Positions 1 to 64,000 of a stretch of 64,000 nt of DNA are shown here, one piece after another. The stretch's first letter is position 1; each line of letters opens with the position of its first letter. Made by a program: the position numbers and the translations under genes. The notes below the pieces were generated by a model. The model was given only the letters and a program-made list of their open reading frames with translations. It was not told the origin of the DNA and did no database searches. The DNA comes from Allolobophora icterica (lineage: Eukaryota > Annelida > Clitellata > Crassiclitellata > Lumbricidae), in the NCBI GenBank assembly GCA_963556255.1, contig OY744607.1, forward strand, positions 42,968,052 through 43,032,051, given 5' to 3'.

Positions 1-219
1 ATTATCATCTGCGATTTGCACAGTCATCTATAACATCTCACGTCTTTCAGTTTTTCTTTATTAAATTTTCAGTGTACATCTTGCCTCTCTGTCTGTGTCT
101 GTGTCTGTGCGTGCGTGTGTCTATCTCTTGAGGCACGTTTCAACATGATGATCTTGAATGCAAACAGAAACCAGTGTAACGTTTCTCACATTTATTCCAT
201 TATATGCGAATATTTCGGC

Positions 220-312
220 TTGTGTGTGTATGTGTGTATGTGTGTATGTGTGTGTGTGTGTGTTTGTGTGTTTGTTTGTGTGTGTGTGTTTGTGTATGTG
301 TGTGTTTGGGTG
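220..312. repeat. (GT)n microsatellite
   Basis: A run of TG/GT dinucleotides with scattered TA and TT interruptions. It abuts the left end of the TIR element at 316. Long ORFs across it are repeat translations (CVCVCV) and are not genes. The 1-219 stretch before it holds nothing I recognise. Confidence 0.9.
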
Positions 313-315
313 TAC

Positions 316-1045
316 GGACATTATCCCCCCCCCGGGCAAAATCCCGGACAAAATCCCCCTCTGTGCAATTAGCCTATTTTTACATTTAACTACCTTAATT
401 GCCTTGTTTTTGTTTCTAGAATCATGTTGTTAATATCGTAAAGGTATAGACTAAGGACTTGCGTAACATTTTATTAGACTTGTAAGTCTTATACTGTCAC
501 TTAGGTATAAAGTTAAGACTTAATGTCGCCTAGTTCTTAACTTGAGACTTGTTAATGTCAGGATTCGCGAGGTAAGCTGCCTAAAAAGCGGGTCAGACGC
601 AGCGCCAAGCAGCGACAGGGCTACAGGCCCGTCTGCTGCAGATGTGCTAAGATCAGAGCGATGGAAGGAATCCACTGAAGAAACGCTGCACGGACTTGGA
701 CATAACATTCGCTTTTAGATTTTTTACAGCTTTAGAGACAAACTTGGGACCACTATTATAGTCTAATAAACTTTTCCATTGATTTGTGCTATTATAATTA
801 GGCTAATTGTTAGAATTTAACAAACTGTAAATACATGTATATTCTTCTTATTAAACAAATTGAAAATATATTCCGGCTGAGATCGAGGTGATTAGCAGTG
901 GCCTAATCCTTTTCGCCGTCACCACGCGTCATGATATATGTCGAAACACAGGTGATTATATCCTAGCCTGGGGGATTATGTCCTACCCCGGGGATTCTGT
1001 CCGGGGGTTATGTCCTGGGGGATTATCTCCAGGGGGATAATGTCC
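316..1045. mobile_element. Non-autonomous TIR element (GGACATTATCCCCC ends)
   Basis: The left end GGACATTATCCCCC (316-329) and the right end GGGGGATAATGTCC (1032-1045) are perfect 14-bp inverted repeats. Each end continues inward into degenerate sub-repeats of the type GGACAnAATCCCC (left about 340-358, right about 965-1030). The 600-bp core has no protein-like ORF, so the element is non-autonomous. It sits between a (GT)n tract and a TATG-rich tract. No target-site duplication is evident, so the superfamily is not assigned. The repeated sub-terminal motif may bind a transposase supplied in trans (inference). Confidence 0.7.
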
Positions 1046-1049
1046 TTCA

Positions 1050-1370
1050 ATCGTGTGTTTGTGTATGCATGCATGTATGTATGTTTGTATGTCTGGGTGC
1101 ATGTATGTACGTATATATGTATGACATTGTATGTATGTATTTATGTATATATGTATGTATTTATGCATGCATGTATGTCTGTATGTATGTATTCGTGCAT
1201 TTATGTATGTATATATGTATATGTGTATGTATGTACGGTATGCATATATTTTTATGTATGTATGAATGTATGTATGTATGCGTGCATGTATGTATATATT
1301 ATATATACGTAGGTATGTACTATGTATGTATAGTCTATATATGCACATACATGTATGTACTTATGCCTTG
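1050..1370. repeat. Degenerate (TATG)n tract
   Basis: Mostly TATG/TGTA tetranucleotides with many substitutions, directly right of the TIR element. Open frames on both strands (MYVCMYV, YIHTYIHT) are repeat translations. Confidence 0.85.
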
Positions 1371-1929
1371 TGACTAACACTTCAGTGAACCCTTATCTCT
1401 CTGCCATTAAAACCAAGGCCGTCTCTATTCCTGCAGTTGTCAATAGAACATATAAAACAGGAAGCAATGATGACCAGATCCAAAATGGCGGACGCATGTT
1501 TAACAGGGAAGAAGAGAGATAATCCGGTTTTATGGCAAAACAGAAAGTCACTGTGTCTAGTTTTTACAGCTTCAGCTGCTGTCCAGTGTATGTATACACG
1601 AACCTGTAGATAGTCACCCTCATCGGACGCTTGGCTGGGCGAGATAATAAAAAAGCTGCTGCTGTTAGCCATGTCTTCGGACTGCCTCAGCGCACTTGTT
1701 TGTGCGCACTGATTTATAGGAAATGTTCAGGAACCTCATAATCAACCTGCGCCCATACATTACCATTTGCCTGAAGCTGTTTTCTGCTTTTCGATAGCGT
1801 CGAATTATGTGCAGGTCAATTCCTGTGTGAGCAAAAATTGAGGCCGTGAAATTGCTGTTTGCCTGAAGCTGCTGTATGGCGTCTTTTATATATATATTAT
1901 ATATATACATCATAAATATATATTTATAT
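1371..1929. other. Unique sequence, no gene recognised
   Basis: Contains ORFs of 82-96 aa on the minus strand with no recognisable domain and no convincing splice context. It ends in an AT-rich stretch (about 1885-1945). Confidence 0.4.
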
Positions 1930-2088
1930 TTATTTATATACCGACTTAAACCAGATTATATATATATTTATTTATTTATTTATTTATTTATATACCGACT
2001 TAAACCAGGCTGCTCTGTTAGAGAGGGCTGCTTGGTTTGATCGTCTCAAAGTAGACGTCTTGAAGGGATTAAAACTGACTTCACCTTG

Positions 2089-2994
2089 TCACCTTGTGCT
2101 GTCAGCTCGTGGAGCTCTAGCGATCGTCCTGGTGAACACACTCCACCATCTCCTATTCGATGACAAGTCTCTCAATTCCGCCAAATTCATGCCAGTTACA
2201 TCTTGTATCTCATCCATCCATCTCCTCCTTGGGCGACCCAGTCTTCTCCTCCCCTCACCGCACGCCAGCATCATTTCCTTCTCCAGCCCATCATATCGCA
2301 TAACATGTCCAAAGAACCTTAGCTTCATTCTTGTCGCAGTTTGTTTTAACGACTCTTCATTCTCAACTCCAATCTCCTCTCGTATTGATTCATTCGTTCT
2401 TTTCTCAGTCCAAGATATTCTCAGCATCTTCCTCCATATCCACATTTCACAAGCGTTAACCTTATTTTCCATGTTCTTTGTCATTGTCCACGTCTCGCAA
2501 CCGTACAGTACCGTAGGAAAGATTAGTGCTCTCACGAGCCTTTTTTTGGTTTCTATGCTCACATGTTTGTCTTTCCATATCTTTTCCAGTCCGGTCATTG
2601 CAGCTTTCCCTATAGCAATCCTTCGTTTTATTTCTGGATCACACTTTCCCTCCTTTCCAACCAGTGATCCTAGGAATGTGAAGCTTTCTACCACCTCTAT
2701 TTCCTCTCCGTCTATCTCAAAACTATCCCAATCTGCTGTTGTCATGACCTTTGTCTTCTTTATGTTGAAGTATAAACCAGCTTTTTCACTTTCTCTCCTG
2801 ACCCTTCTTATCAGTTCTGCCAAATCCTCTTTTCTTTTTGCCATTAATGTTGTGTCATCCGCGTATCTAAGGTTATTCAGTGTCTTTCCAGCAATTTTTA
2901 CTCCCTCAATTGCCCCCTCCAGTTCTGCCTTTCTCATTATTCTTTCAGCATATAGATTAAACAGGAATGGAGACAAGATGCATCCCTGCCTCAC
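2089..2994 (-). pseudogene. LINE reverse transcriptase, C-terminal part
   Basis: A 301-residue open frame. It begins at RQGCILSPFLFNLY, carries the catalytic box LRYADDTTLMA about 45 residues in, then FTFLGSLV, the connection motif VLYGCETWTM, and the C-terminal signature GRRRLGRPRRRWMDEI. These are typical of non-LTR retrotransposon RTs, in which the two YADD aspartates bind metal for target-primed cDNA synthesis. RT motifs upstream of RQGC are absent, so no functional enzyme could be made. It follows the endonuclease fragment on the same strand. A plus-strand ORF over the same bases (2060-3046) is its antisense shadow. Confidence 0.9.
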
Positions 2995-3209
2995 TCCTTT
3001 CTATGCTTCCCATTCGGTGACGTCCATGTGTACAGTCTTCTCTTAGGCTGTTCGAACCAAGTGTTCATAATTCCTAAGCCATTCCCTTTGCAAAACTCAA
3101 CAAGTCTTTCTCCTGCTTCATTCTGTTCACCCAGGCCATGACTACCTAATGTGTCTCCATCGCCTCCGGTGCATTGACCCACCTTCGCATTGAAGTCACC
3201 TATGATCAC
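2991..3209 (-). pseudogene. LINE AP-endonuclease fragment
   Basis: A 72-residue frame beginning IIGDFNAKVG and containing GLGEQNEAGERLVEF and RLYTWTSPNGKHR. This is the GDFN block and following region of the exonuclease-endonuclease-phosphatase domain of LINEs, which nicks target DNA. The last catalytic segment (the SDH-type motif) is missing. The frame stops where the RT fragment begins, marking an internal deletion. Confidence 0.85.
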
Positions 3210-3332
3210 TAGTACGTCGCCCTTCGGCCTTAACTAAGAGATATGAATAAAAACGGAACGTATTAACGAACGAATGAATGAATGAATGAACTCACGAATG
3301 AATTAATTAATTAATGATTGAACGAAATAATG

Positions 3333-3622
<290 letters not shown>

Positions 3623-4254
3623 TGCATTCATTAAGCACCACCATTATCTAACGACCAACCATCAATCGATGGCGCTGAGCATTTGTAAGTGAAGGACACA
3701 GTAACCGTCGTCAGAGGAGACTCAAACTCCTCGCATTACAACAAGGCGAGTATTCGAACCAATCGGCTTTAAACATCCGAATTAATGAACGAGCGAACGA
3801 ACAAATGAATTCAGCAAATCATGCAGATGACGTGCTTTGCCTGTAGGTCTGATAATAGCTTGGACTGTATTGTTCCCGACGTTCTTATCACCAATGTCCG
3901 ACTGATAAGAGTCACTGAGATGATCTGAAGAGGCTCAAATCGAACTCATATTTTCATCCGTTTAGAATTCAATTTCGCTCTGAGCCGGCGCCGTTCACTT
4001 CTCCAAGGCGCCAGACATCAATATCTATAGTTGCGCGGATTCTTTCGTATAGCTTCGGGTTGCTCAGATCTATCGGATCTCGACATGGTTCTTGATTGCG
4101 ACCATCGACTTATGTCTTGGGAATTAGGATAACGGCGCTATATAAGTCATTAGATTGCATTGATAAACGATTTGACTGAAGATAGAAAGGCAACGGAATT
4201 AACCAAGTTGCTTTTGTTGTTGTTTCTGTTGTTATCATTGGAGAAACTGTGGGC
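3623..4254. other. Non-coding; degenerate repeat remnants
   Basis: Short remnants resemble other dispersed repeats in the window, for example the segment near 3630-3690 (CAACCATCAATCGATGGCG) and the GGCGCTATATAAGTCATTAG tail near 4132-4155. No gene seen. Confidence 0.4.
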
Positions 4255-4570
4255 ATATTGTTATGCTCGTAAACGTAATCGTAATCTCCAAACTTCTAAA
4301 GCGCCACTCGAAGGCCAAGTGCAGACACCAGTTTATTCACCAGCGCTGGGTCATGTCAGAGGGTGTGTCCAGAGATCGATGTCCAGTGGAGGTCCGAGTC
4401 CGGTTGCTTCTACCAACTCTCTCTCTGGTCTCCAGAGAGAGTTGGTATAGAGGAGCTGCTAAGGCGGCTTTCGTTGAGGACGAGAAAGCTTGAAAGGCGA
4501 AGGATCGGGTGGATTAGGGTAAGAATTCTTGAAAAGGTGAGACTTGATTCTTGAAAAGGTGAGACCTGAA
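4255..4570 (-). mobile_element. 3' end of CR1-like LINE (tail type A)
   Basis: It starts with CGTAATCGTAATCTCCAAACTTCTAAAGCGCC, the reverse complement of a LINE 3' tail ending in GATTACG repeats. The same sequence recurs at 24880-25215 and 57440-57845, and in the opposite orientation at 43860-44135. The right part (about 4490-4570) is the antisense of the end of the LINE ORF, with the block GAAAAGGTGAGACTTGA duplicated. Confidence 0.75.
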
Positions 4571-5365
4571 TAAAAATATTCTTCCAACTCATTGCTTCCT
4601 TTCTAGCAACAGTATCGCAAGAATCACTCCCCCACCAATACATCTCTCCTCTCTGTCCGTAAAAAAACTCCATGGACAATGCTAGAATAATTGCATATCC
4701 TCTTCTTGACTACATCTTGCCCCGTCGCTTTGAGCACTGGTTGGAGTATCTGGTGTGGCCCTAACCTTTCGATATGCCTTTCATTGAACCCTTGCAGGGG
4801 GCCACAGGTTTTAATCTCAGTCTGCTTGTTTTCCGCGTTGCCATGAAACCAGTGTCTACAGGCTTAGCGTTAAGTGAAGTTCGGTCCTCACGCACGCAGG
4901 CATACATTTATTTATACACATATGTATTATATATAAATATAATATATATATTTAGTATAATTATAGGTTATATATATTGAAATGGGTTATGATTTCTATA
5001 GTCCTAGTTTACTTATCGGATAAAGCGATGAATTATATGATTATCTTTGTGCGTAGAATTGCAATGACCTACTATGCACGAAGTCTCGGCTCTACAGACA
5101 GTCTAACAAAAAGTCTAATTAGTCTATCAGCCTAAAATAGTCTGCATAGTCAGACCTGTAAACTGGCCTGAGGTAAACTCTTTCAATCACTCAACTCATT
5201 ACAGATAACACCTGCAGCTCTGGACAACTGCAACGGGATCTGTGCTGCTTGTGATTTCTTCGATTCCTCTGTTTCGCTGGACTCCTTCCCTCCTGACTTG
5301 ACGCAGCGGGTCGTGAATCAGAGGGCACCTTTCGCCTAGCCTCTAAGCAGCGATCTAGAAACGTC
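4571..5365. other. Unique or degenerate sequence, no gene recognised
   Basis: Includes a short AT-rich stretch at about 4900-4980. ORFs are short and have no recognisable domain. Confidence 0.4.
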
Positions 5366-5369
5366 GAGT

Positions 5370-5465
5370 TTACAATTGCAGTTACAATGACAATGACAAT
5401 AACAATGACAAGTACAATTACAATAACAATGACAAGTACAATTAAAATTACAAGTATGTGTATAC
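5370..5465. repeat. Degenerate (ACAATG/ACAATT)n repeat
   Basis: Tandem hexamer-like units such as TTACAATGACAATGACAATAAC. The composition resembles the TTACAATTACGA tails of LINE copies elsewhere in the window, so it may be a leftover tail. Confidence 0.6.
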
Positions 5466-5924
5466 AATTGCAATTACGCTTCCCAGAAGCACTCCTAACT
5501 GAGCACCTTCACTGTAGGACAAAGTTAACAGCTTGACACGTGCAGAATCATAATAGGCCCTATCGCATTATGTGAATTCCTTAAACTTTCCAAAATGTCA
5601 TAGCTCGTGCGAATCAAAATAATAAAATGCGCTTAGTCAAAAACAAAATCAACGAGAAAGCAGGTTTACGGTCAATTGCTGTATTCACCATTGGCACCTG
5701 TTGATCCCGCGTTCCTTTATTCTGCCACTCTGGCAAGTCGCGATTTATCGTGCATATCGACCATCTTTCTGGAATATTCATCCACTGAAAATCCGATCTG
5801 GTCAGAGAGAAGTGATCTCCAGATTAAACCATATCACACTTTCTCACATCTGCTGGATATATCGAAGCGTCTCTACTGAGTTTCTCATCAAGTGGTCAAA
5901 TGTAAATGCAGCACATGTTCTTCT

Positions 5925-6265
5925 ATACTCTACAGCGATCATATGGCCTAAAATGTGCTCATTTTTCAACGAATTGATCGTTCGAGATCCTTTGCCATCG
6001 TTGCCTGTTTGAATGGGTAACGCGACATTCAAGGTCCCTGCAGGTGTAGGGACCATCCTAGCCGATAAAACTCCGCCACTCCATGTCCGTGCCTTAGTGC
6101 TATAGTTATAGGCAGTGTCAGTCCCAAGCCTGGATGAAGAAGGAGGGCGACGCTAATGATCTTTGTTATCACACAGTGTCGTTAAACTGAAACTACTATA
6201 GTATTCTAGCCGTGCACGCTAGCCAGAGATTTAAATCTCAGAAATAAGCCGCCATCGGGAGGCAA
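5925..6265 (-). mobile_element. Dispersed repeat, second SINE-like family (interrupted copy)
   Basis: Blocks GATCATATGGCCTA, GATCCTTTGCCATCGTTGCCTGTTTGAATGGG and GAGATTTAAATCTCAGAAATAAG match the reverse complement of 47745-47985 and resemble 55340-55490. A divergent segment (about 6060-6215) separates the last block from the rest. It has no ORF. SINE status is inferred from size and dispersal only. Confidence 0.5.
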
Positions 6266-6937
6266 GCGAGCATACTGGCGCATAGAAGTGCGCTGACGTG
6301 CGTGGAACTATTAAGCTCTGCAATTATAATTATAATTACAATTACAAAAATAGCCATTTTAGCGCTATATAAATTCCAGCCAGAGCAGAAATCGAGACGT
6401 CATGGGATCTATAGCCTGGAAAACGCACTTTGTTTGAAAAACATTGTCTGGTAATTCCAGACATTACTGAATACTAGTAAATTCCTTGGTTATTATATTT
6501 GTCTTTGGCAAGACAGCGCATCCATTGTGGCTCATGTCAGTGTTACTAAAACTGTGGTCCGCGGCCGGTCCTTGCCTGACTGGTTACCGGGATGCGGAAT
6601 GATAAACCGGAGTCGCAATGTTTACAGTATACTCACTACTCAAATATAATATTAAACTCTACATCATACAATGTAAAACTTTAAAAAAGAGAGAATGATG
6701 TGGTGTTCATACAGAAAAAAACTGTTTTACGCTGCACAACAGGCCTAGCATAGTTATAATAAACATTGACAATTTCCCGAAATCTTAATTTTAATGTAAC
6801 ACGTCAGATATGTATAAATATACATGTGTATACGGTACATATATTATATATTATGCTATATATTATATATTATATACTATACATATCATGTGATATTATA
6901 TACTAAACGGCCACTGTATATGACCATATTATGGTAA
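6266..6937. other. Non-coding, AT-rich towards the right
   Basis: Has an AGCGCTATATAAATTCC LINE-tail-like motif near 6361 and a short region (about 6540-6650) resembling 31600-31700 (ACTGTGGTCYGYGGCC...GGTTACYGGG...CGGAATGA). It therefore includes old dispersed repeat copies. No gene seen. Confidence 0.45.
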
Positions 6938-7060
<123 letters not shown>

Positions 7061-7244
7061 CGCGGTATAATAGAACAATGGTATAAATAACCTGTCTAAT
7101 TGCCTTTAGATGATTCGGCGGCATGTTTACAATACACCGGATCAATATATTTCCTCTTGTCCGTCTGACGTTTGGCTGTCGACAATTATTACCGGAGATG
7201 TCGTTGGTGCATGGGGGCTACACAAACAGACATACGGAAATACA

Positions 7245-7370
7245 TGAATACATACATACATACATACATACATACATACATACATACATACATACATACA
7301 CACATACACACATACAGATAGACTGACTGACTGACTGGCTGACTGACTGACTGACTGACTGACTGACTGA

Positions 7371-7411
<41 letters not shown>

Positions 7412-7575
7412 TGACTGACTGACTGACTGACTGACTGACTGACTGACTGACACACAGACATATAGAGGCTGACAAATAAGTACACACACGAGAGACAGAC
7501 ACAAAGACAATCAGGTGGAAAGACTGATAGATAGACAAAGAAAAGAGAGAAAGACAGACAGACAGAGACAGACAA

Positions 7576-7610
<35 letters not shown>

Positions 7611-7700
7611 GGCGGAGAAAACAGATTGGTGGATAGTCAGACAATGAGGGAGAAAGACAGACGGAGAGTCAGGTAAACACACGGACTGACGGATGGATGA

Positions 7701-7765
<65 letters not shown>

Positions 7766-7775
7766 AAGGCAGACA
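7245..7775. repeat. Cluster of tetranucleotide arrays
   Basis: Consecutive arrays of (CATA)n (7247-7313), (GACT)n with an internal (GGCT)n block (7319-7450), and (CAGA)n-rich sequence (7545-7770). The GACT-to-GGCT switch also occurs in ADGB intron 8 at 38282-38370. The large ORFs on the minus strand (SQSVSQSV) are repeat translations. Confidence 0.9.
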
Positions 7776-8046
7776 GATGGGTCTTCAGGAGACGTCTGAT
7801 CGTTTGGGTGCGTGTGATCTATAAAGAGTTGGATGCTTCCTTCACATCTCGAGATTCCAATCCATCAACTCACGTACCCGTTACGTAGCTACGGATGCCA
7901 CCTTCGGCTCCTGCTGCTGCTGCTATATAGATCAGTCGCCGCATCCGCTCTTTGTTCGCATCTTTTATGATCACAACGCCTTTGAGAGATTCTTAAACGG
8001 CGCTACATAAATGCTCAGATGCACACAATTAACTGGCTTGCGGTCA

Positions 8047-8272
8047 TTTCAAAGCAGTCTGTGAATACATATATATATATATATTATATATATACATACA
8101 TTTGTAAATATAGAATGAATATACACACGTGTATCAATAATGCATACATGTACACATACATACATACATACATACATACATACATACATACATACATACA
8201 TACATACATACATACATACATACATACATACATACATACATACATACATACATACATACATACATACATACA

Positions 8273-8303
<31 letters not shown>

Positions 8304-8555
8304 TTGTATATATAAGCATGTATAGTATGTATACTGTATCTATGATACATATTTACATAGGCCTACATGTACATACAAACATGCTATTTATATATAAGCG
8401 TATATAATGCATGCATATAACGGTATATCTATAAGCATAGATACAAAGATATATAATAATACCCGTGCATATGTACTGCATATCCCGTGTGCTTATATAC
8501 GCATATATACAATACGTGTGCATGCATATATATTATATATATATGTATATATATA
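8047..8555. repeat. (CATA)n microsatellite with AT-rich flanks
   Basis: Pure CATA/TACA units from about 8152 to 8299, flanked by degenerate TATA/TGTA sequence. ORFs in several frames (YIHTYIHT, MYVCMYVC) are artefacts. Confidence 0.9.
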
Positions 8556-8815
8556 TTGGATCGTGGTGTGGCGTCATGAGTGATGATAGCGACAAGAGAG
8601 CGTCTTTCGAAGAGGAAGAGAAAGCACCAATCACCACTTCGCGCCAATTAAACAAATCGACGTCAAGAGACGTCGGGCGAGAGAGGCGGTCGCAGCATTC
8701 CTGCGCACGCATCCTCATTTCGTCTCCTTAGGCAGGAGGTGTCCGCCGGGGTAATTCCGGCCTCGGCTGATCATTAATCTTCGGAGAATTTAAGCTGGTT
8801 TTCGAGAAGAGAGGT

Positions 8816-9110
8816 GAGCGAATGTCTAGTGGTTAGCGTGCTGGACTGTCAATCGAGAGGTCGGGGTTCAAATCCCCGCCAGGAAAGAAATTTATTTCGA
8901 GATTTCTGCTTCACCTGCGTCCCCTAGCCACCTCTGCCATGATGAGTACAGTCAGTATACACTGGCCGTTCGCTCAGGTGCAAATGAGATGGCAAGGGCG
9001 ATGACTGGTCATCTGTCCTCATATGCCGAGGCTAAGAAAATGAAGTCGCTAAATCTTCATACCCATGGCTGCCGAAGGGCTAGCTTAAGGGACTGCTCTT
9101 CTTCTTCTTT
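8816..9110 (+). mobile_element. tRNA-derived SINE, full-length copy
   Basis: The head is tRNA-like. It has an A-box region TAGTGGTTAGCGTGC (8828-8842) and a B box GGTTCAAATCC at 8865-8875, which act as internal RNA polymerase III promoter elements. The body carries conserved blocks found in other copies here: CCTAGCCA, AATGAGTACA, CCTCATATGCCGAGGCTAAG and GGGACTGCTCTTCTTC. It ends in (TTC)n. Other copies are at 16225-16505, 21679-21915, 32855-33140, 42350-42625 and 60665-60925. It encodes no protein. Confidence 0.9.
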
Positions 9111-9144
9111 ATCGTTTGCTCTTTCTTCATAATCACCATCATCT

Positions 9145-9365
9145 TATTCCTCCTCCTCCTCCTCTACCTCTTCCTCCTCCTCCTCCTCCTCCTCCTCCTC
9201 CTCCTCCTCCTCCTCCTCCATCTCTTCCTCCTCCTCCCCTCACCATCCTCTTCTTCTTCTTCTTCTTCTTCTTCTTTTTCTTCTTCTTCTTCTTCTTCTT
9301 TTCTTCTTCTTCTTCTTCTCCTCCTCCTCCTCCTCCTCCTCCTCCTCCTCCTCCTCTCCTCTTTT
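9145..9365. repeat. Polypyrimidine (CCT/CTT)n tract
   Basis: A strand-asymmetric run of CCT then CTT then CCT units. It directly follows the TTC tail of the SINE at 8816-9110, so it may have expanded from that tail. Pro/Phe and Arg/Glu ORFs are artefacts. Confidence 0.85.
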
Positions 9366-10249
9366 TTGAGGAAGCCGGCCAGCAACCGACATGGCATACA
9401 CTTGTCGCCCTGCGCTATCGAAGTTATGAAATAAGATTCAGACAATTGTGTGTATTTTTGGAGGATTTTGTACCCATAGCCGTTTGGATTGTAACTTATT
9501 ATTATTATAAAGGAGTTTTATATAGCTCTGCTTCAAGGTGATCTAAGGAGCGCTCCTAGTCCAACCACGGCTAAAGAGAGTAGTTTTCATGTTTGTAAGA
9601 AACAAGGTATACAGTGAGTCATAGGGACCAGGCGGATCACTTATTTTCTTCTTAGCTATAGACATCATCCTATTTACAGCACCACGGTAATTCTCTTTAA
9701 TATATATATAGTATATATCCACAGTAATTCTATTTAATATTTGAACCAGTTACAGGCTTACTTTATTGCATTTATAGCGACTTCACAACAGTTGGTAAGT
9801 TTCGATTTCTCCGAAGCTGTATACAACAGAGGCCAGGCTAAAAAGGATATGTGATCAACATGTTTCAGAATGATTGGAAGAATCTCGTGTTACACAAATT
9901 TCGGACTGCCTTCGGGACTCTGCCTCTATATCGATTTAGGACTATAACTTAAGGAAGGTTAGCGCACATGTCCATAGTAGGGAAGGCTCTCCTTTCCCTC
10001 TTCGTTCTTCCCTTGAGCAGGGGGAATGAACGAATCCCGAAAGTCCTGGACACACGAATATTCACAGCAGTTCCCTACACCGCGGTTATGGCTTTCGAAT
10101 AAAACAGAAACATTAATATTCAGAGTGTTGTTATTATCCAGTGCATCTCTGACTACTCATTTACTTCTCAGCTTACACGGGTACCAAATGATATCATTTG
10201 GTGACAGAGGCACGTACGCGGAAACACCTTTTCGGATCGTTACATGGAG
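9366..10249. other. Unique sequence, no gene recognised
   Basis: Short ORFs only, no domain and no repeat match within the window. Confidence 0.4.
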
Positions 10250-10325
10250 TCCATTTCGAAGGGTCGAACTCGCAACCTTTCGATTACTGAGCTATCCGAA
10301 TGGACCATCATATCGCCCTTATGTT
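10250..10325 (-). mobile_element. tRNA-like SINE head, anticodon region deleted
   Basis: On the minus strand it has GGATAGCTCAGT (D-arm/A-box-like), then AATCGAAAGG, then GTTGCGAGTTCGACCC (T-arm/B-box-like). It is too short for a tRNA because the anticodon arm is missing. It belongs to a family different from the SINE at 8816. It is likely a relic. Confidence 0.5.
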
Positions 10326-10444
10326 CGCCTTTTGAATTCGACTATACGACGTCACGTCGGTGGCGCCTAGCAACTGCGAGTTAAAGACTTACTCAAGGTT
10401 CTTACACAGTGACCGCCTGAGTTGTATTGGTAATGTTAATTGCA

Positions 10445-10449
<5 letters not shown>

Positions 10450-10494
<45 letters not shown>
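10450..10494. repeat. (TA)n flank of DNA transposon
   Basis: An AT/TA run ending exactly at the left terminus of the transposon at 10495. With 12911-12980 it appears to be one (TA)n target split by the insertion. Confidence 0.9.
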
Positions 10495-10497
<3 letters not shown>

Positions 10498-12907
10498 GGT
10501 GTTTTTATGATGCACATGATTTTTTTAACTCAAAGATCTTTTAACGGCCAGTTCGAATTATCATGCCAATTAGCGTATAAACGCCATATCCGAAATTATA
10601 TCGCGATAGCTGAACATTTAGGACTGGCGCAAGGCGACCGAAATTAGGAACCCGGTGACCTGTCTCGGTTTGGCCAAAATTTTAGACGTTACGATGTCTG
10701 TTCTTCGTGTTTTCGATCTTCAACATAATTATAGTAATTAATTAAGCTATTGTGGTTTTCTAGAGGATACACAGACACCTTGTGCTACATCAATAGCATG
10801 GTATTTAACGCGAGTGGCTGTCTCCCTTGGTAAGAGTATGTGTTTGATCCCCGAATGAGTTTGTGCCAATCAGATAATGTCGTGGTTTCCGATCGGAGCA
10901 ATCTGTCTACAACAATAATTCCCTCGCCCATGACAATATCGTGCAAGCATGGCGGTAGCGACGGAGGTTTCTCTGTTGGCAACATCATCTGAGGAAGAGG
11001 CGTCATCAAATAGCTCAGAAAGAGAACCAGAACCTTCAACGTCAGCTGGACCACCAAAGCGGCAAAAGGGAACAATCTCTGTAGTTACCCGTGATGTTGC
11101 AGCAGCTCTAGATCGTACCAAAACCAGCAGCAGGAATGCCTCTCACATTTTCTCTGCTCTCGCTGCATCCAATCTATATGCAGCACCAGCTGGTGAGCTG
11201 ATCATCAGTCCTTCTGCTATCCATCGAGCAAGGAAGGATAACCGTGCAGCCCTAGCAGCTGAGATTCGTGAATCTTTCGATCCGAAGGTTCCCCTTACTA
11301 TCCACTGGGACGGCAAGATCATGCTAGATTTTACAGAAACTGGACGAGTGTGCGTTGATCGTCTTCCAATAATGGTATCTGGTAAGGATGTGACCAAACT
11401 ATTGGCCATCCCCAAACTCCAATCCGGGACTGCTGCCTTCATGGCAGATGCGTGTTTGACCGATATCAGAAGTTGGGGATTGGAAGACAGAATCGTGGCC
11501 ATGCGTTTCGACACCACGGCGAGTAACACGGGTTGCAAGGGCGGCGTATGCATCAAGCTGGAAACGGAATTAGGAAAACACCTCGTGAACCTTACCTGTC
11601 GACATCATGTTTCTGAAATTGTTCTGGAAAAGGTATTTTCACTGCATGATTCTGTAAGGTCTCCAAAATTGGAACTCTTCAGTCATTTCCGTGACTTCTG
11701 GCCGCAAATCGATCAGACCAAGTATCGCACAGCAATAGAGGATAAAGACGCAGCACAAAGAGTCAAAGAAATTCGAGAGAATGTCATCACCTTCGCACTG
11801 CAGCAACTGAATGCTGAATACCACAGAGACGACTACGAAGAGCTACTAGAACTAACAGTAATTTTCCTAGGAGGAATTCAACTGAAAAGAATAAAGTTCA
11901 GGTACCCAGGGGCATTTCACCGCGCGCGTTGGATGGCACGTGCGGTTTATGCAATCAAGATGTGGCTTTTCAGAGAGCAGTTTCCCATTCAACAACACCA
12001 GAGGGCATCTCGACAATCTTACTCTCAAAAGATGTGAAATCATCTACTTCGAGTTTCACTTTTTGTGACCACAACCTACGTGGAGTACTGGTTCACCTGT
12101 ACATCACCCAATGAAGCCCCAAGGAACGATCTTCAATTCTTGAAGGCAATCCATACTTACCCAGACAAGGAAGTCTCACAGGTAGCCCTAACAGCATTTT
12201 CCCGACACATTTGGTATTTGTCGGAGACCTTGGTTGGCCTCAGCCTTTTTGACGATTCAGTTACCTTCGACGAAAAACAGCGCATAGTCTATAACATGCG
12301 CAACAATCAGGGATCCGACGAACCTCCAAAGAGGCTTCCTCCCATACATGATCCATCTACAAAAGCACTATCCGATTTTTTTACCACTTCTACCATCAAA
12401 CTTTTCCAGCTCCTCAAATTCGATTACGCTTTTCTTGATCGAGATCCACAACAATGGGAGTCAGAGCATTCGTTCAATGAGGCGAAAGACATTATATCCG
12501 CCCTAAGAGTGACGAACGATTTAGCGGAGAGAGGAGTGGCTCTAATGCAGTCCTTCAATGAAGCCCTGGTTCGAAATGAGGAAGAGAAACAATTTGTTCT
12601 TCAAATGGTTGAATACCATCGAAATAGATTCCCAAAAGCACTAAAGGGACTAGGTAATGACAAATAACTGAAGGTTCTTGGTTTGCTTTTGCCTTATTTT
12701 TTATGTTTAAGTGTTGAAATTGTTTGGATCTTCGAGAATTACAATGTATGACATTGTTTTCTAAGTGGTAATTTTTCCCGGGCTTTGCGCCAGTTCTAAA
12801 TCTCTTTTGATTTTCATCTAATTTGGCAAATGTTAATGTTTCTCAAGGTGGAACACAAAAACAAACTGGCCGATATTAATTTTGAAACTTCAAATTATAG
12901 ACACACC

Positions 12908-12910
<3 letters not shown>
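10495..12910 (+). mobile_element. DNA transposon with RNase H-like transposase, inserted in (TA)n
   Basis: The termini are TAGGGTGTTTTTATGAT (left) and the reverse complement TAGGGTGTGTCTATAAT (right), about 14 of 17 matching. Pure (TA)n lies on both sides, so the target duplication is a multiple of TA whose length cannot be read. The element is 2,416 bp and carries one 572-codon frame with a single internal stop. Architecture (short TIRs, one intronless frame) is that of a cut-and-paste element. The transposase suggests an hAT-like RNase H fold, but the terminal sequence is not one I can assign to a named family. Confidence 0.8.
10949..12667 (+). pseudogene. hAT-like transposase, one internal stop
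   Basis: Codons 1-362 end at TGA (12035-12037), and the same frame stays open from there to the stop at 12665-12667 (572 codons in all). A single nonsense change, rather than a frameshift, therefore interrupts it. Residues 10-40 are acidic and Ser-rich, followed by a basic PPKRQK. Candidate catalytic residues are D121 in IHWDGK and D188 in RFDTTASNTG, followed by a C217-R-H-H220 cluster in LTCRHHVSEIVLEKVF, and a late glutamate near residue 527 in NDLAERGVALMQSF. The D...D...C/H...E order is like the RNase H-fold DDE core of hAT transposases, which cut and rejoin transposon ends. Similar proteins are, from memory, scattered in invertebrate genomes as uncharacterised proteins. It could be a recently inactivated autonomous copy, or a functional gene if the stop is a sequencing error. 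Confidence 0.75.

Positions 12911-12980
<70 letters not shown>
12911..12980. repeat. (TA)n right flank of DNA transposon
   Basis: About 35 AT units starting at the right terminus of the transposon. Confidence 0.9.
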
Positions 12981-12982
<2 letters not shown>

Positions 12983-13914
12983 CGTCACTTCAAGAGAGAG
13001 GCTCGTCAGAGGCGCTCCCGACTTAACACGATGAAACCACGATCGAATAAAATAGAGACTCGAACTTCCACAGTATAGTCTTATATTTACTCGACACACT
13101 GGGCCGCAAACACAGGGGACGCATGACCTGGCACCGTATACAGGGCGACCCATGACATGACACCGTGCCATTCAGTGCACGGGTCTTGTCTCGTTAGCAA
13201 TGAAACAGCCAACAGTATAACACTTGGCGAGGATAACCAGAGAGGCTCGAGGACATAAGTAGACGCTTTTCATGCGAACAATCGTCTTAGAATTACTTGT
13301 GATCATCCGACGAATCGCATGATCGCCGCCAGCCATTGTCGGCGCCTGATTAAGCCAACATCATCTGAAGCCCGTGGAATGTCGCCATGGGGATTAGACT
13401 ATAAATTGCGAAGTGGAAGGACCGTCTCCTTATCGTCAGTGTCTAATCCTGGTCTGTATCATTCTCGTTTTCCGAACCGAGGTTAGAGTTCATAGGTCAG
13501 GCTTCGAATCAATAGATGATCCCCATCGGCGAATTTCTGGTGCAAAATCATTGTCTTTGAGGGTCAAATCCTTTGTCGAACTGTCTCTCAATCCCTTCCG
13601 ACACGCGCGACTTATACGTGAGATCATTTGGAGCTGGCTCGCTTTACATGATGTGGCTGCTGTATTCTGCAAACTCTGAGGAAATCACGGAATGATATAA
13701 GGTTATAACCATCGAATGTACTCAGTATAAGCAGTGTATAGCACGGCAGTCTCTCGGGAAATTGCTTTTCCAGCAGCAACGGATGTGACATAGGAAAAAG
13801 GAAATATACAGACGGAGTATGCAACTAGCTCTGAGATTTGTAAAAATGTCTTTCTGAGCCAAATGTATTGTTATGTACCAAGATAGGAGCAATTGCATTT
13901 CTGGGTATTAGAAC
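12981..13914. other. Unique sequence up to the assembly gap
   Basis: Fairly CpG-rich sequence with short ORFs. An 88-aa plus-strand ORF (13413-13679) has a hydrophobic start but no family I recognise and no supporting splice context. Confidence 0.4.
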
Positions 13915-14114
13915 NNNNNNNNNNNNNNNNNNNNNNNNNNNNNNNNNNNNNNNNNNNNNNNNNNNNNNNNNNNNNNNNNNNNNNNNNNNNNNNNNNNNNN
14001 NNNNNNNNNNNNNNNNNNNNNNNNNNNNNNNNNNNNNNNNNNNNNNNNNNNNNNNNNNNNNNNNNNNNNNNNNNNNNNNNNNNNNNNNNNNNNNNNNNNN
14101 NNNNNNNNNNNNNN
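13915..14114. other. Assembly gap (200 N)
   Basis: Exactly 200 N, probably a placeholder of unknown true length. The sequence right of it is a (CT)n-rich satellite, which probably caused the gap. ORFs running through the N are meaningless. Confidence 1.
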
Positions 14115-14171
14115 GTGCTAATAGAAACCCCAAATTCGAATACATATTCTATGTGTCTGTCTCATTGCCTG

Positions 14172-14575
<404 letters not shown>

Positions 14576-14736
14576 TGTTCTCCATCTCTTTTTAGTGTCA
14601 TCTTACTGTTCTGTAACAAAATAGGTGACCCTAGTTAAGTGGGACTTATGTCCCTTTTGGATTTGGCCTATTGTATCCCGAAAAGTTTCAACATTCGTAT
14701 TTGTGCATATTGTACTGACTTGAATATCTATTTACC

Positions 14737-14970
14737 TATCTATCTGTCGATCTGTCTGACTGTCTGTCTGTCTATCTATCTGTCTATCTATCTATCTGTC
14801 TATCTATCTATCTGTCTATCTATCTCTCTTTCTGTCTATCCATCTGTCAGTCTGTCAGTCTGTCTGTCTATCTATCTATCTATCTATCTGTCTGTCTATC
14901 TATCTGTCTATCTATCTCTCTTTCTATCCATCTGTCTGTCTGTCTATCTATCTCTCTTTCTGTCTATCCA

Positions 14971-15005
<35 letters not shown>

Positions 15006-15165
15006 CTCTTTCTGTCTATCCATCTGTCTGGCTGTCTGTCTGTTTGTCTGTCTATCTCTCTTTCTGTCTATCCATCTGTCTGTCTGTCTGTCTATCTATC
15101 TCTCTTTCTGTCTATCCATCTGTCTGGCTGTCTGTCTGTTTGTATGTCCGTCTGTCTGTCTAATC
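14737..15165. repeat. (TCTA/TCTG)n array with higher-order units
   Basis: TCTA and TCTG tetranucleotides organised in longer units. The block CTCTCTTTCTGTCTATCCATCTGTC recurs about six times (for example near 14825, 14950, 15005, 15055, 15100), so a minisatellite is built on the microsatellite. It is not coding. Confidence 0.9.
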
Positions 15166-15524
15166 CAATGACTTCTATGGCGCCGTTATCATAAAACACT
15201 ATGTATCAGTCGATGATCGCTTCCAGTTGCATCATAATCCTTTGGAGCAGGAAGATGATCGAAGTCCGATAGATCAAACATGGAAGTGGTGAGTGTGTAG
15301 GCGGCAAGAAGCCACGGCGCTAGATGGAGCTGTCATCATGAGAAACTCACGCGTCGGTTAGCCAGGGCGCCGCTGCAGATGCAGATGAGATGCGTTGAAG
15401 AGGAAGAAGAACAGGAACAAGATTACGAGTAGGAGGAGGGGAGGAGGTGGAGGTGGAAGAGAAGGAGAAGGAGAGAGTAGTTAAAGAACAAGAAGGGATA
15501 GAGGTAGGAGGATAAGAAAAAGAA
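15166..15524. other. Non-coding, purine-rich at right
   Basis: The left end (15165-15215) resembles the dispersed motif with 'acttctatggcgccgtt...' seen at 44264 and 51955. The right end is AGG-rich. No gene seen. Confidence 0.4.
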
Positions 15525-15685
15525 AGACGAGGTGGTGGGTGGGGAGAATGAGGAGGTGGGTGGGGAGAATGAGGAGGTGGGTGAGGAGAATGAGGAGGTG
15601 GGTGGGGAGATTGAGGAGGTGGATGGGGAGAATGAGGAGGTGGGTGAGGAGAATGAGGAGGTGGGTGGGGAGATTGAGGAGGCGT
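15525..15685 (+). repeat. G-rich 21-bp minisatellite
   Basis: About seven units of GGTGGGTGGGGAGAATGAGGA with small variants (GTGGGTGAGGAG, ATTGAGGAG). The GG-GGG-GGGG spacing on the plus strand could fold as G-quadruplex (inference). Arg/Trp ORFs are artefacts. Confidence 0.9.
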
Positions 15686-16224
15686 TGCTCTTCACCCGTC
15701 GATGAGTTATTCCGTCACCAGGAGTGGCAGTCTTGATGCATTGAATTCTAATTTCAACGATTCTGAGACGTTCATTATCGGCCGTAAAAAACAAACCGTT
15801 GAAGTCATGACATGTCTGACTAATGCAGCCACAGTAGACGCTTTGAATGTCTGATAAGCGAGTACAGCTACGCCACCTTTAAAATCAGACAGCTTTTGTG
15901 TTCTGTATAAAAATTCGCTTTAGAATTTTCATTAAGGTCACGAATGCCTGTGTTTTACTACTAGACAAACTGTTAGCTGTCCATATAATATATGTAATGC
16001 AATATAAGTCTCCGAAAATTCTAAGCACCACACAAAAGCCGCTTGATGTGTCTGCGCTGTGTAAAATCAAGTCAGCTTGTTTGGTGCGTTCCAGTGCCAG
16101 GCCAGGATCCGGGGAGGTCAAGCCGAGGAGACAGCATGGTGCTACGGTTGAGATCGTCGGTGATGGTGGTCGTGGGGGTGCTATAAGGAACAGAACATGC
16201 AGCAGTGCTGCTTGTAGCCAACTT
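15686..16224. other. Unique sequence, no gene recognised
   Basis: Has a 109-aa plus ORF without a recognised domain. Confidence 0.35.
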
Positions 16225-16505
16225 TAGAGGTACATCCACGGCAGGGCAGATATTTGTTCGGAGATTTCGACTGCACATGCTCCCCCTAGCCAACTCGTTT
16301 AAAACGAGTACACTGACAGTACACTCTCACTAGGTAGAGTAGGCAACGAATGTAGATGTAAATGTAAATCTCCGAAATGATGAGCGAGTAGACCCGGACG
16401 TTTGGACGAAGGAGAGGGCTGGCTACCCATCCTCGTATGCCGAGCCTAAGAAAATCGAAGTCGCTTCGACGGACCAGAATAAAGAACTGCTCGTCTTGTT
16501 CTAAT
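16225..16505 (+). mobile_element. tRNA-derived SINE, 5'-truncated and rearranged
   Basis: Blocks GGCAGGGCAGATATTTGTTCGGAGATTTCGAC, CCCCTAGCCAACTC, AAACGAGTACACTGACAGTACACT, CCTCGTATGCCGAGCCTAAG and AGAACTGCTCGTCTTGTTC match the SINE at 8816 in order. The tRNA-like head is absent and a short insert lies in the middle. Confidence 0.75.
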
Positions 16506-16509
16506 CCAA

Positions 16510-16693
16510 ATACATATATACCGCTACACACTTGCATACGTACATACATGCATATACACATACATGCATGCATAAATTGATACATATACACATACATACA
16601 TGCATGCACTCATACATATACACACAGTGTCACGTATGTATTATGTATACATTGATACATATACAATTATACATACATGCATGCACTCATATA
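16510..16693. repeat. Degenerate (ACATA)n tract
   Basis: ACATACATGCATGC-type repeats between the SINE copy and the left terminal direct repeat. It is likely the target into which the element at 16694 inserted. Confidence 0.8.
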
Positions 16694-17620
16694 TATATCA
16701 CAGAGCTAGATTGCTGCTATATAAGTAATGCTAACTATAGTTAGATATATTGGGCTTAATGCAGACCAATGCAGAAGGTATATCAGCCAAGTGACCGATT
16801 GACCCACAGTCTGAAAGTAGCCTTCAGAACAAGCAAACAGGGATAAAGGCAGACAAGGACGTACAGACATACTGACAGAGGATAGTACGAACATACAGAC
16901 ACACGCACTCACTTCGACAGATACAGAGACGTACGGAGATACATGGAAGATGCTAACCAAGCATCCAAGACGGACATGACATTGTTCTAAGTTTAGTTGC
17001 TGCGGACAGTTGGTGGCCAAGCGCTTAGAGGCTAAGGTCGACGCAGCCTGCTAGCCGATGGGAGGCCAGTAACAGCACAGGTAGGTTTATTCTAGCTAGA
17101 GGTGTTCGCCAGATATAACTTTTAAGGAGATGAAAATAGATACCAACGCCTGGTAGAAGGAGCAAGATCCATAGCCTATAGAGGCCAATCTGGAGAGAAG
17201 GAGTAAGTGACCAGGGAGGAGGAGAAGGCCGGGCCGGAGAGAGAAGTTCGTGGCAGTTGAGTTCTAGCGGTCCTCGCGATCAGATGTTCGCGAGAGTGCA
17301 TAACATTGAGAATGGACGCAGACAGACGTTGTAGTATAATGTCTAATTCTAAGTAGACACTAGTCGTTCTTCTTAAGAAGTTATAATAGAAGTTCTTGTA
17401 GTTGTCGCTAATCATAGCCGTCTCATCGTCGTCAGTATCAATGAATATTCGTATGCTATTGAACTCTGTATACGTATGAAGAAACATTCGTAATGATGAC
17501 AATAAAGAAACTATACAGACAGAACCCAAGTCTGATAGAGGTCGTAGACAGCAACCAAAGGCTACATTATAGAGAAGAGTAATAGTTTCTGGAGCACCAT
17601 GATCCAGAGCTGTTATATAT
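16694..17620. repeat. Left terminal direct repeat (LTR-like)
   Basis: A 927-bp unit, starting TATATCACAGAGC and ending GAGCTGTTATATAT. ORFs inside (for example 16706-17020 on minus) occur identically in the right repeat and have no recognisable protein family. Confidence 0.85.
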
Positions 17621-19766
17621 GGTGAGAACCTGTTCGATCCGCCGTTTACCTTCGCTGCCAGCGAGTTTCCCCAGCGACGACCATCAACAGAGAGACGTTT
17701 GCTACAGATTCGAATCCAGCTCACGAACTTTCCACTTCTTAAGAAAATGCCGTTTCATCTGTACGGAAAATGCTGATCACCCAACCGATCCATTCTTCCC
17801 GCAGCTGTCGGTACATTTCAACCAACGCTCGACAGTCAGAAATCCGATGCTGGTCATCGCTTTCATCTACTAACTTCTGCCGGACCATTCAAAGCTCGAC
17901 GATGTCTGTGCCACCACCAGACACTTCTGCTCAACTCATCCTTTCATCTTTCGATCCAACGACCGCTGCTGTGATAACGTTCGGCCAACGCTAACACTGC
18001 ATCGTGGTCGGTTCCTTCAATCATCGACGAGAATACAGCTCCTGATTTCAAGGGTAATGCATGACTCTTGTTCATCAGCATATTCATTCATTAGAATCAT
18101 TCTACGGTCATGTAACACTACGATAGTGTACTAAACATTTTCCATTGACTCTTTATTCATCTAGTCTTCATTTCGCAAATCTCTTTCGCATGTAACCAAG
18201 CAAGTTTCGTTGCGTAACTGTAACTTATGGTTTAACATACAGCAAGAATGAACAACTCATTAGTTAATTGTGTATGTAAAGTATTTGCTAGCAGAGTTCT
18301 TATCAATTTAAGTAGTTTTTATCAGCGGTGTACGTTTGCTTTGCAACCTTGCATGATTAGAATATTAGAATCTTAGAACGGCCACATTATACTTCAGACA
18401 TTGATCTGCACGAATTCATGTTAGGTATTTCAGATCCCATGCTTGCTTGCAGCGTGCTTAGTTTGCTGCGCTTACAGGCAGCAGGCATGATTAATTGCTC
18501 TTATGTCTTAGGCACAATGTCATGCTAATGTATTGGTACATGCAGTGTAGCTAACCTGCGCTGACTTAGAATATATAACTGCATAATGGAATACGTGTAT
18601 ACGGCATCCTAGTCTTAGCCATAGACGAGTTTCTCTAGAGTTTAGACTGCTTAAGGTCCACGTTATTCATATCTGCTACGAGTTCATGTGCAACTAGTTT
18701 CTGCTCACATTCAGTTCGCAACTATCGGATGTTTGACTCAGTGTTAACGTGTACACTTTCCAATGTGAAGCCAGATTTATCTAGCGCTATCGTGGGACGT
18801 TTCATTCCCCAGATCAGCAACAAGTGTCGTTCGAGTTTCAAGCCGTGCCAGGCAAAGCGCACGCATCGTATAGAGGTCTCGTGTTGACGAGTTATATTCG
18901 CATTTTTTATATTTTTTATGTGTCACATGTGTGAGTTTGCAAACAAATGGTGTGTCATGCAATTGATGTCGTGGATGAACGCGTTCGAATCCGATGCACT
19001 CAACAAATTAGCAGCCTATGATGATTTAGGCCTCAGACTCAGAGCAGTCACAGAGTAAAGTCAATCACCACGGTTAGGGAGAATCAGCTACGGCAGAATA
19101 TTCCGCAGTTTCTTACCAGTCCAGCAGTCAGCAATTTATCATTTTCAGCAGGTCATTTCTTCAGCTACAGCTAGCAAAGTCTATGATGCGCGCTTCGCAT
19201 ATGCACCTGAGCTCGAGACAGCAATTCAAAACGCACGCTTGTTTATGCCTGAGATTTCTTTAGCATTGTAGTATCTAGCGTGTTGCTTATCAGCGTTTTA
19301 CTTTAACTGTATTTCTTTTCTGCATGATTTTATATATGTGTGTCTTTGCTATGTTTTATGAAACGCTATGATGGATGACCACACGAGCTGAGACAGAGAC
19401 AAATCTCTTCGCAAGTCAAGCTGTTATGCATACACAGCGTCTTGCTTGACTCAGCCACGGTTTCCTATAGGATCAGTATCTGACGAACGACGCGATGTGA
19501 ACTCTACTGTCAGAAAGATCGTCACGTTGTTTCGCAGCTGATTCCAATTTGTTACCATCATAGCTTATTTGAATTTAGTTTGTTTATTCTGTACTTAGGT
19601 TTTAGGACTGAATTTATCTAGATGAGACTATTCGTGACACTTAGCATTTTTTTCTAATTCGCTTATTGTTGACTTGTAATTTTTATGTGCCTAACTTCTT
19701 TAGCTCCTACAGTTATGTAGCTACGTTTCTCGAACGAGGACGTTCGATTCTTAGAAAGTCGGAGGG
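17621..19766. other. Internal region of the LTR-like element, no coding recognised
   Basis: 2,146 bp with ORFs no longer than about 85 codons. No reverse transcriptase, integrase, protease or zinc-knuckle motif was found on either strand. It is ordinary in base composition and not low-complexity. It may be a non-autonomous internal region mobilised in trans. Confidence 0.6.
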
Positions 19767-20693
19767 TATATCACAGAGCTAGATTGCTGCTATATAAGTA
19801 ATGCTAACTATAGTTAGATATATTGGGCTTAATGCAGACCAATGCAGAAGGTATATCAGCCAAGTGACCGATTGACCCACAGTCTGAAAGTAGCCTTCAG
19901 AACAAGCAAACAGGGATAAAGGCAGACAAGGACGTACAGACATACTGACAGAGGATAGTACGAACATACAGACACACGCACTCACTTCGACAGATACAGA
20001 GACGTACGGAGATACATGGAAGATGCTAACCAAGCATCCAAGACGGACATGACATTGTTCTAAGTTTAGTTGCTGCGGACAGTTGGTGGCCAAGCGCTTA
20101 GAGGCTAAGGTCGACGCAGCCTGCTAGCCGATGGGAGGCCAGTAACAGCACAGGTAGGTTTATTCTAGCTAGAGGTGTTCGCCAGATATAACTTTTAAGG
20201 AGATGAAAATAGATACCAACGCCTGGTAGAAGGAGCAAGATCCATAGCCTATAGAGGCCAATCTGGAGAGAAGGAGTAAGTGACCAGGGAGGAGGAGAAG
20301 GCCGGGCCGGAGAGAGAAGTTCGTGGCAGTTGAGTTCTAGCGGTCCTCGCGATCAGATGTTCGCGAGAGTGCATAACATTGAGAATGGACGCAGACAGAC
20401 GTTGTAGTATAATGTCTAATTCTAAGTAGACACTAGTCGTTCTTCTTAAGAAGTTATAATAGAAGTTCTTGTAGTTGTCGCTAATCATAGCCGTCTCATC
20501 GTCGTCAGTATCAATGAATATTCGTATGCTATTGAACTCTGTATACGTATGAAGAAACATTCGTAATGATGACAATAAAGAAACTATACAGACAGAACCC
20601 AAGTCTGATAGAGGTCGTAGACAGCAACCAAAGGCTACATTATAGAGAAGAGTAATAGTTTCTGGAGCACCATGATCCAGAGCTGTTATATAT
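19767..20693. repeat. Right terminal direct repeat (LTR-like)
   Basis: Second copy of the 927-bp unit. It is flanked on the right by TATACATTACATATGCAC, which continues the TACAT-type repeat seen left of the element. Confidence 0.85.
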
Positions 20694-20885
20694 ACATTAC
20701 ATATGCACACATACATGCATGTATACCTTCGATAATTCAAGTGAGTAGTGCATATGAGTAGTACACGTTACTTGACCTCGACCCTCACAGGCACAATGAT
20801 TAAATGAGTGATTGAGATGATAATAATGACAACGATGACAACGACGACCACAGAATATGCAAATCATTCAGAGTCTTAAGTGGCG

Positions 20886-21018
20886 CACTTGACAATGGCG
20901 TCTGTTGCACTTGACAATGGCGTCTGTTGCACTTGACAATGGCGTCTGTTGCACTTGACAATGGCGTCTGTTGCACTTGACAATGGCGTCTGTTGCACTT
21001 GACAATGGCGTCTGTTGC
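20886..21018. repeat. 22-bp minisatellite, six units
   Basis: Six nearly perfect copies of GACAATGGCGTCTGTTGCAC plus TT. The short ORFs (CNRRHCQVQQTPL repeats) are artefacts. Confidence 0.95.
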
Positions 21019-21678
21019 TGTTGTGATTAATACAACGATGCAACTCGCGTGCCACAAGCGTCATCGACTTAAGTGACTCCTTGAATAAGAATCAAGCAGA
21101 TCCCACGAAAGTGGCGAGTAGGTTCCAAGTGATGGGACGTATTAGATGTATCCACTGAGTTTCCACCTACTTCCTCCGAGTGGTGGGTGGAAGAGGCCTG
21201 TCGGGGGCCCTCGCCACACGTGGACAAGAAACGTGGCTCCCACTCGACCTTGGGCTGCATACGACCTGGAGAAGGGTCCGTATTAGATACGGCTGGATGC
21301 CTGTCGTGGAAACGGCAACGCACCGGAGAGAATCAGTCAACGGCTGATGACGATTAGGCTCTGATTATTTTGCAACGAAATCTGCCATCGACGGAGTACA
21401 TCGTAAATCTACTTAAGAGTCAATTCAATTTAAACCCTTCGTTTACGCGTAACGCGGGACGTATCTCTTTCCTATCTATAGCGACATCCTATTGACTGAA
21501 GGGTCTGTCTGCTGTAGTGCAGCAAGCGTGGGAGTGCTGAAGTTGACAGGAGACAGAGAGAGAGGAGGAGGATCAATGACATAGTGGAGATCTGCGAGTT
21601 CCCTCCGAAGAGCTGGCGCAGCGTTGATTAGGGAGAGGTCGCAGAATTCAAGATTAATGTTACATATCGGACATGGGG
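21019..21678. other. Unique sequence, no gene recognised
   Basis: Short ORFs only. The segment at about 21100-21330 (GTGGGTGGAAGAGGCCTG, GGGCCCTCGCC) is GC-richer but has no recognisable domain. Confidence 0.35.
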
Positions 21679-21915
21679 TGCGTGGTAGCCTAGTGGTCAT
21701 CGTGCTGGACTGTCAACCGAGAGGTTGGGTTCAAATCCCCCCCAGTACAGAGATTTCTTTCATAATTCAGCTATAATGAGTAGCATTGAGTACAGTGACC
21801 GCACAATGTCGGTTGGAAGATGAGACGGCGAGGGAGATGACTGGCCACGGGCCCTCATATGCTGAGGCTAAGCAAATAAAGTCGCTAACTCTTCATATCC
21901 ATGGGAGCCTTTCAG
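21679..21915 (+). mobile_element. tRNA-derived SINE copy
   Basis: Head with GGTAGCCTAGTGGTCATCGTGC and B box GGTTCAAATCC near 21727-21737, then AGCTATAATGAGTA, GATGAGACGGCGAGGG and CCTCATATGCTGAGGCTAAG. It is the same family as 8816-9110 but truncated at the 3' end, with no TTC tail. Confidence 0.85.
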
Positions 21916-22384
21916 GCTCGGTACACATTACAATTCTATCATGCAAAATATGACGTGAATATTGCATTGGCAAAAAAGGAAATGATCGCCTCCCACTCTG
22001 CGACACGGAACTTTTACTTTTGCTTTCATTTCAAATTACAGTTCAACTTACATTTCCGCTTACATTTCAACTTAAATTTCAACTTACATTGCAACTAACA
22101 TTTCATGATCGACCTAATCTTATCTTCCCCATTAGTGGACATGTCATGCACCCCTGCAGCAGAAGTTCTTCTCTCTTAAAATAAAATCAGGCTAGCTCAA
22201 GGTACTGCTCTTCACTGGCTTTAATACCTCGCTTCCTGATGATTATTTTTTACAAACCGTATTATCGTACCCCCTCGGCTTAACTTTGTTTCTGATAACT
22301 CAAATTACGTTTGATAACACAAGTAGCTGGACGGAGCGAATGACAAATGAAGAGTTGATGCAAAGAGTAGAAGAAAAAATATAA

Positions 22385-22387
22385 CTG

Positions 22388-22471
<84 letters not shown>

Positions 22472-22635
22472 GTAATAATAATAATAATCTTCGTTTAATA
22501 TTTTCAAACTGACAATTACGCAGTATGATTACAAATCAGTATGAACGGATGATCACAAGTTATTACAGGAGTCGAATTTTAACTGTATACTGCAGCCATG
22601 CAAGGCGCCCATCACGTCCTACATATCATTTTAAC
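22385..22635 (-). mobile_element. LINE tail type E with (AAT)n tail
   Basis: (AAT)n at about 22388-22490, followed by TTACAGGAGTCGAATTTTAAC...CAGCCATGCAAGGCGCCCATCACG. The same order, (AAT)n then TTACAGGAGTCGAATATAAC...GCAGCCAACAGGGCGCCACCACG, occurs at 35595-35870. On the minus strand this is a repeat body ending in (ATT)n, so the microsatellite is a retroelement tail. Confidence 0.65.
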
Positions 22636-22664
22636 AACGCGCCATCTCGCGAATGATAGGATGA

Positions 22665-22850
22665 GTGGACCTTTGGGAGGGGACTCCCTCTTGAGAGAAA
22701 TCATAGAGGGGAGATTGGAGGGAAAGAGAAAGAGAGGAAGACCGCGACAGATGATGCTGGGATGGATGATGACCGACGGATACAGCGGACTGAAGGGAAG
22801 AGCACAGCGAAGAGAGGAATGGCGTCTTTGGAAGGGCAGAGTACTTAAAG
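22665..22850 (+). pseudogene. LINE reverse transcriptase, extreme C-terminus
   Basis: The frame reads LGGDSLLREIIEGRLEGK, then RGRPRQMMLGWMM, then GYSGLKGRAQRREEWRLW. This matches, residue pattern by pattern, the last 60 residues of the LINE at 25755-26822 ([44 protein letters not shown]). It is a severely 5'-truncated insertion of the same family. It continues a short way after the motif (to about 22894) with no clear tail. Confidence 0.8.
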
Positions 22851-22894
22851 AGAAGAACACAAGTATGATTGTAAGAATCATTAAAACTATTTAA

Positions 22895-23799
22895 TTTACA
22901 TAGACACTTGACACTTATATTGGGCCAGCTCATTGACGAATCATGCATCTCAAACACCCGTGGCTGTGGAGCATTTATTGCTGTAGGCTTTATATTAAAT
23001 ACCATCCATTGAAGTTGGATTGTCTCTCGCTTACCACCTTTCACTGTCACTGCACTCTACACCAGCGCAAGTCGATTTACGTTCGCCTCCTTAGCTCCCC
23101 CGACCGTTGAATGACAAACAAAGCCATCAGTAAATTTGTTCCGGAATGGTCTTCAATCATATGGTCATTTGGAGAACAAACATGCACCGACCTGTAGGCT
23201 ATAGCGTCTTTTCGGCGATTTGATTCCAGATGTGTAATCGCTGAGCATCGCGCGTGCTGGAACACGGCCTGATTTTCGCCTGACCGCACACCTCTGCCAA
23301 ATCACTCGACGAGCGATTGTCTCTCGTCTGCATTCAGAGCCTTGCAACAAGAGTGGAAGATATTTTCCCCGTGAAGTCGCGTGTGCTTTCTTACTCGACG
23401 ACTGGATAGTTTCTATACCTCTTCTGCGATTTCACGTACGATTTCGATCGACTTATTCTCCCTGATAGACGTAAACTACGGAGATCAGATCGAAGTGGAT
23501 CTTTCTGTCGTGACTAAGAGGTTATCGATCGCCTGTTTCGCTCGTTTCTTTATCTACGTCTCAGGAGAATTAGAATACAGCCATATCGTCTCTTATCGAA
23601 CTGGAGTTAAGCGGCGCTTCTTTAAAGGCTCGCCGATTTGATTAATCTTCGTAAGCCTCTCAGGTGATCCAGTGAGCTGCTCTTCTCTTTTCTAGTCTGA
23701 TGAAAGATTCCAGACTGCAAACGGAGACTTTCGTCGAGAAGACGTTGAAAACGGATGATAGTTCCTAGAGTTCAAATAGACACTTTAGTTGAGATCACG
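22895..23799. other. Unique sequence, no gene recognised
   Basis: Several 60-90 codon ORFs without a recognisable domain. Fairly CpG-rich in 23200-23700. Confidence 0.35.
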
Positions 23800-23803
23800 T
23801 GTA

Positions 23804-24045
23804 AACCCAACCTTCAGTCGTAAAAATTCAACCTTCAGGCGTACAAAACCCAACCTTAAGACGTACAACACTCAACCTTCAGACGTACAAACCCAACCTT
23901 CAGTCGCACAAAACTCAACATTCAGTCGTAAAAACCCAACCAATTGAGTAGTACAAAACCCAACCTTCAGTCGTACAAAACCCAAACCTTCAGACGTACA
24001 AAACCAAATCTTCGGACGTTCAAAACCCAACCTTCAGACATCGTC
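23804..24045 (+). repeat. About 22-bp minisatellite
   Basis: About eleven diverged copies of CCCAACCTTCAGTCGTACAAAA. It ends about 60 bp before the candidate first exon at 24103. Confidence 0.9.
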
Positions 24046-24102
24046 AGCGCGAAAGAAGTTACGCGATAAAGTGAGCTCCTGGAAATTGTTCCACGAGCAA
24101 GG

Positions 24103-24291
24103 ATGTCGGTTCGTAGTCAACCTCCCAAACGTCGTTCCATCACACAGGCAACACTTGCCATCGGTCATCGTCGCAACTCATCCGAATCCTCTGCCTCCGC
24201 AGCCAGCGGTATCGAACAGAAGCTGCAGAACGGTGAAATCTTCTATCAGACGGTGCGAACTCATCCTTCCATACCTTGTTTGGTGCCAGAG
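24103..24291 (+). CDS. Possible first coding exon, gene unknown
   Basis: An ATG in acceptable context (GCAAGGATGT) opens a 63-codon frame ending at a good donor, CAGAG|GTGAGC (24292). The product starts MSVRSQPPKRRS, is Arg/Ser-rich to about residue 35, then has an amphipathic-looking stretch (GIEQKLQNGEIFYQTV) and ends PCLVPE, in phase 0. Composition is more protein-like than neighbouring ORFs, and the exon follows CpG-bearing sequence. I see no partner exon on this strand before ADGB at 30788 and cannot name the gene. It may be the 5' end of a degraded gene or a chance ORF. Confidence 0.3.
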
Positions 24292-24649
24292 GTGAGCGTG
24301 ACATTTTTACGCTCTGCTGAGTTGCATACGCCCACCGGAAGCGAGAAGACGGGGTCGAGTATGAGTCGCAAGCGCTCGATTCAGCTTCACGCTTCAAGCG
24401 CCGTCACGGATGACTGCACTTCGCCAATGCCAACATCCGTACGAGAAGATATCAGGGAAAGGTGCAGAACACAGCTTTTTTGTCAATCATCTTCTCTCAA
24501 GAGCTTCTATCCTTCTGATAGCAGAGACTTCATGCATGGGGCTTCGAGCAGCATGTAACTTTTACCTCGGTCTCACACGAACGCGCTATATATAAATTTG
24601 TAGACGCACATATGCACTTAGATACGTTCGTATGTATATACATACACTC

Positions 24650-24824
24650 ATGGGCGTCTGCAGGAATTTTTCTAGGGGGCAAACATTTCTATGGGGGCAA
24701 AAAATTTTAGGGGAGCAAAATGACGTTTTTGCATAGCATATTCATGAATACAGAACACGTGACAACTTTAAAAATAATGATCAAGGGGAAGGGGTAAATG
24801 CCGCTTCCCCCTCCGGACGCCCAT
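24650..24824. mobile_element. Short MITE, ATGGGCGTC ends
   Basis: A 175-bp element with inverted ends ATGGGCGTCTGCAGG and (reverse complement of the right end) ATGGGCGTCCGGAGG, 13 of 15 identical. The interior has runs such as GGGGGCAAA. No clear target duplication; hAT-type ends are possible but unproven. Confidence 0.6.
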
Positions 24825-24879
24825 TGAATTGTTGCGGGGGAAAGACGCGAAATGTTGGGGGATATGTACCTTCTGTGGA

Positions 24880-25215
24880 AAAAGTAATCGTAATCGTAAT
24901 CTCCAAACTTCTAAAGCGCCACTCGAAGGCCAAGCGCAGGACACCAGCCTATTCACGTGCGCTACATCAGACCAGAGGGGGTTTCCAGAGAGTAGTCAAA
25001 AAGAGGTCCAAGTCCGATTTCCAGAGTACCAGATCAGGGGTTTCCAGAGAGTGGTCCAAAAGAGGTCCAAGTCCGATTTCCAGGAGGCAAAACCAAATCA
25101 AAGGGGGTTTCCAGAGAGTAGTCCAAAAGAGGTCCAAGTCCGATTTCCAGGGTACCAGATCAGGAGAGGCAGAGCAGCTGCCAAGGCGGGTGTCGTTTAC
25201 GGCGAGAATAACACT
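24880..25215 (-). mobile_element. 3' end of CR1-like LINE (type A) with internal tandem repeats
   Basis: Starts GTAATCGTAATCTCCAAACTTCTAAAGCGCC, as at 4263. The part GGGTTTCCAGAGAGTAGTCCAAAAGAGGTCCAAGTCCGATTTCCAG is present three times in tandem (about 24977-25160), which other copies lack. It lies in the 3' UTR and has no coding role. Confidence 0.75.
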
Positions 25216-25754
25216 GGTCAACAGCCAAAATGTATCGGTGATGAAATCAGTCAATTATGACTACTTTTGCTGTGCTGAAAAAGAATATGACATTAAGAAA
25301 TGCTGTTTAGCTCTAGTTTTTATGATACAGTAAGTTTTAGTTTTAGTAGAGCACGGTCTGACCACTATAAAAGAAAAGTATGGCCGTCACGGAAGTCTCT
25401 GGATCCAGGAACTAAAAGTGTGCAGCACAGCCCACTAGTGGACCCCAAGAAGGTTTTGTTACCACCATTACATATAAAGTTGGGACTTGTAAAGAATTTT
25501 GTGAAGGCAATGAACCGAGATGGTGAGGCTTTCAAGTACCTGAAAGAGAAATTCCCAAGACTGAGTGAGGCCAAAATAAAGGAAGGTGTGTTTATTGGTC
25601 CACAGATACGTGCACTTCTGAAAGATGAACATTTTCATCAGATCCTCCGTGGTTTTGAGAAGAATGCCTGGAAATCATTCGAACTTGTGGTTGAAAATTT
25701 CCTGGGAAACAAGAAAGCAGATAACTATAAAGAACTGGTGACGAGACTTCTCTT

Positions 25755-26822
25755 CTTCTTTGTCTTTATGTTCTCTGCCCACCGGCAGGTTCGTATGACC
25801 AATGACGCCATCGTTCTCTGTCTTGTGCTCTTCTCTTCAGTCCACTGTATCCTTCTTCTTTTGTCATCATCCAGTCTAGCAGCATTGCCCTCGGTCTTCC
25901 TCGCGTCTTTCTCCCCTCCATCCTTCCCTCCATGATGTCTCTTAGCAGTGTCTCACTCCTTAGGATGTGCCCGATCCATTTCCTTTGTCGTCCGCGTATA
26001 GTACTTATGAGTGATCTTTGTTCTTCTACCATTTGCAGGATTTCCTCGTTCGTCCTCCGTTCCACCCAGCTAACTCTCTCCATTCTGCGCCACACCCACA
26101 TCTCGAAGGCCTCCAATCTTTTTATGTCGTCCTTCCTCATTCTCCATGTCTCGGAGCCGTACAGAACAATACTCCACACCAGTGTCTTCACCATTCTCTT
26201 CTTTAGTTTCTTGCTTAAGCTTCCTCTCATCAGCTCTCCTCTTTTATAAAATGTATCTTTTCCCATGGATATTCTTCTTTTTATTTCCTCTTGGCATCTT
26301 GCATCGTCTGTGATCACACTTCCTAGATAGCAAAACTTCTCCACCTGTTCTATTTCTTCTCCGTTTAGTGTGATCTTTATTGTTTGTGGTGTTATACCGC
26401 TTCTCTTGCTTATCTTCATTACCTTTGTCTTCTTTACGTTTATTTTCATTTCATATTCCAGCGATACCGTGTTTAGACGATCCATCATCCTTTGTAAGCC
26501 CTCCTGGCTAGTTGCCAGCATCGCCTGGTCATCTGCAAATCTCAATGCCTTCACCCTTTTTCCTCCTACCTTTATTCCCTCCTCCATATCCTCTAGCGTT
26601 TCTCTTATGATCTCTTCTATATAGATGTTGAATAGGATTGGTGACAGTGGGCATCCTTGTCTTACCCCTCTTCCTATTTTTCCTGGTTCTGAGTACTCTC
26701 CACCAACTCTTATTTTCACTCTTTGTCCCATGTATAGATTACCTACCAATCTTCTTTCTCTCCAATCACCCCTTTTCTTCTCAGTATTCCCATTAGCTTT
26801 CTCCAGTCTACTCTGTCGAAAG
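25755..26822 (-). mobile_element. 5'-truncated LINE with 8-bp target duplication
   Basis: A 1,068-bp minus-strand insertion flanked by CTTCTCTT (25747-25754 and 26823-26830). Its 5' end starts within the RT at FDRVDW and its 3' end lies just past the RT stop, with no long tail. It interrupts the ORF fragment at 25345-27115. Confidence 0.9.
25766..26749 (-). pseudogene. LINE reverse transcriptase, C-terminal two thirds
   Basis: A 327-residue open frame with [18 protein letters not shown] (RT motif 4 region), catalytic [10 protein letters not shown], a primer-grip-like [18 protein letters not shown], and the C-terminal signature [13 protein letters not shown]. The preceding piece, in another frame up to 26822, contains FDRVDW, so there is one frameshift near 26755. 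The active site is FADD where the LINE at 2089 has YADD. No endonuclease is present because of 5' truncation. Confidence 0.9.
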
Positions 26823-27375
26823 CTTCTCTTAGCCTACCAGAAATTAGGCTGCAACATGTCATTGAAAATTCACTTTCTGCACTCTCATTTGGACTTTTTC
26901 CCTGATAACTGTGGTGCAGTTAGCGATGAACATGGTGAACGTTTCCATCAGGACATATCGACGATGGAAAACAGGTATCAGGGAAAATGGAGTCCTGCGA
27001 TGTTAGCAGACTACTGCTGGACTGTGGTGAGAGATGCCCCAGATGTAGAGTACAAGCGACAGGCAAAGAAAAAAGAACGGTCTAATGCAGAGGAATTATG
27101 TTTCACCCAAATAATATTATATACTTTATGAATACAAAAAACTATTCTACAGGTACTTAGAAGTGTCTTTATAAAATTTCTATCAATGTTCTGTTTCAAT
27201 AATGTCAATTTAGGTTTCGAACTTTGCGAAATATAAGAAAAACCATCTTTGCAAATATTTTCAATAGTAGAGCTAACTAATTTTTTTAAAACACATTTCT
27301 GTAGTCACAGCATTGATACACATAGAAATAAAGCAAGAAAATCAAAGTTACAAAATTTCTTTTAAAAATTGTTGA

Positions 27376-29350
27376 CCAGTGTAATTGGAAGGCGGAGTAT
27401 CAGATGAGTCAGGGCAGGAGTATTTGAAAAGGTGATACTTCAGTTTTGAGTGGAAAGCCCGGGGGTGATAGATAGAGGAATAGGAGGAGGAGGATGAAGG
27501 ACGGGTTGCAATGATGATGGATGAACTAAGAAACTGCGAAATTCAGGGGGGAGATCATTCCAGAAGCGTGGTGCTGTGATGGAAATGGCTCGGTTGGAGA
27601 ACTTGAGGTGAGTAGTGACTGGGGGTCGAGAAAGACTGAGATAGGACGATGATTGGGTGGAGCGGGTTGTCTGCAGGGGCTTCTATCCCTATTCGGGGTG
27701 GGCGCAAGTTGAGCCCAGTGAAAAACAGGGGGGAAGTATTTCTTTTCAATTTTTATCACACTCCCTACAAGTTACAGTCTTACCGAGTCTTTGCTCGCAG
27801 TTCTGTGCAGGGCCTACTACGTAGGGAGGGGGGAAAGGAAGCAGACTGTTTCCAATTTGTGCCAGAGGGAAAGTTCCACCTCCAGTGAAATGGATGTTTC
27901 TGTTCCACTGACAGGACTGACTCAGGCCAGCAAAATGCTTTGTCCTGCAACATCCAAGGACTGAACATTTTAGATTACCTCCCACAAATTACACCTATGC
28001 TTAGTTTACAGTGTCTAAGCAGTGTTATAGTGTATCATTATTACTTGTTTTTCTTTAGCTATTGACCATTATGTTCCGCTATTTTTCTGTTGATGTAGGA
28101 TGCCAAGAAAGCTTAAAAATTGAAAAAAGCGTTCATAATCCTGTTGATTAAGGAAAACTAGTTGGTCAATGCTACAATTATTGTCGTGTAGTGCAGTGAA
28201 AATGGGATTATCAATCTTGATAATATATTCCAGCAAAATAATTGTCGGCTGGGTAACACTGCAATAGGCGGGGAAGGAGCCTGTTGCCAGTGCATTACAC
28301 CATTCATAATGCAGTCTTTAAATCCCCATATATTTGCTAAGCAGTGTCCTATATTGCCCAGTATTTTAACATGCGTCCCATATTTTGGAAATTTTGTCCC
28401 ATATATATTGCAGTCTGTCCCATAACGAAATTAATTCAACAGTTCAGTTGAACTAAAATGTATAGTTTCCCAAAACCAGTTTTCTTTCTCCAAAAATGCT
28501 CTAAAACTCACCTACTGCAATGTAGAAATCCAAAAAATTTGGGGGAGGACCCCGGACCCCTCCGCTTCAAGGGGAGGGAAGGGGAAGGCAGGAATGGTAC
28601 AGGAGTGGTAAAGGGAGAGGGGATAAGGGGTGAGGGATGGGGTGGGGAGGAAGGGAAGGCGAGGTATGGAAGGGCTTTACAGTAAGTCGGGATTGCTTCC
28701 AGCTTATAGGGGGTTCTGTGAAAGGGGGAAGGAGAGGGATTGAGCCCGGTTGTTAAGGGGGGATAGAAGCCACTGGTTGTCTGAAGGGTGAAGAGATCAC
28801 GAAGGTACTTGGGCTGGGAATATTGTAGGGAGTTGTAGGTTAGTGATAGGACTTTGTAGTGGATTCGCTCTGGGATTTTTAGCCAATGGAGTGATTTGAG
28901 GATGGGAGTGATATGATGATGTTTGGGCGTTATAGTGACAGCTCTGGCTAGTGAGTTTTGGATAAGCTGTAGACGCTTGATTTGAGTGGATTCAAGGTTG
29001 AGGAAAAGAGAATTGCAGTAATCAAGCTTCGAATGAACAATGGAGGTAGCAATGGTGGAGGCAGTTTTAAGGTCGAGCATGGGTCGTATGCGTCGGTCAC
29101 GAATGTGCATGAAACAGGAGCGCGAGAGGATGGAGATGTGGTTAGAGAAGGAGAGGTGTGGATCAAAAATAACACCAAGATTGCGAACAGGGGAGCCAGA
29201 GGTGAAGGTGAGAGACGATGAGTTAGTCGAAAGGTTTATGAAAGGATCAGGGATTTTCTTTATTTGATCAGGAAAGCCTAGGATGATGAATTCAGTTTTG
29301 GAAGGGTTAAGGCAGAGGAGATTGGATGACATCCACTGTGAAATAAGTAA
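27376..29350 (-). mobile_element. CR1-like LINE RT fragment, split by a hAT-type element
   Basis: On minus, 29350 to 28784 encodes the RT thumb/C-terminal region: SSNLLCLNPSKTEF, VRNLGVIFDPHLSFSNHI, HSKLDYCNSLFLNL, RLQLIQNSLARAV, SLHWLKIPERIHYKVLSL, LRDLFTLQTT. Translation resumes at 27665 with RSTQ, RPPVTTHLKFSNRAISI, APRFWNDLPPEFRSF. The two parts join in frame when 27674-28775 and one 8-bp duplication are removed. The 5' part with the catalytic box is missing and no LINE tail is seen at the left border. Confidence 0.85.
27674..28775. mobile_element. Non-autonomous hAT-type element
   Basis: Ends CAGGGGCTTCTATCCC and GGGATAGAAGCCACTG form a 16-bp inverted repeat with one mismatch, starting CAG and ending CTG. 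The 8-bp duplication GTTGTCTG lies at 27666-27673 and 28776-28783. CAG...CTG ends and 8-bp duplications are hAT hallmarks. The element is 1,102 bp, has no transposase-like ORF, and lies within the LINE RT frame. Confidence 0.9.
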
Positions 29351-29441
29351 AGTAGCCTGTAATCCAGTTGGGGGAAACCTATGGGAATGCCGAAGCGACG
29401 TGAAACTGAGAAAATGTACCCAATGGTTGGAGGTCCCTTGG

Positions 29442-29484
29442 TGTGTGTGTGTGTGTGCGTGTGTGTGCGTGTGTGCGTGCGTGC

Positions 29485-29541
<57 letters not shown>
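29442..29541. repeat. (GT)n microsatellite
   Basis: GT units with GC interruptions in the first half and pure GT in the second half. ORFs are artefacts. Confidence 0.95.
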
Positions 29542-29542
<1 letters not shown>

Positions 29543-29805
29543 TCGAGCCTTCGCTGAGATTACTACATGTAGAGAGAGGTTACTATAGCGGACTATACTT
29601 GACTGTTATGTGTTATAGGACTTACCATGTAGATGTAATTTCTACTATATATTTAAGATTTGCTTTATATGGGTTAGCTTTTAGCCACCAAAACTTGCAC
29701 TATAGCCTACATAGTCGTACACCAAACCAGAAAGGATGGTGGTTTGAGTTGGCTCCATTGGACGATATCTATTAAAGTAAGCCTATTAACTCGACTTCCC
29801 TTAAC

Positions 29806-30125
29806 TTCACTGTGCTTGCTAGCGTTGTCTAACGTTGTATCCGTGGCACCCAATCGCCTCCCGTATTCGTTGTCCATATTGTAATGTAGAGCATCTCTAT
29901 TTTTCTAACAGCAGTTCTTTCGTCACCACGGATACAACGCTAACAAGCAGTGTTTAATCTAGTCCCCCTCTTCTGAGGGGGGAAACAAGGATCATGGGGG
30001 ATTTCTTCCCCAAAACAGTCTATACATTATAATATTGCCGGCCTCTGGGGGGGAAACATAAATCCTGGGGGGAATTTCCCCCCAAAAGACGTCTAGATTA
30101 AACACTGGCTAACAAGCACAGTGAA
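29806..30125. mobile_element. Palindromic MITE carrying a nested MITE
   Basis: Left arm TTCACTGTGCTTG (29806) continues through GTTGTATCCGTGG (29846). The right arm is CCACGGATACAACGCTAACAAG (29926-29947), resumed after the nested insertion by CACAGTGAA (30117-30125). The arms are inverted copies except for one base and a 10-bp tandem duplication (CTAACGTTGT) in the left arm. Without the nested element the original would be about 151 bp. Confidence 0.8.
29948..30107. mobile_element. 160-bp nested MITE with 9-bp target duplication
   Basis: Perfect 15-bp inverted ends CAGTGTTTAATCTAG and CTAGATTAAACACTG, flanked by GCTAACAAG on both sides (29939-29947, 30108-30116). A 9-bp duplication is typical of Mutator-like elements, while CAGTG ends resemble hAT, so the superfamily is open. 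The interior holds G-rich blocks such as GAGGGGGGAAACAAGG. Confidence 0.9.
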
Positions 30126-30510
30126 ACATAGGTAGGCTTTGATATCTAAGTGGTAGCATAGGAAGACCTACGTCAAAATTAGTATCTATAGCTTATGCCC
30201 ACGGCCCATACAGTGTGTCATCTATTTATAGGGCCCAGGCCGAGATCTTGCCAGTATAATTTAAAAAACTGCTATGAGACCTTATATCTATTTGAAAATT
30301 GCTTTAAATTCTCCTCTTAGGTCAAGTGCTAATCGTTGCACCTCAACAATTCACTTTTGGAGACCAAATTCATGTCAGTAAACCCAGTGCAACAGAAAAT
30401 CAAATTCATAGACACCGACCATCAGCATAAATTCACAAGCACGGATCATATCTGCCATCTAGTGACTGTCTAAGATAGTTTACATTAAACGATTAGCGAG
30501 TAGCGAGTAT
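30126..30510. other. Upstream flank of ADGB, no gene seen
   Basis: Single-copy-looking sequence between the nested MITEs and the ADGB promoter. No ORF with a recognised domain. Confidence 0.4.
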
Positions 30511-30517
30511 TGTTTAC
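30511..30517 (+). promoter_or_regulatory. Forkhead-type motif upstream of ADGB
   Basis: TGTTTAC, the forkhead core (GTAAACA on the other strand), 271 bp before the ATG. A second copy is at 30874-30880 in intron 1. Mammalian ADGB is reported to be FOXJ1-dependent, so the sites are plausible, but a 7-mer can occur by chance. Confidence 0.35.
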
Positions 30518-30687
30518 ACTTGCGACTTTAACGGCTGTAGCCTAAATTTCACTTAAAGAGGTACATTTAACACCTTCAAGATTTTCGTAATAGCACACGA
30601 AATGTAAATTGAATAGTAAATTTATTTCAACATCTTGAGATCCCGCCATAAAATACCTTGGCGCATGCGTGCTACTAACTTCCGCTG

Positions 30688-30701
30688 GTGTCTATAGCAA
30701 C
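30688..30701 (+). promoter_or_regulatory. Candidate X-box (RFX site) of ADGB
   Basis: GTGTCTATAGCAAC matches the X-box consensus RYYNYY-AT-RRNRAC with one mismatch (third base). The 3' half-site AGCAAC is perfect. It lies 86 bp upstream of the ATG in a CpG-containing stretch (30655-30730), a position usual for ciliary gene X-boxes. Function is inferred. Confidence 0.5.
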
Positions 30702-30787
30702 GAAGTACGTTCGCGAAAGTGGTTATGCGTTTAGAAATCGGTGTTTTGGTACTTTGGCACAACTGTAAAAAGTAGAATTGTGCGTAG

Positions 30788-30837
30788 ATGTCATCAAAAA
30801 ATCCAAAGAAGCTCCAATCTTCGGGATTGTTAAAAGA
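30788..30837 (+). CDS. ADGB: ADGB exon 1 (residues 1-16)
   Basis: Start codon chosen because an in-frame TAG lies directly before it (30785-30787), and the short lysine-rich MSSKNPKKLQSS start resembles other ADGB N-termini. Donor AAAGA|GTGAGC, phase 2. The forkhead motif at 30874 lies in the following intron. Confidence 0.8.
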
Positions 30838-31322
30838 GTGAGCGCGTTTCGCTATTCTGTGGAATGTTTGATTTGTTTACACAACGGCTTAGGGCCCATC
30901 AAAATTCTGAAGTATTGTAGAATAGGTGGCTTATTCTACGGCTGCGGAGTATAAAAACAGCAGAATAAAGCTACTGACATATATTTTATTGTTTTATCAT
31001 CAGGCATTTATTAAACGCCGCTCTAGGTCTGCTATAAATAGGGCTGAACAACTGTGAGTCCCCACACTATAGTCATCTCGTTGGTGTCGAACTGCGTTAC
31101 AAGGCGAGCGGTCGAACACTCGTCTGCCCTGTCTCACAATATCTTAGGTTGATTGATATGTTATTTTAGGGTGAAGATTGGGATTTTTACTTTGCAATAC
31201 TGTCCAATTGCTTTGGTAGATGGGACTTTGGCTTTAAAGGCTATCCACAGTATGTTTTGGTACACCAACTAGCATTTACTGACGTATTACTCGCTGTTTT
31301 AGGCAGTATCTTTTTGTTTTAG

Positions 31323-31434
31323 GTCAACTTCAACACATTCTGTCATCGGAAGTAATGTGCCAGACTCAAACAAGAAGAGGCAGCTTTCGTTGTGGCCCGA
31401 GTTCAGTGATGCAGACATTAGCAATGAAAAATGG
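31323..31434 (+). CDS. ADGB: ADGB exon 2 (residues 17-54)
   Basis: Acceptor TTTTGTTTTAG, donor TGG|GTAAGA, phase 0. It contains the highly conserved ADGB block LWPEFSDADISNEKW (about 40-54). Confidence 0.95.
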
Positions 31435-31820
31435 GTAAGAAATGTATTGCAGGCCAAATAATAATTTATTTTTTCATTTCCAACAATTTCTGCTGTTGGT
31501 AAGCTTAGTTTGGTATGGTTTAAAAATAAAGTATCACTTGTTCTTTAGTATTCTCAAATTAATTCTTCACTTAAATGGATATATATATTTCAGAGAATGC
31601 TACTCAAATTGTGGTCTGTGGCCCAGTACTGGTCCGCTAGTGATTGGTTACTGGGCAGCGGAATGAAAAACTGGAATCACAATTTTGGTTGTATTCAAAT
31701 AAAATATTAAATTGTACTCAGTGTAAAACATCAAAATGACAGCACGACATTGTTTATGCATAATAAACAGTTATCATTATATTACAATTGTGATATGGTT
31801 TATAATTTGATGTATTCCAG

Positions 31821-31871
31821 GAAATTGTACACAAGGGCAAAGTGGACAGAAGTACAAAAGCTGTTCCCTCG
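31821..31871 (+). CDS. ADGB: ADGB exon 3 (residues 55-71)
   Basis: Acceptor GTATTCCAG, donor TCG|GTATGT. A 17-codon polar, lysine-rich linker (EIVHKGKVDRSTK) in phase 0 at both ends. The role is supported by phase and position more than by conservation. Confidence 0.7.
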
Positions 31872-32576
31872 GTATGTATACTCACGTAAAATCTTACAAT
31901 TGCTGAACCTACTGATATTTAAGCCAGTTAAAGGCTGTATATAAATCATTACTATCTCATGTTGACAATTTATAGTTAGCCTATTTAGAACATCCTGAAG
32001 GCATTTCGTCTATATTTAAGCATGCTTAGTAAGAACTTTTCTCTGCAGTAGAACACTTTTATTACTGAATGTTTAAATTGTTGAAATTGGTGAACACATG
32101 TTATTCAGATATGTTTTAATAATGCATTGTTTGTCCTTTCAATGTTGTAATTGGAGACGTTAATGAATTGATTTGATTAAATCTTAAAACATAAGCAATT
32201 AATGGAGTAGGGCATATTTTGCATCAACTGTAAGGAAGGAAAGTATGATTGTGTTATGATTATTGAATCTGTCTAATGGTTTACGACTATGGCCTGAGGT
32301 TTCCATAGTCATCAGAACTCTTCAGATTATATTAGATTAGATAACATAAAATAATTTAACTATGTGATTAATCCCAGGTAATGCATTCCTACATTCGTAT
32401 GTACATACATACATTCCTACATTGCATCAACTAGAGGGGATGAAACCAGACTATGCACCAGTGCTTATGACCTTTCACTGGATCAGTCTTATGGATTATG
32501 ACTATAGTTTGATATTTCAGAATCCTTCAGATTAGATGAAATTAGTTTTTTATTTGTAATTCATTGTTATGCCCAG

Positions 32577-32687
32577 GCACAACAAATCCAACATTTCTTC
32601 GATGACCCAGAGGGCAAATTATGTGAACTGCCGACGTGTCTCAAAGTGGCATCGTGGAAAAGACCAAAAGATTTCCTGCAAGAAAAG
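32577..32687 (+). CDS. ADGB: ADGB exon 4 (residues 72-108)
   Basis: Acceptor TATGCCCAG, donor AAG|GTGGAT. Conserved HFFDDPEGKLCELP and VASWKRPKDFL blocks, the latter a hallmark of the ADGB calpain-like region. Confidence 0.95.
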
Positions 32688-32854
32688 GTGGATATAAATT
32701 CTTGTGTGTGTTCCTTCACTGACTACTGTCATCGTGAGCCACATCAAATACTGCATCACACTGTTACATGGCTGGGTTCTACGTATATGAAGTGCCAGCA
32801 AGTGGTGACTTTACCAGTTGTCTGAGCTTAGTGGCTTACAGATTAACTTGGAGT

Positions 32855-33140
32855 TCACGATAGTCTAGTGGTTAGCATGCAGGACTGTCAACCAAGAGGT
32901 GTGGATTCAAATCCCTGCCAGGGCAGAAATTTCTGTTGAGATTTTGGCTCCACCTGCATCCGCTAGCCAACTCGGCTATAATGAGTACACTGACCGTACA
33001 CTGTCTGTCGGAAAATGAGATGATGCGGGAGAAGACTGACCATACACCCTCATATGCCAAGGCTAAGAAATGAATTTGCTAACACTTCATACCCGTGGAT
33101 GCCTCTCAGGGTTGGGTTAAGGGACTGCTCTTCTTCATCT
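32855..33140 (+). mobile_element. tRNA-derived SINE in ADGB intron 4
   Basis: TAGTCTAGTGGTTAGCATGC head, B-box-like GATTCAAATCC, CGCTAGCCAACTC, CCTCATATGCCAAGGCTAAG, GGGACTGCTCTTCTTC end. Same family and orientation as 8816-9110. Confidence 0.9.
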
Positions 33141-33532
33141 AACTCGTTAGGCTAACAGCCCAGCACTTTTGAGGTTCTGAAAAGGCGCTTTTTCTATGAC
33201 ACTTAGATGCATCCATACATAAACTGAGGTTAAATTGTTAGTAGGTTGTATTCTAAAGCTGAATTCAATTGTCTGAGAGTTCAAGCACATGAATAGTTTA
33301 CAAACGTCACAATATGCTTATTTATAATAGTTGAAAATGACTTCAGTTGAAGTTAAAACTAGAGGTGATGAATGCACAGAAACATTTTTGAATATTCTAG
33401 TCTTTTATTGGCTTCTTGTAATGATTGTGTCAGCTAAATCTTACAATAGTGAATAGTTTGTGATAACTGCTGTAGTAGAATTACATTGTATATCTGGAAA
33501 TTCATTCATTTTGCTTCTTTTTTCTTGATCAG

Positions 33533-33613
33533 CTGCCTGTGATCGTGGATATGCACGAGGGCATAAACAACTTTGACCTCATGTCTACCAATGAAATTGT
33601 TCATCATAGTGAG
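33533..33613 (+). CDS. ADGB: ADGB exon 5 (residues 109-135)
   Basis: Acceptor TTCTTGATCAG, donor GAG|GTACAA. Encodes LPVIVDMHEGINNFDLMSTN, matching the segment after the WKRP block in vertebrate ADGB. A 27-codon exon, phase 0 on both sides. Confidence 0.9.
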
Positions 33614-33897
33614 GTACAAGAGTTTGTGGAATGCTTATTTAAGAACTTTATCTGGTCTTGGTCAGCTGATATGTGTGTGCTGGAATGTTGAAGTGCCACA
33701 TAAGTTGCACTTGTTTGCCATTTCGTGAAGGATGACTTGAAGTGCAAGTGAAATCTGTACTTAATACATGTGGAATTGCATCTTTTCTACCTCCTTAAAA
33801 AAATAATTTTGATACTAGTTCATGAATTATTATTACATAACCCCGGTTACATTAATTAATTTGACAGAAAAACAGCAGGTAGTATTAATAAGGTAGC

Positions 33898-34462
33898 ATC
33901 ACTACGGTCGACCCATAATCATCACTATGGTCAACCCCTAATCATCACTGGTCAACCCCTAATCATCACTCTGGTTTCCAAAACTCATCACTATGGTCGA
34001 CCTGTAATCTTCAATATGGTCGACCCATAATCATCAGTATTGTTTCCCCCTAGTCCACTCTGGTTACCCTTAATCACTATGGTCAACCCTAATCATCACT
34101 GTGGTCAACTCATAATAATCACTGTGGTAAACCCCAATTGTCACTATGGTTGACTCCTGATCATCACTATGGTCGACTGCTAATCATCACTTTGATCACC
34201 CCTAGTTATCACTATGGTCGACCCCTAATCATCAGTATGGTCGACCCCTAATCATCATTATTGTCAACCCCTAATTGTCACTAAGGTTGCCCATAATCAT
34301 CATTATGGTCGACTCTAATCACTATGGTCGAGCCCTAAACATCACTATGGTCGACCCCTAATCATCACTATGGTTGACCCCTAATCATCACTATGGTTGA
34401 CCCCTAATCATCACTATGGTTGACCCCTAATCATCACTATGGTTGACCCGTAATCATGGAAT
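33898..34462 (+). repeat. About 23-bp minisatellite in ADGB intron 5
   Basis: About 24 copies of GGTCGACCCCTAATCATCACTAT with variants. Many units contain the palindrome GGTCGACC. The last five units are nearly identical (GGTTGACCCCTAATCATCACTAT), so the array grew from its right end. Confidence 0.95.
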
Positions 34463-34559
34463 AAACTGCCATGCAATATGTGATATAGCTTCTTGTCTGT
34501 TTCTTTGCCTCTCTTTTCATCAATCATGGTCTTCTACTGTCTAGTTGGAAGCAACGCTG

Positions 34560-34615
34560 AGGAGTTCTCTTGCAGAGGTGCTATATAATCTGCAGTTACG
34601 ATTACGATAAGGGCA
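34560..34615 (+). mobile_element. LINE tail fragment (GTGCTATATAATC...ATTACGATAA)
   Basis: GAGGTGCTATATAATCTGCAGTTACGATTACGATAA, the 3'-terminal signature shared by LINE copies at 37860-37905, 52660-52700, 56226-56255 and 58590-58632. Confidence 0.6.
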
Positions 34616-34940
34616 CAAAGATATGTTGTTATTGTGAAACTGAGCAATAATGTTCTGGTATTCAAAGGGTTAGCATGCCAGACTGCCAGTCTAGGGGCTA
34701 CCCTTTAGCACAGTTTATGTGTATTTAGTCAGCTTTACTTGCCCTTAATGTATCTTCCAATAATTATGATGACAATAACAATAGTGGTAATAATGGTGAC
34801 AATGCTAATAATAATGATAATAATAATGATTATATCCAGTGAGAATGCTATGTTCGAAGAGCCTTCAGGCACAGCCAGAGCATAGTATGCATATATAAAC
34901 AGATTGTAATTTATCAAAGACAGTTTACATATGTTTGCAG

Positions 34941-35186
34941 CTGATGCGATGGATCACCAGCCAGATCTTGGCTCTCTGGCACCAGAGTGAGATAAAGAAG
35001 AACCCAGATGGTACTCATGTTCTACCGGTGCCAACAACCTTTGATCCGAACAACATACAAGAGACGATGTATACTCATCTTTGGCGCCCTTGGGAACACA
35101 TCTATGCGATGACAAAAGCAGGAAGGGGTCCAAACTGGCCACTCTACAATCCTTGTGGCAAATATGTTGTCAAGCTCTACTGGATG
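34941..35186 (+). CDS. ADGB: ADGB exon 6 (residues 136-217)
   Basis: The largest calpain-region exon. It carries LMRWITSQILALW, WRPWEHIYAMTKAG and CGKYVVKLYWM; the last corresponds to the calpain beta-strand before the VDD loop. No canonical G-x-C-W cysteine motif of active calpains is visible here or in exons 4-5. Acceptor GTTTGCAG, donor ATG|GTGAGT. Confidence 0.95.
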
Positions 35187-35289
35187 GTGAGTGGAGTGGG
35201 CTGCTGTACAGTTGTCTCGCGTACTTTCTCGTCTTAGCTAGGGTTTCTGCATTCACTTTTTACAAACACTTGAAACTGTTCATTTCCAC

Positions 35290-35370
35290 CAGGGTTGGGC
35301 TGAGAGCGCCTCTGAGTAGTTATCCTGGAGAGGCGCTATATAAATGCTCTGAATGAACAAATGAATACTT
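35290..35370 (+). mobile_element. LINE tail fragment with (TGAA)n end
   Basis: TGGGCTGAGAGCGCCTCTGAGTAG then GGAGAGGCGCTATATAAATGCTCTGAATGAACAAATGAATA. Same terminal block as at 58560-58632 but with a different microsatellite tail. Confidence 0.65.
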
Positions 35371-35594
35371 TTTTATTCATACTTTTTCTTCTGTGTATTC
35401 AATCCTTTGTATATTGATCGTTACGATCGTCATGCCAGGCCAGGCCATAATATGCAGTTTGTTTCTAGACCCAACTTTAAGTAAGAATGTTCTATTACTC
35501 CTGTTGTAGTAACTACTGTGGCATGAACAATAATTATAATGATAAAGGTTTAAAACCAGTTTGGCAAAATTAAGTACTATCGTCGACTAGAGTT

Positions 35595-35870
35595 GAAGTT
35601 AATAATAATAATAATAATCTTTTTCTTTAATTAAGCGCCTGCAAACGCACTGCGCTGTACAGTGAACATACATATAGTAGAAACGGCAGCCACGCAGGGC
35701 CCCTTACATACATGTAAACAGTAGAAGCACATGATAACAGTTTTACAGGAGTCGAATATAACTTTTTATACGGCAGCCAACAGGGCGCCACCACGGCCTA
35801 CTATTCATTTAACCACCGCTGCCACCTAGCAAGTGGAAGGCTGAATAAACCTTACGGGGTCTATGAGGTT
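35595..35870 (-). mobile_element. LINE tail type E with (AAT)n tail
   Basis: AATAATAATAATCTTTTTCTTTAATTAAGCGCCTGCAAACGC followed by TTACAGGAGTCGAATATAAC and CAGGGCGCCACCACGGCC. Homologous to 22385-22635. Confidence 0.65.
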
Positions 35871-36326
35871 CGATCTTGGTACCTACTGCTCTACACGCCA
35901 GTGTGTTATTGTTATCCATTACTCTACGCCCCCCCCCCCCATTGCATTTGCTAGGGATGGCTCACTTTTTCTGCCTTTCGAGCATAATTCATATGTGGAT
36001 GAACATTTCATTCTTATCAAACTATTTCCAGTAAGTCATTTGAGACTGGCTAGAATTGCCATCAGGAGTCTCTAATTAAGACATTATATGAATCTCCACA
36101 CAAATAGAGTAACAAACAGATGAAATAACTGTGCTGCGGCGTTAGGTAATTGTAATCAGAATCTCAAAATTCCTACAGCGCCCAAAAAAGCGCAGGAACC
36201 AGTATTATTATGTTATTATTATTATAATGTTATTATAATTTTATTATAATGTTATAATTTCATTTCAGATTACAAAAATTGCAATTACAATTATTATTAT
36301 GTTGTTATTGGTCTGTTTTCCTTTAG

Positions 36327-36466
36327 GGCTGTTGGCGTAAATTGATCGTGGACGATACACTGCCGTTTGATGAGAATGATCAGCTCCTGCTGCCTTCAAC
36401 TACTCTAAATCATGAACTCTGGCCAATGCTTCTGACTAAAGCTCTGCTGAAAGTTGCAGCCCTCGA
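36327..36466 (+). CDS. ADGB: ADGB exon 7 (residues 218-263)
   Basis: Encodes GCWRKLIVDDTLPFDENDQ and ELWPMLLTKALLKVA, the calpain 'GxWxxVxVDDxLP' loop and the 'WxxLLEKAYAKL' helix equivalents. Phase 2 at donor GA|GTAAGT. Confidence 0.97.
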
Positions 36467-37176
36467 GTAAGTAGGAGCAATCATATGCATTCTGTGATCA
36501 GAAATTCATCGTTTCCTATTTCTGTAATATGATTGATTTTATATTTGATGCCTCAGAACTCACTATTTCCCATTGGCTTTCAAGAATTTGGATGTCTAAG
36601 TATAATCTAACAGTTCTTTATCTGGCAACTGATTAACCGTGTGTCCGATTCGCATTTATGTGCGACCTTGTGCGCTTTAAAATTATTTGTAATAATAATA
36701 GTGGAAATGATCAGATATGCCTAGAAACATTGAAGTAATTTCTGTTTCCATATCTTTGGGTGTATTTGCTACACGTCGCGGCTGTTAAACTGAGTTGTAG
36801 CCTTGTGCCAGTTCCTTTACTTTGATTACTAATTTTCAAGGATATTGAAAAAGCCATCATTGCACCATTTTCCCAATTCTTTCATTGGATGCCTTTTTCA
36901 TTGGATGGCGTAGGGCCTAAGGACTTGAACAACTCCTTTGTTCCCCACTATGGAAAATGAGAGAATGTGCTTCATGTAACTAAAACAAATAGTTCAAGAG
37001 TTAAGAGTGGTAGCATGAATGTTTGTGAAGAAGATTTGTAGCTTAGGATGTCTGCTTACAAAAGAGTAATTGTGAGTCATTAACTATTGTAGTTTTACTG
37101 AGAGATGTTATGTAAACTCAGGATGTATAAACTAGATCTGAGGTTGCAATATGCAAGTTTGGCTAATGTTTTCCAG

Positions 37177-37266
37177 CTCTGGTTCAGGCCGAACATCAAC
37201 CGAATTTGGTGATTTTAGTCCAATCCACTGCCTGAGAGCTTGGCTTCCAGAAATTATACCACTCGA
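37177..37266 (+). CDS. ADGB: ADGB exon 8 (residues 264-293)
   Basis: Acceptor TTTTCCAG, donor CTCGA|GTAAGT. Encodes EFGDFSPIHCLRAWLPEIIPL, with the ADGB-typical AWLPE block. Confidence 0.95.
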
Positions 37267-37834
37267 GTAAGTACCTCACTGTGCAAGGGAAGCAAGATGA
37301 TGGAACTGTGCGGGTCATGATAAGCCGTGGGTAGTGAAATAGATGTGGAACATTGTGCAAATAGGCGTGGGTCAAATAGGCACAGTGCAGATAGACACAG
37401 AATCTGCAGGTCTTTCTTTATGATTTGGCAAACAGCTTGCCTGAGGAAAATTATCTTAAGTTTGTTCTAGTGGAATTAAGCAGATCAATTTTTTCTTTGA
37501 ATTAAAATTAAATTAGTGCATTGAATTAATTAATAATAATATATAATTTAATAATAAATAATTATAATTAATGATAATTAATTAATTAAATTAAAATTAC
37601 AAACCTAATGCATTTAATGCAGTGATTATTGCTGAGATTAAGTGTGAGTGTGTATGAATTAAAAATAAATGATAAAATTATTTAATTAATACTAAATAAT
37701 AGTACTAAATAATAATAAATAAATAATAATTAATTAATTTAATTAAAATTACTAGCATAGTGCATAATTGCTGTGATGCTATGCAAGACTTTTAGATTGA
37801 ATATGAGATTAATAGGAAATTTGGAAAGAAGAGC

Positions 37835-37915
37835 TCTCTGATGAGTTTCTCATAAAGTGGTGCCATGTAACTTTGCAGTTACAATTACGATTACGGGAAA
37901 GGTGCTAGAGCAGCT
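37835..37915 (+). mobile_element. LINE tail fragment
   Basis: CTGATGAGTTTCTCATAAAGTGGTGCCATGTAACTTTGCAGTTACAATTACGATTACG. It resembles 5870-5910 and 56200-56255. Confidence 0.6.
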
Positions 37916-38281
37916 ACCATTTGACCGCGGCGCTCTCTTTATGTACAGTAACATGTTTCCTTTATTTTCAGTTTGCCGCAGATGAAGTAAGATAATTGTT
38001 AAAGGAAATAAACGAACACGTTTTTGTTTTTGTTCTGTCTGAATTTATATCTGTTATGTTCAGTTCACGTTTGATTTTTATTTATTAAGTACTTGTTATT
38101 AATTAGTAACCTCTGGTACTTGAACATACCACTAGTGTAAACTGCTTAACTGTTACTTATTGACTGATCCTAATTATAATAATTGAGCTAGAGAAGTTCA
38201 TTACCTATTTTAGTTGAATTAATTTACATTAATTTTTTACTGGATAACATTTGTTATTGAAGTATGTATGGTGTAGAGACA

Positions 38282-38425
38282 TTGACTGACTGGCTGGCTG
38301 GCTGGCTGGCTGACTGACTGACTGACTGACTGACTGACTGACTGACTGACTGACTGACTGACTGACTGACACAGAGGGACAGACAGACAGAGACAAAGGG
38401 ACAGACAGACAGACAGAGAGACAGA
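38282..38425. repeat. (GACT)n/(GGCT)n and (CAGA)n microsatellite in intron 8
   Basis: GACTGACTGGCTGGCTGGCTGG, then about 18 GACT units, then a CAGACAGAGAGACAGAG segment. It has the same composite order as 7319-7600. Confidence 0.9.
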
Positions 38426-38566
38426 GAAAGGGGATTTATGTTGTAAATGTGTAAGTGTCAGTGTTAAGTAAAACATTGTGAAGCCATATATTTTATCTCT
38501 GCTCTTTTTGCCTCTTAAAATCTAGGTTGCAGTTTATGGTACGTCAGTATGTCCAGCCTATTATTG

Positions 38567-38573
38567 TTGTTAC

Positions 38574-38628
<55 letters not shown>

Positions 38629-38645
38629 TTATTATTATTATATCC
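38567..38645. repeat. (ATT)n microsatellite
   Basis: About 24 ATT units with one interruption. Confidence 0.9.
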
Positions 38646-38784
38646 TGGCAGTTTCTTCTGTCGGAATTATTTTTCAAAGTTGCCTTAATTTTTTAAATGC
38701 AATTTAAGACCCCGTGAAATGATCCAATTATGTGTCAGTTACTAATCTTGTGCTAACTTTGTTGTTTTCTGACTGATCTCTTAG

Positions 38785-38941
38785 ATATGAATACATGGAA
38801 AAGACGTGGAACCTGCTGAAGTCCACGCTGCCAGAGTTCCAGTTGCCTGATCTGCCACCAACAGAGGAAGGGAAGCCATGCGAGCCTGGTGACCCACAGA
38901 AAGATCCCAGTGCAGCTACAGTGCAGTCTGGCATCTCTGGG
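38785..38941 (+). CDS. ADGB: ADGB exon 9 (residues 294-346)
   Basis: Acceptor GATCTCTTAG, donor GGG|GTAAAC, phase 0 at the end. Starts YEYMEKTWNLLKSTLPEF (end of the calpain-like domain) and runs into a Pro/Glu-rich linker (PPTEEGKPCEPGD). Confidence 0.95.
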
Positions 38942-39700
38942 GTAAACCTGTCTTTCAATCTCAGGGGAGGTCCTCACTTATCTTGACTATAGTAGTTCTG
39001 ATGAGTGGATTGTAGTTTTGGAATGGGGTGTTGCATAGACGCAACCGTCGATTGATGCGTTGTTCGTTATGATTGCGGTGCTATAGAAGTAGTCTCAGTA
39101 GATGAGATTAGTGAAACGTGTTTTTCTGATGCATTGCTAGGCTAAACGAAGTGACGTCTTCAAATTCTGTGCAGTGAGATTTGAGAGCAGCGCACTGCCA
39201 TGTTAAGAAGAGCTAAGATTGGGGTTGATGTTCTGTTTATGGGTTGGGGCTGTGTTTAGAGCTTTTGTTGCTTTACATCGAGTAAGGTGATCTGATCTAA
39301 TCTAATCTAATAACTTCTGTAGCTCCTTTGGTATGATGCACAAAGCGTTAGTCATTTTCTAGTCGATGTCCGTTAGAGTGAACACATGTCGTAAATTATA
39401 ATTAATTGGAGAAGGTCGTTTGAAGTCTGATTGATCGTTCAGGGTATAAGAAGTCAAGCTACGACTGTTTATTTGTAGCATAACGTAGTGCTGTTATTGA
39501 TTTTAAGATCTTTGAGGCTGGTGTGGGTAGCACTTTTGTGGGGTACTTAAAACACTCTAGCAAGTGTCTAGATACCTACGAACAAAGTCGAACATACATA
39601 CATACCTCCATCAATTGCCACTGTATTCGAGCACCTGTTGGAAAGTGTCTGATGTATTGCTGTCTGAAGAAATGGTGAAAGAAGTAAGCATTCCTTTTAG

Positions 39701-39812
39701 GTCACTCCAGTGAAAGATGCAAAACCGGAAAAAGAACATGAGAAATTAGCCACAGTCGCCACCGAGAAAGTAGATGCCAAGATCGGAGGACGCGAAAGCA
39801 AGGCTGCAAGAA
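39701..39812 (+). CDS. ADGB: ADGB exon 10 (residues 347-383)
   Basis: Low-complexity Lys/Glu linker (KPEKEHEKLATVATEKVD) as in the vertebrate protein. Acceptor TTCCTTTTAG; donor AGAA|GTAATC, phase 1. Confidence 0.85.
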
Positions 39813-40225
39813 GTAATCATCTTTTGCAAAAAATTTTTGTCTGATTTGTTTTTATCTTGCATCAACAGTTTTTGACTTATTGTTGTAGGAAATAAATATG
39901 GGTTGAGTCCGCTACTGTTAAGTGCCCCAGTTTGGATTGAGTCATATACCAATGGCTTTTATTGCAATTATTTCAATGTAGTTATTTGTTTACCTGTAGC
40001 AGGTACAATAATGCGATTAGATGGTGGTAACAAAAACATTGCTGGGAGCTGTTAATGGGCTTCTGGAAATCAAGCCTGGTCAATGGTCATCTGCAACTTT
40101 ATTATGATTATCATATTTTTCCTGAGGTACATTTGATCCCTCGGGACTTAACCCATTCCCGCCTGAATTGTTTTTACAGAAAATGAGTAAATTGACGGTA
40201 CCCATGGTGAAACAACAATTGTCCA

Positions 40226-40735
40226 ACAAGGGTTACAGCTAAGCATATTAAAGTATATATTTTCTGAATCAGCAGACTTCTGGCTCTCAAATGTATATTT
40301 TATTGTCAACAAAACTTCATTTATATAGCGGCCTTAGAATGCCAATGCGCAAAACAGTCACCGATACACAAATGGAAAGTGCATTTCTCGCAACAGGTCA
40401 CAAACTTAGCATAATAAAGTATATATTTTTTTAATCAGCAGCTCTCAAATGTATAATTTATTGTCAAGAAAACTTCATTTATATAGCGGCCATAGAATGC
40501 CAAAGAGCAATACAGTCACCCATACACAAATGGAAATTGCATCTTGCAACAAGTCACAACCTTAGCATAATAAAGTATATATTTTCTGAATCAGCAGACT
40601 TCTGGCTCTCACATGTATAATTTATTGTCAACAAAACTTCATTTATATAGTGGCCTTAGAATGCCAATGCAAAAAACAGTCACCGATACACAAATGGAAA
40701 TTGCATTTCTCGCAACAGGTCACAAACTTAGCAAA
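40226..40735 (+). repeat. Three tandem 160-175 bp units inside the piggyBac-type element
   Basis: Each unit contains AGCATAATAAAGTATATATTTTCTGAATCAGCAG, TTATTGTCAACAAAACTTCATTTATATAG, AGAATGCCAATG and CAGTCACCGATACACAAATGGAAA. The middle unit is shortened. Starts are about 40226, 40405 and 40563. Confidence 0.85.
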
Positions 40736-40938
40736 AGACAAGGTTCGGTATTGGACATAGCTCCAAATCGCAAACCAGGTCCATCCCAAATAACTGGGTC
40801 GCCGGCGATCTGCAAATCTCCAATGAATTCATCGTCAGATGATGAAAATTCATCGTCAGACTCATTCATCACGCGCTTCAAAACTTCGGAAATCGGGATA
40901 CCTTTAGGCATCACTTCAAAGTTGTTTTTCGAGGACAA
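40720..40938 (-). pseudogene. piggyBac transposase N-terminal fragment
   Basis: A minus-strand frame of 72 residues: IPISEVLKRVMNESDDEFSS, then SDDEFIGDLQ. An acidic, Ser/Asp-rich N-terminus is usual in piggyBac transposases. The catalytic DDD domain and the C-terminal zinc finger are absent, so it is a remnant. Confidence 0.65.
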
Positions 40939-41614
40939 AATTTAACTTTATGTCGACAAACTACACTTCAAAATACGCGCAATTTTATGGACATCAAAAC
41001 AAATGCTGTTTTTAGGCATGCCATGTTGATATTATAAATACTTTTCAGTCTGTTTCAATGCCTCCCATTTCGGGTCGCTAGCGACCCGAGCCGGCGGGAA
41101 TGGGTTAAAATGCTCTAGAGAAATAAAATATCCAGGTAGGCTAAACATCGTAAAGTTCCAGCAAAGAGAAAGTGGTGCTAAAGGCAACAGCATTAAAGCT
41201 TTGGATTATTGTTATTATTACTATTATTTTTTTCCTCTGAGGTACATATGATCCATCGGGATTGCAGAAAATACTGTTATTATTTTTAATATTACTATTA
41301 TTATTATTAATATTACTATTATTATTATTAATATTACTATTATTATTATTAGCGTTTACCTAAGGTAGATATGATTGGCCCTATTTATCTGTAAGTTAGT
41401 AGAAAAATCATAACTTTGAGGTTCTTAAGCACACAAAGAACGCTTCATTGCAGGAACCAGTGATTTCGTACATGCTCGGTCACACAGTTTGGTATATTTG
41501 TATCGCCTTTTGGCATCTAAGACTCATAGGTTGAGTTTGAGTCTCTGCAATCCGTTGCATTCCATCCTGAAATGATTTTCTACCCTTCTGATTAGGTATT
41601 TCTTTATTATTCAG

Positions 41615-41668
41615 GCAACAAACCTACAAAGAAAGACAAAACTGAAAAGGAAGACAAAGATAAACTCA
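41615..41668 (+). CDS. ADGB: ADGB exon 11 (residues 384-401)
   Basis: An 18-codon lysine/aspartate linker (TKKDKTEKEDKDK). Acceptor TTATTCAG, donor CTCA|GTGAGT. It is phase-compatible with both neighbours, which supports it despite low complexity. Confidence 0.85.
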
Positions 41669-42123
41669 GTGAGTGATTTTTCTTAAGCTTAACCTGCGCT
41701 TTTACGTGACATTTAACTTGACATTCTTGAATCTGTTTCAAAACTACTAATACACTAACATCGAGATGAATTTTATTGAAGTAGTTTCCACACATATAAT
41801 TAAACAAAAATCAATCAATAATATCCCCAATAATAACAATCAATATTACAGTCACTTAAAGAATAAATATGAATAAATAAAAACCAAAAAAGAAATAATT
41901 ATGCCATCGGCCCGAGTTTGTTGGAGCTTGTAGGTGACTGTTCTGCATGCCTCTTTTTTTCCCTGTGAATAGAGGCTCTACATAAATCTATGATCATGAT
42001 TGAAGTTTCTTATCAGAGTAAATCAGTTTTGACTTCAGAGGGTGTTGCATACATACACTTTGCTGTTAACCTTGACAAACTGACCGTTTTCATTTTGTTT
42101 ATCGCTATACGATTTCTTTTCAG

Positions 42124-42239
42124 TTAGCAAAGTTGGTCCGTTATCCAACAATGCTGGGTTTGAACATGCTGAGCAGACTCCATTTAATGACCCTGAACAT
42201 GGTCGTCATACACTTGTGTCTGTCACCAAGCAGAAGTTG
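42124..42239 (+). CDS. ADGB: ADGB exon 12 (residues 402-440)
   Basis: Acceptor TCTTTTCAG, donor TTG|GTGACC. Product ISKVGPLSNNAGFEH...HTLVSVTKQKL; moderately protein-like. A SINE copy follows 110 bp downstream. Confidence 0.8.
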
Positions 42240-42349
42240 GTGACCGCATGAGCCGCAAAGGAAACGGCAAGTCATGCGACAGCCCAGCACCATGTCATGG
42301 ACCTTGTCATTTGCCCATTACTGATGTCCAGTGCTGGCTCAAGGGCTGA

Positions 42350-42625
42350 GAAGAAGAAGAAGAAGAGCAGTCACTTAAGCTAGCCAAGTGGCAGCCATGA
42401 GTATGAAGTGTTAGTGGCTTTATTTTCTTACCCTCGGCGTATGAGGGCAAGTGGCCAGCCCTCTCCCTTGCCATCTCATCTTCCAACAGTGTACTCATTG
42501 TAGCTGAGTTGGTCAGGGGCACAGATGGAGCAGAAATCTCGAACCAAATTTCTGCCCTGGTGGGGATTTGAACCTCCAACCTCCCGATTGACAGTTCTGC
42601 ATGCTAACCACTACACTATCAAAGG
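42350..42625 (-). mobile_element. tRNA-derived SINE, minus, ADGB intron 12
   Basis: The reverse complement of the 8816 SINE: GAAGAAGAAGAAGAGCAGTC (tail) to GGTGGGGATTTGAACCTCC (B box) and GCATGCTAACCACTACACTA (A box). Near full length. Confidence 0.9.
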
Positions 42626-43480
42626 CTGAAGAGCAGGGGAATCAGTGCTACCCCATGTTCCACTATACTACTTGGGTGCTTTGCTTGACTGCACTCCATA
42701 CTCCACCACTGTTTCGCACCCCCTCCCAACTGAAAATCTTGGTTGCATCCTGACATATATGTATCACTTGTCAAATGTCTACAGTGGGGAAACAGTCTCG
42801 ATCGAGTGTTACGTTGAGAACTCGACTACAGACAGGTTGGAAGCTAGCTGGCTAGCTGTGTTGCTATTTGTGTGTGTGTGCCCCCATTTCCCCGTAGTGC
42901 CTTCAGCACAAGAAAGTAGAAGTGAAGGTTATTTTCAGCAATGCTATGTGTACAGCTTCTTAAAACTAATTTGGCTATAGTAATGTGTTTTTCACGATTC
43001 TTCGTCCTTGCGTTTATTTTACGGGTTAAGTAGTGTCTGCATGATGTGTGTTTAGTGCAATTGTTCACGTTATTTTGTGTGAAAATATTTTGTTTTCAGT
43101 TTTTTTTTAATGCAGTTGTATGTATGCCTTTTAAGTTCATCTCAAGAGTGCTTCTGGAAAAGAATCCAGTTCGTCACTGATCCTTTGACCCTTGAAAACA
43201 AAGTGTTTTGCTCTTACGCTAAGAATCACTAAGAAATCGCCATAACACTAGAATACTAGTTCTGACTTAATTAAAAGTGTTGTGTCTTAAGAGATCTGTA
43301 TCCATCTCTCATTACAGACTGATGCTGCTTTTTGTGTGGAACTGAGAAATTTTATAGATTTACATTTACCTTACATTTGCCTCACATTAATTATCCTTAC
43401 ATTGTGCCAATGATACATTCCCTTTCATGTCATCATTTAACAAAGATTTCTGTTTTGTAACTTTTGCTGTGAAACCAGAG

Positions 43481-43597
43481 GAGAAACTGGTAGTGGTCGA
43501 AGAACAGCCGTTGCCTGAACACCCTGAGGTGATGATCTTTGTCGCCTTCCATGGCCTGCCAAAACAACCGACCAAGGTTACGATGCTGTCCGAAATG
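43481..43597 (+). CDS. ADGB: ADGB exon 13 (residues 441-479)
   Basis: Encodes PEVMIFVAFHGLPKQP and ends TMLSEM at donor ATG|GTGCGT. The acceptor is taken as AACCAGAG|GAG, because the alternative CCAG two bases earlier breaks the frame; the exact start is therefore less sure than the rest. Confidence 0.8.
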
Positions 43598-43859
43598 GTG
43601 CGTGCATTATCGGGGATACTTCTCGTAATGTTTGTTTGGAAGAATTGGTGAAAGGCTCTGTGAGATGTGTTTGTGCTGCTGTACTTAACTGTGTTCAGCA
43701 CATTTTCAACCTGTCTTAAAATGCACATATTTAGATCAGTCAGATAGCCATGAGTGGAGCGCTGTTGTGAGGTACTTAAAAGACATCGTATTAAGTGTCT
43801 CAATACATTAAATGCTGGTGTCTGATCAAAACTTATATCACAGGTGCTGTGATCCAGTT

Positions 43860-44135
43860 CGTCAGTTTCCTCAGGCCCCTCTAATTATCACCCCACAGGG
43901 TTTCCACTCCAAACTGAAGTCTCCCCTGTTCAAGAATTCCTACGCTAATCCATCCGATCCTCTGCTTTCCAAGCTTTCTCATCCTCAGTGAAACCTGCCT
44001 CAGCAGCTGCTCTGCCTCCTCTCTCTGGTCTCTCTGACAACTGGACTCCACTGGACATCTGTAGACAACCCCTCTGACTCTATGCAGCTCTTGTGAATAA
44101 GCAATTAGCTTTAGAAATTTTTAGTTTACGATTAC
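43860..44135 (+). mobile_element. 3' end of CR1-like LINE (type A), ADGB intron 13
   Basis: End of the LINE ORF (GFHSKLKSPLFKNSYANPSD...KLSHPQ) followed by a 3' UTR with TCTGGTCTCTCTGACAACTGGACTCCACTGGACAT and the tail TTTACGATTACGATAA. It is the sense version of 4255-4570. Confidence 0.75.
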
Positions 44136-44473
44136 GATAAATTGGTTTGTAAATTATGCCATTTCATCCTTTCATCTGTCTGCTTATCTTTCCACTCATC
44201 CTTCCACCCACTGACAATGTTTTTTTCTAAATGTTATAAACTGTTATGTAACCGTTTTTGTAATTCTAACTTCTATGGTACCAGCGTGTAAATGCACAAG
44301 ATATCAACCATAGAAAATTTTGAGCCTTTCAAAACTGCTGTGTGTATGTGGGTTGTATTGATGTGTGATTGGTATTGTGCTAGTTCTGTTATCTAACGAT
44401 TGTGAATTTGAGCCAACACACTCCATGTATATAGGTGACTGAGACAACTGTTGTTGATGTTGTCTTTTTGTAG

Positions 44474-44657
44474 GCTGATGCAAGTGAGCGATTGAGACAA
44501 CACGGGTTGTCCCATAGTTATCCACATCCAGTTCTGTTGACTGAAACTCGTTCTTGTCCTCTGGTTCGTCCCACTCCCCCGCCCAAGTCTGCTGCCTGGA
44601 AAGAAGTCCGCTACTGGAAGAAGAAAAACCCGACTATAGCTTCCGCAGAACCAGTTG
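44474..44657 (+). CDS. ADGB: ADGB exon 14 (residues 480-540)
   Basis: Strongly conserved ADERLR-type block here ADASERLRQHGLSHSYPHP, then VLLTETRSCPLVRP and a PPPKSAAWK segment. Acceptor TTTTTGTAG, donor GTTG|GTTAGA, phase 1. Confidence 0.95.
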
Positions 44658-44939
44658 GTTAGACCACAAGCCTTCTATTCAAATGTTTGCATATTGATAA
44701 ATCTTTTGTTTATAGCTCAGCTTCTAGAGTTTGAATCCTTGTCCATCATTTGAAAGTGAAAATTTACTGCTGAACCTTGAACTAGTAATAAAAGTGAGTG
44801 CATCAGGTGATTTACAGTTGACATCAACCCAGAGTTCCGCCCACCCCACAATCATTCCTCATTAAACAAACAACCTTCCTCTTTATCTGTTTGTCTGACT
44901 GGGGATGCTGCATGCAACTTCTGCCCATATTTGAAATCT

Positions 44940-45045
44940 GTTTTCTTTTGCTGGAGCTTGGACGGAACCTCTACATAGATATCTTCTTAGGGTGCTATAT
45001 AAATGCATGCTCTCAATGAATCAATGAATTAATAAAAATCTGTCA
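44940..45045 (+). mobile_element. LINE tail fragment with (TGAA)n end
   Basis: GGGTGCTATATAAATGCATGCTCTCAATGAATCAATGAATTAATAAA, the shared 3' signature followed by a TGAATCAA-type tail. Confidence 0.55.
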
Positions 45046-45347
45046 GGACTCTGTGATAGGAGATGTAATAAATCATATTTTACTATGATATTTATATTCC
45101 TTCCCTTTTTCTTTCAAGTTTATGTCTCTCCATGTGTTTGTGTGTGTTTGGGTGTTTGTAGATTATTGTTTTAAATATATTTACATCTCTTCTGTAATTG
45201 CACTGTATAAAGTGACAAATACAGTACAATACTATACAGATCTCAGGTTATATTACACCAGGAAACACCACAGTTTATGACTTACATTACATTACATTAG
45301 CAGAAGTTTGTCTATTTAAAATATGCTGATGGTTTTGTGTGAAATAG

Positions 45348-45438
45348 AGCCAGTTCCAGAGAAGCCAATCAAGAGCATTCACCTGCTCTCACCTTTCATC
45401 AACCACAATGTCACTCCTTTAGAGATTCCAGCTGACAC
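45348..45438 (+). CDS. ADGB: ADGB exon 15 (residues 541-570)
   Basis: Encodes KPIKSIHLLSPFINHNVTPL, matching the vertebrate 'SSPFLNYRMTPF' block. Acceptor GTGAAATAG is pyrimidine-poor; donor GACAC|GTAAGC is strong. Confidence 0.9.
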
Positions 45439-46274
45439 GTAAGCATCGATTGCACTTAACATGCATGCTGCTGGCAACGACCCACAATGGATTGTAATCT
45501 CAGGATGTACCACCATGTACACTTCAATTGTTTTAAATGATATTTTCCCATGGTACCCTAAATCTTCACTTTGGAGTCTGATTTATAATGTAGCCTAACA
45601 CACATTCAAACAACACTTTTATCCAATTTTCTCACGTAACCCTTGTCGTACAGTACACACTTTGGGAAACGCTGCTATAGACAGGTAACTAACATATATT
45701 GTTTGTTATATATTATCCACATTTTTCTTACCTGTATTTAGTTAGACCACTATTTAGTTTGTCAGCCTCTCAAGGCCAATCATTTTCTTCATCTAAGCAT
45801 TGTAACAAAACTTCTGTGGCTAAACTGGTTATCAGACAACTATGTGCTGATTGTTTTGCTTACTGATGAAGTGTCTGTTCCTAATGACATTAAGATCGTA
45901 TAGACCAGTGCAGAGATGCATCTGATAGTTTTTTGTGTGAAATAGCACTATATAAATTTTTTATTACAATAAAAAATTACAATTAGCATCATTTTAAGTT
46001 TCTTCCTCTGTTCATAGTTAAGGATACTGCACTAATCATAAATAGATAGTATAATTTCTAATAAATCAATGAATAATATAAATTATAATAAATGAATAAA
46101 TAATTATATATTTTAATAAATATATAAATAGTGTAACTTATAATAAATAACAAATAAAAGTATAAATAATGATAAATAAATAGTATAAATTATAATAAAT
46201 AAATAAATAGTATAATTTATCATAAATAAATAGTCTCAATTATTATAAATTCTGTTACTTTTTTGTCGTTTCAG

Positions 46275-46482
46275 ACACCGTCCAAAGTCTTCTCTTTCAA
46301 GAGGTTCAACTCAAGCAGGTCCAGGACACATGGTTGTCATAGCCGAAAATGAAGATCCATCCAACACAACTGAGGCAAACGTTGGCAGTGCGGGTAAACA
46401 ACCCAAGCAGAAAGAACCACCGAAGGTCGTGGAAGAAACTCCGAAGCCACCGGAAGCCACGTTAAAGCCAGAGAAGCAAGAG
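46275..46482 (+). CDS. ADGB: ADGB exon 16 (residues 571-640)
   Basis: Low-complexity linker rich in Pro, Lys and Glu (KQPKQKEPPKVVEE). Acceptor GTCGTTTCAG; donor GAG|GTCTGA is weak. Phase fits both sides. Confidence 0.85.
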
Positions 46483-46739
46483 GTCTGATGCTGAATGCAT
46501 TTCTTATTGATATTTTTTACAGTTTTGATCACTATAAATATAAGTAAATGCCGCATTGTTAAGATGCGAGGTTGCATAGGGCGGGTTTTTACTATGTGCC
46601 TGATTCATCAAAAGTTTTTGCTTCAGCTGATCTGTCAGTCAGCAATCAGTCATGAATTGATTCCCTGATTGATAGCTTCCAAATGATGTAGTGCTAGAAA
46701 CGTTTTGGTGTCATAATAAGAGCTAAATGTAGAGGTAAA

Positions 46740-46920
46740 CGTAAGGGTAAGGTAAGGTGAGGTAGAGTATGGTAAGTTAAGATACAGGTAAAAGTACAAG
46801 TAAGGATAAGTGTAATGGAAGGGTAAGGTAGGGTGGGGTGTGGTTAGGTAAGTTACAAGTAAAGGTATGAGTAAGGATAAGAGTAATGGGTGAGGTAATG
46901 GTAAAGCTAAGAGTAAGACA
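46740..46920 (+). repeat. Degenerate (GGTAA)n repeat in intron 16
   Basis: GTAAGGTAAGGTGAGG-type units. The many GTAAG strings resemble splice donors but lie in an intron and lead nowhere in frame. Confidence 0.7.
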
Positions 46921-47500
46921 CTTGTTTTATATACGTCTGTAGGACACCTCAGAGATTCGAGTTCAAACGATTATTAGGCTTGGTACAAACATGACCACAG
47001 CAGCCCAGTGACAGGACACTCCAAACTTGCAGTGGTTCTCATTTACCAACCACTGTAGGTTGGAGGGCTGAGTTGGCGCTATAGGGCATGATATTCCATG
47101 AACAGTTGCCACATCCTGGTGCTAACCTGGATCAATTTGCTTAATATCACTGCACCTGCCATTGTCACATCACCAAAACCAAGAGGATAATACTCTACTT
47201 CCAATTGCTGTACATGTAGAAAATATATACAATATTATACATACTATATGTATAAACTGGAGTATGCATGTCATTATATATATTTATTTATATAAACATA
47301 CATATATTATTACACACACATTTTGGTGAAATACTTATAGTTTCATCGTTCACTGCATGTTAACATTTGGCAAGGAAATATGAAGTTTTTGTCTACTGAT
47401 GATTTTATCGATCTTTTGATGATAGAACACTTGGTCTTTAAGCAAGTGGATGGAAGTTTTACTTCTACTCTTACTGTATTGTATGTTGCTTATTTTGCAG

Positions 47501-47557
47501 TCAAAGTCATTAAGAAAATCTCGAACTGATCCACCAAAAGACCTTGTTCCACCAGAA
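47501..47557 (+). CDS. ADGB: ADGB exon 17 (residues 641-659)
   Basis: A 19-codon basic linker (SKSLRKSRTDPPKDLVPPE) between acceptor TTTTGCAG and donor GAA|GTATGA, phase 0. It could be a cassette exon since skipping keeps frame. Confidence 0.75.
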
Positions 47558-47744
47558 GTATGAACACACAACTATTTGTGATTACCAAAGTCATTTCTGA
47601 AATGATCTTTAGGAATTAGTTTTTAATGCAAAGATGATTTTGCTCCAGGTGATTTTGAAGGAAATCAGATAAAATAATGGAAACACAAATAAACAGAATG
47701 CATTAACGACTCAATTGTCATGTTAAACAACATTTCTCTGACCA

Positions 47745-47985
47745 AGTTAGCTACATTGGTAAGAGTGCATGTCCAATGTGCCTCTCTGCATGCAGATTCT
47801 GGTTCGCACTTGGGTAGTGACTTATTTCTGAGATTTGAATCTCAGGCTAGCACGATCTGTGGTACCCATTCAAATGGGCAGCGGTGGTGAAGGATCTCAC
47901 CCATTCAGTTGATTGAAAAATGAACAGGGTCAAGACCATATGGTCACTATATAAAAAACATGTACATTTACATTTTAAATTTGAT
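47745..47985 (+). mobile_element. Dispersed repeat, second SINE-like family
   Basis: Starts AGCTACATTGGTAAGAGTGC and contains GGTTCGCACTTGGG (weak B-box-like) and GATTTGAATCTCAGGCTAGC; ends near GGTCACTATATAAA. Blocks recur inverted at 5925-6265 and 55340-55490. Confidence 0.6.
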
Positions 47986-48076
47986 ACGACAATTGGAGGA
48001 GTGCCTTGTTACCTAATTCTTTTCAGAGCGTCCTGTTAGAAATTCTGCTCGTATATTGCTTGAATATGGTTGACAG

Positions 48077-48200
48077 GTTGCAGCTTCACCCCAGTCTCCA
48101 AAGACAGACAAGCGATTGGCTAGTTCAAAACTGTCCAAGAGAGATACAGTCAGGAATGCAGACAGAGAAAAGACAAGTGACTCTAGGACGGCGTTAGGTA
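48077..48200 (+). CDS. ADGB: ADGB exon 18 (residues 660-700)
   Basis: Ser/Lys/Arg-rich linker. Three donors (exon end 48197, 48200 or 48209) all give phase 1. The one ending at 48200, GGTA|GTAAGAG, is the best match to consensus and is used here. Confidence 0.75.
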
Positions 48201-48462
48201 GTAAGAGTGGTAAATATTGGCGTTTTATATTTTCTTATATCTTATGTGCAGTGTTGCATATGTCAACGTATGTGCTAAGTTCTTAACTGAGCAGAGTGCA
48301 TATTGATCAATATAGTGCTTAAGTGCTAGATTGTTCTAAAGTATTTTGTGCCATTTTGTGCGAAGTGCCTACTGAGCAAACTGCCCGATTGTGCTAAGTG
48401 CTTAAAGTGATGCCATGGAATGAAAGTTTCTGTATACAATGCGAGACAATTGCTTTCTTCAG

Positions 48463-48619
48463 TGGTAGAAGATCTTCCCGCACCAGCAGCCACAGACCAG
48501 GCAGCTGCGGCAGCAGGACAGGATCCAGGAACCGAGGTAACATCTGATGCTCAGAATCAAGCAACCGATCTTAAGACAGACCTCTGGATGGATTTTGATG
48601 TCCTCTACAAATGTTTCAA
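48463..48619 (+). CDS. ADGB: ADGB exon 19 (residues 701-752)
   Basis: Ala/Gln-rich start, then the conserved DLWMDFDVLYKCF (compare vertebrate WLDFEDFCVCF). This begins the second beta-rich calpain-type region. Acceptor TTTCTTCAG, donor TTCAA|GTGAGA. Confidence 0.95.
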
Positions 48620-49257
48620 GTGAGATCTTCGTTCACTGTCATTTGCATTTTATCATCATGATCATCATCTCCATCCATAGGCTGAACACTTTAACGACGA
48701 GCTGCTTTGGTTTCTTAATCATGTTGTACACTCTCGTCGTTAAAGGATTAAACCCCATAGATGCCCACTGTACATCTAGCAGGGGTGGCTCAGTGACCGA
48801 GCAGCTAATGCCCAGCTTTCAATTCATTCATTCACTCACTCGTCTGTTCATTCATTCACTCATTCATTCGTTTGTTCATTCAATCACTTACTGTCCAGGT
48901 AGTTGATTAAGCATGTCATCATGTTTTGCATGGATTATTACCACCTATATAGAACACTGGATATACGTTGCGGCCAAGAACTCACAGTCGGACATTACCT
49001 AAGGCCGATGGTCAAATGAGAAAGACTTTTTTTTATTAGGATGCTATATATGTTCTAAATGTTTTAATTGTCTGACATGTATGTAAACCAGAGTGCGTTA
49101 TGTCAACTGGTCAAATAAAGAATATACTTACTTTACATATTGTTTAGTGTTTTCTAAACGAAAGTTATTTGAAGTTTTACCTTCACATAAGTCATAAGAG
49201 ACATGGTCAGCAACAAATTAAAATTACATGTGAGGGTATTTTTTGTGCATTTTTCAG

Positions 49258-49315
49258 AACACTGTATATTTATCACAAGCCTTCGACCTACCCACACAAT
49301 TACCCGGATGTCAGG
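49258..49315 (+). CDS. ADGB: ADGB exon 20 (residues 753-772)
   Basis: Encodes TLYIYHKPSTYPHNYPDV, equivalent to vertebrate 'IYIFHKPSSY'. Acceptor ATTTTTCAG; donor AGG|GTGAGA, phase 0. Confidence 0.93.
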
Positions 49316-49374
49316 GTGAGAACGTGTTTGATAGGCACTACTTAAATTCCAAGATAGTTACCGGTACATCAATA

Positions 49375-49565
49375 CATGCATACATACATACATATTATAC
49401 ACATTGGACATGTACATACACTCATGCACACACATACATCCATCTACACATACACATACATGCATAATGATACATTTATACCTATGCCAAATAGATGCAT
49501 ACATGTATATACACATACATAAATACACACTTGCATTTTAGTTACATACATACATACATGTATGC
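49375..49565. repeat. Degenerate (CATA)n in intron 20
   Basis: ACATACATACACTCATGCAC-type tetranucleotides. Confidence 0.8.
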
Positions 49566-49904
49566 TTGGACGCTTGCACATTTTTGTGGTGAATTTGGAT
49601 GGTGTCACAGTGTTATTTCGATGGTCACTGACATTTGATAGCCACGACATTTGACATACACATGAATGAATATGAATGAATAAATGGCTATGGCTCGTAT
49701 GTTTTCTAAATGGTTCTTTATTTCCTTCTACTGCAGTCCATTAAAGAGAATATTCCCACCCATCATCATGAGCTAACTGTATGGATGAGATGAGATGGTG
49801 TGAATGATATCATCGCTTCAGGTGGTCTCTGGTAAACTGACAGTTGCAGTGTTTGTAGACTGTGTGTGCATGTTTGTGTGAACAGGTGTGTTTTTGTACC
49901 AGGT

Positions 49905-50095
49905 ACATATGTATGTATGTATGTATGTATGTATATGTGTGTGCGTGTGTGTGCATTTATGTTTGTATATGGGTGTTTTTGATGTGTGTTTTTGTAGTGT
50001 GCATATATGTATGTGTGTTTAAATGTGTGTGTATGTGTGCCTGTATGTGTTTATGTATTATGTATGTATGTATGTATGTATGCATGCATGCATGT
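49905..50095. repeat. Degenerate (GTAT/GTGT)n in intron 20
   Basis: TATGTATGTATGTGTGTG-type repeats. The 96-aa Cys/Val ORF here is an artefact. Confidence 0.85.
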
Positions 50096-50275
50096 TGTGT
50101 ATTACTGCATATTGTGTTTACTGTTATCTGCTGTTTGTGTTTGGAACAATAAATGAATGGTTATATTGACAGGTGAAATAAATGGTAAATGTAGTAACAA
50201 TGGTGATTGTTTATGACAAAGGCTCCTGCTTTTGATTAGCTGATCACTCGTAGTTTGTAATCTTTTCTCAAACAG

Positions 50276-50362
50276 GCAGCGTCTCAGTTGACGTCAACAT
50301 CAGAGAGAACTGACAAAAGCAAAGTGGAAAAGAAATCACAACCAAGCGCCAACACAGCCATA
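50276..50362 (+). CDS. ADGB: ADGB exon 21 (residues 773-801)
   Basis: Polar linker of 29 codons (AASQLTSTSERTDKSKVEKK), phase 0 at both ends. Acceptor CTCAAACAG, donor ATA|GTATGC. A minisatellite starts 40 bp downstream. Confidence 0.8.
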
Positions 50363-50401
50363 GTATGCTACCATTTCTAGTCCTTCACGAAAATGTTTCG
50401 G

Positions 50402-50652
50402 TAGTAATCATGACAACCAGTATGTGCCATGGTATTAGTCTTGACAACCGGTATGTGCTGTGGTGGTTGTCATGACAACCGGTATGTGCTGTTTTTGGTA
50501 GTCATGACAACCAATATGTGCTATGGTGGTTGTCATGACAACCGGTATGTGCTGTTATTGGTAGTTATGACAACCACTATGTGCCATGGTGGTAGTTATG
50601 ACATCTGGTATGTGATGTTGTGGTAGTCATGACGGCCGGTATGCGCTGTGAC
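50402..50652 (+). repeat. About 36-bp minisatellite in intron 21
   Basis: About seven diverged units built on GTCATGACAACCGGTATGTG plus CTGTGGTGGTA. It starts 40 bp after exon 21. Confidence 0.9.
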
Positions 50653-50979
50653 ACAAGTTGGGTTCGAGCATACACGCCGATTTTTTAGCTCCAACCCCAT
50701 TTATTGATACATTAAGGTTGTTAACATGGTGCTATAGAAGTCGTCATATCAGAACGCCTCTGATTAGATTCCTGTAGTGATGCTATATAAATTTGTTTCA
50801 AGTGCTATGTATCTGAACATTTTTATAGCACCTTTTAAAGACGTCTCGAAAGTGCTGAGCTGTTTTGCAACTCAACTATTGTTGTATAACGTGAACACTT
50901 AAGCTGAAATGTTTAATTAATTTGATTAATTTTTAGGTATGGCTATGATTATGTGGTCTTTTCTGTTGTGTTCTTACAG

Positions 50980-51019
50980 CCTGGTCCAATGGAAGACAAG
51001 TCTAACACGAATTTTCTCT
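50980..51019 (+). CDS. ADGB: ADGB exon 22 (residues 802-814)
   Basis: A 40-nt micro-exon (PGPMEDKSNTNFL + 1 nt). Joining T to the next exon gives NFLFVDSLQPIE, matching vertebrate 'YYLFVDSLKPIE', which confirms the weak donor T|GTATCC. Confidence 0.88.
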
Positions 51020-51534
51020 GTATCCTTCGATATTTCCAGATATATCCATAGTTTTTCTTGTTTAAAGATGACTTTTTAAAAATGTCTTAACAGTTGACCT
51101 TTATTGCATTTCCAACTGGTAATTTAATGTTCTCTTTTTCACGAAGTGTACGCTCAAGTGTAAACACTTCAGAGGTGCATTGAGTATCAGTATTTGGCTT
51201 TTTGCGAGACTTAAAGTCTGATAACTTGAGACTGTGACCAGATTTTTGTAGCTTATGGTAATCAGAAAACTTCTATTGCACCTTGTCAGAACCTTCTAAA
51301 GCTTGCTTTTTGTTTTTTTGGGTGGTTCGGCCTAGAAACTTACCTGTTTCACACCTTTCTGTTTTGAGCCATATAATATGTGTGTTGTTTGCAGAATTTC
51401 GAGGCATTGTTTTTAAACCGTCTTTGGACAGGCAATGATCTAGTAAAAGAATAAATGAATGAGTGAATGAATGAATAAATATATGAGTGAATGAATCAAT
51501 CAATTTTTATGGTATCCTTAACCCTAATTCTCAG

Positions 51535-51783
51535 TTGTTGACAGTCTTCAGCCAATCGAAATTGTTGTCTCTTACTCTGTGATCTCTCACTGGAATGACG
51601 GCAGCCAATACACGCAGCCAAAGGATGAGCTTAAGGTGGCAGTTGCGGGGACAGGAGTGCCTTCCTCGGCAGCCAAGCCGGGTAAAGAGAAAAGTGATCG
51701 TGAGTCTAAAGCAGGAGATGCTTCGATGTCAGTCTCTGAATCTTCGGTGACTGGAGATGCGGGACAGACCGTTCAGACTGTTG
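51535..51783 (+). CDS. ADGB: ADGB exon 23 (residues 815-897)
   Basis: Starts FVDSLQPIEIVVSYSVISHW and continues into a Ser/Lys/Asp linker (KPGKEKSDRESKAGD). Acceptor AATTCTCAG; donor TTG|GTTGGT, phase 1. Confidence 0.93.
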
Positions 51784-51954
51784 GTTGGTGTTTTTCTGCA
51801 TTGTTATTTTCCCCTGAAGGCTGAACATTACTTGTGTGTATGCAATGTGACATTTGCCGATTATATGATGCCTTTATGTTCTCTACAAGTTATATTTGGA
51901 TGCGCTGTCTGTTATATTTGCTCGTGTTATGATATATTTTAAATTATAATTAGT

Positions 51955-52215
51955 AACTTCTATTGTGCCGATGTCTAATGCACAAGGCATCAACCGATGG
52001 CATACCACAATCAAGTCGTAATCAGGTCATAGTCCAGAAGATCAGTTCGTAAGACAGAGAGGCAGCCTATGGTGGATAAGCAGTTTGAAAGAGGCAAGTT
52101 TAAGTTGAGAAAGAAATGTCACAAGCGATTGAGAAGAGTGCACAGACGCAAGGAGAGAGTTCCAAAAAGTAGTCCAGCAACTGAAAGGTTCATTAACCAA
52201 GAGCAGGTCTTGATT
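51955..52215 (-). mobile_element. LINE 3' end, second tail type
   Basis: On minus, the end of an ORF (TTFWNSLLASVHSSQSLVTF, SQLKLASF) is followed by a tail with CATCGGTTGATGCCTTGTGC and AATAGAAGTTACTAATTA. Tail blocks recur at 54640-54700 and 60935-60990 (plus) and near 44262-44310 (minus). Confidence 0.6.
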
Positions 52216-52722
52216 TAGGTATGACCAGAGAAAGATAATCTGATGACTTTATTGAATAATGTTTAAGGAATAAGAACTGATTTTAAGTATTGTGACTTCT
52301 ATAGCACCTTTATCAAATGTGTCAGTTCCCTGTGCCATAGTCAGTCTCTTGTGTCATTTTAGTCTCAGCTGAAGAAAGGTTTCCATTTTCCAGTTGGCCT
52401 ATCCACCATAGTCTGCATCTCTGCTCCAGTGGACTGACTTTCTGACTGTGGACTGTTTGTTAGAGTGGTACTATATAAATTATCTTAGTTAAATGAATAA
52501 AATAAATAGATACACGTAAGTGCCTGGTTATGTCGTGGTTTTCAAATGCAATGCTTGCAGTTGCTCTGCGAACTTGATTTCTTGTGCGCATTCTCCGACT
52601 GTTTCTAAACATTTTTCATATACAAGGTTAATAGAGATGAAGTTAGTCTTAGTTTTAAATAGGTGCTATATAAATGCACTGTTGCAGTTACAATTACACT
52701 TTGAATGATGATGATGTTTCAG

Positions 52723-52879
52723 TTGGTGGGAGTGGCGTGGAGGCTGTTCCAAAAGACCCCGTGCCGCCCGGTCTCATTTATGCCGAGACGTATTCGTGGA
52801 AGAGAGTGGTGGCCGGAGAGACAAGTCTTCGCCTTCGAACAACTGGCACACGGGCTGCTCTCTTGACTCTTCCTCCAGG
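52723..52879 (+). CDS. ADGB: ADGB exon 24 (residues 898-949)
   Basis: Encodes PPGLIYAETYSWKRV and LRTTGTRAALLTLPPG, matching vertebrate 'PGLLTAETFSWK'. The donor GG|GTCAGT lies within a 43-bp tandem repeat that copies the exon end and donor downstream (see the minisatellite at 52850-52985). Confidence 0.93.
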
Positions 52880-52985
52880 GTCAGTTGTATTGTATTCCTG
52901 CTATCTTGACCCGTCCTCCGTGGTCAGTTGTATTGTATTGCTGCTTTCTTGACCCTTCCTCCAGGGTCAGTTCTATATAGCAAGG
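52850..52985 (+). repeat. 43-bp tandem repeat spanning the exon 24 / intron 24 junction
   Basis: Three units of TCTTGACYCTTCCTCCAGGGTCAGTTGTATTGTATTGCTGCT. The first unit contains the last coding bases and donor of exon 24; the third keeps an intact CCAGGGTCAGT donor copy; the second has CCGTGGTCAGT. Confidence 0.9.
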
Positions 52986-53300
52986 CCTAAAATAGTGTGT
53001 TTTCACAGACAAAATGTAGTTGCTTGACTAAACTGTGCAGTATGTACTTATGAATTTTTGAGAGATTATTTCAAGTCAACCACGAACAATGCCATTCTTG
53101 TACCTGAAATTTTACTTAGCAGTTCAAGCACAGTTTGACAGTTTTGAGCCAGAGTCTGCAGTTGACATTTCTGAGTATTTTAAGCAATGAATATAGATCT
53201 TTCTAAAGATAATCAAATCATTTCATTCTGTTTTTTAGAATGTTGTTTTTCTGTGTATAAATACAGTGAAATATTTCCATTTATTTGTTTCTGTGTGCAG

Positions 53301-53418
53301 GCGCCATGTATTGCGGTTTTTTATGTCGTCTCCGTTGGGTCATCATCACGTCCATCTCTGCTCTACGACGCACTTCATCTTTGGAGATGAAGAGAAAGTA
53401 ATGGCTGAACTGACAAAG
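53301..53418 (+). CDS. ADGB: ADGB exon 25 (residues 950-989)
   Basis: Encodes RHVLRFFMSSPLGHHHVHLC and HFIFGDEEKVMAEL, matching vertebrate 'GRHMLLF..SPVGHSIHIC..SFVIGDE'. It is the last beta-rich block before the globin. Donor AAG|GTCTGC is weak. Confidence 0.93.
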
Positions 53419-53944
53419 GTCTGCTTTTATGGCTCCTTTCCATTTTAATTTTTAATTTAAATCGAGTTTCATTTTTTTAAAAATAAAATACTGAAACTCC
53501 TAAAAAATAGTCAAATTCACTTTCCTAAATGTATTGAAGGTTGTAGGTATGCAGAAAATATCAGAAATTTTAATGAGCTTGAAGATTAATTGCCTTATTC
53601 TCTCCAGAAATTGTGTTTTTTAAATAAATTTTTATATTTGTAACTCTGCCATGGGAAATAGCAATTTATCTCTTTTTGTAAACCAGTCGCTCTATCAGAA
53701 GCATTCTTTGTGGACTGTTGCTGCATCCAGTTTCTCTTGACATAGATAAACAAAATTGAATCGAATGATGAGTATTGTTTTTGTGTGTGACCTGGTATCT
53801 AATTGGTTTTGAGCAGTTGTCTTGTAATGCAGAGTGTGCAGCTTTGAACCTCCCTTGTGTGTGGACCTAAAGCAAGTCTTTAATGCGCAGTTTCTCATTG
53901 CCGTCGATTGATGCTTTATTATTAGATAGGGTTGCTTGATAAAT

Positions 53945-54002
53945 GCAGAGATACATAAATCAGAATAATAATAATAATAAAAATAATAATAATAATAAAA
54001 AT
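53945..54002. repeat. (AAT)n microsatellite in intron 25
   Basis: AATAATAATAATAAAAATAAT run. Confidence 0.85.
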
Positions 54003-54220
54003 AGTAACAGGAAACAACTGGGGAACTACATTTCTCTATCAGTGCTTATCCGTGCCGTCCAGCACTTCAATACACTTACTTTCCACAGGACCTTTGCCAC
54101 CGAGAATGACTTCAGCAAAGACTAGATATCCCAGCAAAAGATGCTCCCTAATATTTATAACCCTGAGGAATCATTTGTACCTTGGCAAAAAAAATAAAAC
54201 AATAATTTTCTGCTCAACAG

Positions 54221-54391
54221 GAGAGTTGCCGATTCACAGACAGTGCTCTGAAAGGCATTGTATCCCTTGGCCGATGTCTGCAGAACTTTAGTGACCACGA
54301 AAAACAGGGAACGGCCAAGAATGAGTTTATTGCTTGCAACTGTCTGTTTCGCAAAGACAGATCCACTGGTTCCTTGCAGGAACACCACAAG
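54221..54391 (+). CDS. ADGB: ADGB exon 26, globin first part (residues 990-1046)
   Basis: ESCRFTDSALKGIVSLGRCL matches the globin E-helix region of ADGB and is followed by NFSDHEKQGTAKNEFIACNC, the expected F-helix stretch. No histidine stands in the F-helix stretch; the nearest residues are C1028 and C1030. Acceptor TGCTCAACAG, donor AAG|GTATCT, phase 0. Confidence 0.93.
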
Positions 54392-54639
54392 GTATCTACT
54401 TTCTCTTATTTTAGTACAGTTGCCATCTGTCTACACAATAAATAGCGACAAGTAGTATTTTCAAGTGTTTAATGTTATCTTATGTCAGCCATAGCCATTG
54501 ACGTCTCCATCCTCCTTTTTCCAGGCTTGGAACTGGCACTACCAGAGTATGGGCAGAGGAGGAATGACAAAGTGTGTCTGCTGTGGCAAAGTTGATTTCG
54601 GGGATAGCGAATTTGACCTGATTACGGCTTGGTTTTGGT

Positions 54640-54790
54640 GTGCCATCGGTTGATGCCTTGGGCATTAGACACGGGTGCGATAGAAGTTACTAATTACAGA
54701 TGAACATTGAAAACCACTAATAGTGAAGATATCTCAGATGATGAACGTTTATAGCCTCAAGTGCTATATAAATGCTCACATACATGCATA
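54640..54790 (+). mobile_element. LINE tail fragments
   Basis: GGTGTGCCATCGGTTGATGCCTTGGGCATTAGACACGGGTGCGATAGAAGTTACTAATTA, then GTGCTATATAAATGCTCACATACATGC: two terminal signatures in tandem. Confidence 0.5.
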
Positions 54791-55005
54791 AACAAACGGC
54801 TACATACTTAATTAATTGATTTATTAATCGTTAGAATCGGCAGCCCTAAAATAAATAAGTAATATTTATTCTAATTTATGATGATAGATGCGTGCTTTTA
54901 CTAATGATAGTAACATTTTACACAATATTGATAACAATGACAATGGAGCTCTTCACAATTAATAATGGTGTTAATATTTTTTCGTTGTGTCGTGTTCTTG
55001 TTTAG

Positions 55006-55171
55006 GCATACCAAGAGGCACTGTATACGATGCTGAGGACAGTATTTTCGACTCCGGAGTCAATGCAGCTGCTGACCCCAGAGATGAGTTTTGCCTGGAG
55101 GGTGTTCACCTTTGACTGTACCACGAAAAATCCTCTCAACCTTGCTCCCAACTTGACTCCAAGTAGACCCA
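55006..55171 (+). CDS. ADGB: ADGB exon 27, globin G-H part (residues 1047-1101)
   Basis: AYQEALYTMLRTVF (G helix-like), then LLTPEMSFAWRVFTFD (H helix-like), then a proline-rich exit. Acceptor TTGTTTAG, donor CCCA|GTGAGT, phase 1. It contains no histidine. Confidence 0.93.
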
Positions 55172-55339
55172 GTGAGTTAGTTATGGTAACTTTAGTTGTG
55201 CCATAATTGTATAGCCTCATCAGCTACTTCTAGGGTGCTTTGCAACATCGATGCAAGTACTAGGAGTTACGCAGTAAATAGAATTCAATTTTTTTAAAGT
55301 TTAAATATAAATGCGCACTGTTTTCTATAGCCTTCAGTA

Positions 55340-55490
55340 TGGCCTATAAACCCTGCTCATATTTTAATGAATTGATCAGGTGAGATCCTTCACCACCACT
55401 GCCTGTTTCAACAAGTGCCACACCGTTTAAGGTCCCCATGTATGGACCCTGCTACCCTGACATTTAAATCTCTTAAATAACTGCCATTGC
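55340..55490 (-). mobile_element. Dispersed repeat, second SINE-like family, partial
   Basis: AATTGATCAGGTGAGATCCTTCACCACCACTGCC and GACATTTAAATCTCTTAAATAA are inverted relative to 47745-47985. Confidence 0.55.
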
Positions 55491-55773
55491 TAGATGCAAA
55501 CTGGCATCCTCAAGTCCATAAATTCCGTGATGTATGCTGTAACCAATGTGGCAAATATCTACACTTTGACCTACTGAATTAGATGCCGCAAGATTGTCCA
55601 AAATCTGAAGATGAGTTTTGAGGTACAATTCAGGGTAGCCTGTGCATTTGTGGGATTCTGAAATAGCCAGCTGCATGCATCAACACGTCACATACTTTGT
55701 ATAGTTTCTTGTGACAGAGCCAGTTTTTTGTAAACAAAGGATTCCATGTCATTCTTCTTGTTTCCTCTGACAG

Positions 55774-55842
55774 CCACTGCAGTGACAAACAGCGACAGGG
55801 GGTCATCTACCGGGGCTGCAAAGAAGTCAACTGTGAAAAAGA
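55774..55842 (+). CDS. ADGB: ADGB exon 28 (residues 1102-1124)
   Basis: Ser/Thr/Lys linker (TAVTNSDRGSSTGAAKKS), phase 1 at both ends. Acceptor CCTCTGACAG, donor AAGA|GTAGGT. Confidence 0.85.
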
Positions 55843-56159
55843 GTAGGTATTCATTTATAATGCATCATTATTTCCCACTGCTTTGTGGAGTTTTGTGTGC
55901 AATGCAGAACTTGCATTGTTGTTAACCTATGATCTCTGCAGCTCTGCTGATCATGTCCAACATCATATTGTTTGTACTGCATTTATTGTATTGTGTCGTA
56001 TTTATTGTATTGTTTTGCATTGTATTTGTTATATTGGGTGGTATTGCATTGTGCTGTATTGTATATACAGCTGCATATAAAAGCAGCTTACTTACTCTCC
56101 TGACTATCTGCCTGTGTACCTACCTGCCTTCCTAAAATTTCACACAATTCTAGTTGGCT

Positions 56160-56260
56160 AATGAAGGCTGAAGAATGAAGACATTTTTATATTCAGCACC
56201 ACTGATGAGTCTCTCTTGAAGTGGCGCTATATAAATTTACAATTACGATTACTGAAGGCT
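56160..56260 (+). mobile_element. LINE tail fragment in intron 28
   Basis: ACTGATGAGTCTCTCTTGAAGTGGCGCTATATAAATTTACAATTACGATTAC, a clear example of the shared 3' signature. Confidence 0.65.
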
Positions 56261-56394
56261 TCTATAGCACTGTTGTAATAGTATGGAATGAATCAAGAAG
56301 AAGCCAAAAGTCCACAATCATAAACTGGTCCTCGGAAACCTAGCTGGATTTTGTTGTTGTTTGCAGTGACTCTTAGTAGATCACCAAGTGCTAT

Positions 56395-56580
56395 GTAAAT
56401 GTGTTTTGTGAATGTGTCATGTAAATGTGTCATGTGAATGTGTCGTGTGATTGTGTCATGTAAGTGTGCCATGTAAGTGTGTCGTGTGATGCGTCATGTG
56501 AATGTGTCCTGTAAATGTGTCATATAAATGTGCCATGTGAATATGTCATGTAATTGTGTCATGTATATGTATCATGCATT
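56395..56580 (+). repeat. About 11-12 bp minisatellite in intron 28
   Basis: About fifteen copies of GTGTCATGTAAAT with variants. Confidence 0.9.
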
Positions 56581-56693
56581 TGTTGTTATTTATTCTGTTG
56601 TTCTTTCTATTGTTGTTTGGTTGTCTTTGTTGTTGGGAAACCATATATGCTAAAACAAATTTCAGCTGTTTGTAAATTTGTGCCAAACTCAGT

Positions 56694-56960
56694 TAATAAT
56701 GATAATTATAATAGTAATAATAATAATAACTGGATTCTCTGACTGAACAGACCCTAGACAAGATTTCTCAGACATACTAATAATAATAATAATAATGATA
56801 ATAATAATAATAATAATAATAATAGAAATAATAATTATAGTAAGATGATTTGTATGGCACCTTAGCACAGCCAAGGCCAACGGAAAGGGCACTGTACATG
56901 AGGGGAGGTCCGAGTCCAAAAGTGACCATAAAATATTATGGTAATACTGCCTGTTATATA
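56694..56960 (-). mobile_element. LINE tail with (AAT)n
   Basis: Two (AAT)n tracts (56705-56730, 56778-56835) flank LINE-tail-like sequence ending GGCACCTTAGCACAGCC...GGGCACTGTACATGAGGGGAGGTCCGAGTCC, similar in design to 35595-35870. Confidence 0.5.
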
Positions 56961-57117
56961 TTTATTATGATTATTATGATTATTATTATTAATTTTATTC
57001 TTATAATTTTTTTCTTAGAATTTTTCTTAGAATTTTTAAACATATTAGTATTACAGGACACTTGCAAATAAGCCAATACAGATAATATTAACAATACTAC
57101 TACTTACTTACTCGCAG

Positions 57118-57153
57118 CAGCGCAGGCCACTAACCCATCTGTAGAAGTCATTG
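57118..57153 (+). CDS. ADGB: ADGB exon 29 (residues 1125-1136)
   Basis: A 36-nt micro-exon (AQATNPSVEVI) with tandem acceptor CGCAGCAG (CAG|CAG). Start 57118 or 57121 both keep frame and differ by one residue. Donor ATTG|GTAGGT. A 2.5-kb intron with LINE tails and satellites follows. Confidence 0.7.
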
Positions 57154-57439
57154 GTAGGTTTACTGACATCTGATTGTTATTTTCACACTAACACCTGTTC
57201 AAGTGTAGAATTCGTTAGCAAGATTCTTCCTTTTTTAACACTAGTTTTTCAAGTGTTGTTCTTTGTGCAGTTGCTAATGAGTGTGTATAGATCACAAGAG
57301 AGAAAGTTCTGCTTTAATACTATGATTATATTATAAGTTAATCTGTGTAGCATGATTTTCTAACATGAATAGTACAGGTTCAAGCCTATGCCTTCAGGCG
57401 CTTGCTGTGTGAGGACCCTCTGTAAGTTCTTCATTGTTA

Positions 57440-57845
57440 TTGTAATCATAAACTACAAATTTCAAAAGCTAAGCGCAGGGCACCAGCTTATTCATGAGCG
57501 CTGTGTCGTATCAGAGGGTTTTTCCAGATATCGATGTCCAGTGGAGGTCCAAGTCCGATTGCCAGAGAGACCAGAGACGGAGCAATTGCTAAGGTGGGTT
57601 TTGTTGAGAACGAGAAAGCTTGGAAGGTGGAGGATCCGATGAATTGTGGCAGGAAATCTTGAAGAGGTGAGACTTCAGTTTGGAATGGAAAGCCTCTGTG
57701 GTGATAAGTAAATGGAGGAACTGAGAATATGCGGAATTCAAGGGGAAGTTAGTTCCAGAGTTGAGGAGCAGTGTGGGAGATGGATTGGTTGGAGAACTTG
57801 AGGCGAGTGGTGACTGGGGAATGGGAGAGAATTAGATACGCAATG
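57440..57845 (-). mobile_element. 3' end of CR1-like LINE (type A), ADGB intron 29
   Basis: GCGCAGGGCACCAGCTTATTCATGAGCGC, CGATGTCCAGTGGAGGTCCAAGTCCG, then the antisense of the ORF end (GGAGAACTTGAGGCGAGTGGTGACTGGGG) which matches 27590-27625. The longest type A tail copy here. Confidence 0.8.
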
Positions 57846-58039
57846 GTTAGCACCATCGTTTTGTGATTATTAGTCACTAGTCAACAGTGGCACTGAATCA
57901 ACATAGTAATAATTATAATAGCGATAGTTATTCTTTTTTATCAATAAAAATTTTAAAATGATAAGACCAGCATAGTACCATTGTCCCAACAACGTGATGC
58001 CAGTGTTATTTATATCACCTGTACTTCTGCTGTAGCAGT

Positions 58040-58195
58040 TACCCAGTGGTATTGGATTTTGACACCAGTGCTATGGTAGCATGAAACTATAGGAGCATGA
58101 CAACAGTGCTATAGAAGCACGACACTACTGCTGCATGAGCATGACACCAGTGCTATAGTAGCATGACATCAGTACTGTAGGAGCGTAATGCTGCT
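58040..58195 (+). repeat. About 27-bp minisatellite
   Basis: Five diverged units of GCATGACACCAGTGCTATAGTA. Confidence 0.8.
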
Positions 58196-58214
58196 GCTTG
58201 CCTTATTGGTAGTC

Positions 58215-58635
58215 TCCCAAAGTTTGCCCACATATCTGCCTTCATTCAGGACTCCCTACACTGACTTCCTGTGCCCCAAGGCGCATCCATAGGATTATTT
58301 TAACTTGTGAGCAACTGTCTTGTTGGGGGAACTCTTCAATACCTTAAGACCTTTTGCACCTCGGTCTCTTCACTCCCTTGTCGCTCCACTCTCCGTTTGG
58401 CAGCCAGGGGCTTTCTGGTTGTTCTCTGCATGCATGGGGCCACTGCTCAATGTAGAAGCTTTGCTTAGTTGGAACCACATTCCTCAGGAATTGCGGCTTG
58501 AGCTCCTTAGTCAACCTCTTCCTGTGTTTCAGAAATGCCTGAAGTCCATTTTAGAACTGACTTGGGTCGGGAGTGCCTCTAAATTGTTGAGTAGTGCTTT
58601 TATAAATGTGAGATTACAATTACGATTACGATCAC
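58215..58635 (+). mobile_element. LINE C-terminal ORF remnant and tail
   Basis: Reads through frames as QDSLHWLPVPQ, LRPFAPRSLHSLVAPLSV, WNHIPQELRLELLSQPLPVF, CLKSILELTWVGSAS. This is the conserved end of CR1/L2-like RT ORFs, with two or more frameshifts. It ends GTGCTTTTATAAATGTGAGATTACAATTACGATTACGATC. Confidence 0.7.
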
Positions 58636-58969
58636 CATGATACCGTGCTATGAGTGCATGACAGCAGTGATTTAGCCATATGGCACCAGCCATTGCTATA
58701 GCAATATGCGAGTAATGCTAAAACACATAAGATTTGATGAACAAGGGATGAGAGGGAGGAAGTGAGAATGACAATAGTAAATAAATGATAAGAGTAGTAA
58801 ACAAATGATAATAATTGTAAATAAATAATAAGAATAATATTTTAATCAAAGAATAGCACGCAAATGAAAGATTGGACGGTATTGTGCCGTCGATGATATT
58901 GAATTAGTTTTCTGTATAAGTGGTTATTGTCTTCGGCGTGGTGTTTAGTATTTAGCGACTTTCTCTTAC

Positions 58970-59362
58970 TTTCTACGATGCTTCTCTAGTTGTGTGTGAT
59001 AAGTTTTAGAAGTGTTCTATGATGCTTCTCTAGTATGTGTATGATAAGTTTTAGAAGTGTTCTACGATGCTTCTCTAGTATGTGTGTGATAAGTTTTAGA
59101 AGTGTTCTACGATGCTTCTCTAGTATGTGTGTGATAAGTTTTAGAAGTGTTCTATGATGCTTCTCTACTATGTGTGTGATAAGTTTTAGAAGTGTTCTAC
59201 GATGCTTCTCTAGTATGTGTGTGATAAGTTTAGTGTTCTAAGATGCTTCTCTAGTATGTGTGTGATAAGTTTTAGAAGTGTTCTATGATGCTTCTCTAGC
59301 ATGTGTGTGATAAGTTTTAGAGGTGTTCTATGATGCTTCTCTAGTATGTGTGTGATAAGTTT
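58970..59362 (+). repeat. 44-bp minisatellite, about nine units
   Basis: Units of TGTTCTATGATGCTTCTCTAGTATGTGTGTGATAAGTTTTAGAAG. Mostly A/G (TAYGATG) variants; one unit lacks TTAGAAG. Lies in ADGB intron 29. Confidence 0.95.
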
Positions 59363-59665
59363 CAGACTTATTTCACCACTTAGGGATTCTTAAAGATTCT
59401 CTTTAATTGCAATTCATTGTCATTTTGATTTTGCAGAAACAAAGTAGAAAAAGTATCATATAAATTATTCTATTCCGTTCCCTCATTGGGTTGGATTATG
59501 GTTACTGAAGTAAAATGTTTGGATGGACTTAGTGAGCAGCAAATGGTTTTTTATACTTATGGTTAGTGTTCTGAACTGTCAATCAAAAGGTTGAGAGTTA
59601 ATCTGTCATTGTTTCAAAAGAATTTGATTTCTATAGTAAGACATTCTCTGTATTTTCATTCATAG

Positions 59666-59702
59666 ATCCTGTTGCAAATAAAGTTGACTACTGGAAAAAC
59701 AG
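59666..59702 (+). CDS. ADGB: ADGB exon 30 (residues 1137-1148)
   Basis: A 37-nt micro-exon (DPVANKVDYWKN). Acceptor TTCATAG; donor AACAG|GTCTGA, phase 2, giving arginine at the junction with exon 31. Confidence 0.78.
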
Positions 59703-60212
59703 GTCTGATTATTTTATGTTTTTTTTTCAACTTTTCTGAATTTCGTAATACAGTCAAGTTGTGCCTTTGCATCAGATTTACCAGAGCCTCTTGTATACCA
59801 GTCCTTATTTCACCAAACAATTGTAGCACAAAAACTCAGAAAGAAGATATTCTTAGCATATATGCATCAGGACAGGTGACCTGCCTCTGATGTTTAACTA
59901 CTATCAGTGAAAGCTGAATAAATTAGTCCCTCTCAAAGAACAAAATACTTGGGGCGATCCCAGCATAAGAGTTCCAATGAGGAAGCTAGTTCTAGAGGAG
60001 TTTGCAAAATACTGCATATACGTCATGTAATTAACGAGGAGACATTGTAGCATACTCGATATATATCATTTTGCATGAGTTTTGTTATTAGGGTAACCGA
60101 GTGTAACCGAGTGGAAGTAGAAGATAATTCAGAGCATGTGATTTTAGGTGACATAGTTTTGTACTTGAAAATTGCTTTTCCTATACTGTTAATTATTTTG
60201 TGCTCACTCTAG

Positions 60213-60307
60213 AGAAATAACTGCTGATGATCAAATTGCGGCGGTCAAAGTACAAACGATCTGGAGAGGATATTTTGTCCGAAAAGCACTCAACGCTCGA
60301 CAACCTG
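60213..60307 (+). CDS. ADGB: ADGB exon 31, IQ motif (residues 1149-1180)
   Basis: Encodes AAVKVQTIWRGYFVRKAL. Residues V1162-Q1163...R1167-G1168...R1172 fit IQxxxRGxxxR exactly. In androglobin this calmodulin-binding IQ motif lies between the permuted globin halves. Acceptor TCACTCTAG, donor CCTG|GTAGGT. Confidence 0.97.
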
Positions 60308-60664
60308 GTAGGTTTTTACATCTTAGCTTCTGTTTTTCACTGTGATTGCTTCTTTGTACTTTAAAAAGCTCAACACTTAAAGTTCAGATTATACAACAAT
60401 TAGCTGAGCAAGTGAGAATTTGTTTTCAGCTAGCGGTCTGGAATAAAGATGGATTTAAATTCAAAGCAGATTCATTTGGAATCCAATCGCTCTGTGTCAT
60501 TATTCAGTTAAACATAAGTGCTTTACAAGTTTAATAAAAATTAAATTAAAAATAAGTCACTTATTAGGAAGAGATATGGCTGACAAATGCCACCAACATA
60601 AACACTTCAGATAGAAGCTGCTTAGCGTTTATAAGTAGAGCATAACATGACGTAACATAAGCGC

Positions 60665-60925
60665 AGGTCCTTAGGCTAACCCAGAGTGGCAGCCCTGGTT
60701 ATGCAGTGCTAGCAATTTAGTTTTGTTAGCCTCTGCATAGGAGGATGTTTGGCCAGTCCTCTGCCTCACTGGCTGATCTTCCCATGGACAGTGTACAGAC
60801 AGTGTACTCATTTTATAGTTGAGTTGGCCAGGAGGCACAAGTGGAGCAGAAATCTTGGAACATCGTTTTGCTCTGATGGGGATTTGAAACCCTGACCAAA
60901 AGACTAACCACTAGACTGTTGTGGT
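60665..60925 (-). mobile_element. tRNA-derived SINE, minus, ADGB intron 31
   Basis: GGATGTTTGGCCAGTCCTCTGCC, TGTACTCATTTTATAGTTGAGTTGGCCAGG, GGGGATTTGAAACCC and AGACTAACCACTAGACTGTTG correspond to the reverse complement of the 8816 SINE. More diverged than other copies. Confidence 0.8.
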
Positions 60926-61140
60926 TTTGGTGGGCCATCGGTTGATGCCTAGTGCATTAGACACCATCTTGATAGAAGTTATAAATTGCAATCACTTCAA
61001 CTTAATGTCTGAGTGCAGCTTAACAGTAGCAGGAAATGATCAGTAAAGCTCAGAACAGTAATACTTTATTGTATTTTCCAGTATTGTTCTTTATCCAGTG
61101 ACAACATACATGTACATGTAACCGTTTTTTTTTTATCAAG

Positions 61141-61234
61141 GGACGGAAGACAACTTGAAGGTTCAGGAGCAGTTGGTGAAGGCGTGGGCTGCAATTGAAC
61201 CAAATATGGAGCAGAATGCTTTGCTACTTTTTAG
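61141..61234 (+). CDS. ADGB: ADGB exon 32, globin A-helix part (residues 1181-1211)
   Basis: LKVQEQLVKAWAAIEPNMEQ matches the globin A-helix segment placed after the IQ motif in androglobin. The donor TTTAG|GTAATA has a duplicated, mutated copy about 35 bp downstream (GGCAATGG). Confidence 0.93.
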
Positions 61235-61495
61235 GTAATAGTCAAGAGGATTGGATTTCTAAGTTTTTTAGGCAATGGTCAAGAGGATTTCTAAGTTTTT
61301 GTATCAGTTGCTTTCTTAGACTTTCTGATGGTGGTGGGGATGTGATAGAGTGGATCGAGGCAAGCATGCAGGTTAGAGTGGGGTGGGACAGAGTGCTTGA
61401 TGTGGTGGTGGGTGGTCATGGTTGTAGTGATGTGTTGTTAGAATGATGGTAGTGGTGCCTGCGGTTTGAAAAAGAGTGCTTTGCTTTTCTTGTAG

Positions 61496-61630
61496 AACGA
61501 TGTTTCGATTGTGTCCCACTCTGATGAGCAAATATTCATTTTACGAGGATGAATGGAACAGGATTTCGTATGCAGATTATCATGGCATATATCCAGAACA
61601 TGGACCAAACTCGTGGTTCCTTCTCTTCAG
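61496..61630 (+). CDS. ADGB: ADGB exon 33, globin B-helix part (residues 1212-1256)
   Basis: TMFRLCPTLMSKYSFYEDEW completes the globin, followed by RISYADYHG and PNSWFLLFR, which match vertebrate 'IAFADYTV...PPNSWFIVFR'. Acceptor TTCTTGTAG, donor TTCAG|GTGAGT. Confidence 0.96.
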
Positions 61631-62028
61631 GTGAGTCTCCATCTGCTCTTCTGGCTTTCATCTGAAAGGGTCTAAAACACGGCGCTATATAAATGTATGT
61701 ATGTATGTTATGTATGTATTAAGCCACTTCATATAGTGCCTCTTAAGTCCCTTACAAAAGTACTGCACCTCTGACTATCTAACATATCTAAACAAGTGCA
61801 TTTTAATTCACCTAACCTGTTGGTTTTAATTCCAATTGTATGCTGCATAAAGTTGGCGCTGTTAGTTCAGAGTTTTAGATAAAACTGTATACCTGGACTT
61901 TTAAAACTGTTTATTATATTGTATTGGTTTTTTCCTACTGACATTGTCTGACCTTTTTTCACCATTGTATGCATCGTTGTTGTAAAGTGTGTGCGTTTGT
62001 CTCACATTAATAAAGATTAGTTACTTAC

Positions 62029-62385
62029 AGGGAGTAACCGATTCTTGATCCGGAAATCGGATAGTACCTGATACTACAGTACACCGATTAATCAGAATCC
62101 GCATGCATTTCATTCAAAAACTGATTCAAATTTCGAAAAATCTTCATTTTTAAGTACATTTCCTTGATATAATTAATCTAAGCATCAAGATGAATTCAAG
62201 GAATATTCTGAAACACCTTCAAAACACGTAATGAAACTCCAAAAATTTTAATATGTATGTATAACGTATATATAATGTCACAAGCTACACAAATATTTCC
62301 GATTAATCGGATCCGGAATCACCAAAAGAGCATCTAACTAATTGGAATCAGTAATCGACAGAAAAATGCTAATCGGTTACTCCCT
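62029..62385. mobile_element. 357-bp MITE in ADGB intron 33
   Basis: Perfect 15-bp inverted ends AGGGAGTAACCGATT and AATCGGTTACTCCCT. CGATTAATC motifs recur inside (62084, 62300), some as inverted partners. No ORF. Target duplication not evident. Confidence 0.85.
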
Positions 62386-62454
62386 ACATAGTTTGCAAAT
62401 GAATGCTGCACACAGTCAAGAGCGTCTGTACATAAATGCAATATGTAACTCTTA

Positions 62455-62520
62455 CATAGGGTTAGGGCAGAAGTGTTAGGGTTAGGGCAGAAGTGTTAGG
62501 GTTTGGGCAGAAGGGTTGGG
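62455..62520 (+). repeat. 18-bp tandem repeat with TTAGGG
   Basis: Three to four units of GTTAGGGCAGAAGTGTTAGG. It contains TTAGGG but not in a pure hexamer array. Confidence 0.8.
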
Positions 62521-62897
62521 TAGTGCAGAAGGATGGTTCAATGCATGAGAAGGCACGATGGGTTCAAGTTGAATTCTCTGATGAATATGTATTCTGCTGT
62601 CCTGTCTTCCTGATGTTTATTTTAATGTGATTTTATTACACAAGGAAATATAATACTAGTGGGTACTTATGTAGTTGTTTACAAACTTCTAAAAAGCACT
62701 GAGTTGAAACTAATGTGTAACAAGTGCTGTTTCAATTGGCTAATCTGTCAGTCAAATTGTGGTAGACATTAGCCAGTGAGATCTTGGGAGATCTGCTGCA
62801 GAAAGAACCAATACCAAAGAAAGTAATAATTCCCTCTTTCATAGTTCTTTCTGCTGTTGATAAAGTTGTTGTGATGTTTGAATTTGTGATTTGCCAG

Positions 62898-63051
62898 GGA
62901 AGTTTTTATCATTTCCGAGGAGATGCTGTGCGTTCCCAAATTGAACGCGTCAACCCCGTATTGTATGCTGCGAGTCATCAACAATGACACTGGCGAAGAA
63001 ATTCCTCAGGTTTTCCTGAAAGTGATGCCACACGTCTATAAGAAAAACAAG
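62898..63051 (+). CDS. ADGB: ADGB exon 34 (residues 1257-1308), last in window
   Basis: REVFIISEEMLCVPKLNA, LRVINNDTGEEIPQVF, MPHVYKKNK; matches vertebrate 'ILHIVNNDTMEQVPKVF...YTKNKKG'. Donor AAG|GTTTGA is followed within about 8 bp by a LINE fragment. The gene continues past 64000. Confidence 0.96.
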
Positions 63052-63055
63052 GTTT

Positions 63056-63999
63056 GAAGCGTTAGCTACTAAATTTCTGGGAGTTTATGTTGATCAACAC
63101 CTAACGTGGTCAGAACACATACAAAATATTTCTGCTAAAATTGCAAAGAATATTGGAATTTTATCTCGCATTTCTTACATGCTACCATGTCGTGTTCTTG
63201 CTACGCTGTATTTTTCTCATTTACCCCTACCTTTCTTTTTGTAGCATGGTATGGGCCTATACCTGCAAATCTAGGCTCCATAGTTTAATTATCTTGCAAG
63301 ACCGTGCCGTTTCTTTCCTGTCTAGGGCCCTGTATGGACCGCGTACTAGTCACATTTTTCTGATTTTGGATTCTTGAGGGTTGAGCAGATAAGGATTGCT
63401 CAAATTGGTGAACTTATGTACCGCTAAGATTATGATTTACTACCGTTGGTATTTAAAGGTTTTGCCGCACATCTAATATTCGCTCTCACGGCACTTAAAT
63501 TCCTGTCATCGAAATTTAGCTCGCACTAATACTCAATTATTCTATATTAAATCTGCTGGTACCTTAATCTGGAATAGTATTCCCCAAGCCATTCCTCACT
63601 CTCCTAATCTATCTGTGAAAATACTGTGCTCCATATTGATCAGTGAAAATAATTTGTCTTAATTTGGTATTTATTGTCTTAGAGTTATTATGATTATATA
63701 TTTCATTGCTGTTATTGGTTGACGAACCACTTTGTTTCATTATTTCATTTCCTTTCTTAATTTCCATTTTCTTTTCTTGAGCCAGATGCTATTGATTTAC
63801 TTCCTATTAAGAATCAGTAATTGGCTGCCTTCTTTACGTCATATTCTGTTTACTCAGGTGTCCTTGTTTAGCTGGTTCTTTGATCCCTTCTGGGCCCCCT
63901 AGTGAAGCCAGTACTTGTTAATTAATTTTGTGTCTTTCCTTTGGCTTATGTTCTTGTGGTTGCAGAAATTTGGTTGATTTAATTTGATTTGATTTGATA
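63056..63999 (+). mobile_element. 5'-truncated LINE with TTTGAT tail, ADGB intron 34
   Basis: Reading across frames: ATKFLGVYVDQHLTWSEHI, AKIAKNIGILSRISYMLP, SMVWAYTCKSRLHSLIILQ, RAVSFLSRALYGP, later GTLIWNSIPQAIPHSPNLS. This is the RT C-terminal region of a Jockey/CR1-type LINE, with several stops and frameshifts. It ends in (TTTGAT)n at 63970-63998. It begins about 8 bp after the exon 34 splice donor. Confidence 0.85.
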
Positions 64000-64000
64000 T

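Follow-up and report, generated by a model that had tools for sequence, protein, structure and literature searches.

Structure and Surroundings of the Element

The window, by which we mean the whole 64,000-nucleotide stretch of Allolobophora icterica DNA analyzed here, contains a 2,416-bp transposable element (10495-12910) whose 5' end, TAGGGTGT, and 3' end, ACACCCTA, adjoin alternating TA runs of 46 nt upstream and 71 nt downstream, respectively (Table 1). A preliminary description of this DNA had placed both termini directly against pure TA repeats and had suggested an invertebrate host, and the run lengths and the annelid genome bear out both statements. The ends form a terminal inverted repeat of 17 bp with 14 matches. 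Scanning the window for TA followed by TAGGGTG returned exact matches only at the two ends of the element, and three matches versus 0.28 expected when up to one mismatch was allowed, the third lying one mismatch from the end motif at 31162-31173. The subterminal motif CGGCCAGTT is present in inverted orientation near both ends and is a possible binding site for the transposase; 39 of 40 sampled copies of the element carry CGGCCAG no more than 100 bp from their 5' end.

Between the ends runs a frame of 572 codons (10949-12667), which harbors the whole catalytic core and a single internal stop. The TGA, described earlier as the only lesion, is indeed the only internal stop, but about 190 N-terminal residues present in longer relatives are also gone. 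Of 40 aligned copies, the window copy is the only one with the TGA, and the frame is fully open in seven of the 40, so that copies lacking the stop do exist. Asp121, Asp188, Cys217, His220 and Glu527, whose positions agree with those first noted, do not vary across 52 aligned sequences, that of the window among them, and equivalent residues are found in 80/80 sequences of a second alignment.

The window is rich in microsatellites, with 32 tandem-repeat rows, some overlapping, at a score of at least 150, among them a pure (TA)59 tract (6940-7057) with no insertion in it. Three long minus-strand frames (2092-3000, 25769-26833 and 28511-29605) resemble, in their motifs, pieces of LINE reverse transcriptase, and a block of 200 N, masked or unsequenced, occupies 13915-14114.

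Table 1. Positions of features of the element (window coordinates) and of uninterrupted copies of a related lineage (contig:position)
Feature	Position	Strand	Remark
(TA)n target microsatellite, left part	10449-10494	.	includes left 8-bp target duplication ATATATAT, 10487-10494
5' terminal inverted repeat, TAGGGTGT-type	10495-10511	+	14/17 matches to 3' arm; 25-base end 346 times exact in genome
Subterminal motif CGGCCAGTT	10545-10553	+	inverted copy near 3' end
Junction of 990-bp internal deletion	10932/10933	.	part coding for N-terminal domain removed; junction pattern at 380 places
Remaining transposase frame, first part	10949-12037	+	to in-frame TGA, 12035-12037
Catalytic Asp121 codon	11309-11311	+	first strand of RNase H fold; conserved in relatives
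Catalytic Asp188 codon	11510-11512	+	conserved in relatives
CRHH (CxxH) motif codons, Cys217 to His220	11597-11608	+	conserved in relatives
Remaining frame, second part	12038-12667	+	behind TGA, to natural stop
Catalytic Glu527 codon	12527-12529	+	conserved in relatives
Inverted copy of CGGCCAGTT	12864-12872	-	
3' terminal inverted repeat	12894-12910	-	
(TA)n target microsatellite, right part	12911-12981	.	includes right 8-bp target duplication, 12911-12918
L132-L138 loci	C1:69893393, C3:36878349, C5:73122059, C6:11119802, C11:33033567, C12:6236375, C20:5992535		

Fold Prediction and Probable Assignment to hATm

The proposal of a DNA transposon with a hAT-like, RNase H-type (DDE) transposase is supported by fold prediction, in which Hermes was the best match of the window product, with modest Foldseek TM-scores to the Hermes rows (0.31-0.43 by query length). 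As in Hermes, the predicted structure comprises an RNase H fold with a D-D-E triad, a CxxH motif and a hAT-type insertion. Members of the hAT superfamily have short ends of type YARNG and generate 8-bp duplications of type nTnnnnAn. The TAGGG end fits the former type, and the duplications fit the latter, with T at position 2 in 42/44 and A at position 7 in 44/44 of the identical duplications. Those 44 were found among 48 copies complete at both ends, chosen because they resemble the window copy or the protein that it encodes; 33 of them are ATATATAT and 11 are other sequences, and four copies (L024, L039, L045 and L049) lack identical 8-bp flanks. The duplication is exactly 8 bp long in 10 of the 11 that differ from (AT)4.

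The ends had at first been judged unlike those of standard hAT families, a view that is not supported, since TAGGGTG/CACCCTA ends with 8- or 9-bp duplications are the published signature of hATm (PMC6004678), and 5'-TAGGGTG and CACCCTA-3' are found on the window element and also on long copies. On the basis of its ends, its 8-bp duplications and the predicted fold, the element very probably belongs to hATm within the hAT superfamily.

A Pfam search returned no families, and hence no PF05699, for the window product, and no families for the protein of L132, a copy from a related lineage; PF05699 was likewise absent among 25 listed of the 46 families retrieved with 52 sequences (E up to 10), and two homolog searches, each with 120 homologs listed, showed none with a precomputed Pfam domain. 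A sequence profile can miss a diverged family. The N-terminal domain of longer relatives is helical and without conserved cysteine; when residues 1-235 are compared among 80 relatives, no cysteine column reaches 40%, and therefore the domain contains no zinc finger of the BED type, which is common at the N-terminus in the hAT superfamily and not universal. The lack of PF05699 and of precomputed Pfam domains among the families and homologs listed, together with that of a BED-type zinc finger, would suit a separate hAT-like superfamily that shares only the TAGGGTG ends with hATm; we consider this improbable, however, because the ends, the 8-bp duplications, the TATATATA duplication of Hydra hATm-3 (from a figure legend of PMC8721813) and the Hermes-like fold all agree with hATm and hAT.

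Related Lineages in the Same Genome

A search with P0079 revealed several lineages with stop-free transposase frames of about 736-791 aa (59 scored out of 14,598 candidates). By their flanks, nine copies from four lineages were retrieved, the C19 and C9 copies, 93% identical over 605 bp, being one lineage. Seven of the nine have TAGGG/CCCTA ends, identical 8-bp flanks and a YRYRYR core, the exceptions being the C5 copy and one of the C2 copies; these copies connect the protein family with ends of the TAGGGTG type. One lineage (L132-L138), whose protein shares 41% identity with the window product, is present in seven copies with no stop over 2,178 bp, six of them identical and one with a single base different. 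Two of the seven have different duplications and are therefore separate insertions. The near-identity of the uninterrupted copies suggests recent movement of this lineage.

Target Site Preference

All 11 duplications other than ATATATAT have a YRYRYR core, and the target lies within an alternating AT run 12 nt or longer in 32 of 44 copies; by comparison, such runs account for 0.2% of bases elsewhere in the window and for 0.8% of those in distal flanks. Among 40 further 5' ends, hand-picked from 100 listed places that all lie on C1-C3, ATATATAT precedes 18 and the YRYRYR core is present in 34 and absent in six (window background 0.14% and 2.5%, respectively). Genome-wide, 199 of 346 exact 5' ends directly follow ATATATAT and 147 do not, and several insertions reside within (CATA)n or (GTAT)n tracts. 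TA repeats are therefore strongly preferred but dispensable: the preference suspected at the outset stands and recurs in the flanks of other copies, while strict targeting does not, with many copies lying outside TA repeats. Alternating pyrimidine-purine DNA is the rule that fits most sites.

The TA run lengths vary widely among copies when occupied sites are compared, as would be expected had the element inserted without any TA preference and the tracts later grown by slippage from the 8-bp duplication. We regard this order of events as very improbable, given that L009 and L012, which differ by 0.04% and have no common flank of at least 150 bp, nevertheless already occupy TA runs measuring 82 and 112 nt, that an alternating core marks the duplications other than (AT)4 without exception, and that (CATA)n and (GTAT)n tracts are occupied as well.

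Internal Deletion and Neutral Evolution of the Frame

A search of the genome (1.118 Gb, 328 contigs) yielded at least 41 match rows to the element (40 of 1,012 candidates scored), and the 25-base 5' end occurs 346 times exactly and 447 times with one mismatch, versus zero for the reversed control pattern; the element is therefore not a chance occurrence and is one of several hundred shortened copies. Mean pairwise divergence among 40 aligned copies is 2.5%, and the nearest relative of the window copy differs from it by 0.29%, in keeping with the young age first proposed. Four nearly identical copies (L033, L035, L038 and L039) within about 31 kb (C7:14860093-14891279) are probably a local duplication. 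At C2:55240732-55240801, two element 5' ends are arranged head to head, 20 bp apart, and in L049 (C1:86878146-86886852) the element is enlarged by an internal stretch of about 303 bp. COX1 of contig C328 shares 95% identity with that of Eisenia nordenskioldi and 94% with that of an Amynthas, which places the host among clitellate annelids close to earthworms. The same assembly includes a COX1-like match with a 721-codon frame free of TGA (C257:6513-7808), unlike the mitochondrial contig C328 and possibly a bacterial symbiont contig, and COX1-like stretches in inverted orientation within a chromosome (C8:61145195-61147845), probably a nuclear mitochondrial insertion.

Among the 40 aligned copies, L048 alone has an additional 990 bp, which code for the N-terminal domain. 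Two more long copies are L050 and L052; L051 has a different deletion. In L050 the transposase is covered from end to end and interrupted by one in-frame stop, and in L048 and L052 the N-terminal part and the core lie in different frames, so none of the three long copies read from the element's lineage has a whole open frame. With up to two mismatches, the deletion junction was found at 380 places, counted regardless of whether both ends remain, and the N-terminal start at 31 (15 of them with two mismatches), by a pattern that misses diverged long copies; reversed controls gave none.

In 36 deletion copies, 344 changing and 125 silent variants were observed, a ratio of 0.99 of the expectation (P 0.96) under the mutation spectrum of the element's noncoding part as the neutral yardstick, together with 20 stop variants versus 22.5 expected. 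The frame left in the deletion copies thus evolves neutrally and is a passenger, from which movement in trans is the natural inference; what had been called a nearly intact transposase is an internal-deletion derivative without its N-terminal domain. A function of the short 572-codon product in its own right, either as a transposase that suffices for movement or as a repressor, could explain the spread of the deletion type but is very unlikely, for although some frames are open, the whole catalytic core is kept, the junction turns up far more often than the N-terminal start and P0001 (a 567-aa relative with 93% identity, on a 2,074-base contig that may be cut) begins near the same place, the neutral ratio and the near-expected number of stops strongly disfavor it.

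Proposed Mechanism and Implications

It is very likely that the window element is a nonautonomous internal-deletion derivative of a hATm cut-and-paste transposon that moved in trans into alternating DNA. The parent would be a 3.4-kb element encoding a transposase of about 755 residues, composed of an N-terminal helical domain, which probably binds the ends, and a Hermes-like RNase H core with the DDE triad. The derivative has kept both ends and lost 990 bp, the N-terminal domain included, and the copies at the 380 junction places were presumably mobilized in trans by the transposase of full-length copies. On insertion, 8 bp of alternating pyrimidine-purine DNA are duplicated, often within a (TA)n tract, probably through recognition of flexible alternating DNA. 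More tentatively, hATm transposases may form a hAT branch in which a new helical DNA-binding domain took the place of the zinc finger and which chooses targets by the shape of alternating pyrimidine-purine DNA, with microsatellites such as (TA)n, (CATA)n and (GTAT)n as safe landing sites, and in this annelid several autonomous lineages may still move and mobilize a large load of deletion derivatives.

In the open-access literature searched, hATm elements are named in repeat tables and little described, and no report on hATm and TA microsatellites in annelids was found. A single genome here supplies long copies that carry the transposase and a deletion derivative that predominates, along with a measure of the target preference and a fold prediction, and the uninterrupted, near-identical copies of a related lineage make recent activity testable. 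The results link an animal hAT family to microsatellite targeting, which PMC4486113 reports for several plant elements and one lepidopteran element.

Comparison with Known Systems

Hermes, the Musca hAT transposon (PDB 4d1q, 6dwz), shares with the element's transposase the RNase H core and the helical insertion that separates the Glu from the second Asp, a common fold over about 350 residues at an identity of only 9-12%. Hermes has BED zinc fingers (PMC10368747), in contrast to the helical N-terminal domain without conserved cysteine in the element's family. In maize Ac/Ds (PMC3260210), internal-deletion derivatives likewise retain the ends and need a full-length relative; Ac/Ds is another hAT family, however, and for the window element we infer the movement in trans. 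MuTAnT of Medicago (PMC4486113, where TAFT and Micron are also named) resembles the element in its preference for (TA)n microsatellites, but is Mutator-like with 9-bp duplications and bears no relation to hAT. The hATm-6 elements of Rhodnius prolixus and Cotesia vestalis are alike in ends, 8-bp duplication, hAT-type transposase and animal hosts; in PMC6004678, PF05699 is reported for hATm-6, whereas it was not seen among the Pfam families listed for the window product and its relatives, and the two hATm-6 elements have terminal inverted repeats of 417 and 575 bp as opposed to about 17 bp here. A further difference from hATm-6 lies in the internal deletion of the window copy. The duplication given for hATm-3 of Hydra in the PMC8721813 legend is, as in the window element, 8 bp of TA-repeat sequence.
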